From: Snodgrassella communis
GTDB lineage: Bacteria; Pseudomonadota; Gammaproteobacteria; Burkholderiales; Neisseriaceae
Direction: 5' to 3'
DNA: 50,629 nucleotides
Assembly: GCF_914768045.1 (NCBI RefSeq)
Contig: NZ_CAJZCD010000011.1
Span: 1-50,629 of the forward strand
Shown here: one piece after another, positions 1 through 50,629 of the stretch
Layout: each line of letters begins with the position of its first letter
Position numbering within the stretch: the stretch's first letter is position 1
Made by a program: the position numbers and the translations under genes
The notes under the pieces: generated by a model
What the model was told of the DNA's origin: nothing
Seen by the model: only the letters and a program-made list of their open reading frames with translations
Databases searched by the model: none

Positions 1-130
1 AAGAGCGTTGCTTTTGACTGCGTTCTACTTTAAACTGGTTAGTTCTTTCGTGTCGCGTCATCAGCGAAGAAGGCGAACTATACGCCTCGCTCTAAACGCT
101 GTCAACTACTTTCGATATTTATTTTTCGAT
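1..130 (-). promoter_or_regulatory. rRNA operon promoter and start of leader (operon lies left of the window)
   Basis: Read on the minus strand there is a perfect -35 TTGACA (105 to 100), a 17-base spacer and a -10 TATAGT (82 to 77). Upstream (106-130) are A/T tracts like an UP element. Downstream runs a gene-free leader that ends at the window edge with GCTCTT, the start of a boxA-like antitermination signal (consensus TGCTCTTTAACA). This layout is characteristic of proteobacterial 16S-23S-5S operons. The rRNA itself lies outside the window, so the assignment rests on promoter and leader only. The 73-codon reading frame over this stretch on the plus strand is not considered a gene. Confidence 0.75.
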
Positions 131-470
131 TTTTATTCAGATGACTGTTTTTTAATATTCTATTTATTCCTCCTTTTTGTGTTATTGTGCTTTTGTGCTC
201 TTTATTTTTCCTGCGCTGACTGCTTTTGATTCTATTCTGTCTCCATTATTCTGCTTTTCTGATTCTGTCATCCATTTAATTATGAGCTGTTACTTTTGCC
301 GTTTATTTTAATGATTGCTTTTATCTGATATTAAACAATGTTTGGAAATAAGAATACTGTCTACAATAGTCTGTATTCTTATCTAGAATATAATTTTCTT
401 TTGTCTCTATGCTTTTGGTTGGCTGTTATTACTATTCTGTCTAAATGTATTCTTCGGATATGGATGTAAA
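131..470. other. AT-rich intergenic stretch, no gene seen
   Basis: About 340 bases of T-rich sequence between the putative rRNA promoter and the terminator of the secreted-protein gene. No convincing reading frame, RNA gene or repeat was found. Confidence 0.6.
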
Positions 471-477
471 TATTCAT

Positions 478-501
478 GAAGCACGTTTTTAAACGTGCTT
501 C
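478..501 (-). terminator. Hairpin terminator after the secreted-protein gene
   Basis: Inverted repeat GAAGCACGTTT / AAACGTGCTTC lies about 20 bases beyond the stop of the minus-strand gene ending at 524. The following sequence on that strand is A/T-rich but has no long U run, so efficiency is uncertain. Confidence 0.5.
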
Positions 502-523
502 TTAGATTTCTGAACTGTGGATA

Positions 524-1255
524 TTATTTGTAGCCACCTTTTACTATTGTTCCGCTTTGGTCATGTTGCCAAGTAATAGCGCCAGGACAGTCCTGTGAAC
601 CACCTGATAAGGTGGAAATATTGCCTTTAATGGTGTTGTTGTTAGCCGTTGGTGGTAAAAATTTAATTTCATAGTAAGGCCAGCCTTTTTTATCACAAGT
701 CAGATGAAATGATGGATTATTCATTTTGTAATTTTCAATCCATGAAACTTGTTTATTAGCCAGATTGCCCGCCGACGGGCTAACTTCCCATCGCCCAATG
801 ATATCTCTACGTCCGGTAGTCTGATTGGTAACGGTTCCCATTAATAGGTTGCCATTTTTTTGTACTCTGAAAGTAAAGGTGTCGCCAAGTTCCCCCGGGA
901 TATATGTGCGGCAAGTAGCGCCACTTCTGGCTCCATCTGCACCACTTTTGCAATTGGGATGTCTGGCAATGGTGTCTTTACGAAAGCTGCTGAATAAAAC
1001 CATGAACTGGCGTGAACCATCTTTGGCATTAGTAGTTGGCTGGATACCGGTATAGGCTATTCCTCCGCCTCCGGTAAAGCCAAATTGATTGGCAAAATAA
1101 AATTCATCAACGGGTGCTGCCTGATTGATGGTAATAGCAAAGGTGATATTTTGTATTATGCTGGAAGTCGGAATACTCCAGTTAAGTGTGGGTGTTGCTG
1201 CTAATGCTTGGGCAGCAGCAAACGCAGACATGATTGCTATTGTTTGTTTTTTCAT
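524..1255 (-). CDS. Secreted protein of unknown function
   Basis: A 243-residue protein with a clear Sec signal peptide: a short KK N-terminus, a hydrophobic core and likely cleavage after AQALA near residue 19. A strong ribosome binding site (CAGGAGAG) precedes the ATG. The mature part is rich in aromatic and glycine residues (GFTGGGGIAYTGIQ near residue 60), with Cys residues in PNCKSGAD...GATC, in HLTCDKK and near the C-terminus in SQDCPG. These could form disulfides in the periplasm or outside the cell. The GIQ...FMVLFSSF stretch weakly recalls lectin-like DUF3472 proteins, but I could not confirm that and do not assign a function. It is a single-gene unit with its own terminator. Confidence 0.75.
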   Translation of the reverse strand: MKKQTIAIMSAFAAAQALAATPTLNWSIPTSSIIQNITFAITINQAAPVDEFYFANQFGFTGGGGIAYTGIQPTTNAKDGSRQFMVLFSSFRKDTIARHPNCKSGADGARSGATCRTYIPGELGDTFTFRVQKNGNLLMGTVTNQTTGRRDIIGRWEVSPSAGNLANKQVSWIENYKMNNPSFHLTCDKKGWPYYEIKFLPPTANNNTIKGNISTLSGGSQDCPGAITWQHDQSGTIVKGGYK

Positions 1256-1575
1256 TTTCTCTCCTGTTGTTCATAATCAATTGTTTATCTATGTATGTTA
1301 TTAGTATTAAGTACACGCTAATTGTACTGTAGGACTTTACCACTATCATTTATTTTCTTAAACGTTTAATTTTATATAACTGAGAATATTCAAATGCAGT
1401 TAGGCAATGGGATATTTTTGCAATAGCTTCTTTATGTATTAATTCAGCTTTAAATCTAGCTTAATTAAGTGTTAATAAGTTTATAAATTTCTTTGTTTTA
1501 GCTAGTTAGGCCTGTCATATGTTAGTGTTAGTTCATATTGCAAATAATAATGGTTTCTATTATCATGATGCAAAT
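1256..1575. other. Intergenic region between divergent genes
   Basis: Holds the upstream regions of the secreted-protein gene (minus) and tonB (plus). It is AT-rich. No convincing consensus promoter and no clear Fur box (GATAATGATAATCATTATC-like) could be picked out by eye. Confidence 0.4.
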
Positions 1576-2346
1576 ATGGAAAACCAACGTAAAGTCAATT
1601 TTTTGATTGTAGTTCTCGTACTGGGAATGCATGCTTTTCTATTCTGGGCACTGATAGCTGCTCATGTAGAACAAGAAATCGATATTAATCCACCAGCACT
1701 TGCTTTTGTTGATTTGAATATGATTGCAAATCAGGTAGGTAATGATGATGCCACTCAGAAGCCACGATCTCAACAATCTAATATGCACGAGAATTCGGTA
1801 ACCGTACCGGCTAAAAAAGTGATACCTGAAAAATCGCTGATTAAGCCGGTGGTTACAACCAAAGCACATAGTCAATTTAAGGTTACGCCTACAAAAGAGG
1901 ATGTACCAAATTTATCGCCGATGGCAGAAAAGACTACGTCAACAATTCCTACGACTGCAAATAATAGTTCTTCTGGTTCGGTATCTGTAAATGATAGTGG
2001 CGGGTCTGAAACCACATCTGCTAATGGCAAAAGTAACAAGGGTCAGACTGGTGGCAGTGTGGTAATACCAAAAGAATATCAGGGTGGATTTCTGACAGAA
2101 TTAAGACCTCCTTATCCCAATGACTCTCGTGAAAATGGAGAAGAGGGCTCTGTAGGGGTAATTGTTTCGGTTTCAGCAAATGGTACTGCACAGAACGTAG
2201 TAATCAGTAAAAGTAGTGGTTATCGCCGCCTTGATCGTGCAGCTAAGCAGGCGGTATTGAAACATCGCTTCAAACCAGCCACTCGTGATGGGGTTCCGAT
2301 CCCACACAGCTACAACTTCAATATATATTTTAATATAAATAATTGA
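1576..2346 (+). CDS. tonB: Energy transducer TonB
   Basis: TonB spans the periplasm and passes proton-motive-force energy from ExbB/ExbD to outer-membrane receptors for iron complexes and similar ligands. The protein has an N-terminal membrane anchor (about residues 8-28), a long low-complexity Pro/Lys/Ser/Thr linker, and a C-terminal TonB domain with RPPYPNDSRENGEEGSV, then VVISKSSGYRRLDRAAKQAVLKHRF. These are the conserved YP and SSG...LD.AA motifs. The start is uncertain: ATG at 1576 places the anchor near the N-terminus as usual and gives 256 residues, while an in-frame ATG at 1519 would add 19 residues. Neither has a strong Shine-Dalgarno. exbB and exbD follow on the same strand. Confidence 0.9.
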   Translation: MENQRKVNFLIVVLVLGMHAFLFWALIAAHVEQEIDINPPALAFVDLNMIANQVGNDDATQKPRSQQSNMHENSVTVPAKKVIPEKSLIKPVVTTKAHSQFKVTPTKEDVPNLSPMAEKTTSTIPTTANNSSSGSVSVNDSGGSETTSANGKSNKGQTGGSVVIPKEYQGGFLTELRPPYPNDSRENGEEGSVGVIVSVSANGTAQNVVISKSSGYRRLDRAAKQAVLKHRFKPATRDGVPIPHSYNFNIYFNINN

Positions 2347-2418
2347 TAATAATCATGGTAATTTAGATTTTGAGATGATTTGATTAAATCATTGTTAACT
2401 TTGAAGGTAATTATTCTT

Positions 2419-3087
2419 ATGAACGGTAATATTGCTTCAATTTATGCCCAGAGTGGCTGGATTTTGCTGACGGTTTTGGCCATTCTTGTCTTGATGAGCA
2501 TGATGACCTGGATTATTGCGTTAATACGTTGCTACTGTTTATGGTGTGCCAAACGTGATAACCGAGCTGCATTAAGTTGTTTTGCAACTGTTGAAAATCT
2601 GGCTCAGTTGCAGCATGAACTGGCCGGTAATCAGTCTCCAGTAGCTTTACTGACGCGTAACGCTCTGCAAGCCTGTAAACTTTATCATGATAAAGCTAAT
2701 CACTCACTGGCCGCCGCTATGCCTTTTAATCAGTATCTCTCAAGCCAGATTCGCAATAGTATGGAACAGATTATGCGCCGCTATGAAAGTGGTTTGACTG
2801 TATTAGCCTCAATCAGCTCAAGCGCACCATTTATTGGGCTGTTTGGTACTGTGTGGGGTATCTATCATGCTTTAATTAATATTGGTCAAAGTGGGCAGAT
2901 GAGTATTGCTGTAGTTGCTGGCCCAATTGGTGAAGCATTGGTTTCCACTGCTATTGGCTTGTTTGCTGCTATTCCGGCATTGTTGTTTTATAACTTTCTG
3001 GTACGCAGCAAGAAAAATTTAAGTCGTGATCTTGATGGCTTTGCTCATGATTTACATGCACAATTATTGAATAATGAGGATAAGTAA
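2419..3087 (+). CDS. exbB: Biopolymer transport protein ExbB
   Basis: Inner-membrane proton-channel subunit of the TonB motor, 222 residues, in the MotA/TolQ/ExbB family. It has a first membrane segment near residues 13-35 and the family signature in the second half: ISSSAPFIGLFGTVWGI, then GPIGEALVSTAIGLFAAIPA, which form the two helices facing the channel. The ATG at 2419 follows a GAAGG site. A TTG at 2380 in the same frame is rejected because it would add 13 residues without a ribosome site. The gene lies 72 bases after tonB, and its stop overlaps the start of exbD by one base (TAATG), indicating translational coupling. Confidence 0.93.
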   Translation: MNGNIASIYAQSGWILLTVLAILVLMSMMTWIIALIRCYCLWCAKRDNRAALSCFATVENLAQLQHELAGNQSPVALLTRNALQACKLYHDKANHSLAAAMPFNQYLSSQIRNSMEQIMRRYESGLTVLASISSSAPFIGLFGTVWGIYHALINIGQSGQMSIAVVAGPIGEALVSTAIGLFAAIPALLFYNFLVRSKKNLSRDLDGFAHDLHAQLLNNEDK

Positions 3088-3506
3088 TGGCATTTGGTCA
3101 TTTCAGTGATGATGAGGTTCATGAATCAGCAGATATTAATGTAACGCCGCTGGTTGATGTAATGCTGGTACTGTTGATTGTGTTTATGATTACGATGCCG
3201 GTATTAACCCATTCGATTCCATTATCTTTGCCTACTGCCGCTAATACCAATGCGGCACAACAATCAGAACCGAAATCGCCGTTACGTTTATCTATTGGGG
3301 CTGATGGACAATATAAATTAGGTGATCGGACATTTTCGTTAGCACAACTGCAAAATGAGTTACATCTGAAAGCACAGGCTGATCCCGATGTGGTACTGGC
3401 TATTGCTGCTGATAAACACGTTGCTTATGATTATGTTGCGCAGGTCTTGGCCGCGGCACGGGATGCTGGTCTGGTGAAAGTGGGCTTTGTTACGCAAGAT
3501 AAGTGA
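3087..3506 (+). CDS. exbD: Biopolymer transport protein ExbD
   Basis: A 139-residue partner of ExbB in the TonB complex. A short cytoplasmic N-terminus (ESADINVTPLVDVMLVLLIV) carries the membrane segment and the conserved Asp of NVTPLVDVMLVLLIVF that is needed for proton use. A periplasmic domain follows, ending with ADKHVAYDYVAQVLAAARDAG. The length is normal for the family. It overlaps exbB by one base and is the last gene of the operon before a hairpin terminator. Confidence 0.94.
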   Translation: MAFGHFSDDEVHESADINVTPLVDVMLVLLIVFMITMPVLTHSIPLSLPTAANTNAAQQSEPKSPLRLSIGADGQYKLGDRTFSLAQLQNELHLKAQADPDVVLAIAADKHVAYDYVAQVLAAARDAGLVKVGFVTQDK

Positions 3507-3575
3507 GAAGAGCTAATTGATGATTTAGACTGTTAAAGTTTACTTTGCCTCTATACTTTCTAGCGTGACTATATT

Positions 3576-3608
3576 AACGGGCTTTCTTAAGGAGAAAGTT
3601 CGTTTTTC
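3576..3608 (+). terminator. Intrinsic terminator of tonB-exbB-exbD
   Basis: An 11-12 base-pair stem with two G-U pairs (ACGGGCTTTCT / AGAAAGTTCGT), a TAAGG loop and a T5 run directly after. It sits 70 bases beyond the exbD stop. Confidence 0.75.
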
Positions 3609-3774
3609 AAATCAGTTTGATAAAAGATGAATTTTGTGTACCCCATTTATTATTCAGATGGGCGCTAAATTACATTAATATGCTGATTTGAGTTACTTGG
3701 ATAGGATGACTTCAGATTAAGTTAAATATACAAATGTAATTTTGAGAGTTGCTCTTGTCTGCTTAAATCTATAT

Positions 3775-4077
3775 TTAACAGTCAAACCATTTTTCACTTT
3801 TAAAATATAAATATATACTTACGCTAAAATATATTAATAATATGCAGAGTACTGTTTTTAGTTGAGCATGGAAGAAGTAAGTTAATATTATATAAATAAT
3901 GACTCCTATGCCTGCTATTAGTGTCGGAATAATCCAATAGTATATGATGTGGTTATAAACATCTTTCTCTATGGGCTGTTGTGGAAGTTGTTTTTCTTCC
4001 CTGTATTTTCTCAGTAAAAATATTGAAAGGATTATATCCAGTATTTCCTCAAGTATATTTGCTATGAATTGAAGCAT
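3775..4077 (-). CDS. Small membrane protein of unknown function
   Basis: A 100-residue protein. The first 20 residues are amphipathic (FIANILEEILDIILSIFLL). They are followed by a charged loop and two probable membrane helices, near residues 48-66 (WIIPTLIAGIGVIIYIIL) and 75-92 (VLCILLIYFSVSIYLYF). The start ATG has an AAGGGA site eight bases upstream. It is monocistronic, AT-rich and without a recognisable family. It could be real or a remnant of an accessory gene. Confidence 0.6.
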   Translation of the reverse strand: MLQFIANILEEILDIILSIFLLRKYREEKQLPQQPIEKDVYNHIIYYWIIPTLIAGIGVIIYIILTYFFHAQLKTVLCILLIYFSVSIYLYFKSEKWFDC

Positions 4078-4421
4078 TTATTTTCCCTTTGTTATTAAAA
4101 TTTTACCATTTAATTATACTGTGCAGGATTGATATGGTGCAACTGGATACTGTAGATGTTATTTATATGGTGATACTTGTTGGGACAAACCACGCTGTAA
4201 TTACTTTTAAATTTTCAGAGGCACGTTTAGTTTCAATAGATTTTACTATAATAAAATAATAGAAATATTCTGCCGAGAAAATGATCTGGATATATGGTTT
4301 TGAATATAAATTATTGTTTCAGATATACCTATATAAATAATAGGATGTTTTTGCGCTCAGTTTTGAACTTGATTTGATGCTCAAGAATATATTTGTCTGA
4401 TTGAAGTCTGGTTATATAGAT
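4078..4421. other. Intergenic region with one possible micro-ORF
   Basis: The only candidate is a 41-codon frame on the plus strand at 4134-4259. It has AGGAT upstream, a TATACT box at 4116-4121 and a protein with a hydrophobic middle. It resembles nothing I know and may be chance. Nothing else is visible. Confidence 0.3.
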
Positions 4422-4460
4422 AAAACAGGTAGATTAACTTCTGGCCAATCTACCTGTTTT
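4422..4460 (-). terminator. Terminator of the rpsB-lpxA block
   Basis: A 14 base-pair perfect stem (AAAACAGGTAGATT / AATCTACCTGTTTT) lies 12 bases after the lpxA stop, with A/T tracts on both sides. Reading on the minus strand it ends in TTTTATCTATA. Confidence 0.85.
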
Positions 4461-4472
4461 ATTTTGCTGGTT

Positions 4473-5249
4473 CTAACGGATTACGCCACGTGTAGAGTGG
4501 GTAAAAAATTCTTTGAACACGTGTAGTTCGGGTGCTGAGTCTGCTTCTGCAATAATTCTGGCTTTGGCGTCAGCATAACTTAATCCCTGCCGATAAAGAA
4601 TTTTATACAGACGTTTGATGTTGGTGATTTGCTCTGCTGTAAAGTTATGGCGGCGTAAGCCTTCGGTATTAAGCCCGGCAGGCTCTGCGCGATAACCGGC
4701 GGCCATTACATACGGTGGAACATCTTTATGTACGCCAGCTGCGAATGCAGTCATGGCATAGGCGCCAATATTACAAAATTGGTGTACAAGTGAGAAACCA
4801 CCCAGTATTACATAATCACCAATGACAACATGTCCGGCAAGTGATGCATTGTTGGCAAAGACTGTATGGCTGCCAACAACACAATCATGAGCCAGATGAA
4901 CGTAAGCCATAATCCAGTTATCATCGCCAATGCGGGTTTCACCAATACCGGTAACGGTACCGGTATTGAAGGTGGTAAATTCTCGGATGGTGTTGTTGTT
5001 ACCAATAATCAGTCTGGTAGGTTCACCACGGTATTTTTTATCTTGTGGAATCGCTCCCAGAGAAGCAAACTGAAAAATCCGGTTGCCTGTCCCAATAGTG
5101 GTATGTCCATCTATAACGACATGTGGTCCGATATTGGTATTGGCACCAATCTGCACATTGGCACCAATTACGGTATAAGCACCCACAGATACGCTACTAT
5201 CGAGTTCGGCTTTGGGATCAATAATGGCTGTGGGATGAATCTGCGTCAT
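4473..5249 (-). CDS. lpxA: Acyl-ACP--UDP-N-acetylglucosamine O-acyltransferase LpxA
   Basis: Catalyses the first step of lipid A synthesis, O-acylation of UDP-GlcNAc from hydroxyacyl-ACP, in the cytoplasm. The 258-residue protein consists of left-handed beta-helix hexapeptide repeats ([25 protein letters not shown]) and a helical C-terminus. The catalytic His is H121 in [10 protein letters not shown] (H125 in E. coli), and H156 of VHQFC is also conserved. The residue aligning with the E. coli chain-length ruler G173 is F169, which suggests a shorter acyl chain than C14 (inference). It is the last gene of the envelope operon, 101 bases after fabZ, and is followed by a strong terminator. Confidence 0.96.
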
Positions 5250-5350
5250 GTATATTTCCTACAGTCGTGGTTTAACGACTAGTTTAATCATATGTGATTA
5301 ATGTTTCAGGTGTGCACGATATGCACTTTATGTGTGGCTATGAGCAACCT

Positions 5351-5809
5351 TTATTTATCGACCTTGCGTTTGGCACACATGATTTCCGCCTCGGCTGCAA
5401 TCTGATTGTCTACCCAGGCAGTAGCTTTGAATTTACCGATGTCGCGTTTGTTTGCCAGTAGTTGAACTTCAAATCTGAGTTGGTCACCGGGTATAACTTG
5501 ACGTTTAAAACGGGCGTTATCGATACCAACGAAGAAATAAATTTCATCATCATCACGACCACCATGGCTAAGTATGGCCAGTGTGCCGCAGGCCTGCGCC
5601 ATGGCTTCGATAATCAGAACGCCGGGCATAACTGGAAAATCGGGAAAATGACCTAGAAAAAAGGGTTCATTAGCAGTTACGTTTTTGATTGCGCTCAGGG
5701 TCATGTTTTCGCTGTCGTAAGCGGTAACACGATCAATCAGTAAAAATGGATAACGGTGAGGCAACAATTTTTGTAAGGTACGAACGTCTATAGGTAAAGA
5801 CCAATCCAT
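5351..5809 (-). CDS. fabZ: (3R)-hydroxyacyl-ACP dehydratase FabZ
   Basis: Dehydrates beta-hydroxyacyl-ACP during fatty acid elongation, competing with LpxA for the same hydroxyacyl-ACP pool. The 152-residue hot-dog fold shows [14 protein letters not shown] and the catalytic H54 ([14 protein letters not shown]) and E68 (IIEAMAQA), at the same positions as in E. coli. It lies four bases after the lpxD stop, so the two are translationally linked. Confidence 0.97.
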
Positions 5810-5813
5810 TGCT

Positions 5814-6875
5814 TTAATCCTGTTGGTTTGATGAATTGCCGTTCAATTCGGCTAATTGGTGTTCTAATGCTTTTATTTTCTGACTCATTTCGTGTAAATG
5901 ACGAATATGCGCAGCATTTTTTACCCAGTCATTGTGTTTTTGTAATGGGAACATAGATGCATAATAGCCACTTTCCTTGATACTGTGACTAACAGCAGTA
6001 GCGGCGCCAATGGTTGTTTTTGGCGGTATATTTAAATGGCCACCAATCATGGCTGCACCACCAATAACGGTATAGTCTCCCACTTCTGTACTGCCAGCAA
6101 TGCCGGTACAGGCCACAATCGCCACATGGGCTCCGATTTTGCCGTTATGGCCAATCATTACTTGATTATCAATTTTGGCGCCTTTTTCAACAATCGTATT
6201 TTCAATGGCACCACGATCAATGGTGGTATTAGCACCGACTTCAACATCATCGCCCAAAACTACACAGCCGGTCTGAACAATTTTGAACCACTCGTTTTTC
6301 TGTTTATCCCAAGCAAACCCAAATCCATCGGCTCCAATGACACAACCAGAATGCAGTTCTACGCGATTACCTAGCTGACAGCCATGATAAATGGTTACGT
6401 TGGCATGAATAATGCAATCATTGCCTACTGTACAGTTTTCTTCAATCACTGTGCCGGCCAGAATACGTGTATTTTCACCAATGACACAGTGTTCTCCAAT
6501 AACAGCGTGAGCCCCAATTTCACAACTGGCTGCAATTTGTGCTGTTGGAGCAATGATTGCACTGGGATGGATAGCTGCTTTGGACTGAGGACGTGGATGA
6601 AACAAACGCGCAACGCGCGCAAAATAAAGATAAGGATCGTCGGTAACAATCAGGGAACGACCAGCTAAAGCTTCAGCAGATTTTTCAGTAACAATTAAGA
6701 TGCCAGCACGGCTGGCAATCGCCTCAGAACGCAAACGGGGATTACTCAGGAAGCTGATATCATGGGCTTGCGCCTGTTGCAATGAAGTTATGCTGGTGAT
6801 AGTGACATCATCACCACGCAGTTGTCCGCCCAGTTGTTCAACCAGCGCTGAGGCGGTTATCTGGTTCACAGTCAT
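5814..6875 (-). CDS. lpxD: UDP-3-O-(3-hydroxyacyl)glucosamine N-acyltransferase LpxD
   Basis: Third enzyme of lipid A synthesis; adds an N-linked hydroxyacyl chain to UDP-3-O-acyl-glucosamine. The 353-residue protein has an N-terminal uridine-binding domain ([12 protein letters not shown]), a hexapeptide-repeat beta-helix from about residue 105, and the catalytic H243 in [12 protein letters not shown]-terminal helix (about residues 325-347) is the ACP-recognition part. It sits between skp (9-base gap) and fabZ (4-base gap), the standard arrangement. Confidence 0.96.
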
Positions 6876-6884
6876 AATTCTGCC

Positions 6885-7385
6885 TTACTGTTTTTGTGCA
6901 TTTAATGCTTTGATAACTGCATCAGTGATGTCAAATTTGCTGTTAACAAATATGGCATCCTGAATGATGAGGTCATAGCCCTCTTTTCGTGCCATATCAA
7001 TGATGACTTTATTTGCATTTTGCTGGAGTGAGGCAAATTCTTCGTTGCGGCGCAGATTATAGTCTTCTGCCAGTTCAACTGCGGCATCTTTATATTGCTG
7101 ATCCATTTGCAGCATCAATTTGATTTTTGCTTCCCGTTCTGCCGCAGGGATTTTACCTGACTCAATTGCTTCTTTGAGTTTCATGCCTTCAGCTTGCATG
7201 GCTTGTAGTTTTTTCTGCCTTGGCGCAAATTCTTTATCTAGTTCTTTCTGGATGGACTGTGCCTGAACAGATTGCTGATAAACTCTGCTGGTATCAATAA
7301 AGCCAAGTTTTTGTATGCTCTCAGCCCATGCCAGAGTACAGGAAAGCAGGGTAGCAGCAAATGTTATGACTATTTTTTTAAGCAT
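6885..7385 (-). CDS. skp: Periplasmic chaperone Skp/OmpH
   Basis: Periplasmic trimeric chaperone that holds unfolded outer-membrane proteins on their way to BamA. The 166-residue protein has a signal peptide (MLKKIVITFAATLLSCTLAWA) and a Lys/Glu/Gln-rich coiled-coil region forming the tentacles (about residues 45-115). The C-terminal part includes VIIDMARKEGYDLI, the typical OmpH ending. It follows bamA by 24 bases. The substrate role is known for the family rather than shown here. Confidence 0.93.
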   Translation of the reverse strand: MLKKIVITFAATLLSCTLAWAESIQKLGFIDTSRVYQQSVQAQSIQKELDKEFAPRQKKLQAMQAEGMKLKEAIESGKIPAAEREAKIKLMLQMDQQYKDAAVELAEDYNLRRNEEFASLQQNANKVIIDMARKEGYDLIIQDAIFVNSKFDITDAVIKALNAQKQ

Positions 7386-7409
7386 GAATTTGTCCTTATC
7401 TAACTACGA

Positions 7410-9788
7410 TTAGAACGTGGTTCCTAACTGGAACTGGAAGCGTTGTAGCTGGTCTTCCGGCTTTTTGTTAATCGGATAGGCATAACTGAATTTCAGTGGT
7501 CCCATCGGCGATAACCAAGTAATAGCTAAGCCAGCGGAGTAGCGCATTTCATTACCAAAACTAGATTTGTGTGTTTTGGAACCACCATATGGGTTTTTTT
7601 CATCAAAATAGTTGTAAGTTTTGTTATCCCATACGCTACCTGCATCTGCGAACATACTCAGACGGACAGTATGCTGGTCTTTAATTCCCGGCAATGGGAA
7701 CAACAACTCTGCGGTTGCAGTAGCAATGTAATTACCACCATAACTACTTGAATCATTGCTATAAGAACCGTCACTGTAACGGTTAAAGTATTTGGGACCA
7801 AGTGTACCAGATTCATAACCGCGCACTGAACCTAGACCACCACCATTAAAGGCATACATAAATGGCAATTCTTTGGTTTTACCATAGCCGTCTGCATAAC
7901 CAAGCTGACCATACAGCATAAAGGTAAAGTTTTTACTTAATGGAAAATACCAGCGTTGGTCATGGCTGATATTATAATATTGTAAATCACCACCTGGTAA
8001 ACCACTGTCAATATTAGCATTTATTATGTAGCCACGAGTCGGCCATACAGCACTGTCAGTAGTATTGCGTCCCCAGCCTACGGTACCTTTGAATATCCAG
8101 TTATCTTTACCATATTTCTGCACAAACTCAGCATAGCGTTGCGGTGCATAATCGCCATACAGGTTTACAGCCAGATGCTCGGCACCAAGGCTAAAATTCA
8201 CTCGGTCGTATTCAGTAATTGGCACCCCCATGGTCATAGCCGCGCCGATGGTGGTGGTTTTGTAATCCATGGAGTTACTATCGGATTTGCTGGGATTATA
8301 ACCACGATAGTACATGTTATAACCCAGACTGACGCCATCGGGAGTGAAATACGGATCGGTGAATGACAGGGCCGCAACCTGATTAACCTTGGAACGGGAT
8401 AGTTGCAGGCTGGCAGATTTGCCGGTACCGAACAGGTTATCTTGTGAAATACCTGCTGACAGCAACAGGCCATCATTTTGTGCCCAGCCTGCACCGACGT
8501 TGATGGAACCGGTTGAGCGTTCTTTGACGCTCACATCCAAGTCAACTTGATCTGGTGTGTCGGCAACGGGTTTGACATCTACCTGAGCATTATCAAAGTA
8601 GCCAAGCTGCTGGATACGCTCTTTGGAACGGTTAATTTTGGATACATCGTACGGAGCACGTTCCATTTGTCGCAATTCACGTCGTAATACTTCATCTCGG
8701 GTTTTGTTGTTACCAGTGATGTTGATCTGATTAACGTATACTTTACGGTCTGGTACGACGCTCAACACGAAATCTACGATATGGGTGTTTTCATCAGGTA
8801 TTGGGCGAATATTAACCTGACAAAAAGCATAGCCTGAACTACCCATTTTTTCTTGAATTGCCCTAATGGCTTCAATTAGCTGTGAGCGGTTATACCATTT
8901 ACCCTGTTTAATTTTAATCAGTTTCTGTAATGACTCTACCGGTACTTCGCGGGTATCGCCATTAACGGTTACTTTACCCCAGCGATAACGGTTTCCTTCA
9001 TCTACTGTGATATTAATCATCTGAGCCGATTTGTCTCCGCTGCTATTGACTTTGACATCGGCAATACGAAAATTCAGATAGCCATGATCCTGATAATAGT
9101 TATTAATTTTATCCAGATCCTGCTGTAACTGGGTATCGGAATAGCGGTCATCTCTGGTTAACCAGCTTGTCCAGCTTCTCTGGCTTAATGACATCTGGTT
9201 GCGCAAGGTATGTGCTGAAAACTGTTTGTTACCAGTAAAATTGATAGATTTGATGGTTGTGGTTGAACCTTCGTCAATTTTCAATTCAAGTGCGACACGA
9301 TTACGTTCCAGTCTGGTGACTTTAGGTGTGATTTTCACGGCATTTTTGCCGCGCTGACGATATGCATCCTGCAAACCGAGCATGGCCTGTTCTAGTGTAA
9401 CCGGATTAAATACGCGTGATTGACCTAAGCCAAAGCTACTTAGGTTTTTCTTGATGTCGTTATTGTTGATTGATTTGCCACCGGTAACATCGAAATTACT
9501 GATAATCGGCCGCTCAACTACTGTTAACAGCACCTGATTACCCATGGTTTCAACCCGCACATCATCAAAGAAACCTGTGGCATATAATCTTTTGATGATG
9601 TTTTCGCCTTCTGTATCGGTAAAGGTATCGCCAATTTTAACCGGCAGGTAACTGAAAACGGTTGTAGGAGCTGTACGCTGCAAACCTTCTACCCGAATGT
9701 CTTTTATGGTAAACGGTTGTACTGCTAAAGCCAGTGAGGACAGGCTCAGAGCCATTAAACTGACAGTAATCTGCTTTAATTTCATCAT
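7410..9788 (-). CDS. bamA: Outer-membrane assembly factor BamA
   Basis: Central beta-barrel subunit of the BAM complex that inserts outer-membrane proteins, including the autotransporter at the right edge of this window. The 792-residue precursor has a signal peptide ending near LSSLALA, five POTRA domains (FTIKDIRVEGLQRT begins POTRA1; VYVNQINITGNNKT begins POTRA5), and a C-terminal Omp85 barrel. The barrel carries the VRGYESGTLGP lid-lock motif and ends with a terminal Phe (LGTTF), the BAM recognition signal. Length matches Neisseria Omp85. rseP ends directly before its ATG-ATG start. Confidence 0.98.
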   Translation of the reverse strand: MMKLKQITVSLMALSLSSLALAVQPFTIKDIRVEGLQRTAPTTVFSYLPVKIGDTFTDTEGENIIKRLYATGFFDDVRVETMGNQVLLTVVERPIISNFDVTGGKSINNNDIKKNLSSFGLGQSRVFNPVTLEQAMLGLQDAYRQRGKNAVKITPKVTRLERNRVALELKIDEGSTTTIKSINFTGNKQFSAHTLRNQMSLSQRSWTSWLTRDDRYSDTQLQQDLDKINNYYQDHGYLNFRIADVKVNSSGDKSAQMINITVDEGNRYRWGKVTVNGDTREVPVESLQKLIKIKQGKWYNRSQLIEAIRAIQEKMGSSGYAFCQVNIRPIPDENTHIVDFVLSVVPDRKVYVNQINITGNNKTRDEVLRRELRQMERAPYDVSKINRSKERIQQLGYFDNAQVDVKPVADTPDQVDLDVSVKERSTGSINVGAGWAQNDGLLLSAGISQDNLFGTGKSASLQLSRSKVNQVAALSFTDPYFTPDGVSLGYNMYYRGYNPSKSDSNSMDYKTTTIGAAMTMGVPITEYDRVNFSLGAEHLAVNLYGDYAPQRYAEFVQKYGKDNWIFKGTVGWGRNTTDSAVWPTRGYIINANIDSGLPGGDLQYYNISHDQRWYFPLSKNFTFMLYGQLGYADGYGKTKELPFMYAFNGGGLGSVRGYESGTLGPKYFNRYSDGSYSNDSSSYGGNYIATATAELLFPLPGIKDQHTVRLSMFADAGSVWDNKTYNYFDEKNPYGGSKTHKSSFGNEMRYSAGLAITWLSPMGPLKFSYAYPINKKPEDQLQRFQFQLGTTF

Positions 9789-11129
9789 TCATCCAAACAA
9801 ACGGGTAATATCATTAAAGAAAGCCACCAGCATCAACATTAACATGGCAGCAATACCAAAACGCAGCCCTATTTCCTGTATACGTAAACTCAGAGGCTTG
9901 CCACGAATCCATTCGATCGCATAATACAGTAAATGCCCTCCATCTAACACGGGAACGGGTAATAAATTTAGCACCCCAAGGCTTACGCTGACGAGGGCTA
10001 GAAATTCTGTATAGCTCTGCCAGCCTATCGCTGCGGTTTTGCCAGCTACGTCGGCGATAGTCAAAGGACCGGAAAGATAATGCAGTGATGCCTGACCGGT
10101 GAGTAACTTGGCAAACATGGAAAGGGTTAGTGTAATGTAATCCCATGTACGCTGCATAGCCAGTTGTACTGACTGAAAAAAGCTAGGCTGGTAATGCCGG
10201 CGAATCTGGGCATCCCATGCTTTATCACGCATGGCTCCTACACCAACCTGCCCGATGATGGTACCATTTTCTAGTACTGAATCCGGCCGTAAACTGGTTT
10301 GCAGTGTCTGTCCGCTACGCTGATAGGTAATGTCCAGTTTAGCGCCAGCACTGGCACGGATACTGTCCACCCAATCCTGCCAGTTTATCAGTTTGCGACC
10401 ATTAATGGTTAACAAGGTATCACCGGTACGCAGACCCGCTTTTGCGGCCACACTATCGGGTACAACCATGCCTATTTGGTTGATAACTTTAAAAGGCATG
10501 ATACCCAAATAACTGGTTTTGGCAACATTATCTGCGGCATCCGTACCAGCAATATTCAGCTGCCGCTGCGCTGGCTGTCCTGCGGCCGTAATGACATCAA
10601 CCCGGACTTTACCACTATCCAGATTGAGCATGATTTTTGCCTGAGCATCTGTCCACTCAGTTACTGTTTGCCCATTCACGCTAATGATGCGGTCACCAGA
10701 CTGGAAACCTGCGTCTGCGGCTACACTTGCCGGTTCGACTATGCCAATCCAAGGACGAATCTGGGTAATGCCACCTATACTAAAACTGGCCGCATAAAGC
10801 ATTACTGCTAATATCAGGTTCGTTAGTGGGCCGGCAACAACAATTGCAATGCGTTTTAGCGGATGTTGCTGGTCAAAAGCGTAGGGCAAATCAGCTTCAC
10901 TAACATCGCCTTCACGGGTATCAACCATTTTAACATAGCCACCAAGGGGGATTGGTGCCAGACACCATTCGATGTTGGCGCGCTTTATGCAGAAAAATGG
11001 TTTACCAAAACCAATGCTAAAACGCAGTACTTTAACTCCGCACCAGCGTGCTACCACCAGATGGCCTAATTCATGCAAACTTACCAACAGTAAAATCGCT
11101 ACGATAAAAGCAACAATGGTTAATAACAT
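9789..11129 (-). CDS. rseP: Site-2 membrane zinc protease RseP
   Basis: Intramembrane metalloprotease that cleaves membrane-bound anti-sigma factors and signal peptides after site-1 cleavage. The 446-residue protein has the zinc motif HELGH (residues 19-23) in the first membrane helix. Two tandem PDZ domains in the periplasmic loop show [18 protein letters not shown] and [18 protein letters not shown]. The second active-site segment is [13 protein letters not shown] near residue 390. Its stop abuts bamA and its start lies 14 bases after the dxr stop. The substrate in this organism is unknown. Confidence 0.96.
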
Positions 11130-11143
11130 GGTTTATCCTGTTC

Positions 11144-12346
11144 TTATCTGGCAGCTCGGCTGGCTACCCATGTTCTGGCTATACTACGCACCTGTGCATC
11201 CAGCAGTAATAACTCCTCTATGGATGACGCAGATTGTCCGCTGAAGTGTTGCAAGCAACTATCTGAAACAGATGCCAGATCTGTGAAACGAATAAGCCCA
11301 TTCAGAAAGGCGTCCACTGCAATTTCATTTGCCGCGTTCAGTATACAGGAGCTGGCAGCATGGCCACTATGTAATACATCATAGGCCAGTTTCAGGCATG
11401 GAAAGCGTACCAAATCTGGTGCCAAGAAGTTTAAGCCACTTAGACGGGTAAAATCCAGCTGTTTAACGCCTGACTCAATTCTTGCTGGCAAACCCAGACA
11501 ATGCGCAATTGGAATACGCATATCCGGTTCACCCATTTGTGCTAACACTGAACCATCTATGTAACGCACCATACTGTGTATCACACTTTGCGGATGGATA
11601 ACGACTTCCAGCTGTTTGGCAGTGGCATTAAACAGCCAACGGGCTTCTATTAATTCCAGCCCTTTGTTCATCATGCTGGCTGAATCAACGGAAATTTTGC
11701 GCCCCATTTGCCAGTTAGGATGTCGTATCGCGGCTTCTGGGGTTATGGCAGCAAAATCTGCCAGTGCGGTATGCAGGAAAGGGCCGCCCGATGCAGTTAA
11801 AATCAGCGATGCCACTCCTGCCTGTTTCAGATCACCCTGATAGTCTGCCGGCAAAGCCTGAAAAATGGCGTTGTGTTCACTGTCAACCGGTAACAGACGT
11901 GCACCATTTTGCTGTACAGTTTGCATAAATAATGCACCGGCAACTACCAGTGTTTCTTTGTTTGCCAGATAAATGGTTTTACCTGCTTTGGCTGCGGCCA
12001 GAGTAGGCTTTAGCCCAGCAGCACCGACAATAGCAGCCATCACTGCATCAGTTTCACTGGCCTGAGCGACATCACATAAAGCCTGCTCACCGAATAATAC
12101 TTCGGTAGCTACGGCAGCAGCCTGTAATTGTACTTGCAGAACGCTTGCCTGTGTTGCAGAGGCAACTACAGCATAAACTGGCTGAAAACGGATACATAAT
12201 TCTGCCAGACGATCAATCTGCTGGTATGCAGTCAGCGCAAAAACAGTAAACCGTTCGGGATGGCGGGCAATAACATCCAGGGTACTCAGACCAATACTTC
12301 CAGTAGCTCCAAGGATGGTTATGGACGTTGGATTACAACCATTCAT
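11144..12346 (-). CDS. dxr: 1-deoxy-D-xylulose 5-phosphate reductoisomerase
   Basis: NADPH-dependent second enzyme of the MEP isoprenoid pathway, making 2-C-methyl-D-erythritol 4-phosphate in the cytoplasm. The 400-residue protein shows the Rossmann motif ITILGATGSIGLSTLDV, the substrate/metal segment ANKETLVVAG and PVDSEHNAIFQ, and the loop region HPNWQMGRKISVDSASMMNK. Its ATG overlaps the cdsA stop by one base (TGATG). The pathway links to UppS two genes upstream, which uses the isoprenoid products. Confidence 0.97.
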   Translation of the reverse strand: MNGCNPTSITILGATGSIGLSTLDVIARHPERFTVFALTAYQQIDRLAELCIRFQPVYAVVASATQASVLQVQLQAAAVATEVLFGEQALCDVAQASETDAVMAAIVGAAGLKPTLAAAKAGKTIYLANKETLVVAGALFMQTVQQNGARLLPVDSEHNAIFQALPADYQGDLKQAGVASLILTASGGPFLHTALADFAAITPEAAIRHPNWQMGRKISVDSASMMNKGLELIEARWLFNATAKQLEVVIHPQSVIHSMVRYIDGSVLAQMGEPDMRIPIAHCLGLPARIESGVKQLDFTRLSGLNFLAPDLVRFPCLKLAYDVLHSGHAASSCILNAANEIAVDAFLNGLIRFTDLASVSDSCLQHFSGQSASSIEELLLLDAQVRSIARTWVASRAAR

Positions 12347-13161
12347 CAGGAAATCACTTTACTAAAACAGGCCAATAAGGCTGCATAAACGCTTAGTACG
12401 GCAATCAGAGAATCGACCCGGTCAAATACTCCGCCATGGCCGGGTAAAAGCTGGCTGCTGTCTTTTACCCCTCCGGCGCGCTTGAGCCAGCTTTCCAACA
12501 AATCGCCACAAATACTCACAGCAGTCAGAACCACTGCAAGGCACAGGGTTTGCCACCAAGGTAAGGTAATGGGCAACCAGCCTTGCTGTTGTAGGACAAT
12601 TGTATAGATAGCAACGCAGATAACTGCACCAATCGCACCTTCCCAGCTTTTATTCGGGCTAATTGTTGGTGCCAGTTTGCGTTTACCCACAGCCCTTCCG
12701 ACGAAATAGGCTGCTATATCGGCAATCCACACTAGTGCCATGATCGATAGCAGGGTGGTGGCTGCGGTGATATCTGCTCGCAGTGATATTAAGGCTTGCC
12801 AGAAAGGTATCATTAATAGCCAGCCAATCAGTATACCAATGAGGTTTGGCCTGATTGTCCATTTAAATTTTAACCAGACTGGTACGATAATCAGCCAAAA
12901 TAGCAATACCGTTATCTGTATCCACAGTGGCAATGCAGTCTGGTGATAAGAGAAATAAAGATAACATCCTCCTGCTGCGCTCAATAGCAGATAGAGAGCA
13001 TTCTGGATGCTAGAAAAATGAACAATACGGGCATATTCCCATAATGCCAGTAATGCGATCAGACCACTGAAAGCAGCCCATAGGTTGTTGTTAGCCCCAA
13101 ACAACATACCTATCATTAGGGGCAATAAAATCAATGCAGTGAGAATACGTTGTTTGAGCAT
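12346..13161 (-). CDS. cdsA: Phosphatidate cytidylyltransferase CdsA
   Basis: Makes CDP-diacylglycerol from phosphatidic acid and CTP in the inner membrane, feeding phospholipid synthesis. The 271-residue protein has about eight hydrophobic segments and the CDS signature near the C-terminus: SICGDLLESWLKRAGGVKDS followed by LPGHGGVFDRVDS. I chose ATG at 13161 (MLKQRILTALIL). It lies four bases after the uppS stop and starts with a membrane helix, while the upstream extension in this frame only overlaps uppS. Confidence 0.95.
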   Translation of the reverse strand: MLKQRILTALILLPLMIGMLFGANNNLWAAFSGLIALLALWEYARIVHFSSIQNALYLLLSAAGGCYLYFSYHQTALPLWIQITVLLFWLIIVPVWLKFKWTIRPNLIGILIGWLLMIPFWQALISLRADITAATTLLSIMALVWIADIAAYFVGRAVGKRKLAPTISPNKSWEGAIGAVICVAIYTIVLQQQGWLPITLPWWQTLCLAVVLTAVSICGDLLESWLKRAGGVKDSSQLLPGHGGVFDRVDSLIAVLSVYAALLACFSKVIS

Positions 13162-13165
13162 AAAA

Positions 13166-13915
13166 TCAAGGACGCTGTTGGGTAGGAGGCAACTGCTCCG
13201 AAGTTCTGCCAAACCGTCGCTCCCGCACCTGATAGGAGCGGATAGCTGTATCCAGTTGGGATTCATCAAAATCAGGCCACAGAACTGGCGTGAAATACAA
13301 CTCGGTATAAGCCAGTTGCCATAGAAGAAAATTACTGATGCGTGTTTCGCCACCAGTTCGGATAAACAGGTCTGGTTCTGGCGCATCGCCAAGTGACAAA
13401 TATGGAAGAATACTGGTCTCAGTCAGCTCGGTGATACCCGTCGCAATAGCTTGATTAGCGGCCTGCAAAAAATCCCAGCGACCACCATAATCAGCAGCAA
13501 TTGTCAGTGTAAGACCGGTATTAGCGGCTGTTAATGCTTCGGCATCTTCGATACCACGTACGATTTCTGCTGCAAAACGGCTACGATCGCCAATAACACG
13601 CAGACGCAGGTTATTCTTATGCAGTTTTTGTACCCGTTTTTGCAGTGATTGCAAAAACAGATTCATAAGAAAATTAACTTCTTCAATCGGTCGACGCCAG
13701 TTTTCGGTAGAAAAAGCAAAGACGGTCAGATACTCTACGCCCATACGTGAACAATTGGCGGTCATTTCTTCCAAAATTTCCAGACCTTTTTTATGCCCCA
13801 TTATACGAGGCATAAAACGCTTTTTAGCCCAGCGCCCGTTACCATCCATGATAACGGCTATGTGACGCGGAATTTCGGTGTGATCAGGTACGCTTTGGGT
13901 ACTACTGTTAGTCAA
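13166..13915 (-). CDS. uppS: Undecaprenyl diphosphate synthase
   Basis: cis-prenyltransferase that condenses eight IPP units onto FPP to give the C55 lipid carrier for peptidoglycan and O-antigen. The 249-residue protein carries the catalytic motif HIAVIMDGNGRWAKKR with D24, and the C-terminal IRTGGETRISNFLLWQLAYTE signature. It follows frr by 28 bases and precedes cdsA by four bases. Confidence 0.97.
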   Translation of the reverse strand: MTNSSTQSVPDHTEIPRHIAVIMDGNGRWAKKRFMPRIMGHKKGLEILEEMTANCSRMGVEYLTVFAFSTENWRRPIEEVNFLMNLFLQSLQKRVQKLHKNNLRLRVIGDRSRFAAEIVRGIEDAEALTAANTGLTLTIAADYGGRWDFLQAANQAIATGITELTETSILPYLSLGDAPEPDLFIRTGGETRISNFLLWQLAYTELYFTPVLWPDFDESQLDTAIRSYQVRERRFGRTSEQLPPTQQRP

Positions 13916-13943
13916 AACACATCCTTTACGTCAATTAAAAGGT

Positions 13944-14501
13944 TTAGATTGCCATCAGGTCGGCCTCTTTGGTGGCCAGCATTTTATCAATTTCAGCAAT
14001 GTATTTATCGGTAAGCTTCTGAATTGCCTCTTCGCCACGATGTGCTTCATCTTCACTGATTTCTTTGTCCTTAAGCAGGCGCTTGAGATCATTATTGGCA
14101 TCACGACGGACATTGCGGACAACTACCCGGCCATCTTCAACTTCACCGCGAACTACTTTAATCAGATCTTTACGACGCTCTTCCGTGAGCATGGGCATTG
14201 GCACCCGAATTAGGTCTCCCATGGCTGCCGGATTCAGACCAAGATTGGAGTTGCGAATTGCTTTTTCAATAACGGCAGCCATTTTGCTTTCATAAGGTTT
14301 CACCCCTATGGTACGCGCGTCCAGTAAAGTTACGCTGGCAACCTGACTAACTGAAACCATGCTTCCGTAATATTCTACTTCAACCTGATCAAGTATCCCG
14401 GTATGAGCGCGACCCGTGCGGACTTTGGACAGATTATCGCGCAATACCTCAAGGGATTTCTGCATTTTGGTTTCAGCGGTGTGTTGAATTTCGTTAATCA
14501 T
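13944..14501 (-). CDS. frr: Ribosome recycling factor
   Basis: Splits post-termination ribosomes together with EF-G. The 185-residue protein matches the family length when started at the ATG at 14501, which has ACAGGA seven bases upstream. The ATG two codons earlier is too close to that site. It shows the family features [13 protein letters not shown] and the helical ending [11 protein letters not shown]-like ([14 protein letters not shown]). Its place between pyrH and uppS is conserved in many proteobacteria. Confidence 0.96.
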
Positions 14502-14632
14502 GAGCATTCCTGTCTGAACTGGTTGCATCTATTTCAATTTTTTCAAAATTTCTGCTACCAGAAAATGGCAAACGCGCATACTAACGCAGTTATACGCGTT
14601 ACCACAAGTTTAGTTAAGCATTCTGGTAAGTT

Positions 14633-15352
14633 TTATACGTGGACTAATGTACCTTCATCCTCGCCCATAATGACATTTTTCAGTGCACCTGATTTAAATA
14701 TACCAAATACTACGATATTTAATTTCTGCTCCCGGCATAAGGCAAATGCAGTAGCATCCATCACTTTCAGGTTCTGACTAATCGCATCATCAAAGGTGAT
14801 CTCCTGATAGCGTCTGGCTTCAGGGTCGACCTTGGGGTCGGCAGTATACACACCATCTACGTTGGTTGCTTTTAACATAATATCACAATTCATTTCTACA
14901 CCGCGCAGGCTGGCTGCTGTATCCGTGGTGAAAAATGGGTTACCGGTTCCCGCGGCAAAAATCACCACCTTACCTTCTTCCAAATACTGAATGGCTTTGG
15001 GACGGGCATAGGTTTCTGCCACCTGCTGCATACTCAGTGCAGACTGAACGCGTGCTTTAACGTGCTGGCTTTCAAACGCCTCTTTCAATGCCAGTGCATT
15101 CATCACGGTTGCCATCATACCCATGTAATCGGCTGTGGCACGCTCCATGCCTTTGGCTGACTGTGCCATACCACGAAAGATGTTACCACCACCAATAACA
15201 ATAGCCACTTCTACGCCCATATCGACCACTTCCTTGACCTGTGCGGTGATTTGCATAATGGTATCACGATTGATACCGAAAGCATCAGGACCCATCAGGG
15301 ATTCACCGGATAGTTTCAATAATACACGCTTGTATTTAGCTGGTTTAGTCAT
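14633..15352 (-). CDS. pyrH: Uridylate kinase PyrH
   Basis: Phosphorylates UMP to UDP in pyrimidine nucleotide synthesis; a hexameric amino-acid-kinase-fold enzyme, not related to eukaryotic UMP kinases. It shows [14 protein letters not shown] at the N-terminus, [10 protein letters not shown] for nucleotide binding, and [16 protein letters not shown] plus [14 protein letters not shown] near the C-terminus. I prefer ATG at 15352 (239 residues) because the AGAAAG site is well spaced for it and too close for the ATG at 15358. Confidence 0.96.
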
Positions 15353-15465
15353 GATCATTCTTTCTGTCAGTTTGCCATTAAATAGTTAACAGCTAGCACT
15401 ATAATTTTCAAAGGATAAGGGAACTTTTATTTCAGCTATCTCAATCAGAGATAAACAGATAACTC

Positions 15466-15506
15466 AAAAAAAAGCACCCTGATTCAGGATTCTGAATCCA
15501 GAGTGC
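15466..15506 (-). terminator. Intrinsic terminator after tsf
   Basis: On the minus strand a long stem (GCACTCTGGATTCAG / CTGAATCAGGGTGC, one mismatch and one bulge) is followed by eight Ts. It lies 18 bases after the tsf stop and should separate rpsB-tsf from pyrH, at least partly. Confidence 0.85.
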
Positions 15507-15523
15507 CCATGGCATTAATGGCC

Positions 15524-16396
15524 TTATACTTTAGAAGCAGCAGCCACTTCGGCAGCGTAATCTACTTCTTTTTTCTCAATACCTTCGCCAACGTGGAAAG
15601 CAACAAAACGGTTTATTTCAGCATTCTGCTCTTTCAGGAATTTTTCTACAGTCTGATCAGGGTTGATAACAAACTGCTGTCCCAGCAGGGTTACTTCCGC
15701 CAAGAACTTCTGCACGCGACCTTCTACCATTTTTTCAATGATATTTGCCGGTTTACCGGAGGCAGCAGCCTGCTCTTCATAGATGTGGCGTTCTTTAGCT
15801 ACAACTTCTGGATCTACTTCAGCAGCAGAAACGCATTGTGGCTTGGAAGCAGCAATATGCATCGCTACCTGACGGATAGCCTGAGTATCGCCACCTTTAT
15901 GTTCAACCAACACGCCGATTTTGGTACCGTGCATATAAGTAACCAGACTATTGTCGGTTTCAATGCGTTCGAAACGACGGACAGTGATATTTTCACCCAG
16001 TTTGGCAATAACGGCTTTACGTGCTTCTTCAATAGTTACGCCATCATCAGTTTTGGCTTCAGACAGAGCTTCCAGAGTAGCAGGGTTGTGTACGGCTACG
16101 GCTTTGGCCACAGCCTGAGCAAATGCCATAAAGCTGGCATCTTTGGCTACGAAGTCTGTTTCACAGTTAATTTCGGCAACAGCTCCTACTTTGCCATCTA
16201 CGTATTCGGCAACTACACCTTCTGCCGCAGTACGGCCGGCCAGTTTACCAGCTTTGGCACCGGATTTGATGCGCAGAATTTCTTCTGCTTTTTCCATGTT
16301 ACCTTCGGCTTCTACCAGTGCTTTTTTGCACTCCATCATGCCCAAACCGGTAGCAGCACGCAAATCACCTACCATTTTTGCAGTAATTGCAGCCAT
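15524..16396 (-). CDS. tsf: Elongation factor Ts
   Basis: Nucleotide exchange factor for EF-Tu. The 290-residue protein has the N-terminal UBA-like part with [16 protein letters not shown], the TDFVA motif ([10 protein letters not shown]) that contacts EF-Tu, and two core subdomains. The C-terminus carries an EF-Ts signature ([14 protein letters not shown]). It sits 111 bases after rpsB, with a hairpin in the gap that may tune the S2:EF-Ts ratio. Confidence 0.97.
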
Positions 16397-16455
16397 GTTT
16401 TACTCCTTAAACTTGATTATGCTCAGCCGAATGGATATCTGGCTGAAAATTGTTC

Positions 16456-16479
16456 AAAAAAAGGGGCACTAACGTCCCC
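16456..16479 (-). terminator. Attenuator-like hairpin between rpsB and tsf
   Basis: A minus-strand hairpin, GGGGAC-GTTA-GTGCCCC with one bulged base, is followed by seven Ts, directly downstream of rpsB. Since tsf follows without an obvious promoter, partial read-through is the likely arrangement, as known between rpsB and tsf in E. coli. Confidence 0.65.
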
Positions 16480-16507
16480 TTCTTTTACAAAGATGCGAGA
16501 TAACTGA

Positions 16508-17254
16508 TTATTCAGCAGCAGCAGTCTGTTTTTCTTCAGCAGCCTGTGCAGCCTGAACCACTTCTTGTAAAGACTGGGCTTTACCTTCCAAAATGGCATC
16601 AGCAATACCACGACAATACAGACGGATTGCCTTGGCAGAGTCATCATTACCCGGAATCACATATTTAACATCATCAGGGCTGTTGTTGGTATCAACGACA
16701 GCAATAACCGGAATACCCAGTTTAGCTGCCTCTACCAGTGTGCCTTTCTGATAGCCGGTATCAATAACAAAAATCGCATCCGGCAAGCCTTTCATGTCTT
16801 TGATACCACCTAAAGAACGTTCCAGCTTGGCCACTTCGCGCTGCATTTCCAGCACTTCTTTTTTACCGTAACCGGCTTCTGTGGCATTTTCCAGCGCAGC
16901 AGTTTTTTCTTCCAGACGTTTGATAGACTGTTTTACGGTTTTGTAGTTGGTAAGCATACCGCCCAGCCAGCGGTGATCTACGTAAGGCGCACCAGCACGG
17001 GTAGCTTCTTCCTTAACGATATCACGAGCCTGACGTTTGGTACCTACAAACAGAACAGTACCTTTGTTGGCAGCCAGACGGCGCACAACATCCTGCGCTT
17101 CTACAAATAGTGGCAGGGTTTTTTCCAGATTAATGATATGAATTTTGTTACGCGAACCGAAAATATACTCAGCCATTTTCGGGTTCCAGTAACGGGTCTG
17201 ATGACCAAAGTGTACGCCGGCTTCCAGCATCTGGCGCATGGTAATTTGTGACAT
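16508..17254 (-). CDS. rpsB: 30S ribosomal protein S2
   Basis: Small-subunit protein that binds late in assembly near S1. The 248-residue protein starts [20 protein letters not shown] and has the S2 signatures [20 protein letters not shown] and [14 protein letters not shown], plus [17 protein letters not shown] near the end. It is the first gene of the long minus-strand block. It has its own promoter and an untranslated leader of about 110 bases. Confidence 0.98.
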
Positions 17255-17400
17255 AATTCGATCCTTAAAGGGTTAAAGCCTGACACCGCCACGCATAGAA
17301 CTCTGCAATAGAGCACCCTTTCGCGTACGATGCGAGCGTTACTAAATTTTTTACTAAGGTAAAACCATGGAATAATACAGGAAAAAGTACATTTTCACAA
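17255..17400 (-). promoter_or_regulatory. rpsB promoter and structured leader
   Basis: The minus strand carries -35 TTGTGA (17400-17395), a 17-base spacer and -10 TATTAT (17377-17372). The transcript would have a leader of about 110 bases before the rpsB ATG, with a CTCT/AGAG hairpin and G/C-rich segments near 17285-17335. S2 represses its own mRNA through such a leader in E. coli. Equivalent control here is inference. Confidence 0.6.
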
Positions 17401-17471
17401 GTACAGCAATTCACACTCCCTTGACGAGTTCCGACTAAAACCATTGTATATAAATTTGTTAGTTTAAATTC

Positions 17472-18086
17472 ATGTCTACTCACACCGATAAACAACAATT
17501 ACGGCACCTGCTGCGCCAACGCAGGAAAGCATTAAGTAAAAAGACGCGTCGATTAGCTACAAAGAAAATCAACCGCCTCTTATATCCATTTATCCGTCGC
17601 CAGAAACGCATAGCTGTATACTGGGCTGTTGGTAGTGAATTATCTTTATGGTCATTAATAGTAACGGCTCAGAAACGCGGTGCACAGGTATATTTACCTT
17701 ATATTGAACCTAAAAAACGCCAGTTATGGTTTACACCCTGCCCTCGTTTGCCTCGCCATCATGCTACTGTTCGTTACCTGAATCTGCTTCAGCAGCATAC
17801 CGGCAAGCATAAAATACCGCAGTTTAATGGCCGAAAAATTCGGGCACGCTATTTGCATACTCTGCTGGTACCGTTACTTGGTATCGATCATCTGGGTAAT
17901 CGACTTGGGCAAGGAGGGGGTTATTATGATGCAACACTGGCAAAATCTTGTCAGCGTCAGCCTTTATTAGTAGGTGTTGGCTTTAGCTGTCAGCAAGTGA
18001 ATATAATCCAATCAGAAAATCATGATATTAATATACCCATATTTGTCAGTGAATATGGCTACCAATACTTGGGCGGAAAGCATTAA
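17472..18086 (+). CDS. 5-formyltetrahydrofolate cyclo-ligase
   Basis: Recycles 5-formyl-THF to 5,10-methenyl-THF with ATP in the cytoplasm. The 204-residue protein has an Arg/Lys-rich N-terminal helix region (LRHLLRQRRKALSKKTRR), the IAVYWAVGSELSLW segment, and the family signature NRLGQGGGYYDATLA that binds folate and ATP, followed by LLVGVGFSCQQ. It is divergent from rpsB. The N-terminus is unusually basic. Homologs are called ygfA or fau. Confidence 0.92.
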   Translation: MSTHTDKQQLRHLLRQRRKALSKKTRRLATKKINRLLYPFIRRQKRIAVYWAVGSELSLWSLIVTAQKRGAQVYLPYIEPKKRQLWFTPCPRLPRHHATVRYLNLLQQHTGKHKIPQFNGRKIRARYLHTLLVPLLGIDHLGNRLGQGGGYYDATLAKSCQRQPLLVGVGFSCQQVNIIQSENHDINIPIFVSEYGYQYLGGKH

Positions 18087-18293
18087 TAATATTCACCCAT
18101 CAACAAGTATTACAGCGAAATAGACTTATGTTTATATGTAATATAAATTTTCTGAATACTATTGAAGAATACTAATTTTTAAAATCACTATATGGCAATA
18201 AGGCTAGGAAATTTTATGCAAAATGTATCTGGTAAAAATAATGCACTAAAACTAGCTAAAATACTAAAATGAAGCACATTAAAGGTGACTAAG

Positions 18294-19275
18294 ATGGTCA
18301 AAAAATTGATATTTACAGTCACAATAAGTTTATTAGCAATATATCTATCAGGCGTAATTATAACTGAATCAATCAAGCCATTAGATATTGCCCAAAGCCT
18401 TAAAGTTAGGGCAATGGGGATTAGCCCCAATGTTCCTTTTTATAAAACAACCTGATACGAAGTTGGGCATATTTTTCAGCCGCTCCATAACTACCCTGAG
18501 TATGCTCCTATTACGCTTGAACAAGCTGAGAATGCTCCATATCGTCGAAATTCACCCACAACTGAAATCAAAATCACCACTGTAGGTGATAATTATCAGA
18601 TAAAAGAGCGTTGGAATTATCGGCGTAAACCGCAATATATTCTACTTAATGAAGAGCAGCTCGTTAGTTTAAAATCGATTGAAAATGGTAACCACTTTTT
18701 TTGTATTAGATGACAATTTACGCCTACAACCTGTCACTATAGAAGAAGCAATTATGTTGCCCAATTATATTAAAGTAGTCAAAGAAATGGGGAAAATTAT
18801 CTCCATAGAGAAAAAACCATTAGTATCAATATTTAAACAAGAATATCAATACCGGGCACTGAGTGGCGAAAGGCAATTTTTTAAGAAAATACATTATAGT
18901 ATTGATAAAAAGTCAATATTCAGTTCTCTATTTTCTGAATATAATGAAAATGGAAAAGTTTTATATTATATAACTAGAGATGCAAAAGATAATGTAATTA
19001 GTAAAGAAACAATTAGTCCCGAAGGAAGCAAATACTATTCTGAAACCACTTTATTTAATGCACAAGGTGAAAAAACAAATATTATTTATAATGCAATTAA
19101 TGGTAAAAATAAAAATGAACATCTTGATCAAAATGGTAATATCCTTGAAGTGACTTACGAAAATGACCAATTCATTGGTTCTCCTGATTTTGAGGAAGAT
19201 GAACGTTATCAAACTCTCAAGATTGATAGCAGTAAAAAGTACAATATAGTAGATAATTTAGATCCAGAAACATAA
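18294..19275 (+). pseudogene. Broken gene for an exported protein of unknown function
   Basis: An open frame starts at ATG 18294 (AAGG site upstream) with a signal or membrane segment (LIFTVTISLLAIYLSGVII). It stops at an in-frame TGA (18453-18455) after 53 codons, where flanking residues KTT/YEVGH suggest a lost Trp codon. The same frame then runs on to a run of seven Ts at 18696-18702. There it goes out of frame: ENGNHFF continues as VLDDNLRLQPVT only after a one-base shift. From there 190 more residues follow to the stop at 19275, with YNENGKVLYY...GNILEVTYEND units recalling YwqK/MORN-like repeats. The intact product would be about 327 residues. A PAAR gene follows, so it may have been part of a type VI secretion cargo cluster (inference). 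Confidence 0.75.
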
Positions 19276-19337
19276 GTCATTGTTAGTCTTCATTTGATTT
19301 TTAATTATAAGTTATAAACCTAAACAGGAATAAACCA

Positions 19338-19604
19338 ATAAAAGGCATAATAAGTTTAGGCGATTCAACCAACTACGGCGGTAAAGTGATATCTGCCTCA
19401 ACAAAGATTAGCGTGTTTAATAAAGGTGTAGCTGGTATTGGAGATAAGGTGCAATGCCTCGTTAAGAATCATGAGGTTAATCCTATCATTGATGGTGATT
19501 CCCAGTTTTCCGGTTACGGGAAACCGGCTGCCTTTCATGGGCACAAAACAGCATGTGATTGCGGATTAATATCCTCCTTATCTAATTTTGGTATAAACAG
19601 TTAA
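19338..19604 (+). pseudogene. PAAR-domain protein without a normal start codon
   Basis: The frame encodes 88 residues of a complete PAAR protein: KGIISLGDSTNYGGKVIS, then GVAGIGDKVQC, NPIIDGDSQF and PAAFHGHKTACDCGLISS. These are the hallmarks of the sharp tip placed on VgrG in type VI secretion systems; the Cys/His residues fit the zinc site. The codon where the start should be, seven bases after AGGA, is ATA (19338-19340), not ATG. The first possible start is GTG at 19386, which would cut off the first PAAR strand. It is therefore probably inactive or poorly translated. No other T6SS gene is in the window. Confidence 0.75.
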
Positions 19605-19607
19605 TAG

Positions 19608-19848
19608 CTATTGGTTTATGTTTATTACCTTAGCCTATCACATTTAAAAGGACTTTCCCTGCTATTTTGGGGCGTGGCTTTGTTGGTATTTGCAATTACT
19701 GGGTTAATTTCTGCCTTTTTTATACAGCTCACTACCTATATGACATGCAAAATATGTACGGATTGATGTTGCTGTATCAGGCATCAGTTGGTTTGTTGCA
19801 TTCTGTTTTAATCTACGCCAAGACAAAAGATTAAATACTGAGATATAG
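19608..19848 (+). pseudogene. Membrane-protein fragment
   Basis: Directly after the PAAR stop and in the same frame, 52 codons without a start encode a strongly hydrophobic stretch (LLFWGVALLVFAITGLISAF) up to a TGA at 19764. A one-base shift near 19740 gives a second hydrophobic piece (VAVSGISWFVAFCFNLRQDK) ending at 19848. It reads like the remains of a roughly 80-residue two-helix membrane protein. Such small proteins often accompany PAAR or effector genes, but its identity is not known. Confidence 0.45.
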
Positions 19849-19951
19849 CTATATTTGTACCGATCCCTCTAACCGTGTACAGCAAATAGTCTGGAAATGC
19901 CTAATTACATGCATAGAATTTGGACGCGAAAAAAAAGGAATAGCAATATAT

Positions 19952-19981
19952 ATAATACTAAACAATATTGTTTAGTATTAT
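19952..19981. repeat. 30-base perfect palindrome
   Basis: ATAATACTAAACAAT is followed at once by its exact reverse complement, with no loop. It lies between two gene remnants in the decayed island. It could be an old operator, a terminator stem or a recombination site; there is no T run. Confidence 0.6.
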
Positions 19982-19994
19982 GGTGAAAAATTAG

Positions 19995-20189
19995 ATACTG
20001 TTTATTTATGGTGACGACTATATAAAAGATAAAAGTGCCGCTTATTTCAAAGGCACTAACCCTGAAAGATTTAATGAAGTTTTTGATAATAAAGGATATG
20101 ATGATAAGTTTTATTATTTTGGCGCAACTGGCGATGCGCTTGATGTAAAAATATCATCATTAACAACAACAAAGATTGAACTTGATTAA
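19995..20189 (+). pseudogene. C-terminal remnant of a DKNYY-like protein
   Basis: A frame without a start codon encodes about 64 residues: IYGDDYIKDKSAAYFKG, then a DKFYYFGATGDALDV segment, ending IELD. The YxxDK..AYFKG pattern resembles DKNYY-repeat proteins, which often occur as immunity-type or cell-surface proteins. The N-terminal part is missing and a stop lies just upstream (19992-19994). It probably belonged with the PAAR cluster as immunity to a lost effector (inference). Confidence 0.45.
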
Positions 20190-20207
20190 GGATAACTTAA
20201 TCAAGTT
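20179..20207 (+). terminator. Hairpin at the end of the decayed island genes
   Basis: A 12-base-pair stem (AACTTGATTAAG / CTTAATCAAGTT) with a GATAA loop overlaps the stop of the DKNYY-like remnant. The downstream sequence is A-rich rather than T-rich on the plus strand. Confidence 0.5.
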
Positions 20208-20272
20208 AAAATCGGTTGATTGAATTTAGGCAAATCCTATCCTGCAGATAGTTAGACAGGATAGAAATGATC

Positions 20273-21275
20273 TTATTTACTGAAAAACACTTTGGCTGTT
20301 TTGCGAACTACTATCCAACCCATTACACATAAGACAAGAAAACATAATATAACATCAGTTATTCCAAAAGCTATCGTTCTCAATTGTGTAAAAGGTTCAT
20401 CGAGTCTTTCTACTAACTGCACTAAATATAAATTGATAACGGCAATAATTGCAACTAATGTAAACGTCAGAATAAAAGCAATGGCAGAGCTGAAAATCAA
20501 AGTTTTTACCCGCAATTTATCACTAACATCAGTAAATTGTTTACGTAAGGCAAAATAGCCAATCACTTTAGCAATAAGTAAAAAATCAAATTACAAGCTA
20601 TAATCTTAATATCGTGTTCCAATGGCACTGTTATTCCTGTAAAACCAGAAAAGAACAAGGCAATGGCTACAATGGTTAGATAATAGAAATTAAATAATAA
20701 GATAAATAACGATAAATGGACTTTTTGGCTATATTCTGGGGATAATATAGTTATAGATGGTTCTGTTATAAAAAAAAGAACGCAATAATTTTACCCCTAA
20801 ACAGATCAATATGATTATCCAGATATCACAAATCAGTCCAAATGTTTTTATATATAAGTAGCCAGAATCATAATAAAAATATCGCTCCGCTAGAATCAAT
20901 TCGAAAAAAGAATACCAAAATTCCACAAGCTGATGTTCGAATATCATTCGATAACTATTGATACCTATTGTTATCAAAAACATGATTAGGGTTATACAAA
21001 GCAGATTCTTGTTATTATCTATATAAATCAAATATTTGTTCAACACTATTGCTGAAATAATAAAAGTTAAAATCAGGTTTGCTAACTGTTTAAAAGTATT
21101 GGGCAAAACTATACGAGTAGTTAATGATACAAAAGAGCCAAGCGGAATATTAAACTTTGATTCTCCATAATTAAAATTTGTATTATCGATAAACAGTTCA
21201 CGCTCAACCAAAAAAGGTATCAAATAATCAATAAAACAGCACAAAAAAGAATGGTAATTAAAAAAAGTGTTTCAT
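20273..21275 (-). pseudogene. Multi-pass membrane protein gene broken by several frameshifts
   Basis: Two open pieces, at 20729-21244 and 20273-20566, and the DNA between and before them encode one continuous hydrophobic protein if single bases are corrected at homopolymers. A start ATG at 21275 with an AGGAAG site begins MKHFF, but runs into a run of seven Ts (21266-21260). Another shift is needed near 21225. A run of eight (20777-20770) breaks RSFF from ITEPSITILSPEYSQ, and a run of six (20585-20580) breaks NLIF from LLIAKVIGYFALRK. The restored product would be about 330 residues with at least seven membrane helices. I recognise no family. Its start faces away from the PAAR remnants. Confidence 0.7.
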
Positions 21276-21780
21276 GTATTTTTCTTCCTGAAATACTTTG
21301 GTGGTTGCTTATTTATGCAAACAATCAAGATTAATTTGGAACTTTACTGAAAACAAATTATTTTATTGAGCTAATGAATAATAATACTATATGTTATTGT
21401 GAATCTGATGCCTGAATATTTGATATATAGAAATCGGGAGTCTGATTTTTGAAACCTATTTTTAAGGGAATTTCACTTTTACATCTAGTATTGAGACTGG
21501 GCTATTCAGTTTATGGATTATTAAATTTATTCAATTTAATACTGCTATATCCTTCATTCAGGCAATCGTGTATTACTTGTTTTAATTAAAACTCTGTAAC
21601 AAAGTTTAGTTACCTTTTTATATTATGATTTGTTATATCAAAATCGCCAGACTGATACAATTTAAGATTATATGGAATCTATTCGGTTATATGCTCCATC
21701 AGCACCAAATTAATCATTTAAACATATAAGCACATCAATATTATTAGTTTTGCTACTGCTAATCACGCATGGCTTACATT
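21276..21780. other. AT-rich intergenic region, no gene seen
   Basis: About 500 bases with many stops in all frames. I see no RNA gene, clear promoter or recognisable gene remnant. It may be further decayed DNA of the adjoining island. Confidence 0.5.
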
Positions 21781-21817
21781 AAAATAGATTCTTTTAATAT
21801 TTAAAAGAATCTATTTT
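21781..21817 (-). terminator. Terminator of the nitroreductase gene
   Basis: A perfect 16-base-pair stem (AAAATAGATTCTTTTA / TAAAAGAATCTATTTT) with a five-base loop lies 18 bases after the stop at 21836. The outer stem supplies A and T tracts, so it could work in both directions. Confidence 0.8.
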
Positions 21818-21835
21818 ATAAGGTCAGAAAATAAT

Positions 21836-22480
21836 CTATATCCGGGTAAATATCTGTTCGTTCGGCAGGCGCGATTTCGGACGACTGGCATTGCTGTCAT
21901 TAGCCGCACGATAACCCAGACTGACAACCAGAATACTTTTTAATCCTTGTTGTTTTAATTCTAAAATATCATCCATTTTTTCATCATCAAACCCTTCGAT
22001 TGCTGTTGAATCGATACCAATGGCAGCAGCAGCGAATAATAGCTGTCCCAGTACGATATATAACTGTTTACTTTCCCATTCGAGCTGAGCTTGTGGCGTA
22101 GTGCTGTTTTTATTTACGAAGAAATGGCGACCTTTATCCATCATTTCCTTGATTTCGCCTTCTCCAAAACGGCCGTCTTTTTCCTCCTGAGCTAGCACTG
22201 TTTGTAAATGCTGTTCATCCAGCGGTGTTTTGGCACAAAATATCAGGGTATGAGAAGAATCGGCTACACGGGGATGATTCAATTCCATTATTGCCGGCAT
22301 GATTCTGGTTCGCGCCGCATCATTGTCTACTACAAAGAAATGCCATGGCTGCGAATTAACTGAAGAAGGACTATTTCTGATTACTTCGAATAATTGCACT
22401 AATTGCTCAGCCGGAATTTTCCGAGTTTTATCATAATGCTTGGTGGTATAACGCTGTCTGGAAATATCAGCAATGTTCAT
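21836..22480 (-). CDS. nfsB: Oxygen-insensitive NAD(P)H nitroreductase, NfsB type
   Basis: Flavoprotein (FMN) that reduces nitro compounds and quinones by two-electron steps in the cytoplasm. The 214-residue protein matches the E. coli NfsB pattern along its whole length: RYTTKHYDKTRKI, SPSSVNSQPWHFFVV at the FMN site, LIFCAKTPLD, DGRFGEGE, AAAAIGIDSTAIEGFD and the C-terminal RPKSRLP. It stands alone with its own terminator. The physiological substrate is not known. Confidence 0.9.
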   Translation of the reverse strand: MNIADISRQRYTTKHYDKTRKIPAEQLVQLFEVIRNSPSSVNSQPWHFFVVDNDAARTRIMPAIMELNHPRVADSSHTLIFCAKTPLDEQHLQTVLAQEEKDGRFGEGEIKEMMDKGRHFFVNKNSTTPQAQLEWESKQLYIVLGQLLFAAAAIGIDSTAIEGFDDEKMDDILELKQQGLKSILVVSLGYRAANDSNASRPKSRLPNEQIFTRI

Positions 22481-22805
22481 AATTGGATTCCTGTTATTAT
22501 CTGTAATCTTTATACAACAATTTAGTTGGTTGAGTTTATATAGGAAGAATATTTATGGCAGTTCGTGAGTATGGTTACTCGCGAAAATAAAGTTATGCCA
22601 CGGTGTATTTCCGGTATAAATTCAATAACCGTCAAGTTATATCTGATGATTATAGTATTGCATTTTAATAACTTTTTTTACCAGTATCTATTGTGTAAAA
22701 AAATATTGGCTTTAATTTTTTTTTGTTATCAGCGCTTGATATCAATTATTTGCATGATTGATAAGGCGTTCCAAACAAGGATACAGAAATCCGTGAGTAA
22801 TGAAT
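22481..22805. other. Intergenic region, no gene seen
   Basis: AT-rich stretch between the nitroreductase start and the NERD gene stop. Only a short inverted repeat (CGTGAGTA / TACTCGCG, 22565-22585) stands out. The plus-strand frame at 22565-22825 has no family resemblance and overlaps the NERD gene. Confidence 0.4.
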
Positions 22806-23738
22806 CTATTGCTGTTGCTGTTTGATTTTTTGCTGACATTGATAACAATAAGCTTTACCACCAAATATGTTTTTATGATTCCAGCAATAGTAGGCAGCGC
22901 TGGCCGTAATATGTTTATGACAGGAAATACAGAAGTAATGGCTGGCTGTTTTACTTGGATTTTCAGTCTGTATTTGTGATTCGGTAGCTGGCTGCTCAAT
23001 TTTTCTGGCTAAATGATTCAGGCCGAAATAGCCCAGCCAGTCATATTGTGCCGGTCGATGCTGCTGTACGAGCTGACGGGCAAATTTTTGCAGGCTGGCT
23101 CGCGATACGGTACGGATAAAACTGAATATACCTAGGTGTTTGCTTAACTGGTGCACTTTTGTTTTCAGCTGCTCATTTTTAATAACTCTGTCCAGCTCAG
23201 GCACAGAAATTTTAGGCCGCCGGATATAGGCCTCATTGGAAACCAGTATCAGACTGTGTATTGTTGGCTGTAACTGCCAGCCGAAACGGCTGGGCAGTTG
23301 AATCTGATTTGTCTGCAACAGTTTGTTCAGTATACTGATATGGCGCTGGTTCTGCTCCAGTGGCGAAGGTATACCCTGTCCTTTGCCTTTATACATACGC
23401 GAAAATTCGCCCTGTTCATTGATAATCAGACCGCCTGCAATTCTTTTGCTTTCACACACAAATATTTGTAGTTGGCGGTTAATCAATATATGGTCTATTT
23501 GTGCCACTTTGCTTTGATATTGCAACCTTAAATCGTGGATGATTACCCAGTCTGGGTGATTACCAAAATGAAATTGCAGCTGATAGGCTGATTCTGCTTC
23601 ACCTTTAATACCGGCACGAATTAAGCGTATTTTCTGCTCAATATTCTGCCGTACTTGCTGCGTTAAATCAGGCACCTGTAGTAACTGCTCCAGTACCTCT
23701 AAATCTTTTGTTTTGCTATCAACTTGTTTAATAATCAT
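22806..23738 (-). CDS. NERD-domain protein with C-terminal zinc-ribbon-like motif
   Basis: Contains a nuclease-related (NERD) domain at about residues 50-170. YQSKVAQIDHILINRQLQIF and VCESKRIAGG correspond to the conserved D...E.K core of the PD-(D/E)XK-like fold. The C-terminal 45 residues hold CISCHKH, YYCWNHKN and YCYQC, a probable zinc-binding ribbon. The function is unknown; family members are thought to process DNA or RNA. ATG at 23738 gives 310 residues; a TTG four codons upstream is possible. It is monocistronic. Confidence 0.8.
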   Translation of the reverse strand: MIIKQVDSKTKDLEVLEQLLQVPDLTQQVRQNIEQKIRLIRAGIKGEAESAYQLQFHFGNHPDWVIIHDLRLQYQSKVAQIDHILINRQLQIFVCESKRIAGGLIINEQGEFSRMYKGKGQGIPSPLEQNQRHISILNKLLQTNQIQLPSRFGWQLQPTIHSLILVSNEAYIRRPKISVPELDRVIKNEQLKTKVHQLSKHLGIFSFIRTVSRASLQKFARQLVQQHRPAQYDWLGYFGLNHLARKIEQPATESQIQTENPSKTASHYFCISCHKHITASAAYYCWNHKNIFGGKAYCYQCQQKIKQQQQ

Positions 23739-24002
23739 TTTTTCAGTCAATTTTATTAATTCGTCTTAAAAATTGTTCTGTTAGACCAGTCTGTTACTGT
23801 ATTTTTGGGTAAAAATTAATATGTGTATAATAAATATGGTACATTTATTATAGTCAATATCTGTAATTTGCAAAATCTGCCATTAAATCTGTGTTGTAGA
23901 GGCTGCGCCTGACCACCGATTTCTGCCTGTTTCAGGTATATCTGATCAGTAATCAGACTTGTCATTCATTATACGGAGGACAACGAATGTAGATAACAGG
24001 CG

Positions 24003-24030
24003 AAAAAAAACCGCTGTTATCAGCGGTTTT
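24003..24030 (-). terminator. Terminator of the tRNA-Leu gene
   Basis: Stem AACCGCTG / CAGCGGTT with an ATAA loop, followed on the minus strand by eight Ts. It begins nine bases past the CCA end of the tRNA. Confidence 0.9.
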
Positions 24031-24038
24031 CCAAAATC

Positions 24039-24123
24039 TGGTGCCCAGGGACGGACTCGAACCGTCACACCTTGCGGCGGGGGATTTTGAGTCCCCTGCG
24101 TCTACCAATTTCGCCACCTGGGC
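24039..24123 (-). tRNA. tRNA-Leu, anticodon CAA
   Basis: An 85-base gene including an encoded CCA. The acceptor stem is GCCCAGG / CCTGGGC with discriminator A, the D-arm is GGCGAAATTGGTAGACGC, and the anticodon loop CTCAAAA is closed by GGGGA / TCCCC. It has a long class II variable arm and a TTCGAGT T-loop. The anticodon CAA reads UUG. A promoter and a terminator flank it as a single-gene unit. Confidence 0.96.
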
Positions 24124-24139
24124 TAGCGAAGAAGTCGGC

Positions 24140-24167
24140 ATTATAACGGATTTTTCAAGGTTGTAAA
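24140..24167 (-). promoter_or_regulatory. Promoter of tRNA-Leu
   Basis: -35 TTTACA (24167-24162), a 16-base spacer, and a consensus -10 TATAAT (24145-24140). Transcription would start a few bases before the mature 5' end region. Confidence 0.75.
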
Positions 24168-24328
24168 GAACTTTTTTGCGATAAGAAAATTTTTTAATTA
24201 TTTTTGATTAAAATATTGATTTTATATTTGGATTTTTTTATATTTCACTTATTAACTTAGAATTAAAAATCTGTATCGTATTTTTATCTGAAGATTATAA
24301 GGTACAACTTTTGTATTATTAATAAACT

Positions 24329-24976
24329 ATGCTTAAAATCCAATTTTTTCTGGCTGTGATGATATCTGTGCTGATGCTGAGTTCATGCCAGCATCAGCCA
24401 GAGGCATCTACAGCACAGGCGGCAAGTACAGATGCTGTTGAGCCAAAACATTTCCGTTTTGAAGGCAGCGATGTACGAGATGCGGGTCTTGGTGGCAAAG
24501 ATTTTTCTTTGCTGGGTGCAAATCAGAAAACTGTGCATTTGCGTGATTTTCAGGGTAAGGTGGTGGTGCTGGTATTTGGCTATACTCATTGCCCTGATGT
24601 ATGCCCTACTAATCTGCTTACCTATGCAGATGCAATAAATCAACTAGGGGAAAAAGCGAAGCAGGTACAAGTATTATTTATTACTGTAGATCCCCAGCGC
24701 GATACGCCGGAAGTTATGAGTGCTTATGCTTCCGCATTTAATCCGGATTTTATTGGTTTAACAGTAGACAAACAGCACTTCGGGGAGCTTAATAATGTTA
24801 TTGATCAATATAAAATCGCTGTACATAAAGTAGCCGGCAGGAGCGCAGATGAATATTTAGTTGACCACAGCACAGGCACTTATTTGCTGGATAAACAGGG
24901 ACATACCGTGGTTTATGAACCACACAGTCAGACGGCTACTCAATTGACCCATGACATAAAACAATTGTTAGATTAA
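24329..24976 (+). CDS. Sco1/SenC/PrrC-family copper-binding lipoprotein
   Basis: Thioredoxin-fold membrane lipoprotein that delivers copper to the CuA site of cytochrome oxidase or acts in thiol redox control. The 215-residue protein has a lipoprotein signal with lipobox LSSC (Cys20). The copper motif is CPDVC (Cys88, Cys92), and the third ligand is His180 in LVDHSTGTYLLD. The ATG has no clear ribosome site. It is monocistronic, 99 bases before hisG. No oxidase genes are nearby, so the client is not known. Confidence 0.92.
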   Translation: MLKIQFFLAVMISVLMLSSCQHQPEASTAQAASTDAVEPKHFRFEGSDVRDAGLGGKDFSLLGANQKTVHLRDFQGKVVVLVFGYTHCPDVCPTNLLTYADAINQLGEKAKQVQVLFITVDPQRDTPEVMSAYASAFNPDFIGLTVDKQHFGELNNVIDQYKIAVHKVAGRSADEYLVDHSTGTYLLDKQGHTVVYEPHSQTATQLTHDIKQLLD

Positions 24977-25062
24977 AATTATCTAATTAATATTTTTATA
25001 TTTTGTGCAAATTTATTTTTACGCAATAATAAATTTATAGCTAAAAAATTTTGCTTTTCCAC

Positions 25063-25078
25063 TATACTGATAAAAATG
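25063..25078 (+). promoter_or_regulatory. Possible leaderless start of hisG
   Basis: A TATACT box at 25063-25068 ends seven bases before the hisG ATG (25076) and no Shine-Dalgarno lies in between. Transcription starting at the usual distance would begin at or next to the ATG. No clear -35 is visible. Confidence 0.35.
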
Positions 25079-25729
25079 ACAGCCCAACTAACTATAGCAT
25101 TATCCAAAGGTCGAATTTATGAAGAAACTTTGCCATTACTGGCAGCAGCGGGAATTACTGCGATCGAAGACCCGGTTCAGTCCCGTAAACTGATTATTAA
25201 TACTAATCATGAAAATATCCGTTTAATTATTGTCCGAGCTACAGATGTGCCTACATATGTGCAATATGGTGCGGCCGATTTTGGAATTGCAGGAAAAGAT
25301 GTTTTAATTGAACATGATGGAAACGGATTATATCAGCCTTTAGATTTAAATATTGCCCGATGCCGGATGATGGTGGCGGTACGCAAGGGTTTTGATTATG
25401 TGGCAGCTTCTCAGCCTGGGTGCCGTTTACGGGTAGCCAGTAAATACCCGAATATTGCAGCAGAGCATTTTGCCGGTAAAGGTGTGCATGTTGATTTGAT
25501 TAAACTGTATGGTTCGATGGAGCTGGCTCCACTGGTAGGATTGGCCGATGCAATCGTCGATCTGGTTTCTACCGGTAATACATTACAGGCAAATAATCTG
25601 CACGCGGTAGAACATGTGGTGGATATTTCCAGCCAGCTGGTGGTAAACAAGGCAGCTTTAAAGCTGAAATATGCAGCCATACAACCCATTATTGATGTTT
25701 TTGCTCATGCAAGAAATCAAGAAATTTAA
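25076..25729 (+). CDS. hisG: ATP phosphoribosyltransferase, short form
   Basis: First enzyme of histidine synthesis, joining ATP and PRPP. At 217 residues it is the short HisG type that lacks the C-terminal regulatory domain and needs HisZ as partner (known for the family; hisZ is not in the window). It shows the N-terminal [27 protein letters not shown] and the PRPP-binding loop [18 protein letters not shown]. It is followed 29 bases later by the LOTUS/NYN gene and then hisD. Confidence 0.96.
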
Positions 25730-25758
25730 ACTTTTTATATGTAATAGGAATTCTTAAG

Positions 25759-27249
25759 ATGACTACAGAAAATTCAGCCAAACTCGCGGTACTTATTGAT
25801 GCAGATAATACTTCTGCTACCACTGTTGAGTCTTTACTGGAAGAAATTGCGAAATATGGCATTGCCAGTGTTAAACGTATTTATGGTGATTGGAGCAGTG
25901 GTTTATCCAAATGGAAAGATGCGCTGCTACCACATGCAATTACGCCTGTTCAGCAGTTCGCCTATACAAAAGGAAAAAATGCTACTGACATGGCTATGGT
26001 CATTGATGCGATGGATTTATTGTATAGTAATACTTTTGATGGTTTCTGTATTGTCTCCAGCGACAGTGACTTTACCCGTCTGGCTTCTCGTATCCGCGAA
26101 AATGGTCTGACTGTTTATGGATTTGGACAGAAAAAAACACCAGAATCATTCCGCAAAGCTTGTGACAAATTTATTTATACTGAAAATCTGCTCAGCCATA
26201 CTGCGGTAGAAATTGGTGAAGACAAAATTCAGACACCCATTTTCCGTAATAAACGCAAAACACCGGCAGAACTGAAACAGGATACTGCGCTGATAAATCT
26301 GTTCCGGAATGCGGTGAAGGAACATGCTGATGATGAGGGCTGGACATCACTGGGAGTTGTTGGCCAATATATCAATAAGGTGAATTCTGATTTTGATGCG
26401 CGCAATTATGGCTATACCAAACTTTCCTATTTGATTAATGCCATCGATATTTTTGAAACTCAGATGCATGGTAATCATTTATGGCTGCGTCTGAAAAAAC
26501 GCAATAACAATCTTGCACCCAAAACAGAAAATAAGCTTTATGCACCGGTTAATGAACAGGCGGCTTTCCAGCAGCAGAACAATGATGCACCGCTGGTAAT
26601 TACCATTCCGGCTGTTAATACGGCAATGCCGACAGAAAAGGTTAGCGTAACTATTGAGCCGGAAGAGAAAAAGAAAGATAAAGAACCGGTACTGGTACAA
26701 ATTGAAACTCAGAGCTCGGAATTTACCAGCTATGATAAAACCCGGCAAGAACAAACCAAGCGCGGCCGTGGTCGCCCACGCAAAATTGTATTTGAGTCTG
26801 CTGTAACTCCGGCGGAAAAAAGCCGTGGTCGTGGTCGTCCGCCTAAATCTACTTTCAATACCCGTTCAACCAAGTCTGGCCGTTCTGGTAATGAAACTTC
26901 CAGCCGGCATTACTGGAATCGTCTGGTGCCACTGGTGCAGAAAGCTATTGAACGCACTTGTGATATCGAAGGCTGGGCAACAGTCAGCTCAGTTGCCCGT
27001 GAGCTGGTAACCGGCGATGGTGGCTTCAATGCCAGAGATTATGGCTTTGATAGTGCAAATAATGCGATTGCAGCCATCAGCAGTGAATGGGTAGACAGCC
27101 GCAAGGCTGGCCGTGGTTTGCGGGTGCGGGTAGTTAAACCTTACGATGTTGAAGTAGATGGTAATACTATTCCGGCACATGAATTAGCGGCCAAATCAAT
27201 AGCACCGGTTATTGATGACGATGATGATAATTTTGGTAACAATCTTTAA
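25759..27249 (+). CDS. NYN-domain ribonuclease-like protein with two LOTUS domains and AT-hooks
   Basis: A 496-residue protein. Residues 8-140 form a NYN (PIN-like) nuclease domain with the acidic site residues D14, D16, D77, D102 and D104 (AVLIDADNTS, KGKNATDMAMVIDAMD, IVSSDSDFTRLASRIRE). About 174-246 and 385-458 are two OST-HTH/LOTUS domains sharing a GW..(V)......N......F.ARDYG/NYG pattern. The linker has KRGRGRPRK (334-342) and SRGRGRPPK (355-363), which are AT-hook motifs. The C-terminus is acidic (DDDDDNFG). This combination suggests an RNA-cutting enzyme that binds G-rich RNA and perhaps AT-rich DNA. Its place between hisG and hisD may be chance co-transcription. The function in bacteria is not established. 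Confidence 0.88.
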   Translation: MTTENSAKLAVLIDADNTSATTVESLLEEIAKYGIASVKRIYGDWSSGLSKWKDALLPHAITPVQQFAYTKGKNATDMAMVIDAMDLLYSNTFDGFCIVSSDSDFTRLASRIRENGLTVYGFGQKKTPESFRKACDKFIYTENLLSHTAVEIGEDKIQTPIFRNKRKTPAELKQDTALINLFRNAVKEHADDEGWTSLGVVGQYINKVNSDFDARNYGYTKLSYLINAIDIFETQMHGNHLWLRLKKRNNNLAPKTENKLYAPVNEQAAFQQQNNDAPLVITIPAVNTAMPTEKVSVTIEPEEKKKDKEPVLVQIETQSSEFTSYDKTRQEQTKRGRGRPRKIVFESAVTPAEKSRGRGRPPKSTFNTRSTKSGRSGNETSSRHYWNRLVPLVQKAIERTCDIEGWATVSSVARELVTGDGGFNARDYGFDSANNAIAAISSEWVDSRKAGRGLRVRVVKPYDVEVDGNTIPAHELAAKSIAPVIDDDDDNFGNNL

Positions 27250-27297
27250 TTGATAATATTTGGATCGGGCGGCTTAGGCTGCCCGAAATACAAAGGT

Positions 27298-28587
27298 ATG
27301 AAATATATTTCTACGCAGGATGCTGATTTTAAGACTCAGTTAGCTGCATTACAGGCGTTTGAAACCGCGCAGGATCCACAGGTAGATGCTGCGGTAGCTG
27401 CTATCTGTGCAGATGTACAGCAACGTGGTGATGATGCTGTAATCGAATACACCAATCGCTTTGACCATACGCAGGCTCAATCTATGGCTGAGCTGACTTT
27501 AAGTCAGGCTGATCTGGTTGCAGCATTCGCCCGCTTGCCGAAAAACGTACAGACAGCACTGCAAACGGCAGCCAGACGGATTGAAAGCTATCATCAGCAC
27601 CAGAAACAGCAGTCCTGGCAGTATGAGGATGAAAACGGTACGCTACTGGGACAGCAAATTACTGCTCTGGATCGGGTGGGTATTTATGTTCCCGGTGGCA
27701 AGGCCGCCTATCCGAGCTCGGTAATGATGAATGCCATGCCCGCACATGTGGCTGGTGTGGCTGAAATTGTGATGGTTGTACCCATGCCTTATGGAGAACG
27801 CAATGATATCGTTCTGGCTGCGGCCTATGTTGCTGGGGTAACACAGGTATTTACCATTGGCGGTGCACAGGCTGTAGCAGCACTGGCTTACGGTACACAG
27901 AGTATTGCTCAGGTTGATAAGATTACCGGACCGGGCAATGCTTATGTTGCCGCCGCCAAACGGCGTGTATTTGGTGTGGTGGGTATCGATATGGTAGCCG
28001 GCCCAAGTGAAATTCTGGTTATTGCCGACGGCACTACTCCGGCTAAATGGGTGGCGATGGATTTATTCAGTCAGGCAGAACACGATGAAATTGCTCAGGC
28101 GATTCTGATTACTACTAATGCAGACTATGCGCGCGAAGTAGAGGCACAGATGCAGGCATTATTGGCACAGATGCCACGCAAAGATATCATTGAGGCGTCA
28201 CTGACTAATCGCGGAGCCATTATTCAGGTACGGAATCTGGATGAAGCCTGTGAGATTGCTAATTATCTGGCATCTGAGCATCTGGAACTATCAGTAGCCA
28301 ACCCGCAAAACTGGGCTCCGAAAATTCGCCACGCAGGTGCTATTTTTATGGGGCAGTATACCAGTGAAAGTCTGGGGGATTACTGTGCCGGCCCTAATCA
28401 TGTCTTGCCAACCAGCCGTACTGCCCGTTTTGCTTCTCCGCTGGGTGTATATGATTTTCAAAAGCGCAGCAGTCTGATTCAGGTGTCGGCGCAGGGAGCC
28501 AGAGAGTTAGGCCAGATTGCCAGTATTCTGGCACATGGTGAAGGGCTGACAGCACATGCCCGCGCAGCGGAATTACGTATGGAATAA
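27298..28587 (+). CDS. hisD: Histidinol dehydrogenase
   Basis: Zinc enzyme for the last two steps of histidine synthesis, histidinol to histidine with two NAD+. The 429-residue protein has [51 protein letters not shown] and [10 protein letters not shown], which hold the metal ligands and catalytic Glu/His. Start ATG at 27298 follows AAAGG. The 16 codons upstream in frame begin with a TTG and have no family match. It lies 48 bases after the LOTUS/NYN gene. A strong terminator follows. Confidence 0.97.
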
Positions 28588-28606
28588 ATTATTACTAAAG
28601 ATTATT

Positions 28607-28644
28607 AAAAAGAAGCCTAAATCTTAAGATTTAGGCTTCTTTTT
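28607..28644 (+). terminator. Bidirectional terminator between hisD and the small Cys protein
   Basis: A 19+19-base perfect palindrome (AAAAAGAAGCC... / ...GGCTTCTTTTT) with A and T tracts on the outer arms. It sits 19 bases after hisD and three bases before the stop of the convergent small gene. Confidence 0.88.
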
Positions 28645-28647
28645 ATA

Positions 28648-28818
28648 TTAAGCGTACTGGATTAATTTCCAAATGACAGCTTTATTTTGATAGGGAGGAA
28701 ATGTGTTATTTATAGCAATAGGAGCCGTTGTGGACGGCTGTCCTTTGACTTCCCAAATACCACTTTCAGGACATTTTTCGCCTGTTTTACATTCAGTTCC
28801 TAAAGGTACTTTAGACAT
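28648..28818 (-). CDS. Small protein with two cysteines, unknown function
   Basis: A 56-residue protein starting at ATG 28818, which has a strong AGGAG site seven bases upstream. An upstream extension in the same frame (TTG at 28860) is rejected. Its sequence has TECKTGEKCPESGIWEV near the N-terminus, a hydrophilic middle and VIWKLIQYA at the end. I have the impression of similar small CPESGIW...W.L proteins in other proteobacteria, but no function can be named. The good ribosome site and shared terminator support a real gene. Confidence 0.7.
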   Translation of the reverse strand: MSKVPLGTECKTGEKCPESGIWEVKGQPSTTAPIAINNTFPPYQNKAVIWKLIQYA

Positions 28819-28978
28819 ATAATTTCTCCTAATATAAACATCGAATTGATGCACTAACAAGATATAAGCAAAATTTACAATTTCAAGACAAGATATAGAA
28901 TTTTTCTTTTTTATAAAATAAATTGTAATTTCGATCTATCTAGAAATTAAACTTAATAAATATTAAATTATCATATCA

Positions 28979-29289
28979 ATTTTATATCAATGTGCTTGGT
29001 ATGCAGATAAGTACCTTCGCTGATAATCGCACTGCGCTGCATTTTGGCCAGATGAAAATTAATTTACACCAGCTGGGACATGAATTTAAGCGAAAAGCAC
29101 AGCACCCTACCCTAGGCTTAGCGATTTGTATTTTATTATTGAAGAAACACTGGATGAAGTAATGTCCATTATGCATCAGCATAATATTCCACTGAAACCA
29201 GAACCGGTGCCTGTGGAAAAATCACTTCGATTTATATTTATAATCCGGATAATAAACTGATTAAGCTAGTAAATTATCCACATAAATGA
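28979..29289 (+). pseudogene. VOC/glyoxalase-fold protein, truncated and frameshifted
   Basis: The frame FYINVLGMQISTFADNRT and ALHFGQMKINLHQLGHEF continues to QHPT, after which the reading shifts by one base near 29110 to SDLYFIIEETLDEV and MSIMHQHNIPLKPEPV. A further shift near 29219 gives ITSIYIYNPDNKLIKLVNYP before the stop at 29289. These are the typical parts of a VOC-family protein of about 125 residues. The N-terminal 15-20 residues and any start codon are missing. It is clearly dead. Confidence 0.8.
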
Positions 29290-29419
29290 TAAGTGCCAAT
29301 TAATTTCTGCTAAGTTATCCACATCTGGATAAAGTCGATGCCAGTAATAGTGATTCGGTATTTAATTGTGCTGCTGTTTTAGTTGTGGTGAGAAAGTTTC
29401 TCTTGTATTCAGATAAATA

Positions 29420-29448
29420 ATAACGGTGGGCAGAGTGCCCACCGTTAT
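29420..29448 (-). terminator. Terminator of purB
   Basis: A 13-base-pair perfect GC-containing stem (ATAACGGTGGGCA / TGCCCACCGTTAT) with a three-base loop, 14 bases past the purB stop. Downstream on the minus strand is TATTTATCT, only moderately U-rich. Confidence 0.75.
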
Positions 29449-29462
29449 GTCTGAAAAAAGAT

Positions 29463-30869
<1,407 letters not shown>

Positions 30870-30900
30870 TCAGTTAATCATGGCACACGGTGAGTACCGG

Positions 30901-31713
30901 TTAATCTGTAAAAAGCTGTAACGCTTGTTTACCAGGATTGGCATAATCCAGTATCTGGCGTAAATTCTGCAAACGTTGCACTATGGTTTGTGTAACGGCA
31001 TTTGCCTGCTGCAATGCTGCATCATCACAGTCTGGACGATTCTGCCCGAACAGCATGGCATCAAGCAGTTTACGTACATGCATGCTGTCATGACCATAAA
31101 AATCAACACCAATATCAGCCATCCCGGCCTCATCAAAGAGGGTAGCCACCATGCAGCTTTCTACGGTAGCCAGACCAAGGGCGCCGTCTTCGCCACCCAG
31201 ACGTCGAAAAAGCGCATCAGCCGGAAAGCCGCCACACGCCAGAAAATAAGCACGGTTAAAAACTGTATTGGTAGCCGTAATCATTTCGAAAGTACGCCAG
31301 ACCAGAGCAAATTGCACATGCTGGCGATAATGTTCCGGAATATTGTGCCCGTTTACCGGCAAACGCAGCAAACCAGTCTGTGGGCGAAAGCGGAATACAG
31401 CACTGGCTGCCTGTAGCGCATGGGTCTGATAGGCATCATCAGCATCGAGAAAAGCAATATGGCTGCTGGCAGAAAGTAATGCTGCCCAGTTACGTGCCAG
31501 TGCAGCCCCACGGTTAGTGGCCAGAAATTCTGCCCGAATCTGTTGCGGATACCGCTGCTGCCATTGCTTAATCAGGCTGGCAGTATTATCGGTAGAAGCA
31601 TCATCAACCAGCCACAGACAGCCCAGTTCCGGCTGTACCAGCACACTATCAATTGCCCGCGCCAGTGTATTTTCTGCGTTGTAGCAAGGAATGATGACAT
31701 CAATGCAGCTCAT
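30901..31713 (-). CDS. Family 2 glycosyltransferase
   Basis: A 270-residue single-domain GT-A enzyme. The N-terminus has IDVIIPCYNAENTLARAIDS and LWLVDDASTDNTA, and residues 75-100 hold NRGAALARNWAALL and IAFLDADDAYQ, the DxD-type metal and nucleotide-sugar site. It has no membrane helix, so it likely acts in the cytoplasm on lipopolysaccharide or another glycan. The acceptor is not known. It lies between prfB and purB with a terminator hairpin before it, so it is not clearly part of a glycan locus. Confidence 0.88.
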   Translation of the reverse strand: MSCIDVIIPCYNAENTLARAIDSVLVQPELGCLWLVDDASTDNTASLIKQWQQRYPQQIRAEFLATNRGAALARNWAALLSASSHIAFLDADDAYQTHALQAASAVFRFRPQTGLLRLPVNGHNIPEHYRQHVQFALVWRTFEMITATNTVFNRAYFLACGGFPADALFRRLGGEDGALGLATVESCMVATLFDEAGMADIGVDFYGHDSMHVRKLLDAMLFGQNRPDCDDAALQQANAVTQTIVQRLQNLRQILDYANPGKQALQLFTD

Positions 31714-31731
31714 GCTGGTACCTTAAAATTT

Positions 31732-31760
31732 AAGGCTGCCCAGATACAGCAGGCAGCCTT
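31732..31760 (-). terminator. Terminator of prfB
   Basis: Stem AAGGCTGCC / GGCAGCCTT around an 11-base loop, 12 bases beyond the prfB stop, followed on the minus strand by AAATTTTAAGG. The stem core AGGCTGCCTG resembles Neisseriaceae uptake-sequence dialects but is not a full match. Confidence 0.65.
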
Positions 31761-31772
31761 GTAGTCCCTTAT

Positions 31773-32877
31773 TTAAACACCTTGTTTCAAGCTGGCTTCA
31801 ATAAAACCATCAAGGTCGCCATCCATAACTGCCTTGATATTGCCAACTTCGTAGCCAGTACGCAAATCCTTGATACGCGATGAATCGAATACATAAGAAC
31901 GAATCTGGTGTCCCCATCCCACATCATCCTTGCTGGCCTCAAGATTCTGTTTTTCTTCATTACGACGACGCATTTCCAGTTCAAATAACTTTGCTTTAAG
32001 CATATTCATTGCTTCTTCGCGGTTGCGATGCTGTGAACGGTCATTCTGACACTGCACCACAATGCCGGTAGGCTCATGAGTAATGCGTACGGCTGAGTCG
32101 GTTTTGTTGATGTGCTGTCCGCCGGCGCCAGATGCACGGTATGTATCTATGCGTAAATCTGCCGGATTGATTTCAACTTCAAAACTGTCGTCTACCTCGG
32201 GATAAACAAATACTGAGGCAAACGAAGTGTGCCGTTTGTTATTGGAATCAAACGGTGAATAGCGTACCAGACGATGGATACCGGTTTCGGTACGCAGCAA
32301 TCCATAGGCGTACTCACCATCCAGCTTGATGGTAGCCCGGTTCACACCGGCAATTTCGCCCTCGTCTTCTTCGAGAATTTCTACTTTAAAGCCTTTTCGT
32401 TCGCCATAGCGCACATACATGCGCAATAACATGCCGGCCCAGTCTTCCGCTTCTGTGCCACCGGCACCGGCAACAATATCAATAAAGCAGTTGTTGACGT
32501 CGGCCGGCTGGTTAAACATACGTTTGAATTCCAGTTGTGCTACTTCTTCCTGCAAGGCGGTAATATCTGCCTGTACTGCAGCAAAGCCGTCGGCATCATT
32601 TTCTTCTACGGCCATTTGCAGCAGCATACGATTATCTTCGATGCCGCTATGCAGGTGATCCAGTGTCAACACAATGCCTTCAAGTACTTTGCGCTCTTTG
32701 CCTACTTCCTGCGCTTTTTTAGGATCGTTCCACAACTCAGGGTCTTCTGACAGACCAATTACTTCTTCCAGTCGGTCTTTTTTGCCAGCGTAGTCAAAGA
32801 TACCTCCGTAAATCGTGACTACGGGATGCCATATCATCTAGGATATTGTTTAACTGATTAATCTGCTCCGCTTCCAT
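31773..32877 (-). CDS. prfB: Peptide chain release factor 2, with programmed +1 frameshift
   Basis: RF2 ends translation at UGA and UAA. A first frame from ATG 32877 encodes 27 residues ([15 protein letters not shown] start) and ends in CTT TGA C. Upstream lies the Shine-Dalgarno-like CGGAGG, exactly the known autoregulatory site. Slippage by +1 at CTT (32799-32797) continues as [12 protein letters not shown] to the stop at 31773, giving 367 residues. The rest shows [18 protein letters not shown] (SPF anticodon-like motif) and [16 protein letters not shown] (GGQ). The frame opened from TTG 32837 is only the post-shift part. Confidence 0.97.
32794..32804 (-). promoter_or_regulatory. RF2 programmed frameshift site
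   Basis: On the minus strand: AGG-TAT-CTT-TGA-C, with the anti-Shine-Dalgarno-binding GGAGG a few bases before CTT. Low RF2 makes the ribosome pause at TGA and slip one base forward, so the protein controls its own synthesis. The mechanism is established in E. coli and the site here is nearly identical. Confidence 0.95.
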
Positions 32878-32937
32878 GATGTTCTCTTAGCCAGATATTT
32901 GAAAATAGGCGCGTATTATAACAGAAGCAGCCATGGC

Positions 32938-32966
32938 CATCAGGCCACTTTCAAAGTGGCCTGATG
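32938..32966 (-). terminator. Hairpin after yhhQ
   Basis: A 13-base-pair stem (CATCAGGCCACTT / AAGTGGCCTGATG) with a three-base loop, 40 bases after the stop of the transporter gene. There is no U run on the minus strand, so termination is uncertain. It also lies just before prfB. Confidence 0.55.
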
Positions 32967-33005
32967 AGAATAAAAAATGATGAATTGAACTGATTCACAG
33001 AAATT

Positions 33006-33665
33006 TTATCTGTTTACCGTATGCGGTGCTAAAGCGGTCAGCCGGTGCAATAGATAACGCAGCACAATTCCATAAGTCGGTAAAAAGAAAAGTGCAGCAA
33101 CGGTAATTTTAAAGGCATAATCCGTCAAAGATATCTGTAACCAGTTGGCGGCCATAAATGCATCCGGCGAGTGGTAAAAAGCCACGGCAAAAAACAGTAA
33201 GGTATCAACTGCGCTGCCCAGAACAGCAGAGGCACTGGGTGCCGGCCACCAACGCTGACATTGGCGCAGCCGGTTGAATACCAGAATATCCATCAGCTGG
33301 CCGACAACATATGCGCTAAAACTGGCCAAGGCAATCCGTGCCACAAATAAATCAAAATGGCTTAATGCGCCCCAGCCCATCCAGTGCCCATCCTGAAATA
33401 ACACGGAAATGGCATAGGAAAACAGCAATGAAGGCAGCATTACCCAGAAAATAATTCGTCTGGCCAAGCCCGAGCCGAAAATCCGTACGGTTAAATCCGT
33501 AGTAAGAAAAATGAACGGAAAGGTAAAAGCACCCCAGGTGTTATGTAAGCCAAACAGGGTAAAGGGAAACTGTACCAGATAATTACTGGCCACAATCACC
33601 AGCATGTGCCAGAAAGTGAGCCAGCGCAGTGCCTTATGGCGCTGCGCAGCAGAAAATTCATACAT
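33006..33665 (-). CDS. yhhQ: Queuosine precursor transporter (YhhQ/DUF165)
   Basis: Integral membrane protein that imports the queuosine precursors preQ0/preQ1. The 219-residue protein has six hydrophobic segments and the family features WGAFTFPFIFLTTDLTVRIF and YVVGQLMDILVFNRLRQ, with LGSAVDTLLFFAVAFY later. ATG at 33665 follows AGGA at seven bases; the TTG at 33680 is less likely. It lies downstream of queF on the same strand, about 100 bases after its stop, so both may depend on the preQ1 riboswitch. Having an importer and QueF suggests uptake of preQ0 (inference). Confidence 0.9.
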   Translation of the reverse strand: MYEFSAAQRHKALRWLTFWHMLVIVASNYLVQFPFTLFGLHNTWGAFTFPFIFLTTDLTVRIFGSGLARRIIFWVMLPSLLFSYAISVLFQDGHWMGWGALSHFDLFVARIALASFSAYVVGQLMDILVFNRLRQCQRWWPAPSASAVLGSAVDTLLFFAVAFYHSPDAFMAANWLQISLTDYAFKITVAALFFLPTYGIVLRYLLHRLTALAPHTVNR

Positions 33666-33766
33666 ATTTGTTCCTGTCAATCAACCAGCCATCATCGCGT
33701 CAGATAGCGAATACCACGCCAATGCGCAGAGTCTGACAAAAGCTATCGTAATGCGATGTGCGACTA

Positions 33767-34237
33767 TTATTTCACTTGAAATTGAAGTAAACGCTGTACT
33801 GCCATATCGCTATAGCGCGTATCAGCTTTACCGTAATTAGCATATGGATGAATGGCAATACCGCCGCGCGGTGTAAATTCACCATATACTTCGATATATT
33901 TTGGCTGCATCAGGGCAATCAGGTCTTTCATGATAATGTTGACACAATCTTCATGAAAATCCCCATGGTTGCGAAAGCTGAATAAATACAACTTTAAAGA
34001 TTTACTTTCCACCATGCGCAAGTGCGGTAGATAATTAATATAAATGGTGGCAAAGTCGGGCTGGCCGGTTTTCGGGCACAAGCTGGTGAATTCGGGACAG
34101 ATAAATTTAACGAAATAATCGTTATTGGGATGTTGGTTATCAAAGGCTTCCAGTAGCTCCGGCGCATAATCACTACGGTATTCTGTATGCTGATTACCCA
34201 GCAAGCTTACTGTGCCCAGATCATTTTGTACACGCAT
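33767..34237 (-). CDS. queF: NADPH-dependent 7-cyano-7-deazaguanine reductase QueF
   Basis: Reduces the nitrile of preQ0 to the amine preQ1 in queuosine synthesis. The 156-residue protein is the short, single-domain type. It shows the active-site Cys in [18 protein letters not shown] and the QueF motif [20 protein letters not shown] for NADPH and substrate. It is the first gene behind a preQ1 riboswitch and precedes the precursor transporter. No queC, queD or queE is in the window. Confidence 0.96.
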
Positions 34238-34247
34238 ATAGTTGATT

Positions 34248-34285
34248 TCCTAGTTTTTTAATGTGGGAGGTTTACGAACCACAGG
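34248..34285 (-). promoter_or_regulatory. preQ1-I riboswitch upstream of queF
   Basis: On the minus strand the aptamer reads TGTGG-TTCGTAAACC-TCCCACA followed by the A-rich tail ending AAAAAACTAGGA. Stem P1 is TGTGG / CCACA, and the AAAAAACTA tail folds back to make the H-type pseudoknot. The SD AGGA (34251-34248) is part of the tail, 10 bases before the ATG. Ligand binding should therefore hide the ribosome site and turn translation off when preQ1 is plentiful. Confidence 0.88.
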
Positions 34286-34292
34286 GTGGGCG

Positions 34293-34298
34293 ATTATA
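34293..34298 (-). promoter_or_regulatory. -10 element of the queF promoter
   Basis: A consensus TATAAT on the minus strand lies eight bases upstream of the aptamer. The -35 is weak (TTTAAT or TTTTAA at 17-18 bases). Confidence 0.6.
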
Positions 34299-34557
34299 TC
34301 CGAAATTTACTTGGAATTAAAATCATAGTTGCAATATTTTAATTATTGTACAAAGGCAATAAAATGGTTATTTTTAATATGTTATTCTAATAATATGTTT
34401 AATTCAGGTACAAATACTGATTATCTGCCATGTAAATTAATTTTGAAGCAATAATATAGCTATTCAAAAGTTTGAGCCTTGCTTTTTAAGCATTTTCATT
34501 ATAGCCTGATAGGCAAATGATTAAAATTTACAATAATAGAATTAGACAGGAATTATT

Positions 34558-35613
34558 ATGAATCAGGTAGCATCACGCTCAACAGATGACGTTAGAATTA
34601 AAGAAATCAAGGAACTGTTGCCACCCATTGCGCATTTATATGAACTACCCATTACTGAAAAAGCTTCTGAAATAGTACACAATACACGCGATGCCATTGC
34701 TAATCTGGTACACGGCCATGACAAGCGTTTACTGGTCATTATCGGCCCGTGTTCTATCCATGATCCAAAAGCTGCATTGGAATATGCACAACGGTTGAAT
34801 GTATTACGCGAAAAATATGCGAAAGAGTTGCTGATTGTGATGCGGGTTTATTTTGAAAAACCACGCACCACCGTAGGCTGGAAAGGGTTTATCAACGATC
34901 CGCATATTGATGGTTCCTATGATATTAACTACGGGCTGCGTCTGGCTCGCAAATTATTGCTGGAGCTGAACAACATGGGTATGCCGGCAGCCACAGAATT
35001 TCTGGATATGATTACCCCGCAATATTTTGCCGATCTGATTTCATGGGGAGCAATCGGTGCCCGCACCACAGAAAGTCAGGTACACCGCGAGCTGGCTTCC
35101 GGTTTAAGCTGTCCGGTAGGCTTTAAAAACGGTACTGATGGTAATCTGAAAATTGCCATTGATGCCATTGGTGCATCCAGCCATCCGCATCATTTCCTTT
35201 CCGTCACTAAAGCAGGTCATTCGGCAATTGTGCGCACCAGTGGCAATCCAGACTGTCACATCATTTTACGCGGCGGTAAAGAGCCCAATTACAGTCATGA
35301 ATATGTGCAGGCAGCAGTGAATGAACTGAACAAACATCAGGTAACACCTAACCTGATGGTTGATTGCAGCCATGCCAACAGCTGCAAGGATTATCGCCGG
35401 CAAATGGAAGTGGCACAGGATATTGCTGCCCAGATTCAGGCTGGTGAACAACATATTATGGGCGTGATGGTAGAAAGTAACCTGATGGCCGGAAGACAAG
35501 ACCATCCGGTAAATTATGGCCAGAGTATCACCGATGCCTGCATCGGCTGGGAGGAAACAGAAACCATGCTTACTCTACTGGCACAGGCAGCACAGGCGCG
35601 TCTGCAAAAATAA
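34558..35613 (+). CDS. aroG: 3-deoxy-7-phosphoheptulonate (DAHP) synthase, class I
   Basis: First step of aromatic amino acid synthesis, joining PEP and erythrose 4-phosphate. The 351-residue protein has LLVIIGPCSIHDPKAALEYA, MRVYFEKPRTTVGWKG, PAATEFLDMITPQY, IGARTTESQVHRELASGLS and VDCSHANSCKDYRRQ, with the metal and PEP ligands typical of AroF/G/H. Which amino acid inhibits it cannot be read with confidence. It starts behind an AGGA site and is followed by a terminator shared with ftsX. Confidence 0.97.
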   Translation: MNQVASRSTDDVRIKEIKELLPPIAHLYELPITEKASEIVHNTRDAIANLVHGHDKRLLVIIGPCSIHDPKAALEYAQRLNVLREKYAKELLIVMRVYFEKPRTTVGWKGFINDPHIDGSYDINYGLRLARKLLLELNNMGMPAATEFLDMITPQYFADLISWGAIGARTTESQVHRELASGLSCPVGFKNGTDGNLKIAIDAIGASSHPHHFLSVTKAGHSAIVRTSGNPDCHIILRGGKEPNYSHEYVQAAVNELNKHQVTPNLMVDCSHANSCKDYRRQMEVAQDIAAQIQAGEQHIMGVMVESNLMAGRQDHPVNYGQSITDACIGWEETETMLTLLAQAAQARLQK

Positions 35614-35670
35614 TTTATATAGATTACCGGACTGTTCACAGACACCAATTTTTGCTGATAAGACCTACTC

Positions 35671-35705
35671 AAAAATATCCCCGCTACTTGCGGGGATATC
35701 TTTTA
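35671..35705. terminator. Bidirectional terminator between aroG and ftsX
   Basis: A 10-base-pair GC-rich stem (ATATCCCCGC / GCGGGGATAT) with a TACTT loop, T4 on the plus side (CTTTTA) and a T5 run on the minus side. The two converging genes end 57 and a few bases away. Confidence 0.9.
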
Positions 35706-36614
35706 CTGTACAGATTTAAAACTGAGCAAATGCTGGCGGGTGGCCAGCCATGCACCCAGCATACCCAATCCACAGACCACTAGTAAGATGGCCAGCACTT
35801 CCCAGAGATTGAAAAAACGCCAGACAACATGTACACCATATGGCTGCAAGATGTCACTGAGTAAGGGCTGAGTCTGGCTATTAAGCCAGTAACACAATCC
35901 GATACTGATGGCTGCGGCCAACAGGCTTTGCCAGATGGCCAGATACAGAAATGGCCGCCGGATAAAAGACGCTGGAGCTCCTAATAATTTAGTAATTTCG
36001 ATTTCTTCGCGGTGACTGAGAATCTGCAAACGAATAGTGTTATAGGCTACCAGTGCAAACGCCAGCCCCAGTGTAATGGCCAGAAACCACAACAGCTGAT
36101 GGACAAACCGATTCATCTGATACAGGGTTTGCATCCATTCAGCGTCCATTTTTACACTCTCTACCATAGGTAGCTGTGCCAGCTGTGCCTGTAATGCAGC
36201 GACTTCCTCTGGCGTATCCACTTGCGGAGTAACAGTAAATGCATCTGGTAAAGGGTTGCTGTCAAGCATTGAAATCAAGTCCTGATTACCCATACTGTGC
36301 TGTAACTCTTCCAGCCCCTGCTGCTTACTCACAAACACTACTTTTTCCAGCTGTTTATTGTCCTGTAAGGCTTTTTTTACAGTCTGATTATCACTGTCCT
36401 TAGCATCAATCTGCATATACAGCGTCATGGTTGGGACTTCATTCATCTGTCCCAGTAGTTGCTGCCCACTTTGTACCCCAAGGTACAAAGCCAGCGGTAA
36501 AGTCATGGCAATCGCCAGCATGAGTAAAATCAGCATGGTTGCAACCGGCTGACGCAGCAACTGGCGTAATGCTTTACAACCAGCCTCTTTATGCAGTGAG
36601 ATAAACTGATTCAT
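35703..36614 (-). CDS. ftsX: Cell division protein FtsX
   Basis: Membrane subunit of the FtsEX complex, which couples ATP hydrolysis to activation of cell-wall amidases at the septum. The 303-residue protein has the first membrane helix near residues 26-48 (TMLILLMLAIAMTLPLAL), a periplasmic domain (about 50-160) and three more helices after residue 165. The intervening sequence EEIEITKLLGAPASFIRRPF is the conserved coupling region contacting FtsE. It overlaps ftsE by four bases (ATGA). Confidence 0.95.
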   Translation of the reverse strand: MNQFISLHKEAGCKALRQLLRQPVATMLILLMLAIAMTLPLALYLGVQSGQQLLGQMNEVPTMTLYMQIDAKDSDNQTVKKALQDNKQLEKVVFVSKQQGLEELQHSMGNQDLISMLDSNPLPDAFTVTPQVDTPEEVAALQAQLAQLPMVESVKMDAEWMQTLYQMNRFVHQLLWFLAITLGLAFALVAYNTIRLQILSHREEIEITKLLGAPASFIRRPFLYLAIWQSLLAAAISIGLCYWLNSQTQPLLSDILQPYGVHVVWRFFNLWEVLAILLVVCGLGMLGAWLATRQHLLSFKSVQ

Positions 36615-37264
36615 GCGTATAACCTGCCTTCCTGCAAGCGGATAATACGGTGTCCATAATCAGCCATTAATGTTTCATCATGTGCTGCTACCATCACCGT
36701 AGTGCCGGCCTCATGAAATGTTTTGAACAGCTCCATAATATCCAGTGCATAGGCTCTGTCCAGATTGGCCGATGGTTCATCAGCGATCAGCAAACTGGGC
36801 TGGTGTACAACAGCACGTGCAATACACAGCCGCTGCTGCTCACCACCGGACAGCGTAACTGGATCCGCCAGCTCGCGCCCGCTCAGCCCAACTTTTTCGA
36901 TTGCCACCCGAGCCCTGCGCTCTGCCTGTTTACGCTCATAGCCGGTAATACGCAACGGTAACATTACATTCTGCAATACATTGCGGTCAAACAACAATTT
37001 ATGATCCTGAAACACAATACCGATATGCTGGCGCAAATAACCAAGCTGGTTGTCATTCAGACGTCCTAAGTCCTGATTATTCAGCCACACTTTTCCCTTG
37101 GTTGGTTTAACAATACCGCTAATCAGCTTAAGAATGGTTGACTTACCTGCTCCAGAATGGCCGGCAATAAAAATCATCTCACCTTTGTTGATAGAAAAAC
37201 TGAGGTTTTTCAGTGCAGTAAAACCGCCCGGATACGTTTTTGAAACCTGCTCAAAACGAATCAT
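36611..37264 (-). CDS. ftsE: Cell division ATP-binding protein FtsE
   Basis: ABC-type ATPase partner of FtsX. The 217-residue protein has Walker A GHSGAGKST, the signature LSGGEQQRLCIARA, Walker B LLIADEPSANLD, and the H-loop AAHD. ATG at 37264 (MIRFEQVSKTYPGG) matches the family. The 12-codon upstream extension has no support. Its overlap with ftsX implies translational coupling. Confidence 0.96.
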   Translation of the reverse strand: MIRFEQVSKTYPGGFTALKNLSFSINKGEMIFIAGHSGAGKSTILKLISGIVKPTKGKVWLNNQDLGRLNDNQLGYLRQHIGIVFQDHKLLFDRNVLQNVMLPLRITGYERKQAERRARVAIEKVGLSGRELADPVTLSGGEQQRLCIARAVVHQPSLLIADEPSANLDRAYALDIMELFKTFHEAGTTVMVAAHDETLMADYGHRIIRLQEGRLYA

Positions 37265-37401
37265 CTGTATATGTCCGTTTGTTATATGAATATTGGTCAA
37301 TTATACCGCAGCATACGACCAAAAAAAGCATACGCCTGTTCAGTATTGCCAGTTCGCGGTATGCTACTCTATTCTATCTGTACATACACAAGGAAACTGC
37401 A

Positions 37402-37665
37402 ATGCAACCGATTACCATATATACCACAGGTGTATGCCCTTATTGCCAGATGGCCAAAGCATTACTCAAGCAGAAAGGTGTAACCGATACCGATATCAAT
37501 GAAATCCGCATTGATACCGACCCACAAACCCGTGAACAGATGATGCAGCGTACTGGCCGTCGCACTGTACCGCAGATTTATATTGGTGAAGTACACGTTG
37601 GCGGCTTTGACGATTTGAATGCATTGAACCAAGCAGGTAAACTAGACGCACTGCTGGCAGGCTAA
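37402..37665 (+). CDS. grxC: Glutaredoxin, GrxC type
   Basis: Small glutathione-dependent disulfide reductase, 87 residues. The active site is CPYC in [38 protein letters not shown] carries the cis-Pro and glutathione-binding GGFDD. The start at 37402 has an AAGGA site. Longer frames upstream lack a matching domain. It precedes secB by 85 bases on the same strand, as in many proteobacteria. Confidence 0.94.
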
Positions 37666-37750
37666 ACACGAACTATTTTTTTCTCATTCGTCCAGCATTG
37701 CTGGATTAATCTGCAGCATTAACCTTTATTCCATTGTTGAAAGAAAAAGC

Positions 37751-38215
37751 ATGAGCAAAAAAGAAGAAGCAACAGAACAAACTACACAACAACCGGTATT
37801 CAGCATTGAAAAAGTTTACCTGAAAGATTTGTCACTAGAAGTACCACATGCACCACAAATCTTTCTGGAAAATGGCGAGCCACAAATCGAAATGCGCGTA
37901 ACTTCTGCCGCTGAAAAACTGGAAGACGAATTTTATAATGTAACCGTAACTGTAACCGTTACGGCCAAAATGACCGAAGAACGTGTTCTATTCCTGAACG
38001 AAGTAGCACAAAGCGGTATTTTCCGTATCGCCAATATTCCTGAAGATGACGTGGAAATGTTGCTGGCTGTGGCTGCACCAAACATTCTGTTCCCATACGC
38101 ACGTGAAACCGTATCCAATACCATTACCCGCTCTGGCTTCCCACCTGTCATGCTGGCTCCGATCAACTTCGAAGCAATGTATCAGGCTGAACAGGCTAAC
38201 GCAGGTAACGCCTGA
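37751..38215 (+). CDS. secB: Protein-export chaperone SecB
   Basis: Cytoplasmic tetrameric chaperone that keeps exported precursors unfolded and hands them to SecA. The 154-residue protein has an N-terminal disordered tail ([11 protein letters not shown]), then [55 protein letters not shown] and the C-terminal [11 protein letters not shown], all typical. It supports export of the outer-membrane proteins coded elsewhere in the window. Confidence 0.97.
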
Positions 38216-38224
38216 TTGTAGATA

Positions 38225-38276
38225 AAAAAACTGCTTTATCCCAGTGCAGCAAACACTGTGGATAAAGCAGTTTTTT
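38225..38276. terminator. Bidirectional terminator between secB and the MFS gene
   Basis: A 17-base-pair outer stem (AAAAAACTGCTTTATCC / GGATAAAGCAGTTTTTT) with an inner CAGTG / CACTG stem and one bulged base. T6 or A6 tracts occur on both ends, serving both converging genes. Confidence 0.9.
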
Positions 38277-38291
38277 GTGGCGGCTACTGCA

Positions 38292-39587
38292 TCAGCGCTG
38301 ATAACGGCACTGAAATACACAAGCAGTCAGCAACCCCAGTACACATAAAGGCAAAATATAATACATGCCGCCAATCGGACTAAAGCTGCTTAGCCATTGC
38401 ACCAGAGGCAGTGTTAAAGCGCCAACGACCGCATAAGCCACATTATAGGAAAAAGAAATACCCGTAAAGCGAATAGCTGGCGGAAACATCCTGATCATAG
38501 CCGCAGAAACAATACCGGCCACACCAGTAGCCAGCCCCAGCAGCATATACAGAGCAAAAATCATACCCTCACCGTACTGCCCCAGAGCCGGATAAAATAC
38601 CGCAGCCATCAAAGCAGTAAACGCAATCCCGCCAATCAGTATCCGCCCCGTACCTATACGGTCGGCAAGTAAACCATACGTCACACAGCCAAGCATTTGC
38701 ATCACAATAGCCATACTCTGCATTTCAAATGCCTGAGTACTGGAAAAACCAAAGCTGCCGGTTAATAATTGCGGCATGGCCAGCAGAATCACCATCACAC
38801 AGCCTGTTAGAAACCAAGTGAGCAGCATACCAATCACAACAGCACTTTTATGCTGTTTAATCAGCATTTTAACCGGCATCTCCGTTGCTAACTCCTTACG
38901 TTGCTGCATGGCCTTGAAAACCGGTGTTTCACGCAGATAACTGCGTAAATACAAAGTCAGCAAGCCAAACAAACCGCCCAGAATAAAGGGAATACGCCAT
39001 GCACCCTCCAGAATCTCAGCATTACTGAAATGTTTTGCCATCACCTGCGCAATCAGTGAGCCGAGTAAAATGCCCAGCGACAGACCTGCGGTGAGAAAGC
39101 CATTGGCCATACCCACATGTTTTTCAGGCACATGTTCGGATACAAAAGTCCATGCTGCCGGAATTTCGCCACCAATCGCCACGCCCTGTATCATGCGTAA
39201 TAGCAACAACAATATTGGTGCAGCATAGCCGATAGTAGCAAAAGTAGGCATCAGCCCCAGAAACAGCGTCGGCAGCGCCATCATCATAATAGACAATGCA
39301 AACAACCGTTTACGACCAAGCAGATCACCAAAATGTGCCATCACAATGCCACCCAGCGGGCGGAATAGATAGCCAGCAGCAAAAATACCATAGGTATTGA
39401 GCATTGCCCAGAACGGATTTAACCCAGCCGGAAAAAACAGTTCAGACAGTACCTTGGCATAAAAAACATAAATCACAAAATCATAAAACTCCAGCGCGCC
39501 ACCAAAGGATGACAGCATAAAAGTACGCACATCTTCCCGTGTCAGCAGCTTTCTATCGGCTGCAAGCTCTGCATTCTGGCTCTTCAT
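38292..39587 (-). CDS. MFS transporter, metabolite:H+ symporter (ProP-like) family
   Basis: A 431-residue protein with twelve probable membrane helices. The N-terminus carries the family's FGGALEFYDFVIYVFYAKVLSE motif. The cytoplasmic loop has FGDLLGRKRLFALS, and GVAIGGEIPAAWTFVSEH lies before the sixth helix, both typical of this MFS group for osmolytes, dicarboxylates and other organic acids. The substrate cannot be told. It is convergent to secB and divergent from the sulfate-binding gene. Confidence 0.88.
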   Translation of the reverse strand: MKSQNAELAADRKLLTREDVRTFMLSSFGGALEFYDFVIYVFYAKVLSELFFPAGLNPFWAMLNTYGIFAAGYLFRPLGGIVMAHFGDLLGRKRLFALSIMMMALPTLFLGLMPTFATIGYAAPILLLLLRMIQGVAIGGEIPAAWTFVSEHVPEKHVGMANGFLTAGLSLGILLGSLIAQVMAKHFSNAEILEGAWRIPFILGGLFGLLTLYLRSYLRETPVFKAMQQRKELATEMPVKMLIKQHKSAVVIGMLLTWFLTGCVMVILLAMPQLLTGSFGFSSTQAFEMQSMAIVMQMLGCVTYGLLADRIGTGRILIGGIAFTALMAAVFYPALGQYGEGMIFALYMLLGLATGVAGIVSAAMIRMFPPAIRFTGISFSYNVAYAVVGALTLPLVQWLSSFSPIGGMYYILPLCVLGLLTACVFQCRYQR

Positions 39588-39791
39588 GTAACTTTCTCAA
39601 TCAAACAGATTAAAATCAAAAGCGGTTTATAACAGCCCCGGCGAACTTTTTCAAATCCACCGCACCTGCACTTGGATATCCAGCCAAAACAGCACCTAGT
39701 TTTTAGTTATAAAGAAACAAAAAAACAGTATTTCCATCCTCACACCAGCATTGCTACATTAAAACATTCGTCTACAAACAAAAAAACTGGT

Positions 39792-40808
39792 ATGAACATA
39801 TTTCGGTACCATCGCCTGTTACTGACAATATTGGCAGGCTTAGCAGCATGTGATAGCAATCATAATAAAACAACCCTGCTCAATGCTTCTTACGATGCCA
39901 CACGCGAGCTATACCAACACTACAATACAGATTTTCAGCACTACTGGTATCAGCAAACCGGACAGAAAATTCATATTCGCCAGTCCAATGGTGGTTCCGG
40001 CAAACAAGCTATTGCCGTGCAAAACGGCCTGAAAGCTGATGTTGTAACACTGGCACTGGCCGGCGACATCCATGCCCTGAATCATGGCAAAAAAGCATTA
40101 CTGCAACCGAACTGGCAACAGCGTTTACCCCATAATAGCACCCCCTATACCTCTACCATCGTCTTTCTGGTGCGCAAAGGTAACCCCAAAAACATCCATG
40201 ATTGGGGAGACCTGATTCAGAACAATATCCAGATCATTACCGCCAATCCAAAAACATCAGGCGGAGCGCGCTGGAATTTTCTGGCTGCATGGGCTTGGGC
40301 CAGACACCAGCCCGACGGTAACGATACCAGTGCTCAGGCATTTTTGCGCACCCTGCTCCAGCACGTACCCATGATGGATACCGGCGCGCGTGCCGCAACC
40401 ATTACCTTTACTCATCGCCAGCTGGGTGATGTATTACTGACATGGGAAAATGAAGCCAGACTGGCACTCAAACAGGCGCCAGACGAATTTGAAATCATTA
40501 CTCCATCCTTGTCTATTCTGTGCGAACCTCCGGTAGCAGTAGTTGATAGCAATATGACCACCCCCAACAAGCGCAGACTGGCCAATGCCTATCTGCAACA
40601 CTTATACAGTGACAGCGCACAACGACTGATTGCGCAAAGCTATTTCCGGCCGGTTAATCCCAAAATCTTGGCCGAATACCGCCATCAGTTTCCCAGTCTG
40701 CAACTGGTTAGCATTGATAAAGAATTTGGTGGGTGGACAGCAGCTCAACAACGTTTTTTCAGTGATGGCGGCATATTTGACCAGCTCTATGCCAGCCCGA
40801 AGCCATAA
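39792..40808 (+). CDS. Sulfate/thiosulfate ABC transporter substrate-binding lipoprotein
   Basis: A 338-residue periplasmic binding protein anchored as a lipoprotein (signal LLLTILAGLAAC, Cys21). It has the sulfate-binding family segments SNGGSGKQAIAVQNGLKADV and LALAGDIHAL, then ITANPKTSGGARWNFLAAWA, and EFEIITPSLSILCEPPVAVV. The likely start is ATG 39792; the frame is open upstream to 39672 without a signal sequence. It lies alone: no cysT, cysW or cysA permease or ATPase is adjacent. It is convergent with cysI. Confidence 0.88.
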   Translation: MNIFRYHRLLLTILAGLAACDSNHNKTTLLNASYDATRELYQHYNTDFQHYWYQQTGQKIHIRQSNGGSGKQAIAVQNGLKADVVTLALAGDIHALNHGKKALLQPNWQQRLPHNSTPYTSTIVFLVRKGNPKNIHDWGDLIQNNIQIITANPKTSGGARWNFLAAWAWARHQPDGNDTSAQAFLRTLLQHVPMMDTGARAATITFTHRQLGDVLLTWENEARLALKQAPDEFEIITPSLSILCEPPVAVVDSNMTTPNKRRLANAYLQHLYSDSAQRLIAQSYFRPVNPKILAEYRHQFPSLQLVSIDKEFGGWTAAQQRFFSDGGIFDQLYASPKP

Positions 40809-40828
40809 ATTAAAAATATCAATATTAA

Positions 40829-40865
40829 AATGGTCTGAATCAGCCATTTAGCTATCCAGACCATT
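40829..40865. terminator. Bidirectional terminator between the sulfate-binding gene and cysI
   Basis: Stem AATGGTCTG / CAGACCATT with a long loop, flanked by A/T tracts. It lies 21 bases after the sulfate-binding gene and 40 bases after the stop of cysI. Confidence 0.65.
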
Positions 40866-40904
40866 TACTTCGAACCCAGTAACACAATTCCCCAGCCTAA
40901 TTCC

Positions 40905-42674
40905 TCATACAGACACCTTGTCTGCATCCCAGAAATCAACAGCAGCATCCAGCACCGGTTTGACAATACCGACACGAATGGCAAAATCACCAAAAGCTTC
41001 AGCAGAATTACGTTCCTGTGCCCAGCGTGCAATCCACTGCTGCAAGATAACCAGCACCTCATCAACCGTAATATTCTCACGGAACAGACGAGGAATACGC
41101 GTACCGGCACGATTACCACCGACATACAGATTGTAGCGGCCGATTGCCTTACCAATCAGCCCAATTTCAGCCAGTAATGCACGGCCACAATTATTCGGAC
41201 AGCCTGTAACACGCAGGATAATATGCTCCTGCGCCAGACCATATTGCGCCATTAACATATCAACCTGATCAATAAAGCCAGACAAAAAACGTTCAGATTC
41301 AGCCATCGCCAGCGGACAGGTTGGAAAAGCAACACAGGCCATACTGTTTTTGCGCTGCTCCGTAATCCCATCATCAATCAGCCTGAATTTCCGCGCAACC
41401 CGTTCAATTTCATCCCTATCTTCAGGCAGAACACCAGCCACAATCACATTCTGATTGGCAGTCAGCCGGAAATCACCCTTATGAATTCTGGCCAGCTCAC
41501 GCATACCTGTTTTCAGCGGCCGATCCGGATAATCAAGCAAACGCCCATTCTCAATAAACAAAGTCAGATGCCAGCAGCCATCTTCACCGTGTACCCAGCC
41601 AATGCGATCACCGCGTTCAGATAATTCATAAGCACGGCTGGCTGCGAATTTAAAGCCCTGCCGCCGCTCAACCTCCTCCTTAAATACATCTACCCCCACA
41701 CGCTGCAAAGTATAACGTGTGCGCGCATTCTTGCGATCACTACGGTTACCCCAGTCACGCTGCGTTGTCACCACCGCCTCAGCACAGCGCAGTACCTGCT
41801 CTGCCGGAATAAAACCAAAATCCTTGGCTGTATTAGGAAACGTACGCTGATTACCATGATCGATAGACAAACCACCACCCACCAGCACATTAAAGCCAAC
41901 CAGTCGGCCGGCTTCGCCAATGGCTACAAAATTCAAATCATTGGCGTGTAAGTCCACATCATTCAGCGGCGGAATAACCAGCGCAGTTTTAAATTTGCGT
42001 GGTAAGTAAGTCTTGCCATTAATCGGTTCTACCGCATCATCACTGGCCCCCTCCGACAAAGGTGCAGCCTGTTCCGAGCTGAGCACCTTTTCCCCGTCCA
42101 GCCAGATATCAGCATAAGCATGTGTCCGTGGCAATAAATGCTCAGAAATCCTGCATGCCCATTCATAAGCCTCCCGATGCAGACTGCTTTCAACCGGATT
42201 ACTGGTACACAAAACATTACGGTTAATATCACCAGCCGTAGCAATCGAATCCAGCCCCAGCTGATGCAGCCACTGATGCATCGGCTTGATATCGTGTTTC
42301 AGCACCCCGTGAAATTGAAAAGTCTGACGCGTAGTCAGGCGAATACTGCCATACAGCGTATGTGCAGTAGCAAATTCATCAATCCCCAGCCACTGTTTCG
42401 GCGTAATAATTCCGCCGGGCAGGCGACAACGCATCATCACATTTTTCAACGGCTCCAGCTTAGCAGCCTGTCGCTGCGCACGTACATCACGGTCATCCTG
42501 CTCATACATGCCATGAAAGCGAATCAGCTGGAAATCATCACCATTAAACCCACCGGTAATTCCATCATCTAAATCAGCAGCAATCTCACCATACAAATAA
42601 TTACTTTCACCTTTCAGGCGCTCATTGTCAGACAATGGCGCATCAGGCATTCTGGCACGTGGGTCATTATTCAT
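40905..42674 (-). CDS. cysI: Sulfite reductase hemoprotein subunit CysI
   Basis: Assimilatory sulfite reductase beta subunit, reducing sulfite to sulfide with six electrons on a siroheme-[4Fe-4S] centre. The 589-residue protein has [17 protein letters not shown] and [16 protein letters not shown] for substrate, and the four Cys of the cluster in [17 protein letters not shown] and [18 protein letters not shown]. It resembles E. coli CysI (570 residues). No cysJ flavoprotein is in the window. The nearby sulfate-binding protein supports a sulfur-assimilation role. Confidence 0.96.
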
Positions 42675-42838
42675 CTACAGTATTCCTTAATATGGCATCT
42701 TGTTATAATTCATTCAAAACATTGTATAATTAATCAGCAAATAGCCAAAAGAATACCGAGTTGTAATCAAAGAGATTTTAGTTATATCACCCGCAGCCAT
42801 AACACATCGGCTGCATTCACCCAGCGCAGGAAACATAT

Positions 42839-43048
42839 ATGCAACGTGGCATTTACCAGCATTACAAAGGCAAGCTGTATCAGGTTATCGGAACGGCACG
42901 CCATAGCGAAACCGAAGAAGAACTGGTTATCTACCAGTGTCTGTATGGTGATTACTCAACATGGGTACGCCCCAAAAGCATGTTTATCGAAACCATAACA
43001 CTCAATGGCCAGACCCTGCCAAGATTTGCCCTTCTACAGCCGCTGTAG
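42839..43048 (+). CDS. DUF1653-domain protein
   Basis: A 69-residue protein matching the DUF1653 pattern: [29 protein letters not shown], and [11 protein letters not shown]. The ATG has AGGA nine bases upstream. The family is common in proteobacteria, small and beta-rich, with no known function. It stands alone, divergent from cysI. Confidence 0.85.
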
Positions 43049-43745
43049 CCTGATACGTACTCCCTGCCGGGTTTATTATCACAACCATGCCTTACCTGAT
43101 TCATCTACTTTTTTTAGAGTTAAATCGATCTTATCCCTGAAAAATCGTATGCATTAATATTGGCATTTTATTCAGAATAATAACCCGCATAAAAATAAAA
43201 TAGCGCCCTGAAGAAATAATCTTACTGATACTACTTCTGCCCAAAATAACCCTTACTCAATATGCCTTATCAATATGGATTCATACTATCAGCAGGTGGC
43301 ATCACCAATGCTTCACCAGCAGACCTGCTACAACCAGAATATTTTATATTCTACTGATTTTGCCACTTAGCTGTTGCTCCACCACCTATTGAAAATTGCC
43401 ATATTGATCATTGAAACTTGAGCACCCCCGTAAATTAGCCAGAAACTTAGTAATAGTCATTGTGTGGATAACAAATATAGTTATCCCTAAACGCCAGAAA
43501 ATTTAATCAGACTGATAAATATCAACAACCTTAATCAGTATGGATTCTGAATATATAAGCGATCCACTGTAGCTGATTAAAAGTGTTGGATAGACTTTAT
43601 CCTTTTTATACTTATAATTTTTTGGAACAGACTATCCGCAACAATTAATCTTTTCATTTTATCAGTAGAGCAATTATTGTATTCATATAAAAACAATAAT
43701 TAGTACTGCCAGCAAACAACCACCTTCCGGCAAAAGGATAAAAAC
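43049..43745. other. Long intergenic region without a recognisable gene
   Basis: About 700 bases between the DUF1653 gene and the mnmE stop. There is no credible reading frame in either strand. One perfect DnaA-box 9-mer on the minus strand (TTATCCACA, TGTGGATAA at 43462-43470) lies beside a weak GGATAAC / GTTATCC inverted repeat. No tRNA or clear terminator could be placed. Confidence 0.5.
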
Positions 43746-45122
43746 TTACTTACCAATACAGAAGCGGCTGAAAATCACCCCCAGCAGATCATCAGCACTA
43801 AACTCACCAGTAATTTCATTTAATGCATTTTGTGCCAGACGCAAATGTTCTGCAAATAACTCAATCTGATTATCCTGACACATACTGGCATTCACCAGCT
43901 CCTGCTGAGCCTGTTCAAGTGCCTGAATATGCCGTGTTCGTGCCAGAAACAGCCCTTCACTTTCCCCCTGCCAGCCTACCTGCTGCAACAACGCCTGACG
44001 CAGCAACTCAAGACCAGTACCCGTTCTGGCAGACAGAGCAATCACCTGCCCGGCATCTGTAAACGCCTGTAGCAGACCGGTTTCACGTGAAACACTTGCC
44101 GCAGCTTCCCCAGTTAAATCAATCTTATTATGCACCTCAATCTTGCGTAAACCAGCTGGCAACTGCGCCAAAATCGCCGCTGTAGTGGCATTAATACCTT
44201 CACGCCGGTCAACCAGTACCAGCGCCACATCTGCCTGCTGTATCGCCTGCTGACTGCGTTCAATACCAATACGTTCAACCACATCCTCAGTTTCTCGCAA
44301 ACCGGCTGTATCAATAATATGTACCGGTACACCATCCAGCGTAATCTGTTCCCTTACCATATCCCGTGTCGTGCCAGCAATATCAGTAACAATTGCCACA
44401 TCATCACCAGCCAGCGCATTGAGCAGACTCGACTTACCCACATTGGGTGCTCCTACCAGCACCACATTCATACCTTCACGCAACAGCGCGCCCTGTTGTG
44501 CATGCAGCAACACCTTATCCAACTGGCTGCGTAACTGATCCAGCTTGCCGCTGGCATCTGCGGCCTGCAAAAAATCAATATCTTCCTCCGGAAAATCCAA
44601 AGTTGCCTCTACCAGCATCCGCAAAGTAATCAGCTCATCTACCAGCCGGTGAATTTCCTGCGAAAAAGCCCCTTTCAGACTGCGTACCGCCATACGTGCT
44701 GCTGACTGACTAGAAGCATCAATCAAATCTGCCACACTTTCAGCTTGTGCCAGATCCAGCTTATTATTTAAAAAAGCACGTTTAGTGAATTCCCCCGGCT
44801 CAGCCAGCCGTGCACCAAGTTGCAGACAGCGTTGCAATAACATCTGTAATACCACCGGCCCGCCATGTCCCTGTAACTCAATCACATCCTCACCAGTAAA
44901 ACTGGCCGGTGCAGCAAAATACAGCAGCAAACCATTATCAATAGCCGCATTCTGCTCATCAACAAAATCCGTATACATCGCCCTACGTGGTACAGGCGTT
45001 TTGCCACCACTTAATTTTTGTGCCAGAGGCAGTAGATTTTTACCGGATAAACGCACTACCCCCACACCACCGCGCCCAGGCGCGGTTGCAATTGCAACAA
45101 TAGTCGGATTATTCTCCATCAT
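43746..45122 (-). CDS. mnmE: tRNA uridine-5-carboxymethylaminomethyl modification GTPase MnmE
   Basis: Works with MnmG to modify the wobble uridine of several tRNAs. The protein has the N-terminal folate-binding domain ([19 protein letters not shown]), then a GTPase domain with [14 protein letters not shown] (G1) and [10 protein letters not shown] (G3), and the C-terminal CIGK motif carrying the catalytic Cys. Start ATG is 45122 or 45119 (458 or 457 residues), both behind a GGGG ribosome site. Confidence 0.96.
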
Positions 45123-45143
45123 CAAAACCCCAGCTCATCAAAA

Positions 45144-45174
45144 CAGTTCAGGCAGCCTGAAACAGCTGCCTGAA
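45144..45174 (-). terminator. Terminator of FKBP built from an uptake-sequence-like inverted repeat
   Basis: The stem GTTCAGGCAGC / GCTGCCTGAAC (11 base pairs, eight-base loop) is followed on the minus strand by TGTTTTGATG. The left arm contains AGGCAGCCTGAA on the plus strand and AGGCTGCCTGAA on the minus strand, which match the Kingella- and Simonsiella-type DNA uptake dialects of the Neisseriaceae. Confidence 0.75.
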
Positions 45175-45197
45175 CAAAACCTGCACACAACTGCAAA

Positions 45198-45530
45198 TCA
45201 ATCATCAACCTGCAATAATTCCACATCAAAAATCAGCGTAGCATCAGGCGGAATCACTCCGCCAGCACCACGGCGGCCATAGGCCATATGTGGCGGAATA
45301 GTCAGCTTACGTTTACCGCCAACCTTCATCCCCTCAAAACCTTCATCCCAGCCAGCAATCACCAAACCAGCACCCAAAGTAAATGTGAACGGCTGCTGCC
45401 GGCTAACACTGGAATCAAACACCGTACCATCTTCCAGCATACCAGTATAATGTACCGTAATTTCCTTACCCTTTACAGCTTCCCGGCCACTACCTTGCTG
45501 CAAGTCTTCAATCACCAAATTCATACTCAT
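45198..45530 (-). CDS. FKBP-type peptidyl-prolyl isomerase
   Basis: A 110-residue single-domain FKBP without a signal peptide, so probably cytoplasmic. [60 protein letters not shown] and LIFDVELL are the core FKBP segments, with the Trp and Tyr of the proline-binding pocket present. Start could be ATG 45530 or the second Met (45524). It is followed by a terminator before mnmE. Confidence 0.94.
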
Positions 45531-45627
45531 ACATCCTTGGCTAACAAATTAGCGTACACTGTAACACAGACACATAACCCATGCATGTTATTGTCTATAA
45601 CAATCATTTCATTTATCAGGAGACAAC

Positions 45628-46563
45628 ATGAATACTTGCGAAATTGTTTTTCTGGATCGAGCCACCCTACCCGAATTTCCATTTAACTTTGATTTTCCCC
45701 ATCACATCACCAACTACAGCCACAGTAGTCCGGATCAGGTAGCTGCCCGAATCGCTCAGGCCAATATTGTCGTATCCAACAAAGTACGTATTAATGCAGA
45801 TGCCATCAACAATAGTCCACAACTGCAATTAATTGCTGTACCCGCTACCGGTCTGGATCACATTGATCAGCAGGCAGCACAACAACGTAATATAGACATC
45901 CGCAATGTCCGTGGCTACGGTAACGATACCGTTGCCGAACATGCAATGATGCTGATTCTGGCTTTAATGCGTCAGCTACCCGCCTACCAGCGCGATGTAG
46001 CGGCTGGATTATGGCAAAACAGCCCGTTTTTCTGTCATTTTGGAGCGCCTATGCGTGATCTGAATGGTAAAACACTGGGTATTTTCGGCAAAGGAGGCAT
46101 CGGGCAGGCATTAGCAGAGCGTGCTCAGGCTTTCGGTATGCATATTCTCTGGGGGGAACACAAAAATGCCGCCAACTGCCGTCATGGTTACACACCATTT
46201 ACCCAGCTCATACAGGAAGCCGACGTCATATCCCTGCATTGCCCACTGAATGAACAAACCCGTAATCTGATTGATGAAGCAGAATTAAAAATGATGAAAC
46301 CACAGGTCATACTGATTAATGTCGGACGTGGTGGTCTGGTAGCAGAACAGGCTTTAGTAGCCGCATTGAAGTATGGCCAGTTAGGCGGAGCAGGCGTAGA
46401 TGTATTGAGCGAAGAACCACCCGTACATGGTAATCCATTACTGCATGCTCAGCTACCTAATCTGATTGTTACTCCGCATATGGCATGGGGCAGCGAAGAA
46501 GCCATACAGCGTATCTGCACCATGCTGGAGGATAACATCAATACTTTTATGCGTAAAAAATAA
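45628..46563 (+). CDS. D-2-hydroxyacid dehydrogenase, HprA/glycerate dehydrogenase type
   Basis: An NAD(P)-dependent reductase of 2-ketoacids, probably hydroxypyruvate or glyoxylate (inference). The 311-residue protein has the Rossmann motif GKTLGIFGKGGIGQALAERA, with catalytic Arg in INVGRGGLVAEQAL, Glu in LSEEPPVHGNPLL, and His in TPHMAWGSEEA. It has AGGAGA before the ATG. Its stop lies six bases from the stop of the convergent DUF2827 gene. Confidence 0.92.
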   Translation: MNTCEIVFLDRATLPEFPFNFDFPHHITNYSHSSPDQVAARIAQANIVVSNKVRINADAINNSPQLQLIAVPATGLDHIDQQAAQQRNIDIRNVRGYGNDTVAEHAMMLILALMRQLPAYQRDVAAGLWQNSPFFCHFGAPMRDLNGKTLGIFGKGGIGQALAERAQAFGMHILWGEHKNAANCRHGYTPFTQLIQEADVISLHCPLNEQTRNLIDEAELKMMKPQVILINVGRGGLVAEQALVAALKYGQLGGAGVDVLSEEPPVHGNPLLHAQLPNLIVTPHMAWGSEEAIQRICTMLEDNINTFMRKK

Positions 46564-46569
46564 TAGCAA

Positions 46570-47757
46570 TTAGCGTAATGGTCTGGCCACTACTTCTGCC
46601 AGCAAAGCAGAATAGCTGGCCACCAGATCAGAATTATTCGGCAGGAAGCGGGCGATCTGCTGCCGCTGATCATACATATATTGAGCTGCGTTATAGGCAT
46701 GATTGCTCATCGCTGCAAGCAACTGTTTGGCACCTGCCTGCACATCATTGCCAGCATAATAATAACCCAGATCTGAAATCAGCTCGGCATTGTGAATCAG
46801 AGGATAACCCTGCCAGCACACTTCCAGATAAAAATAGTTAAGCGGATTTTCCCACTGATGAGAAATCACCGCATCAGTATTGGTAGCCAGAAATGTTGGC
46901 GTATCATAACGACCCAGAAATACCGACTTGTGATTCTTCACAATATCCAGCTGATTCATCAGCGCAATGAATTCCATCGATTTTTGCGCCATCGGCAAAG
47001 TATTGCAAACCTGCAGAATATTAATGGCTTCCGGTTCACTACGATACGCCATTTCAGCAATCAGAATCGGGTACAGACAGAACTTCACCACATCAATATT
47101 CGGTTCCATTATCGACAAGCGCCAGCCCTTGCACGAATCCGGCTGCTGCCATAAGCCCTCAAATGGCATGGCTGCGGTTTTCTGAAGCAGAAATACCGGA
47201 CTCCATACAAACGGTACCACACGTGCCTCATGGCGACGGAATACCTCAAAATACGCCCGACTGCAATTGGCAACCTGTGGAATCATCCAGATATCATCAT
47301 AACGCTGGTTAATGAACAGATTACCACCACCCATATCACGGGAAAACAAAACTGCTTCCATCATATGGATATATTCAAAACCACAGCAATAAGAAATCAG
47401 GCGTACGCCCCTGTCCTTAATGTAGGCCGTCTGCTCAGCATTAATCTGTCCACCAAGCTCAATTAACACATCAATCTGATCTTTAGCTTCAACAAAACTT
47501 TTAGTCGGCCATATCTCCAAATCCCATGGCAAACCTGATGTAATCGGCACATCAGTTGTATTTACCAGCACCACAGAGCTTACATTAGAGCAATTTTTCA
47601 GTGCATCAGCGAGAAAAACAGCATTCTGTTTTATACCATTATTCCACAACGTTTCTTTAGGGTGGCCCAAACCAATGGTAATCCCAATACGCAAACGTGC
47701 TGGCGTAACGTCCTGACTATGGCTGGAAACTAAATTCGGAGCATTAGATAAATTCAT
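46570..47757 (-). CDS. DUF2827 protein A, glycosyltransferase-like (third paralog)
   Basis: A 395-residue cytoplasmic-type protein without signal peptide, in the DUF2827 family. Shared blocks are RIGITIGLGHPKETLWNNG near residue 23, the middle segment IMEPNIDVVKFCLYPILIAE, and the C-terminal VISHQWENPLNYFYLEVCWQ followed by GYPLIHNAELISDLGYYY. The E-x-GYPLIHN arrangement resembles the donor-sugar loop of GT-B glycosyltransferases (inference). It has about 18 extra N-terminal residues compared with its paralogs. It follows paralog B after 76 bases. The function is not established. Confidence 0.8.
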   Translation of the reverse strand: MNLSNAPNLVSSHSQDVTPARLRIGITIGLGHPKETLWNNGIKQNAVFLADALKNCSNVSSVVLVNTTDVPITSGLPWDLEIWPTKSFVEAKDQIDVLIELGGQINAEQTAYIKDRGVRLISYCCGFEYIHMMEAVLFSRDMGGGNLFINQRYDDIWMIPQVANCSRAYFEVFRRHEARVVPFVWSPVFLLQKTAAMPFEGLWQQPDSCKGWRLSIMEPNIDVVKFCLYPILIAEMAYRSEPEAINILQVCNTLPMAQKSMEFIALMNQLDIVKNHKSVFLGRYDTPTFLATNTDAVISHQWENPLNYFYLEVCWQGYPLIHNAELISDLGYYYAGNDVQAGAKQLLAAMSNHAYNAAQYMYDQRQQIARFLPNNSDLVASYSALLAEVVARPLR

Positions 47758-47833
47758 AATTTCAATAGAAATGTTTTATTGCTGGCTGGTTTTATGTATA
47801 CATTATACTAAAGAGTAAGCACAATTAGCGTAT

Positions 47834-48964
47834 CTAGGCTTTAAACAACGATTCAAGTGCTTCAGTATAACTGCGGACGTTACATTCTGCTTCAGGATCT
47901 AGCGTAGCCAGAAAAATATTTGCCTGTTCACGGTAACTGGCAAGATTTTCATCATGCATTTTATATGCATCTGCTAATGACTGCCCACCTTCTTCACAGT
48001 CAAAATCATGATAGCGATATCCGCAATCACCAATCAAGTGTGAATTATGAATCAGCGGATAGCCACCATACAAAGCTTCATAATAAATATAATTCTGCGC
48101 ATTTTCCCATTGATGGCAAACAATCGCTTCACAATAACTGGATACAACCTGCCAGATTGGATAACGACCTTCAAACGAAGTTAAGCCATGCCGAATAATA
48201 TCCAAACTTTGAGCAAACAGATTGAAAGTATTCTGTTTTTTCAGATTCAACGTATTACAAACATAAATATGCTCAATAAAATCCGGATTCAGCCGATGCG
48301 CACTTTCACAGACCAGCATAGGCATATAACTGGTTTTCACCATACACATATTAGGTTCGAATATACCAATACGCCAGCGTTTGCGACCAGGCTGATATCC
48401 AAACTGTTCGCCCTCTGGTAATTTTTCACAGGCGCGATTCAGAATAACCGGGCTCCATAAATGAGGCATAATCCTTACCGGCGCACGAAATGTACTGGAG
48501 AAATATGGCATACAGGTTTTTTTGTATTCCGGTAGTGTCCAAACCTCATCATATGGCGCACCCGTAATCAGCAAAGCAGATGGTTTATCGAACAGCATAC
48601 GTTCAATATCAATCACATAATCATTACCTACCCGCATACTAACAACTTTACCACCTTTGGCCTTGAAATCTATCATCCATTCCTTGGCCAGCTGGGCACT
48701 CATTTCAATCATGACATCCAGCTCATTTATGGCACTGGCCATATCAATTACCGGCACCGGTGAATCCTGCAGAAAATTCATTGCATCCTGCATATCACCA
48801 TCGCCGGAGCCTGCTACCAGTACCACATTATCAACAATCGGTGATTTTTGTAATAACATCGCCAGAAACAGACAATTTTGGAAAATGCCGTTTTCCCACA
48901 GCGACTGTGCTCCTTTACGCACATAAATCGAAACACCTACACGAAGTGAAGACACAGACGACAT
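47834..48964 (-). CDS. DUF2827 protein B, glycosyltransferase-like (second paralog)
   Basis: A 376-residue DUF2827 member: LRVGVSIYVRKGAQSLWENG at the N-terminus, IFEPNMCMVKTSYMPMLVCE in the middle, and IVCHQWENAQNYIYYEALYG then GYPLIHNSHLIGDCGY at the C-terminus. It starts three bases after the stop of paralog C, so translational coupling is likely. No membrane helices. It shares the same three blocks as A and C but is divergent in between, suggesting separate acceptors or sugars (inference). Confidence 0.82.
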   Translation of the reverse strand: MSSVSSLRVGVSIYVRKGAQSLWENGIFQNCLFLAMLLQKSPIVDNVVLVAGSGDGDMQDAMNFLQDSPVPVIDMASAINELDVMIEMSAQLAKEWMIDFKAKGGKVVSMRVGNDYVIDIERMLFDKPSALLITGAPYDEVWTLPEYKKTCMPYFSSTFRAPVRIMPHLWSPVILNRACEKLPEGEQFGYQPGRKRWRIGIFEPNMCMVKTSYMPMLVCESAHRLNPDFIEHIYVCNTLNLKKQNTFNLFAQSLDIIRHGLTSFEGRYPIWQVVSSYCEAIVCHQWENAQNYIYYEALYGGYPLIHNSHLIGDCGYRYHDFDCEEGGQSLADAYKMHDENLASYREQANIFLATLDPEAECNVRSYTEALESLFKA

Positions 48965-48967
48965 GAA

Positions 48968-50113
48968 TTAACCTCTTAATAATTCTGGACGATCAGCACA
49001 CAGATTAGACAACAGTTGTGCATGGGCAGCGATATTAGCTTCAGCTAAAGGCGCAGTAGCTTTAAATAATGCCTGCGAGGCCTGACGCTGACTATCCAGA
49101 TTTTCCTCATGGTGCTGCCAGGCCAGAGTCAGTTGTCTGCCCGCTTCAGGTGCATCAAAATCCGGATAATAATAGCCAGCATCAAACTCTTTTAACCACG
49201 GCGAATTGTGAATCAGCGGATAATCACCATACAGCGCATCCAGATACAGATAATTCTGGTCATTACACCACTGATGTGATACCACAGCATTCGCATGCTG
49301 CGCCATAAATCCAGCTATATCATGGCGGCCATAAAAACAGGCTTTGTGCTCCTTAACCAGATTCAGCGAATTAGCCAGATACAGCATAGTCAGATGTTCT
49401 TTCATATGCAGCGTATTGAGCACATGCATCATACCTATTGACTGTGGCTGTTGGCGATAAGCCTCATCACAGGCCAGCATCGGAATGGATGAAGTTTTTA
49501 CAACGGAAATATTGGGCTCAAAAATGGCTACATTCAAAGGTGTTTTAACGCCATCATGCAAATTGCTGCGCCAGCCAAAATGGAAACCAAGCTCACCAAT
49601 TTCCTGTTTGCGTTTGGATACAAACATCGAATCCCACAGATATGGCGTAACATGTACCGGACAGCGATACATCGTACGCAGCATAGGAATATAAGCCTTA
49701 TCTTTTGGTAACAGCCATACCTCATCAGAACGGTCTACTGGCGGAAAATTGGTCGATTTTTCAAATATATTATATTCCACCAACCCTACATAAGGCTGGC
49801 CAACACAATAAAACACCACCTTTTTCCCGCGAGTCCGCTGTAAAGCCAGCCATTGTGGATTTAATGCGCCTGCCAGTTCAATAATGACATCGAAAGCATC
49901 GCCCGCCTCCTGCTCCGACATCAAACGCAAATCAAATAAATTTAAATCAACTTGTTCAGCCATACCCGGCTGCCCGCCCACATTAATCAAATCAACTGAT
50001 TTAACAAATGGGATAGCCTTCAGACTTTGAGCCAAAAATATAATATTCTGACTCATGCCATTTTCCCAGATATTCTGGTTAGCATGAGTGATAACAGAAA
50101 TACCGATGCGCAT
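48968..50113 (-). CDS. DUF2827 protein C, glycosyltransferase-like (first paralog)
   Basis: A 381-residue member starting MRIGISVITHANQNIWENG at ATG 50113. A longer frame to 50176 adds a hydrophobic segment but overlaps the terminator of the adhesin gene and is less likely. Shared blocks are IFEPNISVVKTSSIPMLACD and VVSHQWCNDQNYLYLDALYG then DYPLIHNSPWLKEFDAGYYY. It lies 97 bases downstream of the trimeric autotransporter on the same strand, the first of the three paralogs. Its block has C where A and B have E after W (HQWCN). Confidence 0.8.
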   Translation of the reverse strand: MRIGISVITHANQNIWENGMSQNIIFLAQSLKAIPFVKSVDLINVGGQPGMAEQVDLNLFDLRLMSEQEAGDAFDVIIELAGALNPQWLALQRTRGKKVVFYCVGQPYVGLVEYNIFEKSTNFPPVDRSDEVWLLPKDKAYIPMLRTMYRCPVHVTPYLWDSMFVSKRKQEIGELGFHFGWRSNLHDGVKTPLNVAIFEPNISVVKTSSIPMLACDEAYRQQPQSIGMMHVLNTLHMKEHLTMLYLANSLNLVKEHKACFYGRHDIAGFMAQHANAVVSHQWCNDQNYLYLDALYGDYPLIHNSPWLKEFDAGYYYPDFDAPEAGRQLTLAWQHHEENLDSQRQASQALFKATAPLAEANIAAHAQLLSNLCADRPELLRG

Positions 50114-50159
50114 ATTAATCCGTATTCTTAGTAATAATGCTATTACTGATAAACAAATA

Positions 50160-50196
50160 AGACTTCTGGACTTCACAGAAGGAAGACCAGAAGTCT
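50160..50196 (-). terminator. Hairpin between the autotransporter and DUF2827 genes
   Basis: A 10-base-pair stem (AGACTTCTGG / CCAGAAGTCT) with a 17-base loop, 14 bases after the adhesin stop. The sequence after it on the minus strand is TTATTTGTTTATC, moderately U-rich. Read-through into the DUF2827 genes seems possible. Confidence 0.6.
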
Positions 50197-50210
50197 ACTC
50201 AGCTATTTTT

Positions 50211-50629
50211 TTACCACTTAAAGCCGATTACCGAGTTAATAGCTGCTTCCTTACCAGTGGTGGAAACACCTGCACCCCATGTAATTTTGCCGTCTTTACT
50301 TGCGGCCTTATAGTTTATACCAACGGCACCATAGCTACGGTATGCACCCACACCGATACCTACAGTCTGTTCGCCAGCACCTACAGATGGCAGATAAGCA
50401 CCAGACAATGCCATGGCCATTGCCGTACCTGAATAGGCACGACGCTCAACATGGTGAATATTGTCATTTAACTGGTTAACATATTCATTTATTTTGCTAA
50501 CCTGATTATCCACACTCTTAAGCTGAGCCACATTCACAGCATCTGTGTCGTCAAAACCTGCCGCAACTCCGGTTATCTGACGGTATTCTTTTTTCGATGT
50601 ATCACCTACCGATACCGCGCCTTTCGTAC
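50211..50629 (-). CDS. Trimeric autotransporter adhesin (YadA-like), C-terminal part
   Basis: The gene runs off the right edge of the window; the last 138 residues are present. They include the stalk motif GAVSVGDTSKKEYRQITGVA and AAGFDDTDAVNVAQLK, then a heptad-like coiled coil (VSKINEYVNQLNDNIHHVER), and the YadA membrane anchor with four beta strands (MALSGAYLPSVGAGEQTVG, GVGAYRSYGAVGINYKA, ITWGAGVSTTGKEAAIN) ending in Trp. Three copies form one 12-stranded barrel in the outer membrane. The passenger head that would decide binding is outside the window. Confidence 0.92.
   Translation of the reverse strand, partial: TKGAVSVGDTSKKEYRQITGVAAGFDDTDAVNVAQLKSVDNQVSKINEYVNQLNDNIHHVERRAYSGTAMAMALSGAYLPSVGAGEQTVGIGVGAYRSYGAVGINYKAASKDGKITWGAGVSTTGKEAAINSVIGFKW

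Follow-up and report, generated by a model that had tools for sequence, protein, structure and literature searches.

The N-glycosyltransferase (NGT) HMW1C recognises N-x-S/T. The enzymes of the heptosyltransferase family BAHT (Aah, TibC) are metal-bound dodecamers, and their substrates are the beta-helix passengers of classical autotransporters. In GtfA and GtfB, the DUF1975 domain binds the acceptor and the partner. Glycosylation of a trimeric autotransporter has reportedly also been described in Kingella, in work by Rempe dated 2015. According to the available text of PMC8151025, NGT and BAHT are two unrelated enzyme families known to glycosylate type V adhesins in the cytoplasm: HMW1C-like NGT act on type V secreted adhesins, trimeric ones included, and BAHT put O-linked sugars on the autotransporter before export. 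Serine-rich-repeat adhesins of Gram-positive bacteria are glycosylated inside the cell. Their Ser/Thr repeats are modified by multiple enzymes; GtfA, GtfB and the extending glycosyltransferases are dedicated enzymes encoded with the adhesin, several per locus, and O-glycosylate Ser and Thr (available text of PMC6973325).

Here we describe a family, DUF2827, which resembles these systems in its proposed role. We consider it probable that DUF2827 proteins are dedicated cytoplasmic O-glycosyltransferases of the GT-B fold, acting before export on trimeric autotransporter adhesins (TAA) with Ser/Thr-rich, two-heptad stalks. They differ from GtfA/GtfB by the lack of a sequence match to any named glycosyltransferase family and by their candidate substrate, a Gram-negative trimeric autotransporter with a coiled-coil stalk. 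NGT and BAHT do not match them in sequence either; the targets implied for DUF2827 are Ser/Thr stalk repeats, unlike those of NGT, and trimeric coiled-coil stalks, unlike those of BAHT.

The locus and its adhesin

The window, i.e., the whole stretch of 50,629 nucleotides that was analysed, is an entire contig (G000:C11), part of a draft genome of 2.31 Mb, and its DUF2827 genes have their closest named relatives in Snodgrassella. The original prediction described three divergent DUF2827 genes in tandem behind the C-terminus of an adhesin, on one strand and with gaps of 97, 3 and 76 bases. This arrangement was borne out (Table 1). All three proteins exceed the 25-bit cut-off of the family profile (PF10933) and match it over its full length (1-362 of 362, 376-480 bits). 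Their pairwise identity is 33.7-34.9%. The gaps are exact when D3 starts at its ATG (50113); the ORF list gave an upstream GTG (50176). The sequence blocks said to be shared by the three proteins were confirmed in part. The middle EPN block is present in all, WENG is present in D2 and D3 and reads WNNG in D1, RIGI reads RVGV in D2, and the C-terminal GYPLIHN of D1 and D2 reads DYPLIHN in D3.

Table 1. Features of the window discussed in the text.
Feature	Positions	Strand	Evidence
D1, DUF2827 paralog, predicted GT-B glycosyltransferase, 395 aa	46570..47757	-	PF10933 459.9 bits, 6.9e-138; own tree clade; 34% identical to D2
D2, DUF2827 paralog, predicted GT-B glycosyltransferase, 376 aa	47834..48964	-	PF10933 480.4 bits
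D3, DUF2827 paralog, predicted GT-B glycosyltransferase, 381 aa	48968..50113	-	PF10933 375.8 bits
Stem-loop downstream of the adhesin stop and upstream of the D3 start, candidate attenuator or weak terminator	50160..50196	-	10-pair outer stem
Trimeric autotransporter adhesin, C-terminal stalk and membrane anchor	50211..50627	-	PF05662 (YadA_stalk) E 4e-11; PF03895 (YadA_anchor) E 0.0012, sub-cut-off; purD synteny

We found no fourth DUF2827 gene in this genome. Among 13 other genomes of the genus, eight encode three DUF2827 genes, two encode two and three encode none; the triad is therefore not a chance arrangement. The locus is flanked by housekeeping genes (2-hydroxyacid dehydrogenase, FKBP, MnmE).

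The adhesin piece reaches the end of the contig and the remainder is on another contig, because repeats broke the assembly. The piece scored 19.3 bits with YadA_anchor (cut-off 22.7), and matched the NCBIfam models of the BimA, EmaA and YadA C-termini, each below its own cut-off. Whole adhesins occupy the same place in relatives. In two of them with one-contig genomes (G005 and G007), purD (confirmed by Pfam in G005) is followed by the adhesin (3592 and 3677 aa, respectively), D3, D2 and D1. The genome under study encodes an adhesin N-terminal part of 2695 aa downstream of purD (G000:C16:18832-26916), which, judging from this synteny, belongs with the C-terminus in the window. The PF03895 model detected a single anchor in the genome and is therefore a poor counter of such adhesins here.

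Predicted fold and catalytic motif

According to their predicted models, D2 and D3 each form a complete, full-length GT-B structure of the GT4-like kind, with two Rossmann-like halves and a C-terminal helix crossing back. The fold expected in the original prediction thus holds for the models of these two proteins. Their fold matches include SdgB, whose entry title states that it was solved with an O-glycosylated Ser-Asp peptide, and identity in the matched rows of the GT4-like enzymes BshA, TarM and SdgB is 9-12%. The assignment rests on prediction, since a profile search against the PDB returned a single row at chance level (E 0.74) and the matches in Pfam and NCBIfam (E up to 10) were scattered, each to a single DUF2827 member, at best 0.021 and 0.0023. 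With about 380 residues, the proteins have no room for an additional domain in the models of D2 and D3.

None of the described enzyme families emerged from these searches. Among the Pfam matches of 61 DUF2827 members (E up to 10) there was neither Glyco_transf_41 nor HMW1C_N, and DUF1975 was also absent, provided that the Pfam copy lists that name. The heptosyltransferase (BAHT) family was absent from the Pfam and NCBIfam matches of DUF2827. PF13844 had no match in the genome under study, a search for HMW1C_N in seven genomes gave no match but is uninformative, as its controls gave none either, and PADLOC returned nothing.

The signature motif of the CAZy family GT4 is EX7E, in the donor half. 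The equivalent position in DUF2827, which we set by eye from an EALxxGxP-like segment, reads N-x7-[E/D]: of 61 aligned members, 59 have Asn first, and all have Glu or Asp in the second position. The activity or the donor site of DUF2827 may therefore differ. This altered motif would also suit catalytically dead, or mainly non-catalytic, chaperones that bind the stalk repeats and hold them unfolded for export in the manner of GtfB, which is described as an acceptor-interacting chaperone in the available text of PMC6973325. The close co-occurrence with one type of stalk, reported below, would suit any stalk-specific factor. We nevertheless regard such a chaperone as unlikely: invariant residues (H284, N291, Y292, L304, H306, N307 in D2 numbering, and K210) cluster in the segment equivalent to the donor site, where a pure chaperone would not need them, and the three paralogs are usually retained together.

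If DUF2827 proteins are glycosyltransferases, as we favour, their GT-B, GT4-like fold would most likely use a nucleotide sugar as donor. The paralogs may act in turn or at separate sites, one priming exposed Ser/Thr and the others extending the glycan or priming elsewhere. Such a division is suggested by the presence of three paralogs, of which D3 and D2 are nearly always adjacent in our survey of loci, and D1 varies more in position and presence.

Genomic linkage with trimeric autotransporters

We scanned GTDB genomes with D2 as query and obtained 54 loci, a sample of close D2 relatives in which distant DUF2827 are under-sampled. They come from Snodgrassella, Paraburkholderia, Caballeronia, Variovorax, Cupriavidus, Burkholderia, Ramlibacter, Dechloromonas, Ottowia, and others. 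A TAA frame was present at 50 of the 54 loci. It was on the same strand, either upstream (31) or downstream (11), or else divergent (7) or convergent (1). This variety of orientations implies more than one inherited operon. We found no TAA frame at the other four loci (L049, L050, L078 and L098). The first two are from Snodgrassella-group genomes with a D3-D2 pair only, and in L098 the DUF2827 genes are fragmented and the sole adhesin trace is an adhesin-like scrap of 73 aa. In a quick tree, the D1, D2 and D3 clades each include members from Neisseriaceae and Burkholderiaceae, and the three paralogs therefore predate their spread. G015 encodes a single DUF2827 gene directly behind a TAA; our TAA model, which was trained on linked loci, misses this adhesin.

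DUF2827 was found in 18 records of a plasmid collection, of which we examined six. All five with full-length DUF2827 had a TAA frame positive for the stalk repeat described below (SLST); the sixth had a truncated DUF2827 and neither an adhesin nor such a frame. The B. glumae and B. ambifaria cassettes were on plasmids typed as conjugative (three) or mobilizable (one), and B. cenocepacia provided a further cassette, on an unannotated replicon of 3.2 Mb. The TPR proteins adjoining the cassettes of Burkholderia and Paraburkholderia have no recognisable glycosyltransferase domain.

A Ser/Thr-rich stalk as candidate substrate

The adhesins linked to DUF2827 have a Ser/Thr-rich stalk repeat of 14 residues, i.e., two heptads, with the alignment consensus SLSTGLSTTNSNVS (SLST repeat). 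Leu and Val occupy its core positions. In 20 repeats of our SLST profile (A2), Ser and Thr made up 69% of the surface positions versus 14% of the core. The median Ser+Thr fraction was 0.401 in 55 linked TAA ORFs versus 0.204 in 38 unlinked ones, and the motif [LV]S[TS] occurred 6.5 versus 0.36 times per 100 aa, in a comparison that was not blind and in which the unlinked adhesins were chosen from listed hits. ORFs shorter than 250 aa or with more than 20% X were excluded, and 9 of the 63 linked and 5 of the 35 unlinked loci gave no ORF. The linked set includes truncated ORFs and two duplicated genomes (L040=L045, L087=L101), and one adhesin of G011 is in both sets (in part in L051, whole in L043). 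All unlinked ORFs with at least two motifs per 100 aa come from genomes that also encode DUF2827 (G000, G005, G007, G011, G043, G316). The number of motifs per 100 aa in the linked TAAs is 4.0 in G286 and 7.2 in G316; four of the five unlinked TAAs of these genomes have fewer than 0.7 and the fifth, from G316, has 2.7.

The Snodgrassella adhesins are at the weak end of this signal. Those linked to DUF2827 and longer than 1900 aa have just 21-29% Ser/Thr, which overlaps with some adhesins of DUF2827-free genomes (up to 24%). The SLST profile reached its cut-off at 39 of the 54 loci; several of the remaining loci have short adhesin pieces and others have whole Snodgrassella stalks. Of the 10 TAA-bearing loci in the Snodgrassella group, 3 reach it locally.

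We ran the SLST and DUF2827 profiles over the same sample of 399 genomes of the order, with a limited number of candidates scored per genome. DUF2827 exceeded its cut-off in seven genomes (G000, G043, G147, G286, G311, G316 and G381), spanning five families and six genera, and the SLST profile matched exactly these seven, in G000, G147 and G311 only at E values of 1e-5 to 3e-5. Rows from G043, G316 and G286 had been used to build the profile, and none from the other four. The probability of such an overlap at random is 1/C(399,7) = 3e-15, or 1/C(35,7) = 1.5e-7 among TAA carriers, figures that ignore shared ancestry and serve as a guide only. YadA_stalk matched 33 of the 399 genomes, of which 28 had neither SLST nor DUF2827 over the cut-off. 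DUF2827 tracks a particular Ser/Thr-rich stalk, which goes beyond the original prediction; from these sequence features, the likely substrate is narrowed to Ser/Thr-rich stalks.

The original prediction had named DUF2827 genes commonly found without trimeric autotransporters as evidence against it, and we did not observe this: besides the TAA frames at most surveyed loci, all seven DUF2827-positive genomes of the order sample carry a TAA. Five are matched by YadA_stalk. The other two (G147 and G311) are missed by this profile and might have passed for genomes with DUF2827 and no TAA, a possibility that we rejected because they encode an adhesin directly upstream, anchor then tail. In G342 we found a partial and weak DUF2827 match (18.9 bits, sub-cut-off), no SLST, and no DUF2827 ORF within the 10 kb examined.

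SLST was found in 9 of 61 relatives, all nine DUF2827-positive; 4 of the 13 DUF2827-positive relatives (G001, G002, G006, G015) had no SLST match. The three DUF2827-free genomes of the same genus (G003, G004, G012) had none either. Among 299 genomes of the phylum, DUF2827 was found in two, both from the order, and SLST in these two and in G660. The latter, from outside the order, was rejected as an adhesin; it is a chemoreceptor (MCPsignal 3e-41).

These counts bear on the idea that DUF2827 builds another surface glycan (LPS, capsule or exopolysaccharide) and shares surface-structure islands with adhesins as a mere passenger. LPS can be a substrate of GT4-like enzymes (the fold matches of D3 include WaaG), and the cassettes may reside on conjugative plasmids. 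Two lipid A genes are also fairly near in this genome: on C16, LpxC is encoded between the two parts of the adhesin, and the window has an LpxA-type acyltransferase at a distance of 41 kb, although both are housekeeping genes. We consider this explanation improbable. DUF2827 follows SLST stalks rather than TAAs in general, and even the triad of G043, which has no TAA in the 31 kb around it, coincides with SLST adhesins elsewhere in that genome. There is also no annotation of LPS or capsule synthesis at the four annotated plasmid loci, where several neighbours are hypothetical.

The adhesin of G015 has a different Ser/Thr-rich repeat (SSATAAG/SSATVAG), with 39% Ser+Thr and only six N-x-S/T sequons in 2146 aa, and O-linkage is therefore favoured. 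That DUF2827 are HMW1C-like N-glycosyltransferases acting on Asn of stalk N-x-S/T is very unlikely, even if HMW1C-type enzymes modify trimeric autotransporters (available text of PMC8151025) and the repeat TTNSN includes Asn, given those few sequons in G015, a sequon density no higher in linked than in unlinked TAAs (median 1.5 versus 1.9 per 100 aa), and no sequence match to GT41 or HMW1C.

O-glycosylation by DUF2827 would precede export of the adhesin through Sec and the outer-membrane anchor, and would turn a charge-poor coiled coil into a sugar-coated, soluble and protease-resistant fibre. The glycosylation cassette of the original prediction is supported by the GT-B models, the linkage and the co-occurrence; its analogy with HMW1C and TibC stands as a likeness of role and fails at the level of sequence.

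Relation to known systems

On balance we lean towards seeing DUF2827 as a new glycosyltransferase family which, with the SLST-stalk adhesins, makes up, in addition to NGT and BAHT, a third route by which type V secreted proteins are glycosylated in the cytoplasm. This route would be the Gram-negative counterpart of the serine-rich-repeat systems; it would employ several enzymes, be mobile on plasmids, and coat a coiled-coil stalk instead of a passenger of globular or beta-helical structure. DUF2827, whose function was unknown, thereby gains a specific and testable role, with both the enzyme and the acceptor motif named. If this is true, bee-gut symbionts and soil, plant-associated and opportunistic Burkholderiales use enzymes of their own to turn their Ser/Thr-rich trimeric adhesins into glycoproteins. 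It would also account for the unusual SLST coiled coil, in which Ser, Thr, Asn and Gly make up most of the surface, and provide a compact O-glycosylation tool for a short repeat.

The SLST signature and a guess of O-linked glycosylation have been published for BCAM2418, a TAA with SLST repeats from Burkholderia cenocepacia (PMC7142374, citing a 2011 paper). The available text of that source names neither a glycosyltransferase nor a neighbouring gene, and that of PMC7970998, PMC10224339 and PMC6127331 names no such enzyme. In the open-licence full text, as far as accessible, the sole mention of DUF2827 is in a paper on a cysteine database (PMC12828279). Among the papers listed by searches of the open-licence literature, no title or abstract opening names DUF2827 as an adhesin glycosyltransferase. 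BCAM2418 is 2750 aa long (PMC7970998). In another B. cenocepacia strain we found an SLST-positive TAA frame of 2744 aa with four DUF2827 frames within 12 kb, presumably the BCAM2418 locus.

A conserved stem-loop between the adhesin and D3

The 97-nt gap between the adhesin and D3 folds at -28.3 kcal/mol (z -4.33), a value matched by none of 200 shuffles. Scans of the region were close to background, for terminator patterns (4 found, 3.2 expected) and for promoters (near shuffle level). Both arms of the stem-loop are kept in eight aligned Snodgrassella gaps, where we noted by eye a small number of wobble changes and, in L048, one change affecting both sides. Because this conserved element sits between them, a single transcript of the adhesin and D3 is not assured. 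The stem-loop could keep the expression of the enzymes under that of the adhesin.

Adhesins linked to DUF2827 genes

Positions of the features described here are given in the Table. The adhesins at L099 and L100 have a YadA-like anchor and, by visual inspection, a Pro/Ser/Thr/Ala-rich tail of ~45-60 aa beyond the anchor barrel; a search of these two genomes for the YadA_stalk domain (PF05662) gave no match. Directly behind the G015 adhesin, which is 39% Ser+Thr and 35% Ala, come one DUF2827 gene and a gene for phosphoglucose isomerase. In G011 an ORF with no match in a Pfam scan occupies the place held by the adhesin in other genomes, immediately before the triad of DUF2827 genes, and two adhesins lie farther upstream, beyond this ORF.

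Other cassettes appear fused or decayed. In Caballeronia concitans the Ser/Thr-rich two-heptad stalk repeats (SLST) continue directly from the start of D1, one of the DUF2827 paralogs, as would result from a deletion joining the enzyme gene to the adhesin gene. At two loci with damaged DUF2827 genes (L098, L145), no more than a scrap of the adhesin, or none of it, is present in the region examined, as though genes and adhesin were decaying together.

Coordinates of features at DUF2827 loci and in the Snodgrassella communis genome (G000)
Feature	Position	Strand	Remark
Adhesin, YadA-like anchor and tail	L099:12472-15057	-	
Adhesin, YadA-like anchor and tail	L100:3-2135		
G015 adhesin	L039:91-6531	-	mostly SSATAAG/SSATVAG heptads
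G011 915-aa ORF before triad	L043:16645-19392	+	
D1-SLST junction	L062:11163-11951		C. concitans
DUF2827 genes	L098:5332-8836		fragmented
DUF2827 genes	L145:9959-11739		truncated, insertion sequences near
TPR protein near cassette	L101:2406-4274		
TPR protein near cassette	L141:13408-15210		
TPR protein near cassette	L143:15154-16989		
TPR protein near cassette	L143:17071-18798		
Large adhesin gene, N-terminal part	G000:C16:1-8085	-	runs off contig end
Large adhesin gene, N-terminal part	G000:C16:18832-26916	+	runs off contig end
Adhesin C-terminal piece	G000:C17:3-428		
Adhesin C-terminal piece	window (C11) 50211-50627	-	
AT-rich stretch	window 17500-23000		29-37% GC vs about 45% to its left

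Plasmid-borne cassettes and TPR proteins near cassettes

On the conjugative plasmids L140, L141 and L143, from Burkholderia glumae and B. ambifaria, DUF2827 genes accompany a YadA-like adhesin. Nearby genes encode OmpA, DUF4019 or small unnamed proteins, and on the B. ambifaria plasmids also TPR proteins. The TPR proteins near the cassettes of L101, L141 and L143 (575-622 aa) have Pfam TPR repeats in the N-terminal half, and their C-terminal ~300-370 residues have no Pfam match at E 0.01. They are possibly further cassette enzymes.

Adhesin genes and AT-rich stretch in S. communis

The assembly of the S. communis adhesins is broken by repeats common to both. The two C16 genes are divergent and end in an identical peptide at their break points; the pieces that encode the C-termini, on C11 and C17, open with this peptide too. 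The common repeats are a hint that the two adhesins may have exchanged sequence.

The AT-rich stretch of the window, with few long ORFs, encodes a nitroreductase and a NERD-domain protein, and may be a recent insertion.
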